Part shown: positions 1-64,000 of the stretch, one piece after another
Layout: every line of letters begins with the position of its first letter
Numbering within the stretch: position 1 is the stretch's first letter
Source of the DNA: Nothopassalora personata
Lineage: Eukaryota > Ascomycota > Dothideomycetes > Mycosphaerellales > Mycosphaerellaceae
Direction: 5' to 3'
Length of the DNA: 64,000 bases
NCBI GenBank assembly: GCA_033816765.1
Contig: CM066288.1
Coordinates: forward strand, 806,001 to 870,000
Translations under genes and position numbers: made by a program
The notes under the pieces: generated by a model
The model's input: the letters and a program-made list of their open reading frames with translations, nothing else
Told to the model about the DNA's origin: nothing
The model's database searches: none

Positions 1-1669
1 CTGTCATTGCGCACCACCATAACGCCACAAAAATACCATGGTCGATTGACAAGCATGGCAGTACATCATAGATGACCCTCCAATGTCATTCGAACAGGTC
101 AGAGGCTGTGGTTGTGGCTGTAGAATGGTTGACAGCTTTTTGCTCAAAGTTTACCTCCGTCGGCTTCGCGAGCTTGAATGTCTTCGCTTGACCCTTCAAC
201 GCTGTCTGAACATCGCGTCAAGCAGGAATATACCACCTCCGCGCTCCACACCTCCATCAGCGACATAGGCCGGACAACAACATAGAACCTTCTTCAATCG
301 CACCAGCAGCAAGCATGCCGACAGCAGCAAGCGCAACAACAGCAAGCGCAGCCATGCCACAAAGACTGGCGGCAGCCATTGTCCCAGCGCGCGAGACCTC
401 GCAGCAAGTACAGCGCCACCAGTCCGAGGCTAGCGAGACTGCGCCAGCCCTCTCGAGCATCCTCCGCAGCCCTAACGACAACCGTGTACTGCTGCCAACG
501 AAGTTCCGTTATGATTATGTGATGCGATACGTCGGCGATGAGGAAGAGCAGTAGGCCGGGAGGAGCACAGCGTAAGGCACACCATGTCGAGAAGCGTTTT
601 GGCAGCATAGGACGCGTAGAGCGACGCTGATACTGGTATAGGAGCAACAAGCACAAGATATTGAGGCGCCGTGCCGGGCAGGTTAGATATGCAGCCAGCA
701 GAAGGGATGAAGCGCTGAGCATAGCAACACGAAGCCGGAAGAACAACTCCGCTACTGTCCTCTCGACTATTTCATCTCTGCAGCTATTGGGTGCATGCTG
801 AAAATCAGCACCACAGCGTAAAGGCAAAGGCGCGAGTGCAAAGGCGACAGGCATACCGCAGCGGCGGCATCATTGTGGTCCGCTGAGCCTTCGGACTCGG
901 TTTGTTGTCCCACTCGCCCAATACGCTGACAGAGCAGGTCCAGTGCGCAGCCATACCGGCGGATTACCGTCATGCCATGGTCTTGTTGAGACGCCCATGA
1001 TGCTGGTATGGCACCTCGGCGAAGACGTCCACCATGGTAGGCAGATTTGTTCCGCATCATACCCTCGCTCCTCTCCGTAGCCAGATGGCAAGCATCGACA
1101 GACCGCTCCAGCCCGTCAATAGGTAGTATTCTCCGGTGGGTCCTTGTATACTCTCCATATTGTATGGCCGAGCATTGGAAATATTTTGCAGATGGCTCAT
1201 GGTGCTGCTCTGCAACAGGGAGTATGTCGCTTACTAACGACCTTTGTGCGCTTCATCTTCTGGCCTGGTTCTGAGCAACGGTCTTACAATATAGCTCTTC
1301 GCCGGTCCATGGAGCAAGAGGAAGTATGCAGTCGCGTACGGAGACGAGGTGTCCAAATTTCTGTCTGAAGCGCCCACTTCGATTCTGGATGGGAGGCCAT
1401 GGACAAGAAACGCTTTCTGGCTCCTCAGTGTCCTCTCAGCTGCTTTGGAGGCCGCCAAGCTGCGCAGGAACCAGGGTTATCGTGTCGCTCTATCGCTGCG
1501 CTTTTACTTCGACTAGGTCGACGGAGTCGGATACCGACTTTCCGCTACAGCTTGTATTGCCTCCTCACTGGTGACATTGAGTATTCTAGCCGGGAACGAT
1601 TGGTATCAGCTCACCGTCCCCAAGCTACTTTCTGCTTCAGGCCGAGGCGGGACCTGACCTTAAGTTGCG
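1..1669. other. Window start, no supported gene
   Basis: No protein family is recognised on either strand. The one weak candidate is a plus-strand ORF at 315-554 (79 codons, Ala/Gln/Ser-rich start, ending in an acidic EEEQ), preceded by a CA-rich stretch that looks like a fungal 5' leader. It overlaps a longer minus-strand ORF (294-854) that is Cys/Leu-rich because it reads CAG/GCA repeats backwards. Neither has homology I can name. The stretch may be intergenic DNA or relics. Confidence 0.4.
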
Positions 1670-2060
1670 TCTGAACTCTCTTGACCTCTGACTTCGGCAG
1701 TGAAGCAAGTTCGCTCGACAAGGCAGAATTTGGGCTCCAAGGATGAGACTGGATCTGATCATTTGGGGTGCACTCTAGCTCTCTTGATAGCGCCTGGATG
1801 GAAGCGAAGCCGGCCGTGTGCAGACTCTCAGAGCAGCCCATGGCACCGAAGGCATGGTTTGCTGCCATCATATATCTGGTCTCTCGGATATGCACCCAAG
1901 CTCTCTTGACGACCCAAGATCAAGCAGAAGCGGGCCGTCTCGATGCTATGCAAAAACATCCTTCGATAAGCTCTTGCGTCATGCCCTGGTCCCAACCGGA
2001 GGTTGGCTTTTGTGTGCGCTCTAGCTCTCTTGACTGCTCGCGAATCAAATGGGATGAGGC
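1670..2060. repeat. Degenerate tandem repeat, ~104-124 bp period
   Basis: The 9-mer CTCTCTTGA recurs at 1676, 1780, 1901 and 2025, three times as AGCTCTCTTGA and mostly preceded by CTCTAG or CCAAG. Between the copies the sequence is only loosely similar, with recurring AAGC-rich, GGCCG-rich and ATGAG/GATGAG pieces. It looks like an old tandem array that has diverged almost beyond recognition. No coding potential was recognised. Confidence 0.45.
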
Positions 2061-2898
2061 CGGTCGATCTGAAGCGTAGGATTGGTTATCGCCAACGGAG
2101 GCAAGCTATTATTATGCCTTGAACGTATCCTAAAGCCCAAGGTTAGGTCCAGGTTGTGTTCTTCAGATCCATGGTCTGTACTCGATCCGGCACATGTGGC
2201 CAGCAGCGATATGTGCTATCGATATTCGCCCGGCCCAGAGATTGGAGCACAAGCTCTTCCAGGATATGATGAAAAAGGACATTGTTCACCCCGGGACGAC
2301 GTCGTATTCCTGTTCGCGCTCCGGATCAAGGTAATCCGTTACTACGGGAACAGCAGGCTACAACGCGAAAAATTTGGCATGGAATATGGCTACATCAATG
2401 GCCCTGACCCATGCCGAAGTCCTCATATCGTCCTCGTGCCCGCGTTGCGGCCGCACGAGGCATCGGTCTTGGAGGCTCCCTGGAAGTCAGTATCACGAAA
2501 CGAGCAAGATCATACTGGGAAAGAATGCAGACTCCAATACGCAGACCGTGGAAGAAGGACTGGTATTGAGAGCACGTTCTGTTCTGCTCTTGGGTATCAT
2601 GCGAGGACTTCAGGTCGTCAGGCTCTTCCCCCCTCATCCCGGGAACGCCACGCTATACTGCTTGAAAAGTAGCCACCTGGAAGATTCAAGTGAGGACGAT
2701 CCGATATGGCTGGTTACCCGGACCGCCATGCCTGGGGTATGAGTGCGAGTATGTGGAGACAGAAGCTGGCGATGGCCTTACTGCTGAGACATGCAGTGTC
2801 CGACAGGCGTGAAGTGCGATGCGTCTTTGCTCGGTCATATCCCTCCTCGTGTTATGCAGTCGTGAAAAGCGATGTCGAATGATATCGTCCTAGGCGGC
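2061..2898. other. Intergenic, no supported gene
   Basis: A plus-strand open frame of 196 codons (2082-2672) has no recognised domain, no clear start context and a composition unlike the confirmed genes, so it is not called. The last ~100 bases are probably the 3' flank of the sec22 gene, which ends at 2899 on the minus strand. Confidence 0.4.
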
Positions 2899-3747
2899 TC
2901 ACCAGAAGCGCCACACCAGGAGTATGAATATGAGCAGTCCAAGGCCAGCGAATGGTCCATACTGCTTCAGAAGCAGCTCCCAATTGATACGAACGGCAGC
3001 ACGCTTGTACTTCGCGGAGTCCTCACGGAGCCGCGAGGACATGTCACCTGCGATGATATGTGAGTCTTCTGCCTCGGCGGAAATACCCTCCATGTGTTCG
3101 TGTCACTCACCCATCTTCTCCAATGAGTCGCCTCTATACAGCAGGTCCTCAATGTTTTTCGTCATGACCTGCGCCACGTCCTTGAGCTCATCGTTGAGCC
3201 TGCCCAGATTGTCCGTGGCGCGCGAATCTTGGTATGTTCTCTTCGTCTTCTCAAGGAAGCGGTCGAACTCGGAGTACGCGTATGGGCGTAATTGCGGGTC
3301 GAGGTAGTCGTCGCGCTTGTAGGAGGACTGGAATTCGTTGCGGATGTCTTCGAGGTAGGTGATAGCGAGCTTCTTTGGATAGCTGCGTTCGGTAATGGCG
3401 AGATATGCGACGTTGTCTCCAAGGACGTAGCTGCGGCGGTGTCAATTGAACACTATCGCAGCGGTGATTCACGGTGGTGAACATACTGGATGCAGTTCCT
3501 GTCGCTCTCTATGCTGGCGCGCGGCTCTGAGTTGCTATTGAGCTTCTTCATAATTTGGCGGATGTTCTGCTTGAGCTCTGGCAACTCCTCAAGTTGGCCA
3601 TCGTCTACGGAGGCCACGAGGGTGAGGCCTGAGTTGTGAAGATTAGCTGGTGTCGGGTCGTCGACCGTGATCATGTGGGCGAAACCCATGGTGTCGGCGG
3701 TGTTGTGTCTTACCGTCCAGGCGGACGATCTGTGTTGTAAAGATCAT
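2899..3747 (-). CDS. SEC22: Vesicle SNARE Sec22
   Basis: R-SNARE for ER-Golgi transport. Four exons: 3714-3747, 3487-3628, 3111-3430 and 2899-3047. The three GT-AG introns are 85, 56 and 63 nt. The spliced product is 214 residues, the usual Sec22 length. Visible parts are an N-terminal longin domain starting MIFTTQIVRLDG, a SNARE motif with its zero-layer Arg in DLLYRGDSLEKMG, and a C-terminal tail anchor (residues ~190-211) ending in WRFW. The start follows from the family N-terminus; in-frame Met codons further upstream lie in the 5' leader. The only odd point is the tiny 34-nt first exon. The identity is secure from overall similarity to Sec22 proteins. Confidence 0.93.
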
Positions 3748-4527
3748 CGTCAGACAGCGAGAGAGAAGGCTATGTATCTTGGGGTCCCCAAGGGTTGTCA
3801 AGCTCACTTTCCTGCAGTAGGGGGCACAGTTAAGGACAGCGTACATTGACATATGAAGTGTGGTCGGGGGATCTACCAATCCGGGAAAGACAGATTTCAG
3901 TGCGACAGGGCAGCGACACTCCGATCATGACCCGCTGATCCTTCTCAGTATTCACCAACCAACGATCTTGTGTTGAAGAAGCAGCCTGATTATCATCCGC
4001 CACTGCAAGGGCGTGCAATTTCTTGAGAGCAATGCGCATGCCCGAGACTGTGGCAAGAATCCAGCAGATTGCTCTGCGACCGTGAATTCCTTCCGCATCC
4101 TCCGCCGACGACGACACGAGGAACAGTATCCCGAAGACGCATTGGGCAATCTAGGACCCCCTCAGATCTCAACGCGACCTTCAGAAGCGCCCAACATTAC
4201 ACGCCTCTTTGGCCACAGGAAGCGGTGGGTTATGTTCAGAGCAGTCGACCGACAGCGAACCTTCAGCAGCAACAACGAGCTCGGGAGGACGCAGAAGACG
4301 GACCGAAGCACACAGTAGGTACCCGCAAGAGGTAGGTTAATGATCTCTTCACATGTAGCACGCCAGCTTCTACCTTCGGTGCGTTCAACACCGGACAGCT
4401 ACTGCAACTGGCCGTGCCGGCTTTTGACTTCCTCATCCTGACAGGCTGTGCATCCATCACGAGAGAGAAATTCCACAAGCCCGACGAACGCCAATCGCCA
4501 CATCACTGAACACCATCTACAGCCATC
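3748..4527. other. Divergent promoter region
   Basis: Spacer between the start of sec22 (minus) and the ASXH-domain gene (plus). Open frames here in both directions are short and show no domain, so I read it as two 5' leaders and promoters. Confidence 0.5.
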
Positions 4528-5091
4528 ATGGCCCCCAACCAGAAAGCCTGGCTCGTCAATAAGAGCTCCAAGCTCGGCAAGCTCGACAACCTGGTAGTAA
4601 GTCTTCCCTTTGTACCGAATGCACCTCGTCCAGGCACTGACGATATACAGGACATCCTTCGCACAGAAGTGGCATGGGCTTTGGTAGACAAGCAGGAGCG
4701 TGAGAAGTTATACAACATGCTTCCAGAGCCACGAGAGGGCGAGCCGCCGCACGACATTTCCGTGCACCCCATGCAAACGATCTACGGCCCCTATATTGAG
4801 GCAGAAATTCGCAGATGGCAGGACGATTTGAAGGAAGGCAAGGAGTCGAAGGCGTGGCGGGAACAAGCGATTCAGGCGGGCAGGGACAAGGAGAACGGGG
4901 TTTGGGATGAGTGGAAGGAGGCGCAGCGTGAGATCGATTGGGGTGTCAAGGAGGAGAGTGCAGAAGAGGACGAGAAGGATGAGCAGGCCGATGGCAAAGG
5001 CGAGGATGAGGTCAAAGAGACGAAGGAAGAGAGGCGTACTGACGAAGTTGAGAACCCGCAGGCAGGGCCAACAGAGAAGGAAGAGGCTTGA
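4528..5091 (+). CDS. ASXH (Asx-homology) domain protein
   Basis: Small nuclear-type protein of 169 residues after splicing. A 54-nt GT-AG intron (4597-4650, donor GTAAGT, acceptor TACAG) is a multiple of three without stops, so the reading frame is open through it. After splicing the N-terminus KAWLVNKSSKLGKLDNLV runs into DILRTEVAW. The core, residues ~25-110, has the hallmarks of an ASXH/DEUBAD-like module: a helical AWALVDKQEREKLYNMLP segment, then DDLKEGKESKAWREQAIQAG and a Trp-rich end. The last ~60 residues are a Glu/Lys-rich low-complexity tail. Animal ASXH proteins activate BAP1-type deubiquitinases at chromatin; that role here is family inference only. Confidence 0.7.
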   Translation: MAPNQKAWLVNKSSKLGKLDNLVVSLPFVPNAPRPGTDDIQDILRTEVAWALVDKQEREKLYNMLPEPREGEPPHDISVHPMQTIYGPYIEAEIRRWQDDLKEGKESKAWREQAIQAGRDKENGVWDEWKEAQREIDWGVKEESAEEDEKDEQADGKGEDEVKETKEERRTDEVENPQAGPTEKEEA

Positions 5092-5363
5092 TGCCGCGTG
5101 GCGTGGCTACCAAATTCTAGCAAGAAACTTGATCCTACTCCAAAGACGATGGCAGGCACAGACGCACTTAGATGATGCTACGGTAGATAGCACACGACGC
5201 AATGCCTCAGTTGAATGCCGCGAACTTCGTTCGCTAGATCTTGTTTCGTGGGCATAATAATCATCGTGACTGTGACTGCCATTCTGTTACGACACCAAAT
5301 TCGAACTCCGAGGCATTTTCATCGTCGCGAACGCCGATCCGCACTTCCAACATCCAGACGGAC

Positions 5364-6486
5364 ATGGCTCCTGCTGCACTCCAACATCGCCGCACACACA
5401 ATTTGCTGTTGATCTCGAAGCTCCTGAATCAGCGCGATGCCGCATCGCCGTTCACGCTCGTCCTCGATAGCCTAGAGCAATCGGGAAAGCCGCTCGTGGC
5501 GGAATATCTGAGGCGGGCAAATGTGAGACACTGAAGAAATACTCACGGGCCACGTGCAAGGCTGACGAATACTCATATGTAGGCATCGAAAGTGCAAGTA
5601 GTCTTCGTTTCGTTTGAGACACTACGGAAGCCTCGAGGTGCAGACGCCTTCGTGGAGGCGTGGAAGCAAAGTCTGCCAACTTGGCAGAAGGAGGTCGTGC
5701 AATGTCTGAAGAATGAGCCGAGTCAAAGTGAGAGTAGAACGTTCTGTGGCTATACAACGAACAGCACTGACAATGGATACAGAGAGCCTCCTCATCTTCG
5801 ACACCCTCAACACCCTAGCATCGTCTCACAGCGCCACACTTCCAGCTCTCCTCTCCTCCTACATCGGACCATCATGTTCTCTCCTGGCACTCTACCATAC
5901 AGACGTCCCGGTCTCGTCCACCCAGTCTGAATCTGAGAACCCATACGTCCCAACACCACTGACATTGCTGCGGTACCTCGCCACAACGATCTTCACAACC
6001 CACTCCCTGCATCACATCCTCGCCAAAAAGGCCGCCCACGAACGAAGCCACGCAGAGCCCTCTTTCGGCCTCGAGACTGGGATTGAGGGGATTTTGCAGT
6101 CCTTCGGCGCGAATGGGCTGGAGGGTGTGGTGTTGGAGATGGAGCATCGTCGAAAAAGTGGACGGGGTGTGAGAGAGTGGTACTTCTTGCCGCGTCGTCA
6201 ACCCCCTGCGGTGCTTCCTGGCCAGGTAGTTCGGTCGAAGGAGGTTGTCACTCTGCTGGAAGACCATCCTCGTTATCGCACGCCAGAGGAGAGCGGCCTG
6301 GCTGCTGGAGGCGAAGCTGAGGCTGACACGACCTTCGAGCTTGGACTCACGGAGAAGCAGAGGAGGGATCGGGAAGGTGTGGTTCTGCCGTACTTTGATG
6401 CGCAGAAGGGTGGAGGAGATGGTGGGAGGATTTTGTATGACATGGGAAGTGAGGATGATTTTGATGATGAGGAGGATGAGATTTGA
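5364..6486 (+). CDS. ELP5: Elongator complex subunit Elp5 (Iki1)
   Basis: Subunit of the Elp4-5-6 ring of Elongator, which modifies wobble uridines of tRNAs. Exons are 5364-5522, 5583-5727 and 5783-6486, with 60- and 55-nt introns; the product is 335 residues. The RecA-like fold can be followed through PFTLVLDSLEQSGKPLV, VQVVFVSFETLRKP, SLLIFDTLNTLA and LLALYHTDVP. The C-terminus has the family's GRILYDMGSEDDFDDEEDEI-type acidic end. The start at MAPAALQHRR is chosen because it precedes the first conserved strand; an upstream in-frame Met would add about 40 residues of leader-like sequence. Exon junction 2/3 splits a Lys codon. Confidence 0.88.
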
Positions 6487-6734
6487 AGGACGAGGAGAGG
6501 TCGGCGACGGCACTATTCACCACAGATGACTTTATATCAAGGCACTGTCATTTCTGTCCCACCCTGTACGCTTGTCGTTAGACCTCGTCGGCCTCGAAAT
6601 TATATCACGTGATGAGCAAGATTGAGTCCGCGCTAACCTCCGGGTAGTTTCGCTGCCGATCTTGAAAGTGAAGCTGTAAACCCAACCTCGACATCTTCTT
6701 CGCAAGACGCATACGACATCTTTCCAACATCAGT

Positions 6735-7314
6735 ATGTCCGATCGCCTCGGTCGCCGCGACGATCGCCGTCCGCCCAGAGACGACATCAGGAACCACCGA
6801 CCACGATACGGTTCGTAGACCACTTCTCACCATATATCCACTGCTCGCGTGACTAACACCGCCCCCAGAACAAGACCGCTCCCGCTCTCCACGAGGCCGC
6901 GATCGCCACGACGACCGTCGAAGAGACCGCTCTACTCCACGAAATGCGCCCAACTCTCGCGCCGGTCCTCCCTCACGACCCGACAACCGCGGTCGCAACG
7001 ATTACCAACGAAATGGGCCACCACGAGGGCCCGGCGGCAGACCAGAGATCAAGCGTGAACCTCTTGATCCACAAGCTGGCATGAAGAAGGACCTGAAACC
7101 CGACCCGAACATGATGGACACAGCGGAAGATGAGGACGAAGAAGCGGCGATGCAGCGGATCATGGGGTTTAAGGATTTCCGCACGACGAAGAATACGAAA
7201 GTCCCGGGAAATGATAGGAATTATGCGGTGCATAAGGTGAAGAAGGCGGAGTACAGGCAGTATATGAATCGCGTTGGTGGGTTCAATAGGCCTTTGAGTC
7301 CGAGTAGGGTGTGA
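6735..7314 (+). CDS. U4/U6.U5 tri-snRNP 27 kDa-like protein
   Basis: Spliceosome component, 173 residues, homologous to SNRNP27. Two exons (6735-6810, 6869-7314) around a 58-nt intron. Residues 1-~95 form an RS-like domain of alternating Arg, Asp, Ser and Pro (DRLGRRDDRRPPRDD, RSRSPRGRDRHDDRRRDRS). The conserved C-terminal module contains MGFKDFRTTKNTKVPGN and KYRQYMNRKGGFNRPL-like KAEYRQYMNRVGGFNRPL. The RS region is readable only in the spliced frame, which supports the model. It lies 248 bp downstream of ELP5 on the same strand. Confidence 0.88.
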
Positions 7315-8746
7315 GGAGCGTAGAGGACACCGGCACAGGGTGGGAAATGGACGGGATTCTTGGCGAGGAGATATGGAGTCGGTATACCCATTAATTGCTG
7401 TGAGAGCAAGTGGATCACGACAATACTCGGACCGAGAGTGTGCTGTCCTGCGGACGAAGACTCAACCGACTTTCCGACCTCGGTACTGGCTGGTACCTCT
7501 AGTGTCACTGACACGCACCGGAACACAACGGTCTTCGATGGATACATCTTTGGCACCCACAGATTTGTAAATGCGCACATTATATTCGGACATTATCCTC
7601 CATCTGGGAACGTCGCACAGAGGACGGCAGGACAAGACCCATCGACCATCTCCAGAGAAATGCTGTACTACACTCCAAGACGTCCAGATTGCACGTGTGT
7701 GTCTTGACCGCTCACACGTGCTAGAGACGTGCTGACACGAGTATTCAGCGCTAAGATCAAACACGCTTCAGCTTGCGTTTCATGTATATTTTCCCGAGCG
7801 AGCCTGTCTACACGATGCGCAGCTTGATCTCGGCAGAGTCAAGACTCTTGTAGGGCTCCATCGACCTATCGCACAAGGCAATTCGACCGGTGGTGTTGTA
7901 GCGATGGACTGAATCGTGGATTTGATGGAGTAGATAAGTGGCGGCTAAGTGCATTACCGAATGCTCTGAAGCAAGCGGAGACGGCCGAGAAACGTCACTC
8001 CCTGCAAGCGATATCAATATGGAACTGCATAGTGCAGTCAGGCACGCGGTGGCCAGATTAGCCCGTACACGTTAGCGAATTCCACCAGAATCGGCCAAAT
8101 TCGATGCGTAATACCACCGCAACGCAACGCCGCATGTCCAGATGGAAAGCACGGCCGTAATCGCAAGCCTCCGATCTATTGTGCAGCAATTTGTTTGAGG
8201 TTTTAGGGTGGCCTGGGCATAAGGATATCTGGGGAGATGCAATTACAATGCACGGAATAATTTGCAAGCTGCGTGTCAGGTATTATTGGCCAGACAATGC
8301 AGCCATGATCGAAACGGTGGGTAACATAGTGGACCACACAACGTGGTCGTCCCGAGGATGAGTCATGAAAGCCATCAACGTGCAGAGTAGACTTGCCTCA
8401 CGCGGTCTGCAGTGATGCCGACGCCAGGATGCAAAACATGAAGCAGAGACATGGTTCTGTTGACGCGTTGTGCTATGAGGCTGTACTGACGATACCTCAT
8501 TGGCCTGGGCCTGCCTATGTCGTACAGACTGCTGGCAGCCCTGAAACTCGTAGGTATATATCTTGTCCATCACTTCCTACTCCTTTCAGCACAGCCGTCT
8601 TACAGCTTCACTTTCCAGTCTTTCATTCAATTCACCAAGAACCGTAGATCGGTCTTTACATTCATTCGTGGCAAGGTCCATACATTCGTTTTCGAGAACA
8701 TCAGCAACTTCAAACTCCACTCAACCTACTCAACAACCCAGCCAAC
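7315..8746. other. Intergenic region, promoter of AA9 gene at its end
   Basis: No gene recognised in 1.4 kb. A TATA-like GGTATATATC at about 8552-8561 lies ~190 bp before the AA9 start codon, and the sequence after it becomes C/T- and CA-rich like a fungal 5' leader. Confidence 0.45.
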
Positions 8747-10252
8747 ATGCCTTCCTTCCCCACCAACATCGCCGCCCTCGCAGCAACTCTGAGCGCTGTC
8801 CCCCTCGTCTCCGCTCACGGTTACGTCTCTGGCATCGTCTCCAATGGTAAATGGTACTCAGGCACTTCTCCATCGTGGGTCTACGCCCAAACCAAGCCAG
8901 ACACTGCCGGCTGGTATGCCGACAACCAAGACAATGGCTTTGTCGAGCCGGCTTCTTACGGACAGCCCGACATTATCTGCCACAAAAATGCCACTGTCGG
9001 TGGTGATCCTGTTCCGGTTACGGCTGGGAGCAAGGTTGACTTACAGTGGAACACTTGGTGAGTGAATGTCAGGAGTACATATACCCATCGGTGGCTAAGC
9101 TGGCAACGTCGCGAGCTGGCTGAGCTGTATTCGAGAGCGAAACCCCCGCACTTCAGCAAATTTACGTCTTGAGTTCGCCGAGGGTAGTTGCTCGCTCTGG
9201 CGCGATAGCACGGCTCTGTCACTCCGTTGCGAAACGTTCGCTGACTCCTTCATCATTATAGGGCGGAATCTCACCATGGCCCAGTCATCACTTACATGGC
9301 TTCCGTCACGGGCGATTTCAGCGCTGTTAACAAGGCATCTTTGAAGTGGTTCAAGGTGGCCGAGGGTGGATTGGTCGATGGCTCTTCCCCCCCGGGAAAG
9401 TGGGCTTCAGATGAGTTGCTTGGTATGAACACCACGAGCACTCGACCAACGCGAGAAAAGGTACACTGACCACATCAAATAGCCAACAACAACACCGGAA
9501 CCTTCACCGTCCCCTCCAACATCAAGGGCGGCAACTACGTCGTCCGCCACGAGATCATCGCGCTCCACGGCGCTGGTTCGGAAAATGGTGCTCAAAACTA
9601 CCCACAGTGTAAGTCTAACCCACCCTCCTACTGTCGCTCTCTTCTATTACGGCCACCACTGAAACTTTCCCCAGGCGTCAACGTCAAAGTCACCGGCTCC
9701 GGCTCCACCGACCCATGCTCTTCAGGTGCTGACTGCGAGGTCGGCACTGCCCTGTACAAGGAGAATGACCCTGGAATTGTCGTCAACATTTACCAGAGCT
9801 TGAGCAGCTACACTATTCCGGGACCAAAGCTTTACACTGGCTCTGGTAGCAGTGGTAGCAGTGGTAGCAGTGGCAGCGGTGGCAGCAGTGGCAGCAGTAA
9901 CAGCAGTCTCAGTGTCAGCCATGCCAGCCATGCCAGCAGTAACAGCAGTCTCAGTGTCAGCCATGCCAGCCATGCCAGCCATGCCAGCAGTAACAGCAGT
10001 GCCAGCAGTGGCGGCAGTGGCGGCAGTGGTGGCAGCGGTAGCGGTGTTGGCAGCAGTGTCAGCAGTGTCAGCAGTGGCAGCAGTGGCAGCTGTGGCAGCG
10101 GCAGTGGCAGCGGCAGTGGCAGCGGCAGTGGCAGCGGTGGCAGCGGCAATGGCAGCGGTGGCAGCAGTGGGAGCAGTGGGAGCAAGAGTGGCAAGAGTGA
10201 GAAGAGTGGCAAGAGTACTCGTAAGCGGGTCGCGACTCCTTTCCGCGCTTAG
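8747..10252 (+). CDS. AA9 lytic polysaccharide monooxygenase with Ser/Gly tail
   Basis: Secreted copper enzyme that oxidatively cleaves cellulose or similar glucans. Exons: 8747-9057, 9262-9422, 9483-9608 and 9675-10252 (introns 204, 60 and 66 nt); 391 residues. The 23-residue signal peptide is cleaved before HGYVSG, giving the N-terminal His of the copper brace. The second His is in [11 protein letters not shown], and the buried Tyr is in GAQNYPQC. The AA9 core ends near GPKLYTG. There is no CBM1. Instead about 130 residues of Ser/Gly-rich sequence follow, with two copies of an [14 protein letters not shown] block, and then a basic end [15 protein letters not shown]. The tail is probably an O-glycosylated linker or wall-tethering extension (inference). 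Confidence 0.92.
9840..10215 (+). repeat. Coding minisatellite (AGTGGCAGC-type, Ser/Gly)
   Basis: In-frame array of GGY AGC/AGT triplets inside the last AA9 exon. It includes a longer unit (CAGTCTCAGTGTCAGCCATG followed by CCAGCCATGCC) present twice near 9904 and 9949, the second copy with one extra CCAGCCATG. The antisense and +1 frames are also open, but only as shadows of the repeat. Confidence 0.85.
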
Positions 10253-11869
10253 GGTTCGTGACCAGCGGGACGAGACGGGAAAGCATGAGGGTTAGATTTT
10301 TGGTTCGATTTGGGTTGAGTTGTTGCTTTTTACGGTTGTTCAAATGACTTCTTCTTTGCGTGGGTCATGCTCAGATTCTACAAGTGTGAATCTCCTCAGC
10401 TCGTATGGTCGAAACTTCGGGTCCTTGTAGTGCATATCAAATGGGTTGACGATAGTCGGAGCATCTTTGGCCCTGGATCCTGGCGGCTGGCCTTGCGATG
10501 AAACCATTAATACTGGTCTCGGTCAAACCGCCCATCACATGATGTTTGGGCAGTTTGATTGACCAAAGGAGTCTCGGGGATTACGAAAGCCGCCGCAGCG
10601 AGGGATACTCACGGTGCTCAATAGTTGTCGGCTCTTGAGGTCTACTGCGGATACCTGGAAGTTGTTCTCGTAGGGGATCGCTGAAGCCAAGACGCCGAGT
10701 TCGTAGATGTTTTTATCAAGTAGACAGTACGCCGTCTGGTGAGTACTTAGCTGCGCAGTCTAGGATCCCGCTCTACCGCCCCATTCCCACTCATCTCGAT
10801 GAAGCTGAAAGGATTGTCGCAGATCGAGGTAGGACCCACGATGGCAACGATGGCAGCCTAGGTAATGGGTCTTGGCAGGTCTTTGGCACCCCGGAACACG
10901 ATAGGAACAAGTTCAGAAGCTGATAGTGTCGCCCTCTGAACACGATATCGGCCACAACTGGTACGTTGATCTCTTGTGTCAATCAACGACGCTTGAAGTA
11001 TCGCCTTGGAAGCAATTCCACGGAGGCATGATGTGTGCTAGCTCTGATACCTAGTCTAGCAGAAGTGCTTATTTCAGCATGCTCAGACTCGCTGCAGGAG
11101 TTGATTGGGCTCCGCGCCAACGCCTAGAGAAAACAGATGGCGCGGCGAATGCTTAAATTCGCGCGCAGCGGAGTCTAAGGCGGAGAACCAACGAAGCCTG
11201 TCACCTACTACCGACTGTGTCTGAAGCCCTTGGAGTTACAGAATCGCTCAATATTAAACCTCGAAACACCGATTTTGGCGATCAATATTGGAGCCAAAGC
11301 AGCGAATCGGACGAGTGAAATCTGGTGGGTTACGATCGGACGTGAAAACATACTATAAAACACTCACGTATTCGCTATTTCTTATCGTTCGTATCACACG
11401 CGGTCCAACCCGATTGGTTCTATTGCGCCCCACTGCAAGAAGCGTCTGAGCTCGCCAAGGTACGATGTTCGTCAGAGTTTCGCGTCAAGGTCGCCGACAA
11501 CACTTCTCCCCATGGCAACCTCAGATACCCTTGACATTGTCTTTATCCGAGGTCACACCCTCGACAAGAGGTCGTGTCATGCAGCTTGATTCGATTTCGC
11601 TCTTGCTTGAGCGTTCTTAAGCGTCGCAAGCCGAGTCTTCGCCCGTGACCCGTCGAGTTTTGATGGAGACGATGATGGCATCGCAGTCGTCACTGCGAAA
11701 TAGCGGATATGCCAGACAATACAAGTCATTTGAGATCCGAAGAATGCTGCCAGTAGGGAGGATGGTACTCCTCATCACCCTCTTCGTCGCGATTTGTTGG
11801 CTGCTCATCTTGAAGTCCTTCCGCGTGGCACTCGTTCTCCAAGCCATCTCAGCGCTCTGCTCGCCTGCT
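10253..11869. other. Intergenic, nothing recognised
   Basis: About 1.6 kb between the AA9 gene and the GH28 remnant. There are no long ORFs with recognisable domains on either strand and no obvious transposase relic. Confidence 0.45.
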
Positions 11870-13055
11870 GAAGGAGAATATGGCCCAACATGGCAAAGTC
11901 TGCGTGGCGAACGCATGCGGATCCAACGATTCATCATGACAAGGTGATTTTCACGAATGAGACCTACCACGTTAAGTTCATCACCAGCACGACAGGGCTC
12001 AGTAACGTGGATATTGACCTTCATGGGACTCTTTCGCGGGACGAAAACATTCCGTACTGGTTGGACCACACTCTTCCAGTCGGCTACCAAAATTAGTCCT
12101 CCGCGTGGCTTTTCGGCGGTGAGAGTATCAGATGGGAGGGTTTCGGATATGGAACGCTCGATGGCAATGGCCAGGTCTGGTATGACTTCATCAATTGCAC
12201 GAAAAACTATTCTGGACGACCACATCAGATCACGATTACTCGAACCGACGACAGCGTGTTCGAAAGGACTCGATTTGTACAGAGCCAAATGTGGACGATG
12301 ACGATCATTCATTCCTCCAACATCCTGCTGGAGGACATCTACATCACCAGCACCGACACAAAGCAGGCTGTTGGCTTTGACTTCTCTTCGTCGAACACAG
12401 ATGGTGCCGATACCACTTATGCTGACAACATAGCTTTCCGCGGCTTGACCGTCGACAATAATGGCGATACTCTATCAGCACAAAAACCAACAGCACCAAC
12501 ATCTTGATCGAGAACTGTGATCTCGACGCCGGCCTTGGTGCAGTTATAGGCAGCATTGGCCAGTATGAAGAGCGATATGAGATCGTAGAGAATGTCACTG
12601 CTCGCAACGTCACCATCAACAACATGAGATACGGTGCATCCTTCAAAACGTGGGCTAAAGTCAGCAGCGGCTACCCATCAAACGGCGGTGGTTCAGGTCT
12701 AGGATATGCGGCCAACATTACTCTGGAAGACTTCACTTTGAAAAGCGCCAGTGGGATCCTGGCAGTCACTCAGTGCACCAGCTACAGCAGTGCGAGCGGC
12801 AACTGCGATACATCAGAGCTCAATCCTCGGGACATCACGCTGAAGAACTGGTCGGGAAGGACGACTTCGAGTGTCATGGCAGACATCCAGTGCAGCGCCG
12901 CAAGTCCTTGCACAGGTCTGACTACCGAAGATATAGGCGGGATCGTCAATACAGCAAACTGCACGATCCCCGATAGCTTCCTTTGCGATAATGTGGTTGA
13001 TCCTACAGTCTTCAACTGCACTGGTAAACCATGGGAGGAGAACCCACCAAAGTAG
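11870..13055 (+). pseudogene. Decayed GH28 pectinase (exo-rhamnogalacturonase/exo-polygalacturonase type)
   Basis: The remnant reads collinearly with secreted GH28 enzymes but is broken in at least three places. (1) Near 11940 the frame shifts after an ANACGSND-like start, with the Cys-rich segment before KVIFTNETYHV missing. (2) A TAG at 12094-12096 stands where homologues have Gln in VGYQNQSSAW, consistent with a C-to-T change. (3) A frameshift near 12480 separates GLTVDNNGDTLSA from NSTNILIENCDLD. Clear family blocks are GYGTLDGNGQVWYDF, RFVQSQMWTMTIIHSSN, FSSSNTDGADT, GLGAVIGSIGQY and GLGYAANITLEDF. The catalytic NGDD-type motif reads NGDT, so a catalytic Asp also seems lost. The signal peptide is not clear. 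The mutation list favours a dead gene over an unusual intron pattern. Confidence 0.82.
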
Positions 13056-13926
13056 CCCAGTGACTTCGATCATGGACTTACATTCGTGGAGAGGCCCATT
13101 CAGCCAATGTTGATTTCTACAACGCTCCTCGCAGGTACATGGTAGCGTGTTGTCGTAATTAGGCACACTGGTGTAAGTATCGATGGACTTATCCCGTAGC
13201 CGGCACCTGCGGGTGCTACGAATACTGTCACGCTTGCAAAGCCGTTCGGACCGGCTGTTGATCTCGACGACCTTGACGATGTTGACCCTTGTGGACAGCC
13301 ATAGATTTCTCAAATTCCCTTCCAAGCTCAAGCTACTTAGTTATCTGGCGATGTTCCGTGTGACGGAGGGAGCCACTTGGAGTGAGCCTCTTCGAGGAAA
13401 CGTGAGAGCAACATGTGGGCGGCGTTTGAGCAGGGCAGTGTGACGAAGGAATGCTCAGGGCCCTATAAGGTATCATGTCTGTGGATGTTGATGTTGTCGA
13501 CTTCCGTGGATGATGTCGAGAATGTCATCTGCCTAGCACGGCCCGACCCTGCCAGCCACTTGATCTCCCGTAGCGTAAATCAACACGATGACCAGTATGC
13601 ACTCGGTAGTACAGTAGGTAAATACGAACGATGAGCATCATCGTCATGTGTGGAAGTGAGCTCTAGAGGCAAGATGAAGCAGCAAACCGAGCTCTACATC
13701 AGCACTGTTATGATTGGCCCGAGTCGCAGGGGAGCTCTCTCCTCAACCTGCCTGTTCGGTCTTGGCATGTTCAAGCAGTCGATAGGGCAAGCTTGAGTCA
13801 AACTGTTCATATGTCAGGAGCATATCCAAGTTTGGAGCCTCGTGATGCTGCGAGAACAACTTATGATCCCTTTCCTGCCCAAAGACAACAATAGATAAGC
13901 ATATTTGACAGAATCCGAGGAAATCG
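13056..13926. other. Intergenic, nothing recognised
   Basis: No gene supported on either strand; presumably the promoter of the following reductase gene lies in its last few hundred bases. Confidence 0.4.
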
Positions 13927-15026
13927 ATGATGGGTTCCGTCGACAGGAAAGCACGGATCCTGCTCGTAGGCAGTGGTGGTGTTGGCACCATGGCCTCCTA
14001 CGCCCTCGAGACCGGTGGCAAAGCAGAAGTGACAGCGATCTGCCGATCAAACTACGAAGCAGCGAGCAAGAACGGCTTCACAATCGATTCTCTAGAACAT
14101 GGCCACGACATCAAAGGTTTCAAGCCTACGCATATCCTCAACAGAGTCCCAGACGTCCAAGGAGAGAAGCTCGAGCCCTTCGAATACATCGTGGTCACCA
14201 CCAAAAACGTCCCAGACATCAAGCCTACTGTCCCGGACATCATCACCCCAGCAGTGACTCCCGGCGCAACATCCATAATCCTTCTCCAAAACGGCCTAAA
14301 CATTGAAAAGCCCATCGTCGCTCGCTTTCCGGACAACGTAGTCATATCCGGCGTCTCCCTCATCCAAGCAGCCGAAACCGCCCACGGCGTAATCCTCCAC
14401 GACGACAAAGACATCACCAAACTCGGCCCCTTTCCCAACCAGAAAGTGCCCGCTGAGCGTGCCGAGAAGGAAACACGGCGGTTCCTAGATCTGTACATGG
14501 CATGCGGCAAAGTGGGATGGGTCTACGACGACGATGTCCGGTTTACCCGCTGGAGGAAGCTTGTGTATAACACGTCGTACAACTCAGTTTCGGCGATCTT
14601 GGCCATGGACACGATGCGGATGCGAATGTCGCAGCATGTGATCGACGATTTGATTCGACCTGCGATGCTGGAGATTCTGGCGATTGCGAAAGCTGTGGGT
14701 GTTGAGTTGCCGGAGGATGTGCCTGAGGTTCTGATTCGATGCGATCCGGTGGATGCGCCGTTCGTGCCGAGTATGGGGCAGGATGTGTTGAAGGTGAGGG
14801 ACTTCCTGGTCGGCCGACTCCTGGAGAATGCTAATGAGACTGACAGGGCAACTACATCGAAATGGAGAACATCGTCGGTGAGCCGCTACGGGAAGCAGAG
14901 AAAGTGGGAGTGTCAGCACCTGTTCTGAAGACGATATATGGCTTCTTGCGAGCCATACAGCTCAGGACCAAGGAGAAGAAAGGGGCGTGGGAGCCGAAGT
15001 GGGAAGAGGGGAACCCGTATGCCTAA
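13927..15026 (+). CDS. Ketopantoate reductase-like (PanE/ApbA family)
   Basis: NAD(P)H-dependent 2-dehydropantoate 2-reductase family, 348 residues. Two exons (13927-14793, 14847-15026) around a 53-nt intron; reading without the intron restores the C-terminal helix GNYIEMENIVGEPLREAEKVGV and ends NPYA. The Rossmann nucleotide-binding loop is GSGGVGTMASYALETGG (residues ~13-29). Other family signatures are LLQNGLNIEKP and the substrate-domain RWRKLVYNTSYNSVSAI, which carries the catalytic Lys. Fungal genomes hold several paralogues with unknown substrates, so a role in pantothenate synthesis is not proven. The ATG ATG start leaves a one-residue ambiguity. Confidence 0.85.
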
Positions 15027-15400
15027 CTATGGAAGCAAAACGATGAATGCCAGCTCAACGCCAGTCAGCATATTGGTTAGAAGGCTTAGGCATTCGAACT
15101 CTGCCTTAGCCGACCGAAATAGCTGCTGAGCTTCTGATCGCGCCGAATGAGCGCAGTTTCTCGTCGTTTAGCTGTCATCTATCAGTTCACAGGCGCTTGC
15201 CTTGTCCTCGTTATATGACTTTCATACCTTGCCAGCTTTGAAGCACTTGAAGCGAAATCCCTGGTGGCGGTCACCGAGATAGCCGTCCATCAACCACCAG
15301 GTACCCGAACAGGCGTTTTAGACAAGATGAGATCCGCAAGGAACATGACCAATATCGCCTTGATCATGAAAGACATACTAACCCCATGCAGGAACACTCC
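15027..15400. other. Convergent intergenic spacer
   Basis: Lies between the 3' ends of two oxidoreductase genes on opposite strands; no gene or RNA seen. Confidence 0.4.
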
Positions 15401-16272
15401 CTAATACCTCCCCTCAAACCCATCAACCCTCTCCCTCGCCACCGCAGCGATTGCATCCTTGATCGGCGTGTCCCCACCAACCATATCAATCGCCAATCCC
15501 GTCGTGCCATCATTCTTCATAATCTCCACAACCGCCGCAGCCACATCTTCGCGCGAAATCGTAGCGTTGAGATGCACCTTCCCAGCCGCAATCGTTCCCT
15601 TTGCAGGATCCTGTGATAAACCGCCAGGACGCACGATGGTGTACTCTAGACCCCGGCGTTCATTGTCTGTGACTAGCGAGCGGTCGGCGGCGAATTTGGC
15701 GTGCATATATGGCTACAGGGAGATTGCGTTAGTGCAATGGAGATGGAGGGGGAGGGGGAGGGGAAGGAGTTAGAGACTTACGCCAATAGCGGCCCAGACT
15801 TTATCACTCCTATCTCTGTCTTCGTCATTGTACCACTCTGGTTCGGGTCTGTTCTCACGATCCCGGACATCAATAGCTGAGATGATGATGTATCTTTTCG
15901 TAACTCCAGCTTTAGCAGTGGCGTCCATGGATTTGATGGCGCCTTCATTATCAACGGCTTTGGTCCTTTCGGGACTTCCGCCTCCTGCTCCGGCCGCCCA
16001 GATAACAGTGCTGGGGTTGGTCTGCTTGATGGTGCTGGCGAAGTCGTCGACGGATGAGTCCTCGATGGATTGCACTATGGGCTTTCCGCCCAGGGACTTC
16101 ACGTCGTCTTGTTGGTCGGGGTTTCTCTGTGCATTGCTTTAGCAGATTGTCATTCAGGTTGCGTACAATTGCTTACGATGATGGAGTAGACTGCTTGGCC
16201 TTCTTTTGTGAGGAGACGGGTGATGTGGCGAGCGACTTTGCCGCTCCCGCCGAAGATGAGAGTTGTCGCCAT
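15401..16272 (-). CDS. NAD(P)-binding SDR/NmrA-like protein
   Basis: Atypical short-chain dehydrogenase of the NAD(P)H-binding (YwnB/SDR_a5-like) group, 250 residues. Exons run 16177-16272, 15782-16126 and 15401-15712, with introns of 50 and 69 nt. MATTLIFGGSGKVARHITRLL gives the N-terminal GGSGxxA dinucleotide loop. Later blocks are STVIWAAGAGGGSPERTKAVDNEGA, RYIIISAID and the family's LEYTIVRPGGLSQDPAKG. The canonical Tyr-x-x-x-Lys is replaced by the PYMHAKFAADR region, which keeps Tyr and Lys. Such proteins act as reductases or redox sensors; the substrate cannot be inferred. Confidence 0.82.
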
Positions 16273-16698
16273 GTTACTTTGCTGTCTTCTGTTTCTAACT
16301 TGCTATATCGACTCTTCCATCTCACCTATGAAGCAACACCAGATCATGTCAAACATGACGTCGCTTTCCGGCAGAATTGTTTATCCGAGGTAAAACTTCG
16401 GGGCGACGCTCCGGCTTAGTTGTCGAAGAGCACGAAGACGTGAGAAATGGCGTGCTCAGGTGCTGCGACAATTGAGATTGCGTGCTTGCGTGCTTCAATG
16501 GTGTAAAAGTGGCTGCAATACACAAGAGTGCCCACCTCCTCTTCCCTACAATCTGTGAATGTTGTTGGTTTCCATCATCAATCTAGTTGAAGTCATGCCT
16601 TCCAAACGCCACAACACACTCCCACTGTCAGCCGTCAAGAAAGGAGCGTGACTTGCGTGGTCTCGTTAGATTCGATCCTGTTCACGGAAAATGGACAA

Positions 16699-18262
16699 TC
16701 AAGCCTTCTTTGGGACCTGGATGGCGTACTGCTTGAGATACTCGTAGTCGGCAATGTTGTCGTCGACAGTCTTCTTGATGATGTCGGCAGCTCCTTGGCC
16801 GTACTTGTCAACCCATTCCTGGTACAGCTGCCCGTCGCTCTTGGGCGCGTGCTTCTGTGATGGTAGGTCAGCTATCCGATAAATGTATGACTGACGAAGC
16901 AGATCGACGATATTACTTACGTGCTGTCTTGGCTTCAAGTCAGTCGAGTTGATAGCATCGTCGTGGAAACCATTCCACTTCTCGAACTGCTCCTTGGCGA
17001 ACGCATGCGATTCCTCAGAATCCCAGTTCAACATGGCTTGAGAGAAGTCCACGCCGATCGATTCGCAGTACAGACGAAGGTTTCCCTCCGGATCGTCAAG
17101 CATGTCGTCGGCATCAAGAACGCAAATCTCGACCTGGCCTGGCCTGAGCTCGACACCTTCGGCATTCTCCTGGCCGCAGATCTTTGGTCCGACCAAGCCA
17201 GTATCTTTGAGGTAGTCAAAGAGACGGCGGAGTTCATGGTAACCAGCCTCCTTGGGCATGAAAGGGCTGAACTGTGTTCGCTCTACCAATGGGGGGATGC
17301 AGCATCGGTAGTAACTTGGGATGGACTTGCTGGGATGTCGGATCAAGAAAGTCCAGTGGAACTTCTCAAGCATCTCCCTGGGCACGACAGTTGGGTTGTC
17401 GGGCTCCGCAAACGAGTTCTCGTATGGGAACGGAGGACTCTTTGGACTTCTAGGACTACTTGGCCTGCTAGCCTCCGGGGTCATGGCGATGCCGGAATCC
17501 TTGTCGCTCGCGGCATCGCCGCCATCGTTGGCTGCAGGCAGTCCGTTGGTACCAACACCGCGCTTGATCTGTTGAAGAGAAGGTGCAATGACAGGAGCCT
17601 GCTTCTCTTCAGGGATGTAATACTGGGCCATGTCCTTGATGAAGGTGCGCTTGCCCTGGGAGGTAGGTCAGCATTCCTGGACGACGACACAGTCGCATCG
17701 TTCCGGAAAATCAGGACGGCGGCAATGACATCTCAGCCGTCGCGGCAGCCGAAGACGAGCACGATATTCACGAAACCACATTGTGGTTGGCGTGAAGGAC
17801 GATCTTCGGCCTGTCGCTTAGCCACGGGCGCAATTTGCGCCAAAGGAGCTTGGCACCGCCAGAGACGGCCCAAGCGCAGCCTGAGTGAGAGACGACAATG
17901 CAAGGTACCGAAGGTGTGAAGAATGCGAGATTGGGAACTGTGGGTCAGACCATACCTCGGTGGACTCGGACTCGATCCTGTCGAAGATGGACTTGAACGT
18001 CGACTGGCTGAAACCGCTCTTCTCGCGATCTTGCTCATGCTCCTCGCCTTCGAACCTGGACCCCATTCTTTCAGGGCCATAATAGTAGGCGTCGCCGCAC
18101 GGCTCATGGACTGTGTGGATGGAGTTGCGACGGGTCATGAATACCTGATGCTTGAGTCAATACCAACCGCCTCACCCACCGTGCGAACAAAGGACATACC
18201 CGCTCGAATGCAGTGGAGCATGCCCGTGGGTGGGTTGCTACAAACACTGGCTTGTTCGACAT
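16699..18262 (-). CDS. Sulfotransferase-like P-loop protein
   Basis: 380 residues from four exons (18200-18262, 17956-18144, 16921-17655, 16699-16854). Introns are 55, 300 and 66 nt; the last is a multiple of three and stop-free. The N-terminal THPRACSTAFERVFMTRR resembles a PAPS-binding 5'-phosphosulfate loop, and FLIRHPSKSIPSYYRC resembles the 3'-phosphate motif of sulfotransferases. The insert at residues ~100-150 is Pro/Ser-rich (SRPSSPRSPKSPPFP). It matches a conserved fungal family usually annotated only as P-loop NTPase or sulfotransferase-like; the substrate is unknown. The 300-nt intron is the longest in the window and has no recognised content. Confidence 0.75.
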
Positions 18263-19843
18263 GATGGCTGATGTGCTCGACGGCTAGTGTAAAGCTGGAT
18301 TGCACGTCTTCCTTTGGTCGGCGGTGTACTGTTTGTGGTATACCGTCCTTCGACAATGGCACAGAAAACAATGGTAGGATGATGGTGTCTTACGACAGGG
18401 ATGTGCCGATTATAGACAATGAAATATGATGCTTCTCTTTGCAAACACTGCGAAGTAGTGAAGGGAGTTCTATTGCCGTCGAGTAACACTCCGACGGTCG
18501 AATGCCGGAGCAGTGGCCATGGGCGTTTTAAACTTTGGCCTCATGTCAAAGCCCACAGGTTGAGAAGGCACCAAGGCAACGTTTGGCAAGGTACAAAGGG
18601 AACTGGCCACTCAGCTGCAATAGGTGTACGTCAGGCATGATCTCGCTTCGGCTGATGTTACGCTTCCAGGCTGTGGACTAGCCAAAAGGCTCACGGCACG
18701 AGCAAAGGAAAACCCACGACTTTGAAGTGTCGAATGAAGATCCAGGCCTGCCCCACTGTGGCTCCGCACATCGGCGCAAGAAGGACCTAAACGCCTTAGC
18801 GGGATGTGGTGAGATGGGCCAGAAGTGCTGCGTCACCCACGGCTTCGAACTGACATAGTGCGGACGGCGTGGAGAGCATAGAGTAGATGTGATAGGATAA
18901 GTAGGTCGTCTGTAGAGGTGTAGTCGAGATAAGGGTGGTTTCTGCGGGCTCGTCCGATAGAACAGTGCTGAACGCTCACTAGACTTGAGCACGCCATCAC
19001 GGAGCGGTATGAATGGCCAAGTCCCCTCCTCCCGCAGTCGTGCAGATAGCGCAAAAAGATAGCTATAAGGCATAGTGCACCTTTAAGCCTTCACATTGCG
19101 CGAATGGATGAACTTGCAACGGCAAGAGCGTGTATTCGTACCGTGTTTGCCACACACCATGCCCACGACCATTTGTGATAGCTGTGGCAGCCGCATCTTG
19201 CGCTGGAAATGTCTTCTGCACAAGCTTTGCCGTCCTTTGCCGCCTTCGTTTGCCTCGTGTTGTCGCGATGTCGGGCGCAAGGACGTCTTGGCTGGGCTGT
19301 TCTTGCTAAGATGGCGTCGCTGTCCCACCGGAACGTGCGTAGTAGTTGCATGCGACGTTTTGCCACGAAGGAATGCACAAGTGTTCCACGAACTAGCTCG
19401 TTGATGTTTGCAGGGTTGTAGTAATTGAATGCCCGCTATTGCTCCGATTTCTGTGCCCTTGTTTCCACGCTATCATTCAGGTAGAGTCGAAATTGGTCAT
19501 TAGCCCATAGCAATATTCATACGTTGCTATGAGTCTCCGAGAGGTCGCCGATGAGGACGTTTATACGGAACCATTATCCGAGGCCTTCACGATGTGCCAA
19601 AAGTATGGCTGATAGATGGTCGCCGAGTCAGTTGACAGTCGCGCGGCATGGATGGCCTAGTGCGGCAGTCTGTCGTGTGCACACATCCCACGTCTACTGC
19701 CCACACAACGAGGACGTACATCCAAGCGCTGTGGAGAAATGGGGAAACGTCCCACGACACCGCGTTCTCTGTGTTCTGTCGGCCTGCTTGCCGGCGATTT
19801 CAAGCACAGGCCTTCATAACTTCAGATTACAGCATGCGAGAAA
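18263..19843. other. Intergenic, nothing firmly recognised
   Basis: 1.6 kb with several short overlapping ORFs on both strands (for example 18678-19073 minus, 19096-19404 plus) that have no domains and no consistent splice model. The right end is the 3' flank of the Atg43-type gene. Confidence 0.4.
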
Positions 19844-20517
19844 TCATGCCGTCTTCGCTTTGCCAGAGTGGTTTGGAATGACCCAGTTGTTGGTCTCCCA
19901 CCCTACAAGACATCGGTTAGCAATCACGCTCTCCATCAAATGAAGCACGACATACACCATCTTCGAATTCGAGCGCCAACCGTTTGGCCGGAGAACTTGG
20001 TTGCTGCGTTCCAGTGTCTCCCTATGAGCCCATTAGTGGATCGTAAAATCAGCGCCAAGGTCGTGTACCTACAGCCTGCAACGATGAGCGTCCAGGCGAT
20101 GCCTTGAACCAGGGGCATGAAAACCTATGCCCAGATCAGTCCACGTTCCACGTTTGCATGGCGAATCCTTCGCATACGCACCTGATCTTTGATCGTGATG
20201 AACGTGACCATCTTCCAATCGTTCGCCTGCTCGATGCTCTTGAGGTAGCTCTGTTCGAATCGCAAGTCCGGCAGCTGCATGTGCGGTGGCTTCCTCGTTT
20301 GGTCCTGCGGCAGTGGCTTCAGGACGGACAGCAGTACTTCATCTTCTGCTACATCCTCATAATCCTCGAGATCTGCTGATCTATCCCACGTAACGCGCTC
20401 TTTCGTGTCTGCCGAGGTCGATGGTGCTAGGTCCGCGCGTGTAGGAGCTCTGTTGATGTGTGCAGTTTGAAACGTCTCGGCGGCCTGGATGGCGATGTCT
20501 TCGAGACCCGGTGCCAT
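19844..20517 (-). CDS. Atg43/DUF1770-family membrane protein
   Basis: 170 residues from four exons (20182-20517, 20073-20124, 19956-20021, 19844-19902); introns are 57, 51 and 53 nt. The family core is LPDLRFEQSYLKSIEQANDWKMV followed by FITIKDQ. Next comes a hydrophobic segment, VFMPLVQGIAWTLIVAGW, likely a membrane anchor. The Trp-rich end is RIRRWWWETNNWVIPN. The DUF1770 family includes fission-yeast Atg43, a mitochondrial outer-membrane mitophagy receptor; a mitophagy role here is inference from family. All four junctions restore conserved residues: the Trp codons before RHWN and before WETNN are each split by an intron. It is transcribed divergently from calcineurin B. Confidence 0.8.
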
Positions 20518-20923
20518 GATTGATGTAGGTCTGTTGCACCGGAGATGCTGTGTCGATGCGACGATGAATGTTGGTGTTGTCGTGCAGTGGTAGAGCACGC
20601 CCTTGACGACTTTCCAGCTGCGGCTCAACTCGTGGAATTGATGCACGGTTTCAATCGGATCCGCATGTGAAACGAGAGCGTCAGGCGATGGAGCTGAGGC
20701 CGATGCAGTGCATACTCTACTGTGTCACTTGACGAACGTGGAAGAGACACTTCAGATCAAGCAGAAGAGGGACATGAACAATTGGACCTTGACCATCTAC
20801 GGCATCATCAGCAGGGTCCAAGGTCGGTGCTTTGGAGGCCCCACTCGAACAAGTTCATGGTGAATGGCAGACAACTCCAGACACCCTACTCACTCTACAC
20901 CACAGCGCCACCACAACGTCGAG
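20518..20923. promoter_or_regulatory. Bidirectional promoter, Atg43-type gene / calcineurin B
   Basis: 406 bp separate the two start codons of a head-to-head pair, so both core promoters must lie here. No TATA box stands out; CA-rich leader sequence precedes the calcineurin B start. Confidence 0.6.
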
Positions 20924-21575
20924 ATGGGCAACGCAAACTCGCAGATGCTCGACAGCATCGTCAGCGGCTCAAATTGTATGTCTGGACTGCACTCACAGCC
21001 TTACATTCCGCCGAAACATGACCACCTGCTGACCATATTTGTTGCACAGTCGATAGAGATGAGGTCGACCGCCTAAGGAAACGCTTCATGAAACTCGACA
21101 AAGTACAATATACACTACCCTTTCAACCTCCCACCTCCTGACCCTCATATTATAGGACAACTCAGGCACAATCGAACGCGACGAATTCCTCTCCCTCCCC
21201 CAAGTCTCCTCAAATCCCCTCGCAACCCGCATGATCGCCATCTTCGACGAAGACGGCGGCGGCGACGTTGACTTTCAAGAATTCGTCTCCGGCCTCAGCG
21301 CCTTCAGTTCCAAAGGCAACAAGGAAGAGAAACTGCGCTTCGCCTTCAAAGTCTACGACATCGACCGCGACGGCTACATCAGCAACGGCGAGCTCTTCAT
21401 AGTACTGAAGATGATGGTCGGCAGCAACTTGAAGGACCAGCAGCTCCAGCAGATTGTGGACAAGACGATTATGGAGGCGGATCTGGACCATGATGGGAAG
21501 ATTAGTTTTGAGGAGTTTACGAAGATGGTAGAGAATACGGATGTGTCGATGAGTATGACTTTGGACCAGTTCTAG
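20924..21575 (+). CDS. CNB1: Calcineurin regulatory subunit B
   Basis: Ca2+-binding subunit of the calcineurin phosphatase, 174 residues, the usual length. Exons 20924-20975, 21050-21102 and 21156-21575; introns 74 and 53 nt. MGNANSQ gives the N-terminal Gly for myristoylation. Four EF-hand loops are visible: [36 protein letters not shown] and [12 protein letters not shown]. Each has acidic residues at positions 1, 3 and 12, except that loop 1 has Asn at position 3. The protein ends SMTLDQF. Highly conserved, so the assignment is firm. Confidence 0.96.
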
Positions 21576-21727
21576 ACGGAGGATTCGGTGGTGTGGTGAT
21601 GTGGCGATATGGATACCCCTACACAAAGAGATGCTGCAGCAGAGGGAGGCGTTTGAGGCGTTCCTTACCCACAGCACGAAGGCGGGATTACGACGCTATT
21701 CGGCAGGATGCCTACGGAATGCACACT

Positions 21728-22726
21728 CTAAAACTTGCTCTTGATGAGCTCTACGCCGGCCTTCTTCTCCCACCCTTTGATCACTTCCGTATGATCGGCA
21801 CCAGGCCCAGCAATGTTCAACGCCTCATCCAGCTCCGACACCATCAGCTCAGCCAACGACGAAGGCACACCCATATCCTCAATGACCTGCCTCGCAATCT
21901 TCATATCCTTCACCAACAACTCCAGCTGATACCCCGACTTGAACCTCCTCGTGAGGCCCTACCACAATCATCAGCACAACACTACCGCACCTTTTTGAGG
22001 AAGACTCACGTCCGTTCTAAAACTCTCCTTGGTACCAAAATTCATCCCAGTCCCAACATTCATAACCTCAAACATCTTCGCAGGCTCCAGCCCAAACTTC
22101 TGTCCAGCAACAAGCGCATCACAAAGGCCCAGAATGCTCGCGGCACTAACATAATTATTCAACGTCTTCATCGCGTGCCCAGCTCCCAAACCTCCCATGT
22201 GGAAGACATACTTCCCCATGACTTTCAGGACCGGCATTGCCCTTTCCAACGCAGACGAGTCCGGGCATCCAACCATTAAAGTAGCATCCCCCTGGCTGAG
22301 GGCAAACGCGTATTCCTGCGTGATGGGAGAATCCATCAGGATCAGAGTAGGGTTGATGTCCTGGAGAAGTTGGGCGGTTTGTCGAGTCTGGAAGGGTGAA
22401 GAGGAGGACGTATCGATTATGATAGTTCCATTGCGAAGGTAAGGTGCGACGCCGTCTGTGCCAGCTTCGCCGAGCAGGACTGAACGCACGATGGAGCCGT
22501 TCGGGAGCATGGTGATAAGGATGTCTACATCGCGGAAAGAACTGTTGGTCGTGGCGACTGAGGAGTTGGGATGCTCTGATGTGAACTTTCCTGCTCGGTG
22601 GAGGTCTGCATCTTGGACGAGAAGGGTGTAGTTCTTTTTTGACCTTGAGAGGACTGAGGCGAGGGAGTAGCCTGCGTTGCCTAGGCCTATGTAGCCGATC
22701 GTTCTGATGGGTTGTGTAGAGGACAT
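21728..22726 (-). CDS. 3-hydroxyisobutyrate dehydrogenase-like (6-phosphogluconate DH fold)
   Basis: NAD(P)-dependent beta-hydroxyacid dehydrogenase family, 315 residues, two exons (22010-22726, 21728-21958) with a 51-nt intron. The Rossmann loop is IGYIGLGNAGYSLASVL. The substrate-binding block reads LMDSPITQEYAFALSQGDATLMVG, where the usual DAPVSGG is altered to DSPITQE. GLGAGHAMKTLNNYVSAAS carries the catalytic Lys. The changed substrate motif suggests an enzyme different from the valine-pathway one. It is convergent with calcineurin B (152 bp between stops). The start Met immediately precedes the fold and is well placed. Confidence 0.83.
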
Positions 22727-23061
22727 GGTAAGTCTGACAAGAAGATCTGCAAGTATGCTTCTTGATTTGCGAGCTGGAAGAGATGGGAACTTCTTTCAGA
22801 ACGACACTTACCTTCATGCAATCTGTAGAGCAGGTATCAAACGAGCCGTGCTATGTGCACGATATCGAGATGTGCAGGCATGGACATGCAGTGCGGAGAA
22901 GCTGTTCCTACCAATAAGGTCAACTGCCGATGCAGGCCACGAGCATGGAAGCGTTGCCGCTCGACGATCCACGTTACAATCATGTCTCATATCGTCGTAT
23001 ATCAACTTTAGGACACAGGGCGTCCTCGTGCAGACCGCATCCAGCACAATCTCTTAGCCAC
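22727..23061. other. Intergenic, promoter of dehydrogenase gene
   Basis: Nothing recognised apart from the expected upstream region of the minus-strand dehydrogenase gene. Confidence 0.4.
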
Positions 23062-24168
23062 CTAGATCAGATCTCCCAATACCAGAACCACCATCCAAAC
23101 CCCAACAAAAGCGTCACTCAGTACAATGCCATCAGTCAAAGACTTTCCCGCCATCAGCGCAGATCTCGAGCCGGCTGAGACATGCACCTTCTTGCCCGTT
23201 CCGATCAGATTGGTGCTCCTGCCGCCGGGGCAAAACACAATATTGAAAGTCCCACCCGCGGGAATAATGAATGTGCTCTGTTGATCATCATTCGGAAAAG
23301 AATAAGCATCGGGACAAACCGCCTTCGCAGCTTTGCCATAGTAATTGTTCGCGCAGTTGCCCGCTCCGGCGTACGAGCCCGTACAGCAATACTTAGGTTT
23401 CTTGTACTTCTCGCAAGCGGAGTTGCAGGCTTGGTAGATAGGTCGTTGGACGTTGCCGTCGGGGTAAGGATATACGCCGTCGCCGGGAGCTTTGGGAGCA
23501 TTTTCGAGGAGGTCAAAGGGACACCATTTGGATAGCGTTTGTGCGGTTTGCTTGTCTTCGAAAACAGAGTTGTTAGATATGCCGAGGACTTGCTGGTGAC
23601 TACTGGATCCACTGGCTGTAAACCCGTTCGAGCTGCCAACGCATGATGGGTTCGTGGTGCTGGTGTCGAGTTTTTCTAGCTTGCTGACACCATTCGGATC
23701 CAGTACGATGGCCATATCCAGATTGTAACCATCGACCAGGCTGAGGTCGTAGAAGGACTGTTCGCCATCGCCCTGCATCGTGAATTCTGCCAAGGTGGCT
23801 GGAGGGTTGCCAGCTTGTCTACACTTCTTGGGTCCACATTCGCCAGTCTTACAGTTTCCGTCACTTGTATCATCGTGAAAGGAGCAGTTCGTACGAGCCC
23901 AGATTCTCCCTTGCCAATTGCTGGCGACGGTAACAGTCTGCTTGGCACCCGCTTCCAGCTCGAAGCCGTCAGCTGTGGGTCCGTCACCGGCTTGAGTAAC
24001 CATTCCTGGCCATATTGTCTCGCTGCAGAGATTGGAGACCGTCAACGTGAGCTCGGAGTCCTGCCGCGGGGCAAGTCGTCGCTTGGCGTGATGATGAGCT
24101 GCACAAGAGTGTCTTAGGCCAGCCAAGAGCAGTACGCAATGTAGCAGCAGTGAGACGCGGCGTCTCAT
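23062..24168 (-). CDS. Secreted thaumatin-like protein, possibly GPI-anchored
   Basis: Single exon, 368 residues. A signal peptide (residues 1-~23, LLLHCVLLLAGL core) is followed by a short basic stretch RRLAPRQ that may be a Kex2-type site. The thaumatin fold follows: LTVSNLCSETIWPGMV, then GRIWARTNCSFHDDTSDGNCKTGECG, AEFTMQGDGEQSFYDLSLVDGYN, and a Cys-rich second half with CNSACEKYKKPKYCCTG and CPDAYSFPNDDQQSTF. The C-terminus has a Ser/Gly stretch and a final hydrophobic segment (FVGVWMVVLVLGDLI), consistent with a GPI signal. Fungal members are thought to be wall-associated glucan-binding or glucanase proteins; activity is not shown here. Confidence 0.88.
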   Translation of the reverse strand: MRRRVSLLLHCVLLLAGLRHSCAAHHHAKRRLAPRQDSELTLTVSNLCSETIWPGMVTQAGDGPTADGFELEAGAKQTVTVASNWQGRIWARTNCSFHDDTSDGNCKTGECGPKKCRQAGNPPATLAEFTMQGDGEQSFYDLSLVDGYNLDMAIVLDPNGVSKLEKLDTSTTNPSCVGSSNGFTASGSSSHQQVLGISNNSVFEDKQTAQTLSKWCPFDLLENAPKAPGDGVYPYPDGNVQRPIYQACNSACEKYKKPKYCCTGSYAGAGNCANNYYGKAAKAVCPDAYSFPNDDQQSTFIIPAGGTFNIVFCPGGRSTNLIGTGKKVHVSAGSRSALMAGKSLTDGIVLSDAFVGVWMVVLVLGDLI

Positions 24169-24192
24169 GTCTCGTAGGGGCTACCACACCAG

Positions 24193-24708
24193 CTACAGTG
24201 TCTTCCGTGCTGCTCTCTCCTTGTGCTTCGCTTGCTTCGCTCGCAGGGTCGCTGTCTTGGCTTTGACCGAGGTGCGGATGCGTTCACGCAGCAAACGAAG
24301 CTTGAGGCGATCTCTGTGGCCTCCAACAGTGCGTGTGGTGCTGATGGCAGGTCTGCTCGCCGATCTCGAGCCGGTGGTCTTGACCTTGAGAGCCAGCGTA
24401 GCGGTGTCGCGATGTACGGGTGAGGGCGAAGAGCTGGTGGCAGTGGAGGAACTGTCGGAGGCTACGGATAGCGCAGGAGGAGAATCAGGTGGCCAGTACT
24501 CTTTGGTGAAGCAGTCGGTAGATTTGAAGTTCCCCGTGGTCGCAGTATCTAGCTGTTGTGATGATGGCTATGAGGAGACAGATGTAGGAGACTTGACAAG
24601 AGAAGTGCTGTTGATGTCGACATGGAACAAGATCAGCCGTCCAGCAGCTGAAGACCTACCGTGAATGCTAGGAAGCGACATGTCGGCTGCAGGAGCATTC
24701 CTGGCCAT
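24193..24708 (-). CDS. Small Ser/Thr-rich basic protein, unknown
   Basis: Proposed two-exon gene (24660-24708, 24193-24548) with a 111-nt intron, donor GTAGGT and acceptor CTAG; 134 residues. The frame holds one TAG (24568-24570), which falls inside the intron. The product starts MARNAPAADMSLPSIH, has a Ser/Pro/Thr-rich middle (SVASDSSSTATSSSPSPV) and ends in an Arg/Lys/Ala-rich helix (RLKLRLLRERIRTSVKAKTA, then RAKQAKHKERAARKTL). No family recognised. The composition looks like a real fungal protein, but a plus-strand ORF (24167-24664) covers the same bases. Only 24 bp separate it from the thaumatin start. Confidence 0.42.
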
Positions 24709-24847
24709 AGTGTCGTCCAATGCTGGCAGGAGATGTTGTAAGCGCTGGTCGATGTTGAAACGAGGAAGCTCCGCGCTTAGTTCTATGTCATGCCACTTTA
24801 CTATCACACCAAACATCACCGCTAGTCGATGCGACGAATCGATCATA

Positions 24848-26431
24848 ATGAGGCCGGACGCATTCTCTCCAGAATGCAGCAAAGATATAAGGCAGGACAT
24901 GCGCTTTCACGGAGGCGCGAACAAGTATCCAGCGAAAAGCCACGCCAGGAGAGTGGCGGACAAGATCAACAGTGAGAACGGGAAAGGACTTATCATCATT
25001 GAGGGCACCAGGACCGTGAACTGGCCGAACTCTGACATGCCAGCGCCCTTCAGGCAGGATCGCTACTTCTACTACTTATCCGGCTGCAACGAACCTGGCT
25101 GCTACATAACATATGACATCGAGAATGATAACCTGAAGTTGTGGCTCCCACCTGTCGATAGTGACCCCAGGCATATGCTCTACTACGGTAGGGGAAGCAC
25201 TGTTGCGGAAGCTCTGGACAAGTATGACATTGATGAAGCGGTTTACATAAAATCTGGCAACCCATTCCCTTCGTTTGTCGAGCAATTGCAGAAATACGAT
25301 GGCTGTGCGGTCGTGACCACACCCAGAACTCGAGGTGAAGATCCAGGGGCACTGAGTCCAAAGCTTCGCACCGCCATTGATGCCTGTCGTGTTATCAAGG
25401 ACGAGCATGAAATCGACCTGATACGCAGAGCCAACGAGCTCACCGCAGCCGCTCATGTCAAAGTTATGAGAGGAATGCACGACTTCACAAACGAGGCTGA
25501 AGTTGAGGCAGCCTATATGTCTGCCTGCATAGCTCGGAAAGCAAAGGAGCAGGCATACGACCCCATTGCAGGCTCGGGGCGCAACGCTTCTACGTTGCAC
25601 TACTCTGCCAACATTGAGGACTTTGGCAATGGCCAGACAATAGTGCTTGACGCTGGCTGCGAAGTCGAAAGATACGCTTCTGACGTGACACGGACACTGC
25701 CGATCAATGCGAAGCAACCAGGGCACTGGCCATCCAAGGAAGCGGAAGACATTTACAATCTGGTCGAGAGGATCCAGGAGTCATGTATCAAGCAAATGCT
25801 TCCTGGCAACAAGTATATTGAGATCACATGGCATGCTCATCACGTCCTGATCAAAGGACTGCTCGAGCTAGGAATCCTCGAAGGCGACCCTGCCAACGTC
25901 TTCTCTGCCGGAGTTTCAATGGCATTCCTGCCTCACGGTCTAGGCCATCACGTTGGTCTTGAGGTCCACGACGTATCGCCAGCACTACATCCACCTCTGC
26001 AGCAAGATGCTCCAGACTTGTATCAGCAGTATCTTGCACGAACAGAGGCCGCCTACAAGCAATGGAACCCGGACTATGTTGCTGCCTGTTCGGAAATGGA
26101 ACCGGCCCAACTTGAGAAGTTCTGTCTCACCCAATTCGACAAGAATACAGCACTATTAGCGAGCGTGGATGCACCTGCTCTGGAACCGGGGATGGTTGTT
26201 ACTGTGGAGCCGGGGATCTACTTCAATCAGCCTTGGCTGGAGAAGTTTTTGCAGGGTCCTAAGTTGAGCCAGTTCATCGACAAAGAGGTCTTGAAGCGAT
26301 ACATACCAGTGGGAGGCGTGAGGATTGAAGATGATATTTTGATCACCAAGGATAGCTATGAGAACTTGACGACTGCTCCAAAGGGTGATGATATGCTAAA
26401 GGTTATCCGTGAGGCTGCTGCAAAGGCGTAG
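24848..26431 (+). CDS. Xaa-Pro aminopeptidase (aminopeptidase P, M24B)
   Basis: Metallopeptidase that removes N-terminal residues next to proline; about 527 residues, single exon. The creatinase/prolidase N-domain begins KYPAKSHARRVADK. The catalytic pita-bread domain has all five metal ligands: Asp in VLDAGCE, Asp in SDVTRT, His in LPHGLGHHVGL, Glu in TVEPGIYF and Glu in VRIEDD. The frame is open back to 24665. I chose 24848 (MRPDAFSPE); 24899 (MRFHGGANK) would match the family start nearly as well, and 24665 would add unlikely low-similarity sequence. It is divergent from the small basic protein. Confidence 0.9.
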   Translation: MRPDAFSPECSKDIRQDMRFHGGANKYPAKSHARRVADKINSENGKGLIIIEGTRTVNWPNSDMPAPFRQDRYFYYLSGCNEPGCYITYDIENDNLKLWLPPVDSDPRHMLYYGRGSTVAEALDKYDIDEAVYIKSGNPFPSFVEQLQKYDGCAVVTTPRTRGEDPGALSPKLRTAIDACRVIKDEHEIDLIRRANELTAAAHVKVMRGMHDFTNEAEVEAAYMSACIARKAKEQAYDPIAGSGRNASTLHYSANIEDFGNGQTIVLDAGCEVERYASDVTRTLPINAKQPGHWPSKEAEDIYNLVERIQESCIKQMLPGNKYIEITWHAHHVLIKGLLELGILEGDPANVFSAGVSMAFLPHGLGHHVGLEVHDVSPALHPPLQQDAPDLYQQYLARTEAAYKQWNPDYVAACSEMEPAQLEKFCLTQFDKNTALLASVDAPALEPGMVVTVEPGIYFNQPWLEKFLQGPKLSQFIDKEVLKRYIPVGGVRIEDDILITKDSYENLTTAPKGDDMLKVIREAAAKA

Positions 26432-26779
26432 AATGCGTGCAAGGTCGTCAATGAGCGCTAAGATTTCGCTAGGGACTGTACCGTATACTTTGATGTATCC
26501 CAGGTCAGGAACGTGTGTAGTGTGCATCATAGATCCAATGTCAGCACGTCAGGCGAAGTTGTTCGGAACGCACGGATTCGGTGACCTCATACAGCCCCCT
26601 GCAAAAAAGAAAAAGGAACAATGCGGTATCCAATTGTCGTCGAATAAGCATGCACTATAGTTTGATGGATATACTGCAAAAGTGGTTCGAAAGTTGTGCA
26701 CGGCCTTGTCTGTCTACACTAGGTCACATCGTAGCACAATTTGCAAAGAAGTGAACTTTCTACAACAGGCAACTTTGGC
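26432..26779. other. Intergenic, 3' flank of aminopeptidase gene
   Basis: No gene seen. The A-rich GCAAAAAAGAAAAAGG near 26599-26614 may belong to the 3' end region of the aminopeptidase transcript. Confidence 0.4.
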
Positions 26780-26804
26780 AAAAAGAAAATCACTCGTTGA
26801 GTGA
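26780..26804 (-). terminator. Hairpin plus T-runs downstream of tRNA-iMet
   Basis: Read on the minus strand, six bases after the tRNA 3' end lies a perfect 6-bp hairpin (TCACTC AAC GAGTGA), directly followed by TTTTCTTTTT. Runs of four and five T are standard RNA polymerase III stop signals. No T4 run occurs anywhere in the 256-bp interrupted tRNA gene itself, so this is the first one a polymerase III would meet. Confidence 0.6.
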
Positions 26805-26831
26805 ATTGTGTAGCTTCGGGTGGTTTCGATC

Positions 26832-26883
26832 CTGATACTGTCAACATACACTCACTATCTTGAATTGGGCTAGTTAGTCTTAC
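26832..26883 (-). other. Spliceosomal-type intron 4 in tRNA-iMet (T stem, inside B box)
   Basis: 52 nt, donor GTAAGA, acceptor TATCAG; a TGTTGAC near the 3' end could serve as branch site. It splits the T stem GGTG/G. The last intron base is G, so genomic DNA still reads GGATCGAAACC, a complete B box. Confidence 0.75.
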
Positions 26884-26934
26884 CACCGTCCTCCGGGTCA
26901 CGTAATTTCCACATGATAGGGATATGAGCCCGGC

Positions 26935-26990
26935 CTGCATGACCTGTTAGAGTTTGTGAATGGTGACCCTTTGCTGCGGTAGTTACTTAC
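26935..26990 (-). other. Spliceosomal-type intron 2 in tRNA-iMet (end of D stem)
   Basis: 56 nt, perfect donor GTAAGT, acceptor CATGCAG, branch-like CTCTAAC about 12 nt before the end. It lies between the D stem (GAAGCGC) and base 26. Confidence 0.8.
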
Positions 26991-27000
26991 GCGCTTCCGC

Positions 27001-27052
27001 CTGCAAAGTTATTAATACGACTACCAGGAAGAATCCCGACGATGTGACTCAC
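27001..27052 (-). other. Spliceosomal-type intron 1 in tRNA-iMet (D loop, inside A box)
   Basis: 52 nt, donor GTGAGT, acceptor TTTGCAG, with a branch-like TATTAATAAC 6-15 nt before the acceptor. It interrupts the D loop after TGGCGCA. The bases GTGAG that start the intron leave the genomic A box nearly intact (TGGCGCAGTGAG). Confidence 0.8.
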
Positions 27053-27066
27053 TGCGCCACAAAGCT

Positions 27067-27242
27067 GGCAGACTACACCATTGGTGCGTCTTTTTGACGA
27101 GGGTGGCACAATCTTAATTGATTATATCTGCACTTAAAATCTACAGGAGCTATGGCCTTCTACATACAATCCTAGCAATCGTGCGTCACTCTTCTATTCA
27201 TGCGTATGGCATTACCCAGCACTACATTTTCATCACTGTCCT
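27067..27242. promoter_or_regulatory. Spacer between LysM gene stop and tRNA-iMet
   Basis: 176 bp on the shared minus strand between the stop of the RING-like/LysM gene and the tRNA 5' end. It contains an AT-rich TATA-like stretch (minus strand GATATAATCAATTAAG, ~55-70 bp before the tRNA). It could hold the gene's own start site or be the 3' UTR of the upstream mRNA; sequence alone cannot decide. Confidence 0.4.
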
Positions 27243-28101
27243 TCATCTCACACTACTACTGACACTCGTACTAGCACCCACAAACCTCCTCATGCCAACA
27301 TTCTTCGCCATCTTTCCTTGCTTCTTCGACTTGACATCCAATGGATGATCCTTCTCCCACTGCTCGTCTTCTCTGAACGCCTCAATTGCAGCCTCCAGAT
27401 TCCACTCCGATTGCTTCAAGTACAACACTGCAACATCATACCTGAGGCGAACGGGCACACTTGTCAGCATAATCAGCATCATCCATCGACGGAGCGGAAG
27501 AGACAACATACTCTGCAACTTTACAAGCCATCATCCATCGCCTTGTCTTGTTCTTCTTAAGTTCTTCCTCTTCGCTCTCTACAGGTTGCGGCGATAACGA
27601 GACTCCACCTTTATAGAATTCGCCAGGTATTATGACCGTCTTGCGTCCTTGTATAAGATGATCGCTGAACACATTATTCGCCTTCCGTAAGGCATGCGCT
27701 GGAACTCCATAAGCCAAAGATAACGAGTGTAGCGACTCCCCAGGTCTCAGAAAATGCAGCACATCCTCATGCTGTTGCTCCTTTTCAGACGTCATCTGTC
27801 GTGGTTGCACTTCTGAGTATCCTGGGAGTTCATCATCTTGTGGCGAAGGTGGCGGTATCCGTCCATCGTCAAGAGATGAATATGCTGGTGGGTCCTTCAA
27901 GCCTTGAGGAAGTAATGAAGGCTCTGTTGTGATTTGGCAGTAGGGACAATATGTCTCGTAGCGTTTGTTCTGGTTTAGACATCGTGAACATATTGACCGG
28001 CCGCAACAATGAAGATATCGGCCTGGGAGCAGGGCTTTCTCGGATGCTGGATCTGTGGCTCGTCCAAAGGGTGAGGCGCAAGTTGCACAGGCGTCGGCCA
28101 T
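27243..28101 (-). CDS. RING-like zinc-finger / LysM domain protein
   Basis: 262 residues, two exons (27512-28101, 27243-27441), 70-nt intron splitting a Glu codon. N-terminal zinc-finger-like Cys pairs: CATC, then CCGRSICSRC and CPYC (residues ~5-60). A Pro/Ser-rich linker follows. The LysM domain (residues ~115-165) reads HFLRPGESLHSLSLAYGVP, then LRKANNVFSDHLIQGRKTVIIP. The C-terminal exon forms a UBA/CUE-like helix (YDVAVLYLKQSEWNLEAAIEAF). There is no signal peptide, so this is an intracellular LysM protein, a type found across ascomycetes with no settled function. The zinc finger suggests ubiquitin-related or protein-binding activity (inference). Confidence 0.8.
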
Positions 28102-28672
28102 GATGGTGTACAGTATTCAAAGAGTTGCAACAGTACCACGCACAACACGTCATGTAGATGTCGTAGTAGGCCGTTCCTACAATATGGAATCAACATCGGA
28201 TGGCTGCCCTTCGAGATGCGCACGCATGTAAGACGTCAGAAGGGTCCGCCCTAATTCCCTCGCTGCACGGAACGCGCGATGGCCCCTTTGCCACTGACTA
28301 GCACTAGCCGCGATCGGCTGGGCGTCTGGGAGTCTGGGACCACAATCTCAGCCTCGAACCACTCCTCACAGCACATCTCAAGATCATCCTTTCAGCGCTG
28401 TGCTGCAAAACTTCTCACCACTCTGACCACATACATTCCTTTTCATACTTCACCGGCTTACGACCTGCGTCCGTAATAGCTGCTCCGCCCCCCGTCGACA
28501 CTACCACATCCTAAACTTTGTTTCCGCTGCGCAGCTTCCCGGTCATCTCCCCGGGTTGATCGCGTGCACCCATCTCTACGCAACCGGTCCTTCCTGCGCA
28601 ATACACAACATTCGCGCGCCTTGGGCGCATAGCATACGGTTCGAAGCACGTAAGCAAACACATTCGAGCGAC
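28102..28672. promoter_or_regulatory. Divergent promoter, LysM gene / SUR2
   Basis: 571 bp between two start codons facing apart. The open frame continuing upstream of the SUR2 ATG to 28556 is leader sequence without family similarity. Confidence 0.5.
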
Positions 28673-30142
28673 ATGGCGAATGCGACCACCTTTTACGACC
28701 TTCCTCCTCTACCCAACTACACCCTCAAACCGCTGGCTCCGATTGTGCCTGGCCTGGACGATAAATATCTGACAATGGCACTGCCAGTGGTGGCATATTG
28801 GGCCGTGTCACTCTTCTTCCACGTCATCGACGAGTGGGACTTGTTCCCGCAGTACCGCCTACACACCCCAGCCGAGGTCTTGAAACGGAATCACGTCAGC
28901 AGGTGGGACGTCTTTAGAGATGTCATTATACAACAGGTCATACAGACGATAGTCGGCATTGGCCTGACTTTGTTCGATCCGGAGCCGGTGTATGGCAAAG
29001 AGGAATACGACGTGGCCTGGTGGGCTCAGAACGTGCGTTTGGCACAAAGAGCTATTCCTGTGGTGCTAGGCATGATTGGGCTGGATGCAAAGACACTGGC
29101 GAGCAATTTGGGTTCTTCGCATGCAATGCTGGCAGGCGTGGTTTCCGGCGGCTTCTACCCAGAGCTCACGCAGAACATGACACTTTTGGGAGAGTCTGTT
29201 TCAGCACCTGCATTTGCGAACTGGGAGCTGCTGACCGCAAAGGCCATATACTGGATTGGTATCCCAGCACTGCAATTCATGGTTGCCATCTGCATCGTGG
29301 ACACATGGCAGTACTTTCTGCACCGCGCAATGCACATGAACAAATGGCTCTACACGACTTTCCACAGTCGTCACCACCGTTTGTACGTGCCGTATGCCTA
29401 CGGCGCTCTCTACAATCACCCATTCGAAGGCTTCCTCCTGGACACTCTCGGCACTGGTATTGCTTACTTGCTTACCGGCATGACCGTCAGGCAGAGCATG
29501 TGGTTCTTCACAATGTCAACGATCAAGACTGTGGACGACCACTGCGGCTACGCTTTTCCGTGGGACCCATTGCAGCATGTAACCAGCAACAATGCTGGGT
29601 ACCATGATGTCCACCACCAGAGTTGGGGAATCAAGACGAACTTCTCTCAGCCGTTTTTCACCTTCTGGGACGGTTTCTTGGGCACAAAGTGGACTGGAGG
29701 GGATGTCAGCGCACGATATGAGAGGGCACGCCTCGCAGCGCAAAACAAGGTGGATGCAGATGTCGCAGTCACGAACTCTACACCAGCAGAAAGCGCCCGG
29801 CCCGACAAAGTGTACGCGCAGGATGCATCGAAAGCGTCAACTACCGCACGCAAGGTGCAATCAGCGGTAGAGCCTACGATACCTAAAGGCAAGGCCGCCA
29901 GTCAAGCCATTGGATCACGACAGCAGGTGCTCGACGATCAAGCCGCTGGCGGCATGCACATCATAGCTGAAGAAAATGCAGAAGAAGTGAAAGCACGAAC
30001 GAAGACAAGACAATCTCAAATTTCCAGGAAGAGGACGACAAGTTCTAGTATGGGACTGAAAGGGTTCGCAGATAGGGTGGGCGAGTCGTTACATGGGAAA
30101 GGGACAGGAGTGCTCGGCGTGGAGAGCCGAAGTACGAGGTAA
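28673..30142 (+). CDS. SUR2: Sphinganine C4-hydroxylase Sur2
   Basis: ER membrane di-iron enzyme that makes phytosphingosine from dihydrosphingosine. Single exon, 489 residues, longer than yeast Sur2. Membrane segments include YLTMALPVVAYWAVSLFFHVI and AIYWIGIPALQFMVAICIV. The fatty-acid-hydroxylase His boxes are all present: QYFLHRAMH, TFHSRHHRLY, YNHPFEG, DDHCGYAFP and HDVHHQ. The C-terminal ~120 residues after FLGTKWTGGDVSARYE are a hydrophilic fungal extension rich in Ala, Lys and Ser. Start MANATTFYD is chosen because it lies just before the first conserved segment. Confidence 0.9.
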   Translation: MANATTFYDLPPLPNYTLKPLAPIVPGLDDKYLTMALPVVAYWAVSLFFHVIDEWDLFPQYRLHTPAEVLKRNHVSRWDVFRDVIIQQVIQTIVGIGLTLFDPEPVYGKEEYDVAWWAQNVRLAQRAIPVVLGMIGLDAKTLASNLGSSHAMLAGVVSGGFYPELTQNMTLLGESVSAPAFANWELLTAKAIYWIGIPALQFMVAICIVDTWQYFLHRAMHMNKWLYTTFHSRHHRLYVPYAYGALYNHPFEGFLLDTLGTGIAYLLTGMTVRQSMWFFTMSTIKTVDDHCGYAFPWDPLQHVTSNNAGYHDVHHQSWGIKTNFSQPFFTFWDGFLGTKWTGGDVSARYERARLAAQNKVDADVAVTNSTPAESARPDKVYAQDASKASTTARKVQSAVEPTIPKGKAASQAIGSRQQVLDDQAAGGMHIIAEENAEEVKARTKTRQSQISRKRTTSSSMGLKGFADRVGESLHGKGTGVLGVESRSTR

Positions 30143-30652
30143 TAATTATGGTAATATCTAATGCAGACTGATTATGCCACAAGATGTACTATATCAACGT
30201 TCGCGCAAGGCGATCCTAAAGCAGAGATTGTCAAGTCTTGCTTCGGCCCTACCTTGTTCCAGGTCTCGCTATTGCAAAAGGCAGCCAGACCACTATATTT
30301 ACAGCCTGGGTCCTTCATTCAGGTCGGGAGCTCCTGGCCTCAGGTGTGGGCCTTGGAAGAGCCCTGTAACAAGCAATCGGCGATGGATCTCAATCTGATG
30401 ATTTTTTGGAGGAACGGCAGCCAGGTGCAAGGAAGCGAGGAAACGCCCGATCCAGCAACCTGCAGAGAACCAGACCTAGCATGCCTGCACCGTTAATGCT
30501 GTAGCACCTGCAACGGTCAGTCTGGATCGCAGCTGGTCCTTTCTTCACTGGGATATCAGCAGGGCCTCGACGATGTGCACCGAGTATAATTCAAGAACGG
30601 TGATGAGCTAGGTACACAATCACTGACAATCACCATACCATCTACCAACGCC
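30143..30652. other. Intergenic, nothing recognised
   Basis: Tandem spacer between SUR2 and the next plus-strand gene; short ORFs only. Confidence 0.4.
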
Positions 30653-31855
30653 ATGGCCTCCAAAGAACTCGCCATCCCATTGGGATCACTCATCTGCGTA
30701 ACAGGCTCCAACGGCCTGGTCGGCAGCCACATCGTCGACCAGCTCCTCGCCTTCGGCTACAACGTCCGCGGCATCGTTCGTTCCCTCGAAAAATCACACT
30801 GGATGCTCCCGCACTTCACCACCAAATACACCACCGCCCGCCTCGAACTAATTCAAATCCCCGACCTCGCCACCGAAAACTCCCTGGACTCTGCTTTCCA
30901 AGACTGCGCCGGTCTCATCCACGCCGCCTCGGACGTCTCCTTCTTCCCAGATCCACACGTCGTGATCCCCCACTCCATCGCCCAAGTCCTCAACGCTTTG
31001 AACTCGGCAGCCAAAACTCCAACCCTCAAACGCTTCATCTTCACATCCTCATCCCTCGCCGCCGCATCTCAAACCCAACCCTCCGACCCCTTCGACCTGA
31101 CCCCCAGTTCCTGGAATGTCCACGACCTCTCCGCGGCATGGGCGCCCCCTCCCTACGACCAACCCCCCGACCGCTTCGCAAAAGTCTACGCGGCGAGCAA
31201 AGTCCAGGCGGAGCAGATGTTCTGGGAATGGATGGATCAGACCCGGCCACACTTTGTGGGCAACTCGATCCTGCCGGATTGGGTCACGGGCGCTCCCGTC
31301 CATCCCGCACAAGGGTTTCCGAGTGGGCTGGGGTTGATGAGAGGGTTGTGGTATGGGGATCGGGGGTTCCATGCTGTGGGGCCGGGGCATATGGTGGATG
31401 CGGAGGACACGGGGAGGTTGCATGTGGCGGCGCTGGCGATGCCTGGGGTGGAGAGTGAGAGGGTTTTTGCGTATGGGTGGCCGAGGCGGTGGACGGATTT
31501 CGTTGAGAAGTGGTGAGGATCCCGTGCAAACTGAGATGCTGGGGAGCAGCTGTGGTGTCTCGTGTATTGGGAGAGTATGCTGACTTGTGGGGATTCTTAG
31601 GAAGGAGATGTACCCGGATCATGACTTTCCTGGTCAGTTCGGGATATTCTTGCACTGCGGAGTCTGACTGACGTCCTTGCAGAGCCTCCGCCCAACGAGG
31701 GACGGGATATGTCTGCTGGTAGAGTGACTGCACGACCGCGAGCGGAGGAGCTATTGCACTGGATTCATGGCAAGGGATTTAGACCGATGGATGAGAGTCT
31801 TAGAGAGCTGGGAGACTATCTGGAGGAGGATTACAAGGCAAATACGGAGTCATGA
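30653..31855 (+). CDS. NAD-dependent epimerase/reductase (dihydroflavonol-reductase-like)
   Basis: Extended short-chain dehydrogenase, 354 residues, three exons (30653-31512, 31601-31632, 31683-31855), introns of 88 and 50 nt. The second exon is only 32 nt. VTGSNGLVGSHIVDQLLAFG is the NAD(P) loop, and FIFTSSSLAAAS and the active-site YAASKVQAEQ (Tyr-x-x-x-Lys) follow. SILPDWVTGAPVHP and the C-terminal LLHWIHGKGFRP complete the fold. Fungal members reduce aldehydes or ketones, often methylglyoxal-type carbonyls; the substrate is unknown. GC content is notably high with C-ending codons in the first half. Confidence 0.84.
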
Positions 31856-32700
31856 CTGTCGGTGTGCACGAGCCAGTAGGACACCCGGCGCTCGGGTAGT
31901 GTCTGATGTGGTTGCTGCAATGCCACAGGGCAATGCTGATGTTGCTGGCTCGAAGCAAGTCTGACTACTCCGGACTTGGGGAGCATGTTTGACCTGAGGC
32001 GTCCCATCGGGCACCATATATCTCGAAGAGCAGACGAGCTGGCGTCTCTCTAGCACATCCTATAACCGGGCGATGTGCGGACGGTCGTGAGCCGTCTCGC
32101 ATCTTCGACAAGACTGTGTGGTGTCGTCAGAGCATGTACCCTCACCCTCGCACTTCGTCTCCTCATCCATCTCTTACAATGCTGGCTTTGTGCACCGCCA
32201 CTGCTCTTTCTCTCTCACCACCCAATTGCACCTGACGTCGAATCGAGCACGCGGCTCTCTACCTGCATAGCCTTCACTCAGGCATCGCCACGTGCATGAA
32301 TCGCTTACGCCATCGAGTGCCACCACCACGCTCACCCACGCCCTTTCCCACGTGCTGTGCTTCTGCAAGCGATCCAGTACGAGGCCATGTCCGCGGCACG
32401 TTTCTCAGCCATCGGCGACCAGCTGCCCTCACGGCCTCTCCTCCGAACGTTCCTCGTCACAGCCAAGATGGCTACTAGCCTCTCAAGACTGGCGAAGCTC
32501 TGCGGCATTATCATGTCAAATGAGGAGAGGCTTATTACCTGTACACCGCGGTGCCTGAACCCTGTGCCATTGAGGAACGGCATGGCATCCTGGTCTAGTC
32601 TAGCTTCGACAGACAGGAAGTTGGCCTGCGTGCCTCATAAGACATGTCGCTGCCCGCGTAGCACGTTTCTATGTAGCGTGGTAGGGAGACTGCTGTCAAG
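31856..32700. other. Intergenic, promoter of PhoD gene
   Basis: No gene supported. A frame open from 32357 overlaps the PhoD start but has no domain. Confidence 0.4.
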
Positions 32701-34859
32701 ATGAGGCTCTCTCTCGTTTCCGCGCTGGCTTGCTCAGCTGTGGCTACGGCAAGCTGGGTCAAGAACTTGAACTACAGATCTCCAGCTGAGAACTTCCCAG
32801 CTCTGGGCATCTCTCTGAACAAGGTCAACAAGCGAAACACGCCAGACAAGAGCTTCACGGCCGATCAGCTCAACTTCACCCATGGCGTGGCATCTGGCGA
32901 CCCATATCCAGGTAAGATCGATTGCCGCGCTCCTACACATCGCACCGTGGAGCAGCATCTAACATGTCTTGCATTGCAGACTCGGTCATCCTCTGGACCC
33001 GCGTCGCTCCCATGGTCGACAATGTCAACAGCAACTCCACCGTCAGCGGCTACGCCCCACTCTACAACCACGGTCCCAACTTAGTCGTCTCGACCGCGCC
33101 AGTCTGCGTCGAATACAAAGTCGCCCGCACGGCAGACTTCAAGAACATCGAGAGCAGCGGCACCGCCTACACGAGCAGTGACATCGACTACACAGTCAAG
33201 GTGGAAGCCACAAATCTGTCCTCGTGGACACGGTACTACTATCAATTTAACGTCTGCGGTAGCAACAGCACCGTGAGCCCGCTCGGCCGCACAAAGACAA
33301 CTCCATCCCCCAGCGAATACGTCAGCTCCGTCGGCCTCGCCATCTACTCATGCAGCAACTTCCCCTTCGGCTTCTTCAACGCCTACGGCAACCCCGTCCG
33401 CAAGGACAGCGTGGACTTTGTCATTCATCTGGGAGACTATATCTACGAGTACGCAGGTGACGGAGACTACGGATATGGCCAGAGCATTGGACGTGTGCCG
33501 AAGCCTGAGCACATCATCTACACCTTGTACGACTACCGTGCGAGACACGCCACCTATCGAACAGACGCGGATCTTCTGCTCTCCCACCAGAACTATCCGT
33601 GGATCCCAACGTGGGACGACCACGAGGTGTCAGATAACACGTGGCGGGATGGTGCTTCCGAGCTGAACAACACGGAGGCCTCCTTCGTTATGGATGGTGG
33701 TGTGTCTGTCGATCAGCGCAAGATGAACGCTGTACGTGCCTACTTTGAGTGGATGCCGATTCGTCAAGTGGAGATGGTACGTTTCTCAAGAGCAGCAGAC
33801 GTTCAGATACTGCTACGTGCGTGGGGAGTCCAGCTAACCCTGGTTTGTCTGCAGGACGACAACCTCCGTATCTGGCGTTCCTTTCAGATTGGCTCACTCT
33901 TTGATCTTGTCATGCTCGACACCAGACAATACGACAGGTCCATCACTGACTTGTATTGGAATACCGACTACATCGTAAGTCACTCTACTCCCTCGCTCAA
34001 CACACCCAAGCTAACACTCCGATCTAGCACCAAATCTCCGACGACGCAGGCCGCTCCATGATGGGCTCCCGCCAAGAAAACTGGTTCTACAGAACACTCG
34101 GCGCCTCCGCAAAACGCGGCGCCCGGTGGCGCATAATCGGCTCCCAAACTGTCTTCTCCAGAATCAACGAGTCCGTCTCCTACGGAAACGTCAATCCCCT
34201 CGACTACGACGCCTGGGACGGCTACCAGGCCAACCGCAACCGCACCCTAAACTTTCTCACCGAAAACAACATCGGCAACAACATCGTCATCTCAGGAGAC
34301 TCTCACGCCTCCTGGGTCTCCGATCTCGTATGGTATTTTGCCCCGACTAGATCCCCAATTCCCTGAGACATTCTGAGACGGAGAGAGCAGTGCTAATCGT
34401 CGTTTCAACAGGCTAGGCCACTCCAACTACTCCGCCGACACCGGCGCCGGCGGCCTGGGAGTCGAGTTTGCTGGCTCGGCAGTCTCGTCCCCGTGTCCTT
34501 ACGGTCAGAACATCACGCAGAGGTCTGCTAATAATTTCTCGGACATCCTCGAGGCTGCGAATCCGGAGCTGCACTGGAATGATCTGTATTACCGTGGGTA
34601 CTTTGAGCTGCATCTGAATTATGACGAGGTGAATGCATCCTTCTTTGGGCTGCCGACAATTGTCAATCGAAACCCGCTGGAAATTTCGCTGGCAAACTTC
34701 ACGGTGAAGAGTGGTGCGAACGCGCTGCAACGACCTATCGCGGGCGGTGTGGCGGAGAGTGGGAGTTTAAAGGGCGGGGTAATCCAGCAGAATAATGTTA
34801 CGAATAATACTGAGACGGGGCAGTATAGTGTTGTAACAGATGACCAGGAGGATCTTTAG
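32701..34859 (+). CDS. Secreted PhoD-type alkaline phosphatase
   Basis: Metallophosphoesterase of the PhoD family, 626 residues. Five exons: 32701-32911, 32980-33776, 33855-33974, 34028-34332 and 34412-34859. The 78-nt second intron (33777-33854) is stop-free and 3n. An N-terminal signal peptide (MRLSLVSALACSAVATAS) is followed by the PhoD N-domain (FTHGVASGDPYP, DSVILWTRV). Metal-site motifs are SCSNFPFGFFNAYGN, HLGDYIYEY, PTWDDHEVSDNTWRDG and ISGDSHASWVSDLVW. Many Asn-x-Ser/Thr sites fit secretion. It probably releases phosphate outside the cell. Confidence 0.9.
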
Positions 34860-34893
34860 CGAGAAATAGCTATGACAGCATGATGAATGAATG

Positions 34894-34927
34894 TGATGAT
34901 CATCATGATGATGATGACGACGACGAG
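34894..34927. repeat. ATG/ACG trinucleotide microsatellite
   Basis: GATGATCATCATGATGATGA continuing as TGACGACGACGAG in the 3' flank of the PhoD gene; a short imperfect (GAT/GAC)n tract. Confidence 0.8.
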
Positions 34928-35120
34928 GCTGTATATAATCTCATAGACGAGAGGAAGATCTCAGGGATGAATGATGCATGCATGCAGAGCTGCTCTCAAA
35001 GGACTACGTCCTCTTGGCGCAAGGTTGCATTCTAGCTATAATCATTGATCACTGATCAGCAACCCCTTGCTCTCACACACATGCCTCTACCCGCTTCCTC
35101 CTCACTCGAAGCTACGCCGT

Positions 35121-38100
35121 TTAATAAAGTACCACACTAAACTCAAACGGCTCAGTCCTCAACGCATACTTCTCCAACGTCTTCGGTCCACAACTGCCAG
35201 TCCCCAATCCATGATGGTCCGCATCCAGCCTCAAAATCACATCCTTCTGCTTCTTCTCCTCCAGCTCATGAGGATGCTGCGCTTCGTCAAGATCCCTCAC
35301 AGCATAGTGGCTAGCCATGAAATCGAAGAGATGTCTCTCCCTGCCATTTGGCTTCGCGAGGAACTGAGCTGTGACTTTGGTATCATCAGGCGATGAGATC
35401 TCGAGCCACCTTGTGTCGGTGCGGTTCGAGCACTCTTGCGGGAAGTCGGGGCTGGTCCAGAGGGCGTCGTCGATGCTGGAGACGGAGTGGAGCGCGACGC
35501 GTTGGGAGAGTTTCATGTCTTTGTAGGTTTCGCCGGGGCCGCGGCCGAACCATGTCATGGTCTGGAATTCGCTGGGGAGGGCGAAAGTGAGGCCGATGCG
35601 TGGGAGAGTCTTTGGGAGGTTCTGGCCTTGTGGGGTACCTCGGACGGTGATTTGGACTGTGCCGGACGGCGCGAAGAGGTACGCGGTCTGGAGGTCGAGG
35701 CTCCAGGAGAGGACTGGAGGCGCGAACTTTTGCTTGAAGGTTATGCTCACGGTGCCGTCGGTGTGCTCGGTACAGTCGGAGGAGCGTGTGTGTATGCTGG
35801 CCGTGTGTAGGAACTTCTCTTTCCACTCTTTGCCATCTCGCGGGGCGTCGTTGTCAGTAGGAGCTCGGTAGAAAGTTGGCTCAAGAGGTTGAGCGATGAC
35901 CGCGTTGCCCTCTTTGTGCCACGACGAGAGGTGTCCCTGAACCAAATCAAGTAGCCACTTTGATCGCTTGGAAGATATCGTAATTGTGGTTGGAGACTTT
36001 TCGATTTGCAGCCTTGGTTGATCCTGCTCCTGTGGCGGTAGGCTCACGGCGGAGACTGAGCGGAGAGGAACTTGAATGAGTGCCTAAGAACATGTCAGGT
36101 CCTGTGATGTAGGATGAGGAACGTCGTGAGAAAGATACACACCACTTCATGACCAGCCTTTGCCCATGAAGCATCGTCTTTGAGGGTGAAGCGAAGGTCT
36201 AGCGAAACTTCTGAAGGGCCAAAGTCGGTAGTGATGGAAGGCAGCTTCAGGTCCGCTGTCGAAAGTCAGAAACGCAACGATCAAACAGCAGCGGCGAATG
36301 TACCTGTCTGTCCAGGGCCTACACCATCAGGTATCTGGACTTCACCGGAGTCCGATTTGTCCTCTCCTTCATGTGTCACAGAGTATGTACACCGAAGGCT
36401 GTCCAAGGTAACGAAGTCCAGCCTGTTGATGATCACGGCTACCTTATCGTCCGATGACACAAGCTGGACTGGCTCGAGTGCCTTCTTGTATTCGATCAAC
36501 GCACTCCTTGGAGTATGGTCAGAATTCAGAACGCCGTCCATAACGAAGTTGTAATCATTCGGCTGGTCACCGAAGTCGCCACCATAACCATAGAACTCTT
36601 TGCCGTCTTTGCTCTTCGTGAGCAGACCGTGGTTGGCCCACTCCCAGACCCAACCACCCTGGAGCTTTTCGTATTCATAGAATGCATCGATGTACTCTTT
36701 GATGTTGCCTGGGCCAGTGCCCATGGCATGGATATACTCGCAAAGCACGAGCGGCTTGCTCTTCGACATATCTTGGGCGAACTTGATGATATCATCTGCG
36801 AATGTGTTAGTTGAATCTCCAGCAAGTGCATGAAGTGGGCAAACTTGTCCGCAGCGTGCAGTGTTGAACGCATGCTGGGTCGTTATGCCGAGGTGGGTTA
36901 CCGATATGCGGGTACATGCGACTGTGCATGTCCATATGGTTTGCTTCAAGGTCAGGCTCGTAATGGATCGGCCTAGTCGAATCGTACGACTTGATCCAGT
37001 CTCTCATGGCAGTATGGTTTCGGCCATAGAAGGCTTCGTTTCCCAAGCTCCAGATCACCACTGATGGGTGCAGCTTGTCGCGATACACAAGCTGCTGGGC
37101 TCGATCGACATATGCATCTCTCCATTCAACATTGTCAGAAGTCCACTTGGCCGCGTCTGCCCGCGTCAGCTTCTGTCTTTCGAAGAAGGGCAGGCTTTGG
37201 TCTTCAGGTGAAAGTGCTGCATCAGCAATGGTCTCAAAGCCGTGGCATTCGAGATCAGCTTCATCCATCACCCAGATGCCAAGCTCATCGCACAGGTCGT
37301 ACAAACGAGGATCACTTGGCTGGTGGCTGGTCCTGATGGCATTCAAGTTGTGTGTCTTCATAAGCAAAAGATCGTTCTTCATGAAGTCATAGGGCACGCT
37401 GCGGCCGTGGCGAGGATGATGCTCGTGACGATTTGCACCCTTGAACACAACTCGCTTGCCATTGACCTTGATCAACCCATCCTTGAGCTCGACCTGCCGG
37501 AACCCGACGCGGTGGGAAGTGTAGTGATCACCATTGACTGATAACACGATATCGTAGAGGTAAGGGGTCTCTGCCGTCCACTTGTGCGGGTTCTGAACGG
37601 GTAGCGAGAACTCGACCAACCCGCTAGAGGCTTGTTTCGAGCTCGAAGCGATTTCTTGCTTGTGTGGGTCCAGCAGGCGCAGGTGTACCCTGGTGCTGCC
37701 GTATACTGTGGCTTGCACCTTGAGTGTGGCATTACGATAGTCTGCGTCCAATATGGTCTGGACGTCCAAGTCTTCCAGGCGAGCCTCTTTGGGAAAGCCC
37801 AGCAGGAAGACATGTCGGAATATGCCTGAGAGCCACCACTGGTCCTGGTCTTCAATGTATGATCCGTCTGTGAATTGGTAGACTCTGACTGCCAGAGTAT
37901 TTTCCGCATTGATGTCTACCATGGCAGTTACGTCGAATTCGGATGGATTTCTGGCGCCTTGACTGTAGCCAACCTCCCGGCTATTGACCCAGACATGGAA
38001 GCCAGAGTCCACGCCTTCGAATCGGAGTCTCAATTGATCGTTCTTGATTGATTCAGGTACACGGAATGTGGTGCGATAAGAGCCGCACTCATTGTTGGTG

Positions 38101-38441
38101 TATGGAGGGTGCGGCGGGTCCACGAAGAAAGGGAACCGCACGTTCGTGTAGTGAGGTCCTCTGCCATATTTTTGCAGTTGCCACATACCGGGCACTTGAA
38201 TATCGTTCCAGTCACTGATATCGAAGCTTGCAGCCTCGAAGCCGGAGGGCGCCTTGAGAGGGCTGTCGCTGAGGTGGAACTTCCATGTTCCCGCGAGAGA
38301 GATGGCTTTGGCCTTGGTCACGTCTCTTGTGAGAGCCTCGTCTGCTGTGCTGTACAAGTGGAAGTTGGCGCGAGGCTTGAGAGTGTTTCGATGCAAGACG
38401 GAGAGATTGTCCCAATCGGGACGATCAGAGTGGTGTACCAT
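35121..38441 (-). CDS. GH2 beta-galactosidase (LacZ type)
   Basis: Large intracellular beta-galactosidase without signal peptide, 1035 residues. Exons 36902-38441, 36304-36795, 36143-36255 and 35121-36083; introns 106, 48 and 59 nt. The order is sugar-binding domain (SLAGTWKFHLSDSP, VPGMWQLQKYGRGPHYTNVRFPF), immunoglobulin-like domain, TIM barrel (NRHEHHPRHGRSV, IRTSHQPSDPRLYDLCDELGIWV) and the C-terminal small-chain beta-sandwich. The acid/base Glu is in WSLGNEAFYG (~469) and the nucleophile Glu in LCEYIHAMG (~533). The frame is open to 38450, but the first ATG is 38441 (MVHHSDRPDW). It faces an MFS sugar permease, suggesting a lactose or galactoside utilisation pair. Confidence 0.93.
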
Positions 38442-38965
38442 TGCACCCACGGCGGCAAGTCAATAGAGCTGCAGTAAATGTAGTGTGCACAGGTGTAGCA
38501 GCAGCTTCTTAGAAGGAGTTGCTTCTTCTGGCGTGACTTGCTCGCTGTCTCCCAATGCTCCATCATGGAGCTCACCTTCGTTGTTGCTCCACCTACAGGA
38601 CGACACTCACTCTGCCCCTCCACATCCCGCGCCGGTGTGACATTGTGTTACCAGGCAAGACGTGCAAGAGCTTGATGAGCGGGTCGTTGGCATCAATAGT
38701 GCTCTTGGCTGTGGATTTGCAGGCAGTTTCTTCCCTTGGCGTTGGAACAATGCCAGGCATCTGGCGGCAAAGACCGGCCCAGAGTAGTTCTACTTGGTCT
38801 TTCGTGACAGGCACAGATCAGTTGGACAATGCAGCGACAATGATGAGCAGTCTGAAATCAATGACAAAAGTCGATCGTCGTAGGAAGAGTAGAGCGCATC
38901 GCAGTGAGACGAAGCAGGCCACACTGGTCCGAGGCGGAGCAAGAACAACTTCACGGCGAACGTCG
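38442..38965. promoter_or_regulatory. Upstream region of beta-galactosidase gene
   Basis: Promoter side of the minus-strand beta-galactosidase gene; no coding gene. ORFs here on both strands have no domains. Confidence 0.4.
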
Positions 38966-39498
38966 TACTATGCTATGCAATATTCCGCGCCATGCTGCCG
39001 GGGGTGGGTCCGTGGATTAGCCGTCCCGCGTTCCTCATAGTAAACACGCGTAGAACCTGGGAATAGCGATATTCTGTCCCAATCTCATGAATATTATCGT
39101 GTCGTTGATATAACCTCGTCGTCGCCAGTCCCAGGTGTTGTTTGCCTCACATGGCGGCAGGCTCCAAGCGTCGTAGCAGCACTGCTGGGCCATCTTCGAG
39201 ACCAGCCAAACGCGTTCGACAGCCACCTCGTCCAAAGCCTTATGATAACACACTCCAAGCTCTTGAGCGAATAGTCGTTGGATCTCGTTCTGCTGCCATT
39301 GCGGCAACCTAGCAGGCATAGATAACGCCAACAACACCTGGGACTGGCGACAGTAACGATATAACGACGACACGACGATATAGCGATGATAAAGTACTGG
39401 ATTCCCGGGTTCTACAGCAAGATACTATGGGGCTTGGCAGGACGGTGATACCGCGGCTATGCGGCCCAGCATGGCGCGGAATATTGCATAGCGTAATA
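38966..39498. mobile_element. MITE-like foldback element with ~170-bp terminal inverted repeats
   Basis: The left arm (38966-39142) and the reverse complement of the right arm (39330-39498) align over their whole length. Both begin with CTATGCAATATTCCGCGCCA plus TGCTG. Both share CCGTCC, CATAGTA, TAGAAC, TCGTGTCGT and end in GTCGCCAGTCCCAGGTGTTG plus TT. A 187-bp centre has no ORF of note. Total about 533 bp, non-autonomous. A TA target duplication is possible at the ends but not certain. It sits in the intergenic region shared by the beta-galactosidase and the sugar permease. Confidence 0.75.
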
Positions 39499-39784
39499 GG
39501 ATCCAGCCGTGAGCATCCATCGAAAGATTTTTTCCGGCTTCATGCTAGCCAAGCAAGCCAATATACCTCGGGTCGCGATGTGGTCTGGTGGGCATGTGAA
39601 GTGGAAGACCCAGGACCGCATTAATGTTCCCTGCCATGCACAAGCCAGGCGAAAGTGGAGGACCTGGGCCATGTCAACGTGATCGCCCATGGGGCTCCAT
39701 GCTGCTCGCAGATATACATATGTGGCCAGGCCGTGTCGCAGCCAAGTCAGCTGTCTCCTCTTTCACTGCTAGATCAAGCTCACA

Positions 39785-41457
39785 ATGGCGTTTGTCGGCG
39801 AGAAAGAGGCGCCAGGGACGCAACATGTCTCCCGTGTCGACGATGACATTCAGAAAGAACCCGCCGTCAAGGAAGCGGCAGTCCATTCTGTGGCACTCAC
39901 AGAAGCCATCACTGCTCAGAAGCCAAGACTCTTGAGTCGTTCCATGATTCAGCTGTACGCCATCATGACCGTCGGATATCTGGTCTCCACGATGAACGGC
40001 TTTGACAGTTCCTTGATGGGCTCAATCAATGCTATGGAAAGCTATCAAAAGACTTTCGGACTCAACGGCGCTGGTAGCACGACAGGAATCATCTTCATCA
40101 TTTACAATTGCGGCCAGATCGCCGCTTTCCCGTTCTGCGGCTTTTTGGCAGATGGCTATGGTCGTCGAGTCTGCATCTTCGTGGGTTGCCTTCTGGTTCT
40201 AGTCGGAACTGCTGTACAAACGACGGCCCACAGCATGGGTCAATTCATCGGCGGACGCTTCCTGCTGGGGTTTGGAGCGAGTATTGCCTCGGCTGCTGGC
40301 CCTGCGTATACTGTTGAGCTGGCCCACCCAGCATACAGAGGCACAATGGCTGGTTTCTACAACAACTTCTGGTGGCTGGGCAACATCTTGGCAGGATGGA
40401 CCACATATGGTACAGAGCTTCACTTTCCTGGCTCCTCTTGGTCTTGGAGGACCCCAACGCTCGTTCAATGCGGCATGCCCTCCGTGGTGATGGCACTGAT
40501 CATGTTTTTCCCAGGCAAGTCTAAACATCCCGCCCCATGATGACCCAAGCATCGTCACTAACACAATGATCAGAGTCTCCACGTTGGCTACTGATGAAAG
40601 ATCGGAGGGAGGAAGCTGTGGCGGTTCTGGCAAAGTACCACGGCGATGGCGATGCAAACGCACCTGTCGTTCAGCTACAGCTCCACGAGATCAGCGAGGA
40701 TATGGCGGTGACTAGGAACGACAACCCTTGGTGGGACTTTAAAGAACTGGTCCATACCCCGGCCGCCCGATATCGCCTGTACATGGTCATCGCCATGGCT
40801 TTCTTCGGTCAATGGTCTGGCAACAACGTTGTGAACTACTTCATGCCGCAGATGGTGGCCAACGCCGGGATCCACAACACGTCGACCCAACTCCTCATCA
40901 ACGCCATCAGTCCGATCTTCAGCATGCTTGGCGCTATGTACGGAGCCACACTTCTGGACAGACTTGGGCGAAGAGTTATGCTCCTCGCTGGTCTGGCTGG
41001 TGGACTTGGCGCCTACGTGCTGCTCACGGCCTTCACTGCCGCGTCCGAAACCCAGCCAAATCTATCCTATGGCACCATCGTCTCGATTTACCTCTTCGGA
41101 ATCATCTTCGCCTGGGGGTGGACTCCACTCCAGACGCTCTACGCCGTCGAATGTCTCGAGAACCGAACGCGTGCCAAAGGAAGCGGTCTGAACTTCCTAT
41201 TCCTTAACGTTGCCATGGTCGTCAACACCTACGGCATCAGTGTCGGGATCGCGAAGATTGGCTGGAAGCTGTATTTGGTCTACATCGGCTGGATATGTGT
41301 AGAACTCGTCATTGTCTACTTCTTCTTCGTCGAAACAGCAGGGAAAACCTTGGAAGAACTGAGCAAGATTTTCGAGGCGAAGAATCCAAGGAAAGCTTCG
41401 ACGAAGAAGGTCAAGGTGGAGATGGATGATGCTGGGCATGTGATACATGTCGAATAG
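39785..41457 (+). CDS. MFS sugar permease, lactose-permease-like
   Basis: Twelve-helix plasma-membrane transporter, 537 residues. Two exons (39785-40514, 40574-41457) separated by a 59-nt GC-AG intron (donor GCAAGT, acceptor GATCAG). Family signatures: STMNGFDSSLMGSINAM in helix 1, GFLADGYGRRV, FLLGFGASIASAAGPAY, ESPRWLLMKDRREEA reformed exactly across the intron, LLDRLGRRVML and FFFVETAGKTLEELS. The 60-residue N-terminal cytoplasmic tail is Glu/Lys-rich. Placement beside a beta-galactosidase points to lactose or beta-galactoside uptake, as in Lac12-type fungal clusters; specificity is inference. Confidence 0.9.
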
Positions 41458-41883
41458 CAGGTCTGGTCAGTTTAGTGTTCACTACCCAGCTGCTAGAGGA
41501 TCCTCGAACCAAGACAAGAAGTCAGCACCGATGGGCCATGGCATACCAAGTGCTGCACCCGATTCTTCACATGGGCGCCAAGGCAATGCGTTCCCTTTCC
41601 GTCACTCGCGCACACCTTCCTACACATAATGGCCCCCTTCACACACACCGCAAAAACTCCGTCCACAAATCCCCCGCAATCAGGAGGATGGAAGGGTGTT
41701 TGTCAAATGTATAGCTGTTGCTTCCAATCGATCGCGACAGTTGGCAAACATGAGTGCCTCGCCGACCCTCGAACACAGCTGCATTGAGTTGGCGACGAAT
41801 TCGGAACGGACAAATCTCGAAACAATATGTTGCCATCAGCATGTCTACAGTACTCGTGTCCTGCTCCATACATTTCCACTACC
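41458..41883. other. Intergenic, 3' flank of permease
   Basis: No gene recognised. Confidence 0.4.
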
Positions 41884-42669
41884 CTACTCCTCCCTCAACC
41901 CATGCTCCGTCAAATCCGGTTGAGGCATAATCTGCCCATCATCACTGACCCTCGAAGGATGCTCTCGTACCGTCATGTGCCTGAAATAAAGGGCGTGTCA
42001 CTCTTGTGCTCCAGGCCTGATTGACTTGTGCAGCTTCACGTGCGCAGGTCCCAAAGTGAAGCCCGCCAAGGGTTCCGCTAGTAGCGCATGGTCTCCCTTG
42101 ACGAAATAGGGTGACTCGAGAGGCGCAGATAGGTCCTGGAATTGGTTGAGCCAATTATTGTTGTTTCGGTTGCTGCGTGTAGACGTCTTGATTGGTGATA
42201 CAGGTCTTGTGTGTTCTTGTTGATTCTTGCTTGGTGCTGTAGGTGGGACCTTTGGTGCTGTTGCTGGAAGCAGCGTGATCCATGCCCCTAATCGGCTCTC
42301 ACAGGTGGCGAGGACCACGGTGACGTTTGAGGATGTCATGTGGCCACTACAAGTATGATCCAATGCACGTAGCGTCAACGTTACCGTGAAGATTGGCGTG
42401 ACCGGGGCTGGTGATGGGAATGCCTGCCCCGTCTGACAGCAGTCTCTGCTGCGCATCTAGACAAACGCGATGCCATAGAACTCCGCTGACTCTGGAGGCT
42501 ATTTCGTGACCAGGGCATCGCGGAGGGTCACGGCAAGTATGCCATCGCAAGACTTCCGAGCGATGGTCGGCACTGTGATTGTGAGAGCGTTGCAAGTCAA
42601 TGCATTCGCCGGGACGTTCAGTAGTAGTCGATGAAAGGATGTCGACTCGACGACGAGTTGGTATGATAT
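41884..42669 (-). pseudogene. Possible decayed gene downstream of SPB1
   Basis: One minus-strand frame reads like protein over 262 codons but contains TAG (42499-42501), TAG (42457-42459) and TGA (41998-42000) and has no start Met. Segments include LTITVPTIARKSCDGILAVT, VTPIFTVTLTLRALDHTCSG, WLNQFQDLSAPLESPYFVKG and a plausible natural C-terminus SDDGQIMPQPDLTEHGLREE. The first two stops could be removed by a 54-nt phase-0 intron with a weak GTCACG donor, and the TGA only by an unusually short one. Either a 5'-truncated pseudogene or an oddly spliced gene; no family recognised. Confidence 0.3.
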
Positions 42670-42693
42670 CTGTGTCAACGGTTTTCAGATCGC

Positions 42694-45228
42694 CTACTTT
42701 TTGCCCTGCCTCTGAGCCGCTCTCTTGAGACCTCTTGTATCCTTCTTCAGTCTTGCATCCACCATCTTATATTTGCCTTTAACACCTCTAGGTCTTCCAC
42801 TACCCTTGTTCTGGCCGCCAGCCTTGACGACCTTGACAGGCTGCCTCTTCTTGCCACCCTTCGCCGCCTTCGCCATCAACTTCTGGATAGCACCGGCCTT
42901 CTCGCGCTCACCCATGTCGCCATCCTCAGCCAGGCCTTCACTCTTCTTCTTGAGCTTCTCCAGTCTGCGAGCAGTGCGCATGGTCTTTCGTGCCTTAGCT
43001 TCGCGAACCTTCTTGATAGGCCGTGCGTTGAGAGCACGCATCTTCTCCTTGATCGCGGCAGCGGCTTCCTTACTGACGGGTCGTTGGACCTTCGTGTGCT
43101 TGTTCTCGTCGTCCAAGAACCACTCTGGGAGGCCATCCACGTCGCGAAGGGAGTATTTGTTGAAGTTGTCGTCCAGGAGCTGTTGCTTTGTCACCTTTCC
43201 TGTTGCGAGCTGATGCGCGAGTGTCATGGCTTCAGCTGTGATGATGTCGATGTTTGGTCGGCCTTCACTTTCTCTCTCCTGGCCAGGCTTGACCGTACGT
43301 TCTTCCCAATCCTCTTCCTGCACAGCCCCCGCGACATCCTCGGGTTCTGAGTCTGATGCGCTCTCGTCCTCTTCGGCTTCAGTCTCAAAGTCGTCTTCTT
43401 CCTTAGCGGCAGGTGCGGCCTTGAGCTCTGGCGAGTCAACATCAATGCCGCTGTCTCGTGCCTTATCGTTGTACGGCTCCAGCTCTTCGTCTTCGTCTCC
43501 ATCAAGACCATCAATCCCACTGAAAATGTCTTGCTGAAAGAACGACGCCGCTCGCCTGCTAAGCCCGCCTTCCTTGGGATCTTTGCCTTGTAGATCTGTT
43601 GTGAGCCCATCATCTCCTGCTTCACTATCATCATCGTCGTCGTCATCCTCGAGAAGATCTTCATCGCTACTCGCATCGGTCTCGGCAGCTTTCTCCCGCT
43701 CGTCAAAATCCTCGAAGGGCTCCTCGTCGTCTGTCCTGGCACGCTTCGCTCGCGCTTTCGCCTTGTGATCCTCCCGCCTCGACTGGTAATCCTCGTACAT
43801 GCCATCAAGTTGTGCCTCGAGCTCGTCAAGCTCCTCATCTTCCTCTTCCTCCTTTTCACTCTCCTCCTTCGGCTTCTCCGGTGCGACCTGGATGTGCATT
43901 CGTCCTTTGATAATCTGTCGTCGCACATCTGATGCTTTATCGACGTCCTTCAAGCGGAACACCGGATCGTTTTCCCCAGCTTCGATACCAATCTCGGACG
44001 GTGTAGTCATGCCCATCTGCATACGGACAATGTCCTTCTGCTTGCGCTCGTTCTCTTTTCGTCGCTCTTTTCGCTTCTCCTTGTTCCGTTGCTCTTGCAG
44101 TGCTTGAACCTCCTCTGCATATCGGAGGTCGTCGTCCATCGACTCGACCATTGCGACTTCTTCTCCAGCCTCGCCTTCTGCGGGTTCCGCTTTAGCTTCA
44201 GCCTTTTTGTGGGTGCCCTCCTTCTTTTGACGCAAGCCGAACACGTCTCTCGCCTTTAGTCGCCATCTCAGTAGAACCTTGAACTCTTTACGGCCGAGCA
44301 CCTTCAAATCCTCACAGTTCTGCCTTACCTCATCCGTCGTATCGGGCAGCTTGGCCAATGCCGCCTGGGCAATCTCGTCTCCTGCTTTCGTGTCAAAGTG
44401 GAATCTGTTGTATCTTCCGAGCATGTCGATCGGATCCTGAGTCTGAATGAACTCGTACGCTGGGCACTCCTTGAACTGAGTCCAATCGCCCTCCTCGTAA
44501 CCTTCTCTCTTCCTCTTCTTCTTCTCCGGGTTGAACACCCTTGCTTCCATGTTTGCCTTGCCCTCCGCTGCCTCCATGAACGCATATGCCGGGTCCAAGA
44601 ATTTGGGGTCCAGATGCTTCGGTGCCTTGTATCCTCTGCAGACGTAGAAAGTCTCAGCAGAAACATTTCTACTACTAGGGGGCTTCGTCTGCTCGACCTT
44701 CGAGAACAGCTGTTTGAAGATCCACTCCAGTTTCGCACTATCCTTCGACCTGAAGACCTTGGTCACGAAGTTCCCGTTCGGCGCCAGAAACTCGGTCGCC
44801 AGCTTCAGCGAACTCAACACGAGGTCGTTCTGACTGAAGGCGTCCTGCACCCACGCAGTACCGACGTTGGGCGCACCATCGTGTATGACACAGTCTGCTT
44901 TCCACGTCTTAAGGTGTCCTCGGATCGTCGCGCGACATTTGTCGGTCGTGATGTCGCCTTGGAAGGTAATCGTCTTCGGGATCGGTTTGATCGGTGACAA
45001 GTCCACTCCGACGATGAGCGATTTCTGCGGCATCGTCTCGGCGGCGACTTGTAGCCATGATCCAGGTGCAGCGCAGAGATCGATCAGGCATTTCGCATTC
45101 TGTAGGAAGGAGTACTTCTTGTTCAGTTGGATCAGCTTAAACGCAGCACGGGCACGGTAGCCCTTCTCTTTGGCGAGATAGTAGTATTTGTCGAGACGCG
45201 CTTTCGCGTGCTTCTTCTGGATCGCCAT
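42694..45228 (-). CDS. SPB1: rRNA methyltransferase Spb1
   Basis: Nucleolar 2'-O-ribose methyltransferase of the FtsJ/RrmJ superfamily, needed for 60S ribosome assembly. Single exon, 844 residues. The N-terminal domain begins with [20 protein letters not shown], carrying the catalytic Lys, then [20 protein letters not shown] (SAM loop), [10 protein letters not shown] and [11 protein letters not shown]. The DUF3381-like middle region follows. Next are long acidic runs ([28 protein letters not shown]), and the Spb1 C-terminal domain ends in a strongly basic tail. The acidic and basic runs make several antisense ORFs, all shadows. Start [14 protein letters not shown] matches the family. Confidence 0.95.
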
Positions 45229-45517
45229 TGTACGTCTAGTGTCGCTCTCAGCGGTTCACAGAGATGTGCGAAGTGATCTGGTCTGCACTTTGTGGCAGGT
45301 ACTGTAGAGACTTTCTTGCTCGAGAAAATATGCCTACGGCAATTTTTCGCGGGAGCGTTGCCGGAGCCGAAGCAAGTCTAGCCGGGCGTTGTGCTTGCAC
45401 ATCATTGATACACGACTACATATATGTAGCCGCTGTGAGGGGCCTTCAAACCGCCATACCGCCATGAAACTGCACTACTCAAGGTACTCGCCGCTTCCTT
45501 ATCCCACACGCTGTGTC
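45229..45517. other. Spacer between SPB1 start and coiled-coil gene stop
   Basis: 289 bp holding the SPB1 promoter. No other feature. Confidence 0.4.
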
Positions 45518-46482
45518 CTAGACCTTGGAGTAGCCCTCTGGAGTATCATCACGAATATACATGTCGTGCACTACGGCGCGGTAGCTGTTCAGGCGGGCGG
45601 CCTTCTGGACGGCCTCCTCGCAGCCCACCTCTACGCGGTCCAGCTCACTAATGCCAGTGCTTGGCCCAGCCACTGGCACGTCCTTCCGCTCATCGGCGCA
45701 CACCTGCTTGTCCGCTGTACCCTTGATCTTGATTCTGGCAGGGCGCGTGGGTGCATTCACATACTCAGCTTCCTCCTCCATCTCACCTTCACCTAAGCAT
45801 ATGTTAGCTGTCTGTGGGCTGATCCTCATGAGTATAGTGTACACGTACCTCCACGCTGTGCTCCTCCAAGCTTTGTCAGACTCTGCTTAACCACATTCAC
45901 CTGCGGGGCAAGGCCTTGAACGGCGCTGCTGGTCGCCAGCTGAGACGCATAGAGTCCGGCGACGGTGCGCTCGCGCTGGTGAATGATATGGCGCTGCTGC
46001 TCGATCTCGGCGGCCTGCTCGTGAATACGTCCCTGTAGACGGTCGATCTCCTTCCGTCCCAGGTCGCTGCACTTTTCCAGCCATACGTTGCGGTCCTCAA
46101 GCCAGCGATTGCGCCCAGACAGTCCGACGTTGTGCTCACGTGTGGTCGTGAGCTCGTCTTGCAGGCCTTGATTCACCGCACCTACGCTGTTGATGATGCG
46201 CATGAGGTCGGGCGCTGGCGCGGAGGGGGTGGCATCAGCGATGATGCTGTTGACGTCGGGGCTGGTGACCTGGGCGGCGGCAGAAGTACGTGGTGGGCGC
46301 TGTTGCCACATGTTAGTAAGGGTGATAGTGAGTGAGATTCTGTATGTACTCACATAGCCTGGATATGGCGATATGCCATTTTCTGGGGTGGCGCCGGTGG
46401 TGCTGTTGACCTTGTCTGTGTAGGAGACGACCCAGCTGCCTAGGTCGATAAATTGCTGCGCTGCTTCGCGTGTACCTGCCAT
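45518..46482 (-). CDS. Coiled-coil protein, unknown
   Basis: 284 residues, three exons (46354-46482, 45849-46299, 45518-45792), introns of 54 (stop-free) and 56 nt. N-terminus MAGTREAAQQFIDLGSWVVS; then an Ala/Pro-rich stretch. The long heptad-like coiled coil at about residues 85-165 contains NRWLEDRNVWLEKCSDLG and LQGRIHEQAAEIEQQRHII. The C-terminal domain is charged (RPARIKIKGTADKQV, SELDRVEVGCEEAVQKAARL). No family recognised. All splice junctions keep phase and give an uninterrupted protein, so the gene model is fairly safe although the function is not known. Confidence 0.65.
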
Positions 46483-46689
46483 TGTGTGAGCATAAAGACC
46501 GCAAGGCTGGCTTTGTATCAGAGTGAAGGGGTCAGAATTGCATGTGGTTTTTGGTACAAGGAAAATCTCGTCACGTGCGAAATTCAGCTAGTGCGTCTCG
46601 CGGCCCTTCACATGCCAGAGTGACCCAAATTGAACGGCTTCTTGCGGACTAGCGTCCTATTCACTAAGCAATTCGCAGCATATACTTAC

Positions 46690-48330
46690 GTCATGCGCCA
46701 GTTGCAACAAATTGTTCGTCCCGTGCATTGCCTAATTGCTTGCTTTGGTCAAAGCTGTGCTTGTGCGGCGGCCGTGCTCCACGTCGAGGTCCAATCGAGT
46801 CTCCGAGTAACACGAAGCGCAGCTTTTATGTGATTGCTTATTTACTAGTTTTGACGCCCCGCGCATTGCGCAATTATGCAATGTCGAAAAGGCTATGCTT
46901 GCGCAGCGCCCGTAGTCTACGTCGAGCTCTAATCGAGTCTCCGAGTAACACGGCGCGTACTCTTCATGTGATCGCTGATTGCTACTTACGTCGCCCCGTG
47001 TATAGTGCATTTAGTCGATGTTGACGGAGCTATGCTCGTGTATCACACGTGGTCTACGTTAAGCTTCAATCGAGTCGTCGAACTACAGTAAGCGGGTCTT
47101 CCATGTGATCGAAAATTTGCAGTCTGTGGCGCCCCGTGCATTGCGTAATTGCACACTTCCGTCCGCCCTTAGTCCATGTCGAGCTCGAATCGAGTCCTTA
47201 AGGCATACCTCGCGATCCTTGTATGTGATTAGTTATTGCCTAAGAAATGTCGCTTCATGCATTGTGTAATTGCTTGCCCCCTGCGAGAATATGCTTATGT
47301 AGCGTGCGCGGTCCAGGTTGAGCATCGACGTCGAGTCCCGAAGCTCATAAGGCGGGTCTATTATGTGACGAGTTATGTGCGAATTAAGTCGCCCGTACAT
47401 TGCGCACAAGATTGCTTGCGCACAAGCCATGCTTCGGCAGCGTAAGTGTTGTATTTGTGGTACATCTCCGAGTCTCGAGGCAAGGCACGCGCTTCTTTTA
47501 TGTGATGACCTATTGTCCCGATCGACCTGCGTCGCTATTGCGCAACCGCTTGTATCCATGAGCGCCGTGCTTGTGCAACGTACGTGGGCCACGTTGATAT
47601 CGACGACTCGTCCCATTAAGCGGCCACGCTTTCAGGCGAAACTTTATCCTACGCCACGCCATGCTCTTGCGGATGGTGTTGTCCATGTCGATCCCGAGTT
47701 TCATGCTCGAGGTTTTGTACTCACTTCTCTCAGGTAACATCCCAGAATTGCTTGGCCGTTGCCCCCGTGCCTTAGAGCCATGCTTGTACAGAGGACCTGG
47801 TCCATGATGAGCTCGGTCTAGATTCCGAAATACGCCGCGCGCTGCTTTCGTACGACACTTCATTTCAATCGCCGCGCGAATGCATCCTTACTCTTTGCTC
47901 TTGATGCTGCGCTTATGGAGAAAGCTTTGTAGGTCTTGAACCTCAGCTCTAGCTTGGAGACGCGCAGCGAGCGCTTCCCTATCTGATGGCACATGCACTC
48001 TTTATTTCAGGTCTGGTCAATGCACGAACCGCCGTTTTGCTCGCTTGACAGCACCGATCCCGACCACACCATGAGACTCCCGTGTGTAATTCTCTTGGCA
48101 GCTGAGCACGCAAGTCGGGACCCAGCTACGATGGACGACGGAACAATGAAGGGATGCATGTGTTGCAGTCAAGCAGTTGGAGGGCATCGTTGTCTCAGGC
48201 GAGTTGCTTCGCTGCACTTGAACATTTCGATCGATGATTCTCAAATGCCCCGATGTTCAAGGCGCTTCAATGTAGACTCATGTTGGCCTCGACCCCGAGT
48301 TGTACGTGATTAGCTGGCCACTTCATCGCT
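46690..48330. repeat. Diverged tandem satellite, ~138-bp monomers
   Basis: The core AATCGAGT (or TCGAGTC) recurs at 46793, 46931, 47068, 47188 and ~47329, then weaker near 47467, 47600 and beyond: spacings 138, 137, 120, ~141 and ~138. Around each core lie the same blocks in the same order: CGCCCCGTGCATTGCGTAAT, then GCTATGCTTGTG, a TCYACGTCGAGCTC-type block, the core, CTCCGAGTAACACGG, then TATGTGAT. Copies near 46.8-47.2 kb are most similar; later ones fade until ~48.3 kb. A 138-bp unit equals 46 codons, and the minus strand reads SCASCYSETRLDLDVEHGRR-like peptides repeatedly, but stops interrupt it. Confidence 0.7.
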
Positions 48331-48918
48331 TCGTGAGTATCACGCTCCAGTCGACCGTCGTCTTTCACGCTCTAGAAGATGAAGCTGGTGATGTTTCGTT
48401 GACCCTTTGAACGTATTCTTCTGCATCGGATCAGGTCACATGCCACCATGGACAGTCAGTGAGACGTGCTGTTGTTTTCATCTTCAAGCCATGCCCGATA
48501 AAAGCACTGTCCGGGTCGTTCACATCATATATGGCAGGAGCCCTTTACGCTTCCCGTCTCGCCGCTTGGCTACTTTGTCGGCTACTCTTAGTCGTGGTGA
48601 CCGAACGTCTGTTCAGCACACTGTCGGATTCGAGCCGGAGCGGGAACTGTGAGCTGCAGTGCGCGTCTTCATGCTCAAAAAGAGAAGCAAGTGAAAGGTG
48701 AAGTCGCGTACTCAACGCCAAGACTTGCCTAGCAGCTTGCTCCGAACCGCCGACACCTCGCCGCGGCTAATGAGCTGCTGCAGCTTGGTTGAGACAACAC
48801 AACTTTCCCCGTTCTGTTGTGCGGCCTTCTGTCGTTTGATTGCCCATCCATCTTTCCCTATCCATAAGCAGGTGCCATCTCCTCATCCGGCACCTAGCTG
48901 CACGAGCCTCCGGCGAAG
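48331..48918. other. Promoter region of adenylate kinase gene
   Basis: No gene; pyrimidine-rich sequence precedes the start codon at 48919. Confidence 0.4.
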
Positions 48919-49922
<1,004 letters not shown>

Positions 49923-50555
49923 ATTTGTTGCAGCGAGCTTCTTGCGCAAGCCTGGGCGTGACGATTGGCTGGGAGGAAAGGACTAGAGATTCGCTCGGCA
50001 ATCCTGCGGCGCTGGTAGCTGGGTGAGTGTGCATAAAAGCCGCAGTTTTATCCTGTATCATAGGTTGTCTTGTACTACCTGTATCCTGATGCCAGAACTT
50101 GTGTGCCTGCTTCGCCAAGAATATATTGCAGGGTTCTTTTCCCAGCGGATGCTGCAGGCACAAGAGGCGAAGACGCAGCATTCCTGCCTCAAGACCCCAT
50201 GAGATCTTGCTACGATCATTTTGTTCGACACTGCCTACGACATGCAATGTCGGAGCGACAGGCAAAGAATTAGCGCGGGATCAATATTCACCCATGTTCC
50301 TGGAGCGCGTTTGCGGCACACAAGATCCTAGCATCAACGGTTACGGCAAGCATTAATCTGCGCTAGTGTATGATGCCTCTTTCTGCTGACAGTTGACTAG
50401 GAGCGCATACCGCCTAAATCGACTCAATTACCCAAAGCAGAGCCGACAGCCACCGCCTGAGGCGCGTTGTCTTTGGGAGATTATCGTCAGCAGACCAATC
50501 TTGCTGTCGTGTGGCTGCGCCTGTCAATTCGCATCAGTCAATAGTGTCAGCAACC
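49923..50555. other. Intergenic, nothing recognised
   Basis: Tandem spacer; an open frame upstream of 50556 has no ATG. Confidence 0.4.
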
Positions 50556-51578
50556 ATGAGTCCCCTTCACCGGCGCTGGGGCAGCAAGGCAACTTCTTCC
50601 GCCAGCACATCCAACATGAACAGCCAGCTGGTCAACCGCACAAACACACAAAGGTCTGCCTATTCAACGACCACGGCCGCGACTGGCGCCACGGGCATGA
50701 GCAACACCACGTTCCTTCCAGAATTACACAGCACGCCGCCCATGCCGACTCTGCAGAAGCCACATTCGGCCATCACGGGCACACCGACGCCGCTCCGCAC
50801 CAACACGACCTCTTTCTCCGTGACCGACCTAGATACAACGCCAACGGAGAACACCGTCTTTCCGCGGCAAAAGTCTCCGCCTCCGCCACCACAGCCAGTA
50901 TTTGATTACATCCAGCGACCACCAACAGCAGGCTATGGTCAGTCGCAATCAGGATCTGTTCACATGCTCCGCGGCTATAAATCCACCATCGACATCAGAG
51001 ATCGCCTGCCGAACACTCCAGAGCTGCCGGAGGAGTGGAACGAACTCCATGACCGCGCGATCTGCATCCTGGACACGAGAGACTACACTCACGAGGGAAT
51101 GGTGAAGTGTGTGAAGCGCAACTTCCCCGAGCTCGCCAGGAAATGTCTCACCCCGGCCATGGTGGACAAGCAACTCCGGATCATGGACCAGAAGTATGAG
51201 ATTCCGTACTGGCGCGTGGGCTTGGCTGCACTCGAGGACGATGCCGAGAAGGATAAGAAGAGGGGTCGGACCTTGAGTCCCAAGGCTGCCCAGGATAAGA
51301 GCAAGAGCCGGAGCCCAACCAAGATCACAAGACGTTCTGATGAAGCCAACTCGACGTCATCTGCGCCCAAAGACAGAAATCTGAGCGCATCCAAGACCCT
51401 TCGAAACGGCACGGATCCAGTCCTGCAGGGTAAAGACCCTGCGCAAGAATTATGGGCACTAATGGCACGAAACGAGGCTGAAGACCTCGTCAAAGATCGC
51501 CGCGCGAGAAAACGAGAAGAAGAAGGAGAATTGGCAGCCACGAGGAGCACGATCCAAGAACGAAGGGGAGGTTCGTGA
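50556..51578 (+). CDS. Conserved hypothetical protein, disordered with helical core
   Basis: 340 residues as one exon. The first ~125 residues are Ser/Thr/Pro-rich and probably disordered. A conserved-looking globular block follows (residues ~150-230): LPEEWNELHDRAICILDTRD, YTHEGMVKCVKRNFPELARK and WRVGLAALEDDAEKDKKRGR. The rest is charged and low complexity. No family named. The frame remains open upstream, but the first ATG is 50556 (MSPLHRRWGS). Downstream bases 51624-51755 hold another protein-like frame (KGPFPVGSKNGGPPVARKSP, ending NGRSERW). It looks like a lost or alternative last exon; the only GT-AG choices near 51571 join it in the wrong phase. Confidence 0.7.
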   Translation: MSPLHRRWGSKATSSASTSNMNSQLVNRTNTQRSAYSTTTAATGATGMSNTTFLPELHSTPPMPTLQKPHSAITGTPTPLRTNTTSFSVTDLDTTPTENTVFPRQKSPPPPPQPVFDYIQRPPTAGYGQSQSGSVHMLRGYKSTIDIRDRLPNTPELPEEWNELHDRAICILDTRDYTHEGMVKCVKRNFPELARKCLTPAMVDKQLRIMDQKYEIPYWRVGLAALEDDAEKDKKRGRTLSPKAAQDKSKSRSPTKITRRSDEANSTSSAPKDRNLSASKTLRNGTDPVLQGKDPAQELWALMARNEAEDLVKDRRARKREEEGELAATRSTIQERRGGS

Positions 51579-52244
51579 GCCTCTCGGCGAGATACATTTT
51601 CAGTATTACTAACGATAGTCTAGCAGAAGGGGCCCTTTCCTGTTGGAAGCAAGAACGGTGGCCCACCTGTGGCTAGGAAATCACCCTCGAGGCCAGAATT
51701 TGGCGGGGACGCGTCGATCGGCCACTCCACTAATGGAAGGTCGGAGCGATGGTGATGGCGAAGGTGCGGTGATGGTGCCTCGATTATGATTTACGACGAG
51801 ATACGATTTATGGACGGCATGGTTTGTAAGGTAATGAGAGCGACTGAGTGAAGATGGGCCATGCAGATGCGGTCTTTAATGTTTGATCAAGGACGATGGC
51901 AGGGCGGTGTTGCGAGAGGTGGCTAATGTTTGGCATAATCTACCATGGCTTTGTTCACATGATGCGGTAGGTCGATCGCGACCTGTCATGTTATAACAAG
52001 GGATATACTTGAGCATAATGGAGTGCATGGACACAGATGTTTCATATCAAGTCTTGTCACATTGAATAAGGCGGTAGCAACCAGCCGACTGGCAGGTAAA
52101 AAGCTTCTGCCAACTCCCTAACGCCTTGCTATATCGTGTCCTCGGCAACGCCATATGCTGCACGATGCACTTTGGGTCAACGTGATCATTATTGGAAACA
52201 CTTTCTCAAAAAATTTCAATCTGCCTCCCCTCATCATGGTCACC
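51579..52244. other. Convergent 3' flanks
   Basis: Lies between the stops of two converging genes. Its first 180 bases may contain the alternative exon described for the preceding gene; the rest shows nothing. Confidence 0.4.
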
Positions 52245-53807
52245 TCACGACTTGAGAACCTTCTCCAAAGCCTCCAATAAGATGTCGGCATGCTTCTTCT
52301 GGAAGATCAACATGGGTCTCAGGCGGACAGCACGCTCGCCCGAGCCACCAATGTTGATACCCACACCCTTCGCCTTCTTCAGGACCTCGTCTCGTCGTGG
52401 TGAGTCCCATGCGATGAAAGTACCCTGACCCTTGCCACGAAGGTTCTGGATCTCGCTTGGGTACTTCTGACCCAGGCGCTCGAGACCGTTGTAGAGATAT
52501 TCACCGGTCTCGGCGGTGTTTTGTACCAAGTTCAGTCTCTCGACCTCGTTGATAATGGCGCGGAAGAGGAGAGCGCGGGCAGGGTCTCCCATCCAGGTGT
52601 TGAATTGACGGTATGGTTTGTTGGGTCGGAGCTCTGGGTTGCCGAAGTAGTAGCCCGCTGTTTGTGCTTTCTTGGAGAAGGTCACCATGTCGGGTGGATC
52701 GCGGAGGTTCCAGTGCTCGTGGGCCCAGAACTTGCCGGTGGCGCCGACACCAGTCTGGACTTCGTCGACGATAAGGAGGACGTTGTGTTTGCGGGTTACC
52801 TCGCGGAGGCCGTTGAAGAAGGCTGAGCTGGCGTGGTTGTCACCGCCCTCGGACTGGATGGGCTCGACGATGACGGCGGCGGGTGGGTTGTGGTAGGTGG
52901 TGAGAAGCTCCTCGACTTCTGCAAGGCAACGTGCCTCCTCCTTGGCGTTCTCCTCAGCGTGTTGCTCGAGTGGGTACTTGAGAGCTGGGAATGAGGCTTG
53001 TGGCCAGTCGAAGGCTGGGATGTCGAGCTTGTGAATTGGCTTAGAGCGGGTAGTGGAGAGGGAGCCAAAGAGGCGTCCGTGGAAGGCAGTCTTGAAAGAG
53101 AGGATGGACATGTCTGGAGAGCCTGGCGACTTGTTGTTCATGGAAGAATCGATCTCCTCCTGTGTGAAATCAACGTCTGGCCCACCACGCTCTTGACGGC
53201 GCCTCCACATGAAGGCAGCCTTGTATGCGAGCTCATTGGCGTCAGAGCCGGCCTGAGCAGTGAAGACCTGGTCGCAGCCGGGTGGGGCTACCTTCAGGAT
53301 ACCGGTCTCGAGGATGTGTGCCCAATCGTGCTGTGGGAAGTTGCCCAGTGCCGGTCTGTTGATAATGGCAGAAGCCATGTCTGGGCTGGTAGCAGCAAGA
53401 AGCAGGCTTGGGTTGCTGTATCCTACCGGGATCGAAGCAATCTGTGCGTAGACATCGAGCAGAACGTTTCCGTCCAAGTCTGCGATGTAGTTGCCGAAGC
53501 TGTTCTGGTAGTTTGCCATCATGTTCAGCGATCTTGTGTCGAAGACTCTGTCCAGCTCTTTGATGGCCTCTTGCGACTTGGGACCAGGGATGGCTGTCCG
53601 AACAACCGGACCTGCGGGTTCGTCTGGGAAGTATGGCTGCTCAGCAGCGTCGGCCGCACTGTGCTTCACCGCGGCAGCAGCACTTGCGTTTCGCGGCGGG
53701 CTCTGTGTGGCCATGGTTCGTCTGGCCGAGCCGATCGACGTCTGGCGTACGGCGGAGGATCGCAGCATTGGCTGCAGCCGTGCAGCAGTTCTCATGAAAG
53801 AGGCCAT
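52245..53807 (-). CDS. 4-aminobutyrate aminotransferase (GABA transaminase)
   Basis: PLP enzyme of the GABA shunt converting GABA and 2-oxoglutarate to succinate semialdehyde and glutamate. Single exon, 520 residues. The N-terminal ~35 residues are Arg/Ser-rich without acids (MASFMRTAARLQPMLRSS), like a mitochondrial presequence. Class-III aminotransferase motifs: VFTAQAGSDANELAYKAAFM (cofactor phosphate site), SFKTAFHGRLFGSL, VEPIQSEGGDNHAS, LLIVDEVQTGVGATGKFWAHE, and the Schiff-base Lys in MVTFSKKAQTAGYYF. The end reads RPMLIFQKKHADILLEAL. Yeast counterpart Uga1. Confidence 0.93.
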   Translation of the reverse strand: MASFMRTAARLQPMLRSSAVRQTSIGSARRTMATQSPPRNASAAAAVKHSAADAAEQPYFPDEPAGPVVRTAIPGPKSQEAIKELDRVFDTRSLNMMANYQNSFGNYIADLDGNVLLDVYAQIASIPVGYSNPSLLLAATSPDMASAIINRPALGNFPQHDWAHILETGILKVAPPGCDQVFTAQAGSDANELAYKAAFMWRRRQERGGPDVDFTQEEIDSSMNNKSPGSPDMSILSFKTAFHGRLFGSLSTTRSKPIHKLDIPAFDWPQASFPALKYPLEQHAEENAKEEARCLAEVEELLTTYHNPPAAVIVEPIQSEGGDNHASSAFFNGLREVTRKHNVLLIVDEVQTGVGATGKFWAHEHWNLRDPPDMVTFSKKAQTAGYYFGNPELRPNKPYRQFNTWMGDPARALLFRAIINEVERLNLVQNTAETGEYLYNGLERLGQKYPSEIQNLRGKGQGTFIAWDSPRRDEVLKKAKGVGINIGGSGERAVRLRPMLIFQKKHADILLEALEKVLKS

Positions 53808-54166
53808 GCTGGAGGAGGAAGTGATGAGAGAGGAGAGGCAGCGAAGAGAAGTCGGTGTGCAGGTAAGAAAAGTACATTCGTAGGGTTGTTATTATGAGTC
53901 CTTAGCGGCATATCTTTTGAGAGGCGGGGCACTACAACAAGCTGTGCAAGGGCAGCTTGAGCTTGCGGCAGGACATGCTGTGTGAAGCTTAGTTCTAGTT
54001 CTAGCTGTCGTCGTGTGGGGCTGTCTCAGCTGGCAGGACCTTCCCAATGCATAACAACAACCTCTCCACCGCGCTCTCGCTCTTCAATGCCTGATAAGCG
54101 AAACGATGACCACGGACGGCATACTATTTTGGCTATCCACCGCCATGTCGTGCCTCATCATAGAAC
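53808..54166. other. Intergenic spacer
   Basis: Promoter of the GABA transaminase on the left; nothing else seen. Confidence 0.4.
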
Positions 54167-55452
54167 TCACCACTTGCCGCCGGTCCGCTCTCGTCCGGCA
54201 CGATTGATGGTGGATGATGCACTGATCCTCCTCCACCTAGAGCTCTTCTCAATCCGGCCAAGGATTGTCCGCCTGGCCTTTGCCGCATCGAACATTGCAT
54301 CGCTCCTCCTGGACACAGCCTCGCTCTTCCCATTGACTGGCTCATCTTCCTTCGCAGTGTCGAGTCCAAGATGCCACTCGATAGTCTGTTGCAAACCTTC
54401 GGACAAGGCCACTTTCGGGTGCCAACCAAGCACTTCCCGCGCCAATCCACAGTTCGGCCTCCTCTGGACAGGATCATCTGGCAATGCGTCGCGATATGTC
54501 ATCGTGGCCTCTGGTCGTCCGGTCGCAGCGGAGACCGCTTGGACCACCAGGCGAGCGAGATCTGCGATGGTCGTCTCTTTCTCGCTCCCTATGTTCACTG
54601 GACCGCCTTCCCATGAGCTTTCCATCAGGCTCACCAGCCCGGAAACACAGTCGTCGACGTACTGGAAGCATCGAGTTGCCCTGCCATCTCCGGTTATGAC
54701 CAAGTCTTGACCTCGTATTGCCGCTCCAATGAAACTGCTGACGACTCTTCCATCGTTCGAATGCATACCAGGCCCGTAGGCGTTGAAGATGCGAGCTATT
54801 CGGACCTCAATCGAGGACCCGTGCTCAACACGATGTGCATATGCCAACGCTTCAGCAGCTCGTTTGCCTTCGTCATAGCAGGAGCGTGGGCCAAAGCAGT
54901 TCACGTTGCCAAAGTAGGTCTCATCTTGAGGATCTCGCTCGGCCTGACCATAGCTGAACTCGTAGTCAGCAGGATTGATGCTATCAACAGACTATTCCTT
55001 ACACTTCAGATGTGCTAGCAAGAAGTACTCTTGCTTTCCATTCTCGAGCCTTGTTGAGTACGTTCCGCGTGCCCAGATAACATGTATCTAGGATTCGTAT
55101 TGGCTCCTCGTTGAAGTGCTTCGGGCTGGCAGGGCATGCGAGATGGTATATCTCGTGGCAAGGTTCTATCTCCGCCGGTAAAGGGCCCGCAACATCAGTC
55201 TGGACGAAGAAGAAGTTGGGATTATCCCGGATGCTGCTCAAGGTCGCTGGGAAACTCGTCCAGTAGTTATCGATGACGACCACCTTCTTCCCTCTGTTCA
55301 AGAGTATGGACGCGAGTCTGGATCCGATGAAGCCTGCACCCTAGCGAAGGAATCAGCCTTCTGTGTGCAAGAAGAGAGGCGACACTCCTCACCCCAGTGA
55401 CGAGAACGCGGTCCTTTGACGATTCTGCAGCGCCATTGAGCACGCTCATCAT
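54167..55452 (-). CDS. UDP-glucuronic acid decarboxylase-like (UXS)
   Basis: Extended SDR that makes UDP-xylose from UDP-glucuronate; 394 residues. Exons 55393-55452, 55003-55340 and 54167-54953; introns 52 and 49 nt. RVLVTGGAGFIGSRLASILL is the NAD loop, rebuilt across intron 1. LLASTSEVYG is reformed across intron 2. GFGxxx-type GNVNCFGPRSCYDEGKRAAE carries the active-site Tyr-x-x-x-Lys and is very close to UXS enzymes. RIFNAYGPGMHSNDGRVVS and GDGRATRCFQYVDDCVSGL also fit. The C-terminal ~60 residues are basic and disordered. It is divergent from the GT2 gene 590 bp away, suggesting shared use in polysaccharide synthesis. Confidence 0.85.
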
Positions 55453-56042
55453 GGTTGGTCAATCGAACAAGGTATGTTGATTATGTGAAGCAGACAACAA
55501 AGTCAAGGATACTGACATCTAGTGATCTAGCTTGCATGCAGCCCTCGTAGTATGCAAACGTTGCGTCGCTGGATTGACGCTCTATCCCATAACAGGACTT
55601 TGCAGATTGATCTTCGGTGGCGTTGGAGCAATTCTCGTGTGGCGCTCTGTGATTCACGATTGCGAATAGCGTGGCTTACTCGTGCGTGGTATAATCTTCC
55701 TACGTCCTCGATCGGCACAATGCAGCTTGCTTTTTACTCGAGCGGCCAGGAATTAGAACGGACTTCTGCGCAGTCCGGTCCTCCTCGAGTCGAGATGTCT
55801 CACAAACTAATATACTCACACGTCCGAGCGTGGCCGAGCGAACAAGCAATGCCCGCATCTGATTGACACGAGCAACTTGTGTCGCTGGATCGACTGCGGT
55901 CGCGCCAAAGACAGTCTCTAATGTTACATGCTGCCGCAGCAGTTGATCAATGTCTTCATGCTAAGCGGACACTGGCCAAGGATCGTTTCTACGTTGACAT
56001 TGAACAACAGCTCGTCAGGGTGTCTCGCGTTCTTACCTGGAG
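55453..56042. promoter_or_regulatory. Divergent promoter, UXS-like / GT2 genes
   Basis: 590 bp between two outward-facing start codons; no other gene. A shared promoter would fit co-regulation of the two polysaccharide genes. Confidence 0.45.
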
Positions 56043-57953
56043 ATGAATCTGCATGAGAAGGATCGTTTCATTGTGCAACAGCTAGACGAGCTCTTGCCTT
56101 TTGCATCAAAAAGGCAAAGGCAGCGTAGAACATTGGGCGAAGCGATTTGGCGACCATCGACATTGACAGTATGGCTTTTGCAAGCAGCACTGATTTACCT
56201 ACTGATTCAAGGCATCGAAGCTGGACGATCAGCGACTCATACTTTGGTACCTGTCCTGTTCGTCTACTGGCAAACGATCCACTTAGTCACCGGTGTTCTG
56301 GAAGAAGGCTGGCGTTTCTGTATCTCCGGAAAAGTCAAGTATAGGAGAAAGACAAGATTGACTGGAGACCAAGTGCCCTTTGTGGACATCATCATCGTCT
56401 GCTGCGGCGAAGAGCTCGACGTCATTGTGGACACTGTTCGAGCAGCCTGTACGCAAGACTATCCAGGTGCACAGCTCCGAGTACTGGTGGCAGACGATGG
56501 CAACGACGATGCGCTCAAAGATGCAATCACTGCCCTGGACAGCAACGTATCGTGTCGCTTGCTCTACTACCAACGACTTGGCAAGGCGGGATGCAAGAAG
56601 GGATACAAGGCCAGAAACATGAACTCAGCACTGGCATACCTGGATACTATGGGCAAGAGTCCACCTGTTGAATTCTGTGCCTTCCTTGACTGTGACATGA
56701 TCATCGAGCCTGAGTTTCTTCGAGCTTGTCTAGGCCACCTAGTGTTGGAACCAGATGCTGGCGTTGTTATCGTCCCCCAGAGCTTCTATAACTTGCCACA
56801 GAACGATCCGCTGTATCAGTCAATGCATGTCCACAACTCGCTGGACCAAGTCCAACGCGACACGCTCGACTCTGCCTGGGAAACTGGTCCGGGAGTAGTC
56901 TTTCGACGACAATCGATTGCAGACATGGGTGGGTTTGACGAATGGGTCTTGATGGAAGATGTGATTGCTGGAATGCTGTTGAATGGTCTGCGGTGGAAGA
57001 CTGTCTACTGCTACGAGCAGCTGCAATGGGGACTGGTACCGGATGATCTGGCGGCTCATATTGCTCAACGGAAGAAATGGGCCGTGGGCACAGTTCGAGG
57101 CGGCATTATCGCCGCCTTTGGGTTTCATCCGGCACGGCTGGCGAAGCTTTCGTGGCGACAACGGGTCGTTCAGGCTTGTTATTGTATTGGACCGTATGTC
57201 TCGGCAGTACACAGGACGGTCCTGCCGTTAGCATTCTTGGTCTTGATCGCTTCGAAGGAGGCTCTGGTTGCGAGCAACGACTTATTACACTTGGACCGGA
57301 TGCTGCACATTGGCTTTCTGATAGGTATCTGTTATCGACTTCAGAGCATGGTTACTGGCTATCACTGCGGCTATCGCATGGCCCGACGAAAGACACAAGG
57401 GGCAGTCTGGCTCAGCCCCTACCTATTTACGACAATCGTTAAGGAGTTCCTACCCAAGACACTAGCAGGTTTGCCCATGCAGTTCGTCCCAACCGGTCGA
57501 CTGAACTCGAACCTTCAGGAGCGTAGTGGCAAACGTCGCGCATCCGTGTGGAAACGCATTGTCGTTATGCTCACCCAGCAAGGACTTTGGTATCACCTCT
57601 TGGTCGGAGGCTTTGCGCTCAAGCTATTGCACAGTGGCTACATCTCGGCAAAATCGCACGCCAGCCAGGACGATATGTGTCAACAGATCTGGACGCACGT
57701 GCTAGCTCCTGGAGTGGACTGGCTTGTGTATATCGATCTGCTTGCACCTGTCGGTTATGCCTTATTTCCTCCAAGTGTGCCGCCGAGGCGAGATCTCTTG
57801 GAACGGGCGATAGTGAATGGACTGGAGACCTGGCATCCAAAGCAGACTCGCAGACTCGAGGAGTGGAGTCTGTGGTCGCTAGTGGAAGAGCTGCTGTGGA
57901 TCGTGGCTTATGCAGGCTGTGTGTATCTTCGTACTAAGGTTTGTACCATATGA
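56043..57953 (+). CDS. GT2 processive glycosyltransferase (polysaccharide synthase-like)
   Basis: Membrane beta-glycosyltransferase of family GT2, 636 residues, single exon. Two N-terminal membrane segments (TLTVWLLQAALIYLLIQGIE; LVPVLFVYWQTIHLVTGVL) precede the cytosolic catalytic domain. The catalytic Asp residues are visible in VLVADDGNDDALKDA, FLDCDMIIEPEF and LMEDVIAG, followed by QRKKW where the family has Q-x-x-R-W. Four or five more helices follow (for example LPLAFLVLIASKEALV, LHIGFLIGICY, WSLVEELLWIVAYAGCVYL). Related fungal and bacterial GT2 proteins make surface polysaccharides such as hyaluronan-like or capsular chains. The sugar used is unknown; a neighbouring UXS hints at xylose. 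Confidence 0.85.
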   Translation: MNLHEKDRFIVQQLDELLPFASKRQRQRRTLGEAIWRPSTLTVWLLQAALIYLLIQGIEAGRSATHTLVPVLFVYWQTIHLVTGVLEEGWRFCISGKVKYRRKTRLTGDQVPFVDIIIVCCGEELDVIVDTVRAACTQDYPGAQLRVLVADDGNDDALKDAITALDSNVSCRLLYYQRLGKAGCKKGYKARNMNSALAYLDTMGKSPPVEFCAFLDCDMIIEPEFLRACLGHLVLEPDAGVVIVPQSFYNLPQNDPLYQSMHVHNSLDQVQRDTLDSAWETGPGVVFRRQSIADMGGFDEWVLMEDVIAGMLLNGLRWKTVYCYEQLQWGLVPDDLAAHIAQRKKWAVGTVRGGIIAAFGFHPARLAKLSWRQRVVQACYCIGPYVSAVHRTVLPLAFLVLIASKEALVASNDLLHLDRMLHIGFLIGICYRLQSMVTGYHCGYRMARRKTQGAVWLSPYLFTTIVKEFLPKTLAGLPMQFVPTGRLNSNLQERSGKRRASVWKRIVVMLTQQGLWYHLLVGGFALKLLHSGYISAKSHASQDDMCQQIWTHVLAPGVDWLVYIDLLAPVGYALFPPSVPPRRDLLERAIVNGLETWHPKQTRRLEEWSLWSLVEELLWIVAYAGCVYLRTKVCTI

Positions 57954-58544
57954 CAGTAGCAATGTAGGGTGAGTAGGCACTGATCGATCGAGTCTCTTGA
58001 GACTCTCTGTCGTAAGACCATGTCAGGCGTGTGTCTGCCACGGCCGCACAGCTGGCGCGCTATCACAAGGCTGTGCGAGCTTGCTGAAGGCCGCAAACAA
58101 GATCGTGAGGGTACCATTTGACTTCAATCCCGAAGCTCTGTCAAAATCGAGTATGCGAGCTTTTCCGGGGATGAGCAAATTTGTTTTGTTCTCGCCGCGA
58201 GAATGGCAAGCCATGTATTGCTGTGGTGTGACGCTTATGCTGGAAGTCTGAAGCGAAGTGGCTTCTCGTTGAGTGACGGATCGAGTGGTAGTTCGGTATT
58301 CCAGTCGTCGCCACGCCATCGATATCGGATCGAAAGGATCGCTATACTCGATGCACATTGCCGAAGTGTTCTTGAAGCTCATGGAGATCCAGCCAATATT
58401 GACGACTTTCTCTGCAGGCCAGACGGACAGTGCGGCGTGCACCACTCAGGTTGAACCTATGCCACAATAGTCTGACTTGAGCGAGCCGCAACTTAGAATT
58501 CACAGAGGAGGACCAGGGTCCTAGCTTTTCTAACGCCTGTCGCC
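57954..58544. other. Intergenic, nothing recognised
   Basis: Tandem spacer between the GT2 and acyltransferase genes. Confidence 0.4.
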
Positions 58545-59987
58545 ATGCTCACAATTGAAGTCGGTACCGGCGACTTTCCGGCCGACAACAGCGAATTCAG
58601 CTCCAACGACCACGCTTCGACCACGAGGACGATAGAACGACGAACTCCACCAAGCTCTGCAAATACCGACTCGAAATCAGGGCACGAGCCATGGATCAAT
58701 GGCCTCCGCGGTCTGGCCGCTCTACAGGTCGTGATCTTTCACTACATCACCCCTGAAGCATTCTTCATCTACGAGTCTGCGTGGGTGCCACCAGAACATC
58801 CAGGACCGCGGATCTTGAAGCTGATTCCTGTGCGGCTCCTCGCTCAAGGCGATGCTATGGCCAGGCTCTTCTTCATCCTCTCCGGATGTTGCATTGCACT
58901 CGGCTTCCAGAAAAAGGCCAAGAATAGCTCGTCCATACAGTATTACCGCAAATTGACATCGGTCGTCTTCCGACGGTCTTTCCGCCTCTTCGTCCCTTTC
59001 GTATTCGTGGCCGTCTTGGGCCATGTCCTCTGGTTCTTTGGAGCATATGCTGAAGAGCCGCCTGACCTCCGGAACTTCTGTCCAGACGCTCGTCCATGAA
59101 CTTCGCCTTGGTCACACGTTTCATGTACGCTCGGGTATCTTCTCAACGCCTTCAACACAGTTGATCTTCAATGGACTGTCGGCCTCCATAACTCTCTGTG
59201 GTCGGTACCACTCGAGCTACGCGGATCCTTTGCGACGTACACTGCTTTGCTCGGACTTGCCAATACACGGCCAGGATGGCGTATTAGCATTATCGCCGCA
59301 CTGGCATCTTACAACTTCTTCTACAGCACGAAAGACTTGACCGGCTTCTTCGCGGGAATGTTGATCGCAGAGGTGCAGAGCCACGTCGCTGCAAGAAACA
59401 GTGGTCTGGGCAAACGCATCGGATCGCTGCCAGAGCACTTTCGGGCAACTCTTTCGACCCTGGCCATCACAGCGGGCCTGTATTTGCTCTCACTTCCAAT
59501 GAAGCTCCACGACGATCCTATCGACACACTCCCGCCGGATTATGACTTTCTGAGAGCACTATACCTGCCGCACTGGAAGTCCGCCGGCGATTATGGCTGG
59601 GGAGCTTACTACGTGGGAAGTACGATGCTGCTCGCAGGATTGTTGGGAACTCCACGCTTGAGGCAGTCGCTGACAGTGAGCCCACTGCAATCATTAGGGA
59701 ATATCTCGTACTCCCTATCTCTGGTCCATTTTGCAGTGAAGTGGACATGCCAGAGGCGGATTCTTTGGATCGTGTCTCAGATTATCGGATTGGAAGAGAA
59801 AGATGCGATATCGAAAGGCGTGAGCGGTGTCTTGGCTCCGTTGATGCTCGTCCGTTTTGTAGCGTTTATCGTGTATTTGGGCATTACCGTTGCTTGCGCG
59901 TCGGTGCTCACCATCGAGATGGAACAGCCGTCGAAGGAGTGGGCTTACAAGATGGAGCAATGGATGTCCAGTCCCGAGCAAGAATAG
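58545..59987 (+). pseudogene. Acyltransferase-3 family gene with one in-frame stop
   Basis: A single continuous frame of 481 codons encodes a multi-pass membrane O-acyltransferase (family Acyl_transf_3) but is cut by TGA at 59097-59099. Before the stop: INGLRGLAALQVVIFHYITP with the catalytic-type His, then ARLFFILSGCCIALGF and SFRLFVPFVFVAVLGHVLWF. After the stop, in the same frame: TLGYLLNAFNTVDLQWTVGL, HNSLWSVPLELRGSFATY, SPLQSLGNISYSLSLVHFAV. Similarity continues without a gap, so the stop most likely replaces Trp (TGG to TGA). A recent inactivation, a sequencing error or read-through are the options; no good intron removes it. Its role would be acylation of a surface polysaccharide beside GT2 and UXS. 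Confidence 0.75.
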
Positions 59988-60452
59988 CTAGCTGTAGCAC
60001 AGTGTTATGACTGCATGAAGTCCAGGTACCTTATATAGGCCGAGCCCAAGGGTGTCCTTGCCGCAAGGCCAATAGTCCTCTTGAGTGAACGACGTATGTG
60101 AGCTAGGCTCGACTGATAAAGATGGAGATCCCAGGCTGCATGTGGTTTGGTTTGATATGAGAGGAAGACGTCAAGGAGGAAAAGGCACGTGCTCACTCAC
60201 GTGTTAAACTTTTCTCTTCTATGCGACGCGCTTTCTCACCTCAGCGAGCTCATACGCTTCGATTCGGGTTTAGCGCAATGACGTGATCGCAGTAGCTCTC
60301 CCGCACTCTCAAGCAATGAGGCTGAGGTACTGAGATAAGCGCTTTCTCCTGGTCGTGGTACTGGTTTCCACTTCAGATCTCGAGCGTGCACTGGTTCGCA
60401 CTGCTTGCATAAGCGAAGCCGACGACATTGATCGTTGAACGCATTGCACGTG
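59988..60452. other. Intergenic, nothing recognised
   Basis: Spacer before the nuclease gene; ORFs on the minus strand here are shadows. Confidence 0.4.
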
Positions 60453-62218
60453 ATGGGCATCAATGGGTAGGGCATTCAACCCTATCATAGCCCATCGCTG
60501 ACATGTAACAGCCTGTGGGAAGTGCTTGGTGAAGGAGAAGCCCGGCATATCGCAGACTTCGCGGCAGAGCATTTCAAGAAGCACGGAAAGCCGCTTCGTA
60601 TTGCTGTAGATGAAGCGTGCTGGAGATTCACCAATTTGACGACTGAACAGGTTGAGAAGATCAGAGAGGGAGAGCCGGCAGCAAACCCGGTTGAACGAAC
60701 CATACTTTGGCGGTAAGTCCTGAGATGTGGATGGCGTGATCCGTTCGACACACTCGCAGCCCATTCCCAAGGCACGCTGAGTACCGTTGCTGGAGCGTTG
60801 ATACGGGTCGCTCAACTGCCCACCGATGCCTTGTGTCTTGTAGCATATTGAGATTATGGCGCCTCAACATTCAACTGCTCTTCGTCTGGGATGGCCTACG
60901 AAAACCCGGCAAAGGCCGAGGTGGTGGCGGGAAGGTCGATCGTAATTCCGTCGAGCTTCTGCACAGAATGTTCGAAATTCTGAAAGTGCCATATCATCAG
61001 GCACCCGGCGAAGCTGAGGCCGAGTGTGCTCGGCTTGAGAAGGCAGGCGTGGTTGATGCCGTCTGGAGCGATGACGGCGACAGCTTCATGTTCGGATGTC
61101 AGACACTCATCAAGCAGCACAAAGTCAACGGGAAGCGTATCACTGACCATGTTCGAATCTATCGCGCCGACACCATTGCCAGGGAGAAGGATTTGGATGG
61201 GAATAGCTTCGTACTTTTCGCCGTGCTCGCCGGAGGCGACTACGACAAGGCAGGACTACCAGGATGTGGCCCAGCGGCTGCGAAGTGGGTGGCGAAACGA
61301 TCAAGAGGATTAGCAAAGGACCTTGTTGAGGCATCAGACCATGAAATGCCGGCCTGGAGGAGTCTGCTAGGCAATGCTGTTCGCAAAGACATACCTTCGA
61401 CCTTTCCTAACATGAAAGCGTTGAACGGCTATCGGCGACCTGCCGTATCCTCCGAGGAAGCTTGCCATAGCAGACGTCGACTGAGGAATGGCTTCGACAT
61501 CAAATTTGATCAGGCGAAGGCACGGGTAGAACTGCGGGAGCGATACCACTTTACAACTCGCGAGTACCTGAAGCACTTGGCACCTATCCTTTTGATCAGG
61601 AAACTTGCCCGTCTCGTGTCGCCAAGCCAACGGGAGGAGAACCTGAGGTACGACGTGAAACTTAAGCCAACTCGTGTGAAGAGACCTTCAGATGAAGGCG
61701 CGCCCGCCAAAACGGAGGTTAAGATCACGTTTGCAGCAGCTATGTTGGTCGACATTGATCTGACCACGATCCCACCGGAAGAGGACTGGGATCAGTTTGC
61801 AGCCAAAGACGGCACGCCTTACAGCCCGATGCAGAATATTGAAGGTGAGGTACTGCATTGCTTCCTTGAGCACGGGCTCCCATCAGGATCATTTGATGCT
61901 CCAGTGAAGCTTAAAAAGAGCAGGACTAGCAGTAAGAAGGCTGCAGAAGGTGATGAGCAGCCCCCAAAGAGTCAGGAAAAAGAGTCAGTGGACGGGGTTT
62001 CAAGCCCAGCCACAGCGTCTAAGAAGCGCAAGCGACCAAGCAAGTCAAGTGCAGGTACGGAACAAGATGCAGATGCGGTCCAGACATCGTCCAAGAAGCA
62101 AGGTCGGTCGTCCAGAGATCCATCAGGGTCTACGAAAGTCAAGCGGAAAGGTAAGGCAAAGAAAGACATGGAGAGGACGCCTTCACCGCCAGCGCAAACT
62201 TTAGAAGGCCCCAAATAA
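60453..62218 (+). CDS. XPG/Rad2-family nuclease, Yen1/GEN1-like
   Basis: Structure-specific endonuclease related to the Holliday-junction resolvases Yen1 and GEN1. Exons 60453-60466 (14 nt only), 60512-60712 and 60844-62218; introns 45 and 131 nt; 529 residues. The tiny first exon gives MGIN and joins to GLWEVLGEGEARHIADFAAE. XPG-N: LRIAVDEACWRFTNLT, ILRLWRLNIQLLFVWDGLRKPGKG. XPG-I: APGEAEAECARLEKAGVVDA, VWSDDGDSFMFG. The helix-hairpin-helix region has LAGGDYDKAGLPGCGPAAAK. The C-terminal ~150 residues are basic and Ser/Lys-rich with NLS-like KKRKRPSK. The stop TAA overlaps the ATG of the next ORF, which may be its continuation. Confidence 0.87.
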
Positions 62219-62856
62219 TGAGCTTTGGGCCAGATGTGGTCGACCTTTGCGATAGTGAGGGTGATGATGATGCAGGACATAGCGAAGGCGGCCTCTTCTT
62301 GTCTCCTGGATCCCCACCTCCAGCAGCTTCGAAGACAAGACTTGGTCCAGCGGCGACATTCCGACCGCTCCGCCCTCTCTCCCTGCCACAAGATGCTAAA
62401 GTGGCTCAGGTTTCCCAGAAGAGCAGCACACCCAAAGCACCAAGGCCGCCCCAGAAGGTGGGGACTAAAGTCATTGCTCAAACAGCTCAGAAGAGCGCAC
62501 CACGGAAGAGAGCCACTCAGTGTGATGAGCTCGCCGCTGCAAACGTCCCGACCGTAACGCAAGACTCGACACCGCCTACTTCCGGTGCAGCATCAGGATA
62601 TCAAATCCACACATCTCCAGGGCAGGATCATGCGCCTCAACTTGAAAATACAGTCCCGACCGCAGAGGACACTGGACCTCTGCCTGCTGCTCTTATCCCT
62701 GGTGAGACTATTACGCCAGCGACATTGCGCGAGCTCAGAGCCGCGTCCTCACACAAACTCGCTGCTACTACAACGGGAGCTGGAGGGCAAGTTGCTGTGT
62801 CGTCACCCGTTGTGCGACAGCCAACACCGCCCAGAGAAGTTATCGACCTCACTTGA
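62218..62856 (+). CDS. ORF overlapping nuclease stop (TAATG), probable C-terminal tail
   Basis: 212 codons in the -1 frame relative to the nuclease; its ATG shares the A of the nuclease stop (TAATG). The product is Pro/Ser/Ala-rich and disordered. It starts MSFGPDVVDLCDSEGDDDAG and ends TPPREVIDLT: both ends contain hydrophobic-acidic VVDLCD and VIDLT motifs typical of SUMO-interacting motifs, common in the tails of repair nucleases. I therefore think it was, or is, the tail of the upstream protein, reached by a frameshift, an undetected intron or coupled reinitiation. A 77-nt intron with a weak GTCTAC donor could join the frames. No independent family is recognised. Confidence 0.5.
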   Translation: MSFGPDVVDLCDSEGDDDAGHSEGGLFLSPGSPPPAASKTRLGPAATFRPLRPLSLPQDAKVAQVSQKSSTPKAPRPPQKVGTKVIAQTAQKSAPRKRATQCDELAAANVPTVTQDSTPPTSGAASGYQIHTSPGQDHAPQLENTVPTAEDTGPLPAALIPGETITPATLRELRAASSHKLAATTTGAGGQVAVSSPVVRQPTPPREVIDLT

Positions 62857-63436
62857 TCATCAGTGCGTGTTCTCAGTGAAATAAAGCTCCTTGTCAGTCC
62901 AGACTTGTGTCAAGTGGACTTCCTGTGCCCACGATGTGGCCGCCTCAAACCGAGAGTCCGGCATAGAAGTTCCGACAATGTTTTGGGGAGAGCACGGCAT
63001 CAAATCATCGTCAGTGGCAGAAGACATTCGGGCGAGAAGAGTCGATGAAGGTACGAGAGGCGATGACTTGTTCTTGCGCTGTGCCGCTTGTTGTTTGCAC
63101 TGGAATGGCGCCCTGGCTATCACCTTGCGTGGACGTTCCTTGCTAGCCAGGGACGATCTGCAAGATTTTGGTCATGTGAGCCAATGAATGGCCGCCATTT
63201 ATACAGTAGCCGCTCTTCTACTGGTATGGCAATAACGACCTTACAATACGACGCGTCCTAGCTCACGGCTGCCGGAACTGCCGTAAACCGTCAGTTGCGA
63301 ACGAAACACGTCTTCAAATCTTCCATCTGCATTAATTAACATCGACAACACCGACGACAACAGCATCGACAGACCAACAGCAACAGCATCGACAAGTCAA
63401 CAATATCACCACGACTCATTAGCCCATCAACTTAAC
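62857..63436. other. Intergenic, promoter of small secreted protein gene
   Basis: No gene; CA/AAC-rich leader-like sequence (CAACACCGACGACAACAGCA) lies just before the next start codon. Confidence 0.45.
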
Positions 63437-63998
63437 ATGCTCGCCTTATCAATCCTCCTCGCCGGCCTCTGTGCCCTCGCCGTTGCTCAAGACAGCGCCA
63501 CTTCGATAGCCAGTCCAGCTGAGCAGTCCAGTGTCAATGAAGCTGCACTGGAGTCAGCACTAGCAGCTCAGGCGCGTCAAATACATCGTCGTTCATGATC
63601 AAGCACTAACAACATCTCTCCAGGCATCTCAAAGCGCGCTCATCGCCTCCGCCGAAGCCAGCGTCAGATCAGCTCAAGGCTCGCTCTCTGCCCAAGTGGC
63701 GTCTATTAGCACTGGACTGGCTACCGCGACAGGTGACGTCCACAGCTCCACTCTGACAGGCCATAAATCAGCAACAGCAACAGCAACAGCCGCCGCTGGA
63801 TCCTCTCCCTCCCAGAGCAGCTCCGTTACGTCAGCTGATGTGTCTGCAGCCTCCTCAGCCGTGGAGTCTGCATCATCCGTCAGGGCATCCATTTCATCAG
63901 CTTCGTCGTCAAGCTCGGCGGCCGCTGCTCCCACCTCGAAGCCGATGTACGCTGGTGCTGCTCTTGGTGCTGTGGGTATCGTGGCTGGTCTTTTGTAA
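63437..63998 (+). CDS. Small Ser/Ala-rich secreted protein, probably GPI-anchored
   Basis: 169 residues with two exons (63437-63571, 63624-63998). The 52-nt intron ends in CTCTCCAG with CACTAAC as likely branch site. Its only in-phase donor is non-canonical (GCGCGT after CAG), so the exact 5' splice site is uncertain. The signal peptide is MLALSILLAGLCALAVA. The mature protein is mostly Ser, Ala, Thr and Val (ASSAVESASSVRASISSASS) without cysteines. The C-terminus KPMYAGAALGAVGIVAGLL is a typical GPI-attachment signal. Likely a cell-wall protein; no family. It ends two bases before the window edge, complete. Confidence 0.72.
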
Positions 63999-64000
63999 AA

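Follow-up and report, generated by a model that had tools for sequence, protein, structure and literature searches.

We report that a minus-strand locus of Nothopassalora personata, within a window of 64 kb (the whole stretch of DNA analysed; contig 2, 806001-870000), is very probably a five-exon initiator tRNA-Met gene, where the spliceosome is predicted to act at three GT...AG introns and the tRNA endonuclease together with a ligase likely at a fourth intron at position 37/38; we put the probability of this reading at roughly 0.86. Moreover, our search of the assembly (54.5 Mb, 40 contigs) makes it likely that spliceosomal introns have spread through the entire set of nuclear tRNA genes and that decoding as well as translation initiation would hang on the spliceosome. 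Specifically, every initiator, Leu, Ile, Val, Asn, Asp, Pro, Ser and Trp gene found would need the spliceosome and, except one, also the tRNA endonuclease; one intron interrupts an anticodon, another precedes the final two bases of a tRNA, and one U6 gene is interrupted too.

The initiator tRNA-Met gene of the window

Five exons on the minus strand, from 27066 to 26811, join into a perfect 72-nt initiator tRNA. Exon 1 (27053..27066, 14 nt) provides the acceptor 5' strand, bases 8-9, the D stem 5' strand and A14, and is followed by GT...AG intron 1 (27001..27052, 52 nt, donor GTGAGT), which lies in the D loop after mature nucleotide 14. The remaining D loop and the D stem 3' strand come from exon 2 (26991..27000, 10 nt), and GT...AG intron 2 (26935..26990, 56 nt, donor GTAAGT, with a CTAAC branch-like site) separates the D stem from base 26. 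Exon 3 (26923..26934, 12 nt) comprises base 26, the anticodon stem 5' strand and the loop through A37 with the anticodon CAT, and ends at the tRNA-type intron at 37/38 (26899..26922, 24 nt), the ends of which are not GT...AG. Exon 4 (26884..26898, 15 nt) holds A38, the anticodon stem 3' strand, the variable loop and T stem bases 1-4; GT...AG intron 3 (26832..26883, 52 nt, donor GTAAGA) falls within the T stem 5' strand, after mature nucleotide 51, and exon 5 (26811..26831, 21 nt) completes that strand and adds the T loop ATCGAAA, the T stem and acceptor 3' strands and A73. These five exons and four interruptions agree to the base with those described in an earlier note on this DNA. Its description of a flawless 72-nt initiator with a CAT anticodon is likewise borne out: the cloverleaf is fully paired (21/21, one pair being of the G-U type), the features of a cytosolic initiator tRNA-Met are present (A1:T72, T loop ATCGAAA, anticodon CAT and a full cloverleaf), and the joined 72 nt are named tRNA-Met(CAT) by ARAGORN. 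From the unspliced 256 nt of the gene ARAGORN gave no tRNA, and no tRNA was reported in the window by ARAGORN or by Rfam at the gathering cut-off. Standard tRNA finders can overlook or misname such genes, as ARAGORN on the window gene illustrates.

The gene models were obtained by a beam search in which the cloverleaf is grown outward from the T loop, with GT...AG introns allowed anywhere plus one free 37/38 intron, and in which pairs, consensus bases, donor, branch site and acceptor contribute to the score. On the window locus this search returned exactly the model of the earlier note with a score of 55.8, the next solution scoring 42.5. The best scores on Markov-1 shuffles of the DNA examined were 14.3 (587 anchors), 6.5 (534) and 8.3 (553) for the final search version, and 9.5 (first search version), 10.7 and 8.6 in earlier runs.

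The window also holds genes with the Pfam names aminopeptidase P, class-III aminotransferase, family 2 glycosyl hydrolase and thaumatin-like protein, and an Spb1 gene (844 aa). Its identity to the Spb1 of Fulvia fulva, the tomato leaf-mould fungus, is 93%, and 76-77% to the Spb1 of the next named species, Zasmidium cellare and Lecanosticta acicola; a position near Fulvia within the Mycosphaerellaceae is therefore most likely.

Interrupted tRNA genes in the assembly and the search for an intact initiator

The genome was scanned with T-arm and D-arm patterns and the matching regions were scored by the cloverleaf search. Five patterns matched 11, 104, 33, 110 and 46 places, against 2, 183, 31, 33 and 63 for the respective reversed-pattern controls; since several arm patterns were not enriched over control, genes were identified by cloverleaf score. 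For the 33-place pattern 32 places were examined and gave 17 tRNA genes, for the 104- and 110-place patterns 11 and 7 well-paired places among the matches listed gave four, and for the 46-place pattern 28 places in 27 regions gave another four, the paired places on contig 17 being left out; a further 20 of 78 paired repeat-like places among the listed matches of the 110-place pattern gave no tRNA gene. In addition, a search with the initiator 3' exon yielded a second initiator gene, and a D-arm search yielded Ala-TGC and Trp-CCA. For Arg-TCG, Leu-CAG and Leu-CAA the introns chosen by the program gave a poor stem or loop, and these three models were adjusted by hand; the program's own scores for them in its last run were 42.4, 38.2 and 41.5, respectively. 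The 29 genes resolved are a sample and not the genome total of tRNA genes; split T loops are under-represented among them because sampling was mostly by contiguous T arms, and the Cys, Gln, Glu, His, Lys, Phe and Thr isotypes were not found among the 29.

None of the 29 nuclear tRNA genes resolved is uninterrupted (0/29). An intron at 37/38, 11-58 nt long, is present in 28, and 18 (both initiators and 16 of the 27 others) carry GT...AG introns, 39 altogether, which means that 39 of the 67 interruptions across the resolved genes bear spliceosomal marks. Seventeen of these 18 genes also have a 37/38 intron, and so would need both splicing systems. Four GT...AG introns were placed in Leu-CAG and in Pro-CGG, three in each of the two initiator genes and in Leu-CAA, Leu-AAG and Ser-TGA, two in Asn-GTT, Arg-TCG, each of two Ile-AAT genes and one of two Val-AAC genes, and one in the other Val-AAC gene, in Val-CAC, in each of two Asp-GTC genes and in Ala-TGC and Trp-CCA, the last two having been found by their D arms and also having a 37/38 intron. 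Eleven genes, i.e. Tyr-GTA, Gly-CCC, five Gly-GCC, Arg-TCT, Ala-AGC, Ala-CGC and elongator Met, have the 37/38 intron only. One intron of Leu-CAA follows base 34 and lies within the anticodon, so that the exon between it and the 37/38 intron is 3 nt long, and one intron of Pro-CGG is placed two bases short of the end.

For two genes another identity was rejected: L064 is not Glu-TTC, ARAGORN reading it as Val-CAC, and L047 is not a Ser gene, as it reads Leu-CAA. Several further candidates were set aside. Left out of the 29, with scores above 14, were repeats and likely relatives (L061, L076 on its minus strand, L107, L108 and L112), mitochondrial or mitochondrial-like loci (L002, L003 and L122), L100 with two tRNA-like stretches, L115 with T33 missing or a faulty T stem, L062 (about 15.0-18.0, no cloverleaf with a sound stem), and L110 and L116 with scores of 15-16. 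L115 (contig 4, near 1803542, minus strand) is tRNA-like with T5 downstream and is perhaps another interrupted tRNA. L107, L108 and L112 belong to another repeat, in which the D and T arms resemble those of a tRNA (GGGTTAGTGGTAACCC ... GCGAGTTCGAATCTCGT). A dispersed repeat with AGGTTCGA(G/C)TCCT (L133-L143 and L145-L152) has about 77 places among the listed matches of the 110-place pattern; 19 of 20 examined places are copies of one another, and it is distinct from the SINE-like family described below. Contig 17 (136 kb) is by its look likely mitochondrial; its places 1784 and 80247 hold the same tRNA-Lys with flanks in opposite orientation, and it may contain an inverted duplication.

The earlier note had raised the case that the window gene is the only initiator gene. 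This part does not stand, as a second gene lies on the minus strand of contig 6 (4340637-4340373); it is, however, also cut by three GT...AG introns, and has a 26-nt 37/38 intron. Since both initiator genes found carry GT...AG introns, the start of translation would require the spliceosome. The GT...AG introns of the contig 6 gene (56, 52 and 59 nt) follow mature nucleotides 17, 22 and 45 and those of the window gene nucleotides 14, 24 and 51, each of the six sites being empty in the other copy; as the six introns occupy six different positions, GT...AG introns were probably gained piecemeal. The two tRNAs differ by 10 substitutions, nine of them in stems; in four pairs both bases are changed, and 21/21 pairs form in each tRNA. 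The 74-nt exon sequence is identical in the two Val-AAC genes, and one of them has a 55-nt GT...AG intron in the D loop and a 25-nt 37/38 intron, both of which the other is without; at one variable-loop site both have an intron, the two being unlike in sequence. Among the five Gly-GCC genes the exons are identical, and the 37/38 intron differs from gene to gene. Judged from the sequences, such copy differences are the pattern expected of selection on the spliced tRNA, not of decay.

Several intact initiator genes, named in the earlier note as a sign that the window gene is a relic, were sought in four ways in the genome and none was seen. With the 21-nt initiator 3' exon, at up to 3 mismatches, the genome gave 2 places (control 1), namely the two known initiators only, and the intact 18-nt D arm, at up to 2 mismatches, gave 6 places (control 3), which included two other tRNAs and no initiator. 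The pattern GGATCGAAACCNNNC gave 5 places in the genome (control 1), the one in the window being the only tRNA; the second initiator is beyond the reach of this pattern, as the first base of its acceptor 3' strand differs. A DNA search with the spliced 72-nt initiator had no match in the genome at E up to 10; this search, which was run without a positive control, did not match even the window's own 21-nt exon and therefore excludes only long uninterrupted copies. The Rfam tRNA family gave 63 matches over the genome, 3 on contig 17 and 60 others, and no intact nuclear tRNA gene was found among the 27 of these 60 nuclear matches that were examined: by eye they resemble copies of one tRNA-derived SINE-like repeat, and they were therefore not counted as tRNA genes. 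This family (L005-L031) has many near-identical copies and some diverged ones, 24 of the 27 being called 'Pyl(cta)' by ARAGORN. The Rfam search is not exhaustive, because at least one mitochondrial tRNA reported by ARAGORN escaped it.

These gaps in the Rfam and 72-nt searches, together with the seven isotypes absent from the sample, leave some room for the interrupted genes being relics, with the tRNAs made from intact genes that lie outside the assembly or were missed by the searches, as a copy of very different sequence might be. Against this, the exons are perfect and the stems covary between the initiator copies, the five Gly-GCC genes combine identical exons with different introns, no gene among the 29 is uninterrupted, and the 3'-exon and D-arm searches gave no further initiator; we consider it very unlikely that the genes are relics.

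Two classes of introns

The 39 GT...AG introns in tRNA genes are 49-62 nt long (mean 53.2), the GT...AG ends in 39/39 being a requirement of the search. They have an extended donor, GTNNGT, with G+5 in 38/39 (24% in the control) and T+6 in 36/39, good donors having been favoured by the search, and a pyrimidine precedes the AG in 37/39. A CTRAY motif 8-40 nt from the 3' end is present in 35/39, compared with 12.4% of 25,556 control GT...AG segments, such sites likewise having been favoured, and 35 of 38 CTRAY motifs fall 9-14 nt from the intron end. Candidate protein-gene introns in the same DNA (n=14, their removal opening the frame on both sides) are 50-65 nt long with a mean of 55.6, which is a weak comparison as similar motifs and a length limit of 47-65 nt were used to select these 14. 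The 37/38 introns serve as an internal control, and 0/28 start with GT. In canonical tRNA introns base 32 pairs with an intron base near the 3' site; with the 37/38 introns, pairing of base 32 peaks at intron position -3 (18/28), seven other places tested giving 8 to 14 of 28. At the level of sequence the earlier interpretation of the window gene as having three mRNA-type introns and one tRNA-type intron is supported, 18 of 29 genes carrying GT...AG introns, and we infer that the GT...AG introns would be removed by the spliceosome.

Since the gene search demanded GT...AG ends (and favoured good donors and branch sites), it was rerun without any boundary preference. The same mature tRNA was then returned for 5 of 18 genes, and all of the junctions in those five (7/7) admit GT...AG; for the other 13, the window gene included, other solutions were returned, in some cases with junctions displaced by a few bases inside loops and in others very different. 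For the window gene, intron 1 moved a few bases to a placement that is not GT...AG, and introns 2 and 3 still admit GT...AG. Sliding junctions have up to six equivalent placements each, mostly one to three, with GT...AG among them by construction.

A different enzymology, in which a relaxed tRNA endonuclease removes all interruptions, GT...AG ones too, at bulge-helix-bulge folds, is suggested by Cyanidioschyzon merolae, where 34 of 43 nuclear tRNA genes are disrupted in a similar layout (PMC3978253). Here, however, GTNNGT donors, CTRAY motifs and YAG ends mark the 49-62 nt class, while the 37/38 introns lack an initial GT throughout, and four central-helix pairs at the GT...AG intron ends were found in 4/39, with 4.2 expected from shuffled ends (symmetric form, with a 4-bp central helix between two 3-nt bulges, three registers). 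Because the motif classes are separate and there is no symmetric central-helix excess, we regard removal of all introns by this route as highly improbable, and removal of the GT...AG introns by the spliceosome as the better reading.

TTTT occurs in 1/39 of the tRNA GT...AG introns, compared with 7.6 in shuffles. As 24 other candidate introns have no TTTT either, we rejected this depletion as a mark of Pol III.

Transcription, order of processing and related systems

The flanks of the 29 tRNA genes have a Pol III layout that may do without contiguous A and B boxes, similar to the one described for C. merolae (PMC3978253). T4 is present within 67 nt downstream of 29/29 genes (14.8% of 5,327 control places) and T5 within 60 nt downstream of 22/29 (control 2.3%), TATA lies at -90 to -20 in 24/29 (control 13.2%), and T5 inside the gene is found in 0/29, compared with 226/2,060 random windows. 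In the window gene, on the minus strand, a TATA element (27123..27126) precedes the first tRNA base by 60 nt and is a possible TFIIIB site, and TTTTCTTTTT (26780..26789), 21 nt past the tRNA 3' end, is a likely Pol III terminator. Contiguous A and B boxes are absent from this gene, with intron 1 after nucleotide 14 and intron 3 within the T stem, and introns split these boxes in several other genes as well.

Recruitment of the spliceosome is usually coupled to Pol II. This coupling and the split A and B boxes would fit a scheme in which the spliceosome acts on tRNA-containing Pol II transcripts and not on Pol III ones. The T-runs directly downstream of 29/29 genes and the TATA upstream of 24/29 argue against it, as does U6, which is made by Pol III and is spliced in Schizosaccharomyces pombe (PMC10484740); we hold a Pol II origin to be unlikely. 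In the assembly examined here, one U6 snRNA gene (L126; contig 6, about 4370220-4370480, plus strand, with approximate first-exon start and 3' end) contains two GT...AG introns, 51 and 53 nt long, and its joined exons match what we take to be canonical U6. A second U6-like gene (L125; contig 3, 3902167-3902266, plus strand) is uninterrupted and diverged, with an upstream TATA and T6 at its end; the Rfam U6 scores are 61.4 bits for L125 and 55.3 bits for L126.

The tRNA endonuclease measures from the folded mature domain of the tRNA. For Pol III transcripts we therefore envisage an order of events in which TFIIIB at the upstream TATA would recruit Pol III, this route being proposed because the A and B boxes are often split, and in which transcription would stop at the T-run. 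The spliceosome would then take out the GT...AG introns, whereby the D and T arms would be restored, and the tRNA endonuclease would cut out the 37/38 intron only after the GT...AG introns are gone, since it measures from the folded tRNA body.

Spliceosomal introns in tRNA genes are undescribed in the listed titles and abstract openings of the literature searched, which covers few subscription journals, and no case of a tRNA needing both machineries was found there; the earlier note likewise knew of none. To our knowledge, a tRNA that would need both splicing machines, and a gene set largely built in this way, are new. U6 snRNA genes with mRNA-type introns, regarded in that note as the nearest precedent, are in our view, together with the rRNA genes treated below, the nearest relatives: in S. 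pombe and other fungi an mRNA-type intron in U6, a Pol III RNA, is spliced out during maturation (PMC10484740). The likeness lies in the mRNA-type intron within a small structured Pol III RNA. U6 is, however, a component of the spliceosome, and its intron is attributed to reverse splicing near the catalytic site, whereas in the present genome tRNAs are the hosts, and a gene can carry as many as four mRNA-type introns plus a tRNA intron. In C. merolae the tRNA genes have as many as three introns, 11-69 bp in length, together with split A/B boxes, an upstream TATA and downstream T-stretches (PMC3978253). The two gene sets share that most nuclear tRNA genes are disrupted, often by several introns, and that the A/B boxes are split and TATA and a T-stretch are present. 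The C. merolae introns are, on the other hand, of the bulge-helix-bulge kind and removed by the tRNA endonuclease, while here the majority carry spliceosomal marks and a narrow length range.

Like canonical eukaryotic tRNA introns, those of the second class are located at 37/38 (28 of 29 genes); unlike them, they are present in nearly every sampled gene, initiator and Gly included. Nuclear rRNA genes of ascomycetes hold spliceosomal introns in a host made by Pol I. They are comparable in that spliceosomal introns reside in a non-coding RNA gene that is not transcribed by Pol II, and differ in the Pol I host, in that no tRNA is concerned and in that no second splicing machine is involved. Finally, recent gain of many spliceosomal introns through introner-like elements is described for F. 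fulva and relatives, which share the fungal family with the present species (PMC4457414). Introners are highly similar to one another, up to 99% identical in F. fulva (PMC4457414), whereas the matches listed among the 39 tRNA introns span 10-18 nt (E 0.004 and higher) and include no near-identical copies; an introner origin is possible for the clade and was not adopted for the tRNA introns.

Several questions thereby become testable. One is whether the spliceosome acts on Pol III RNAs other than U6; others concern the joining of exons of as little as 3-5 nt, the start of Pol III transcription where introns split the A and B boxes, and the route by which introns spread into genes that have no reading frame. 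Splicing of tRNA and splicing of mRNA are taught as separate systems. If our reading is true, a single tRNA precursor, transcribed by Pol III, would require the two of them one after the other in a set order.
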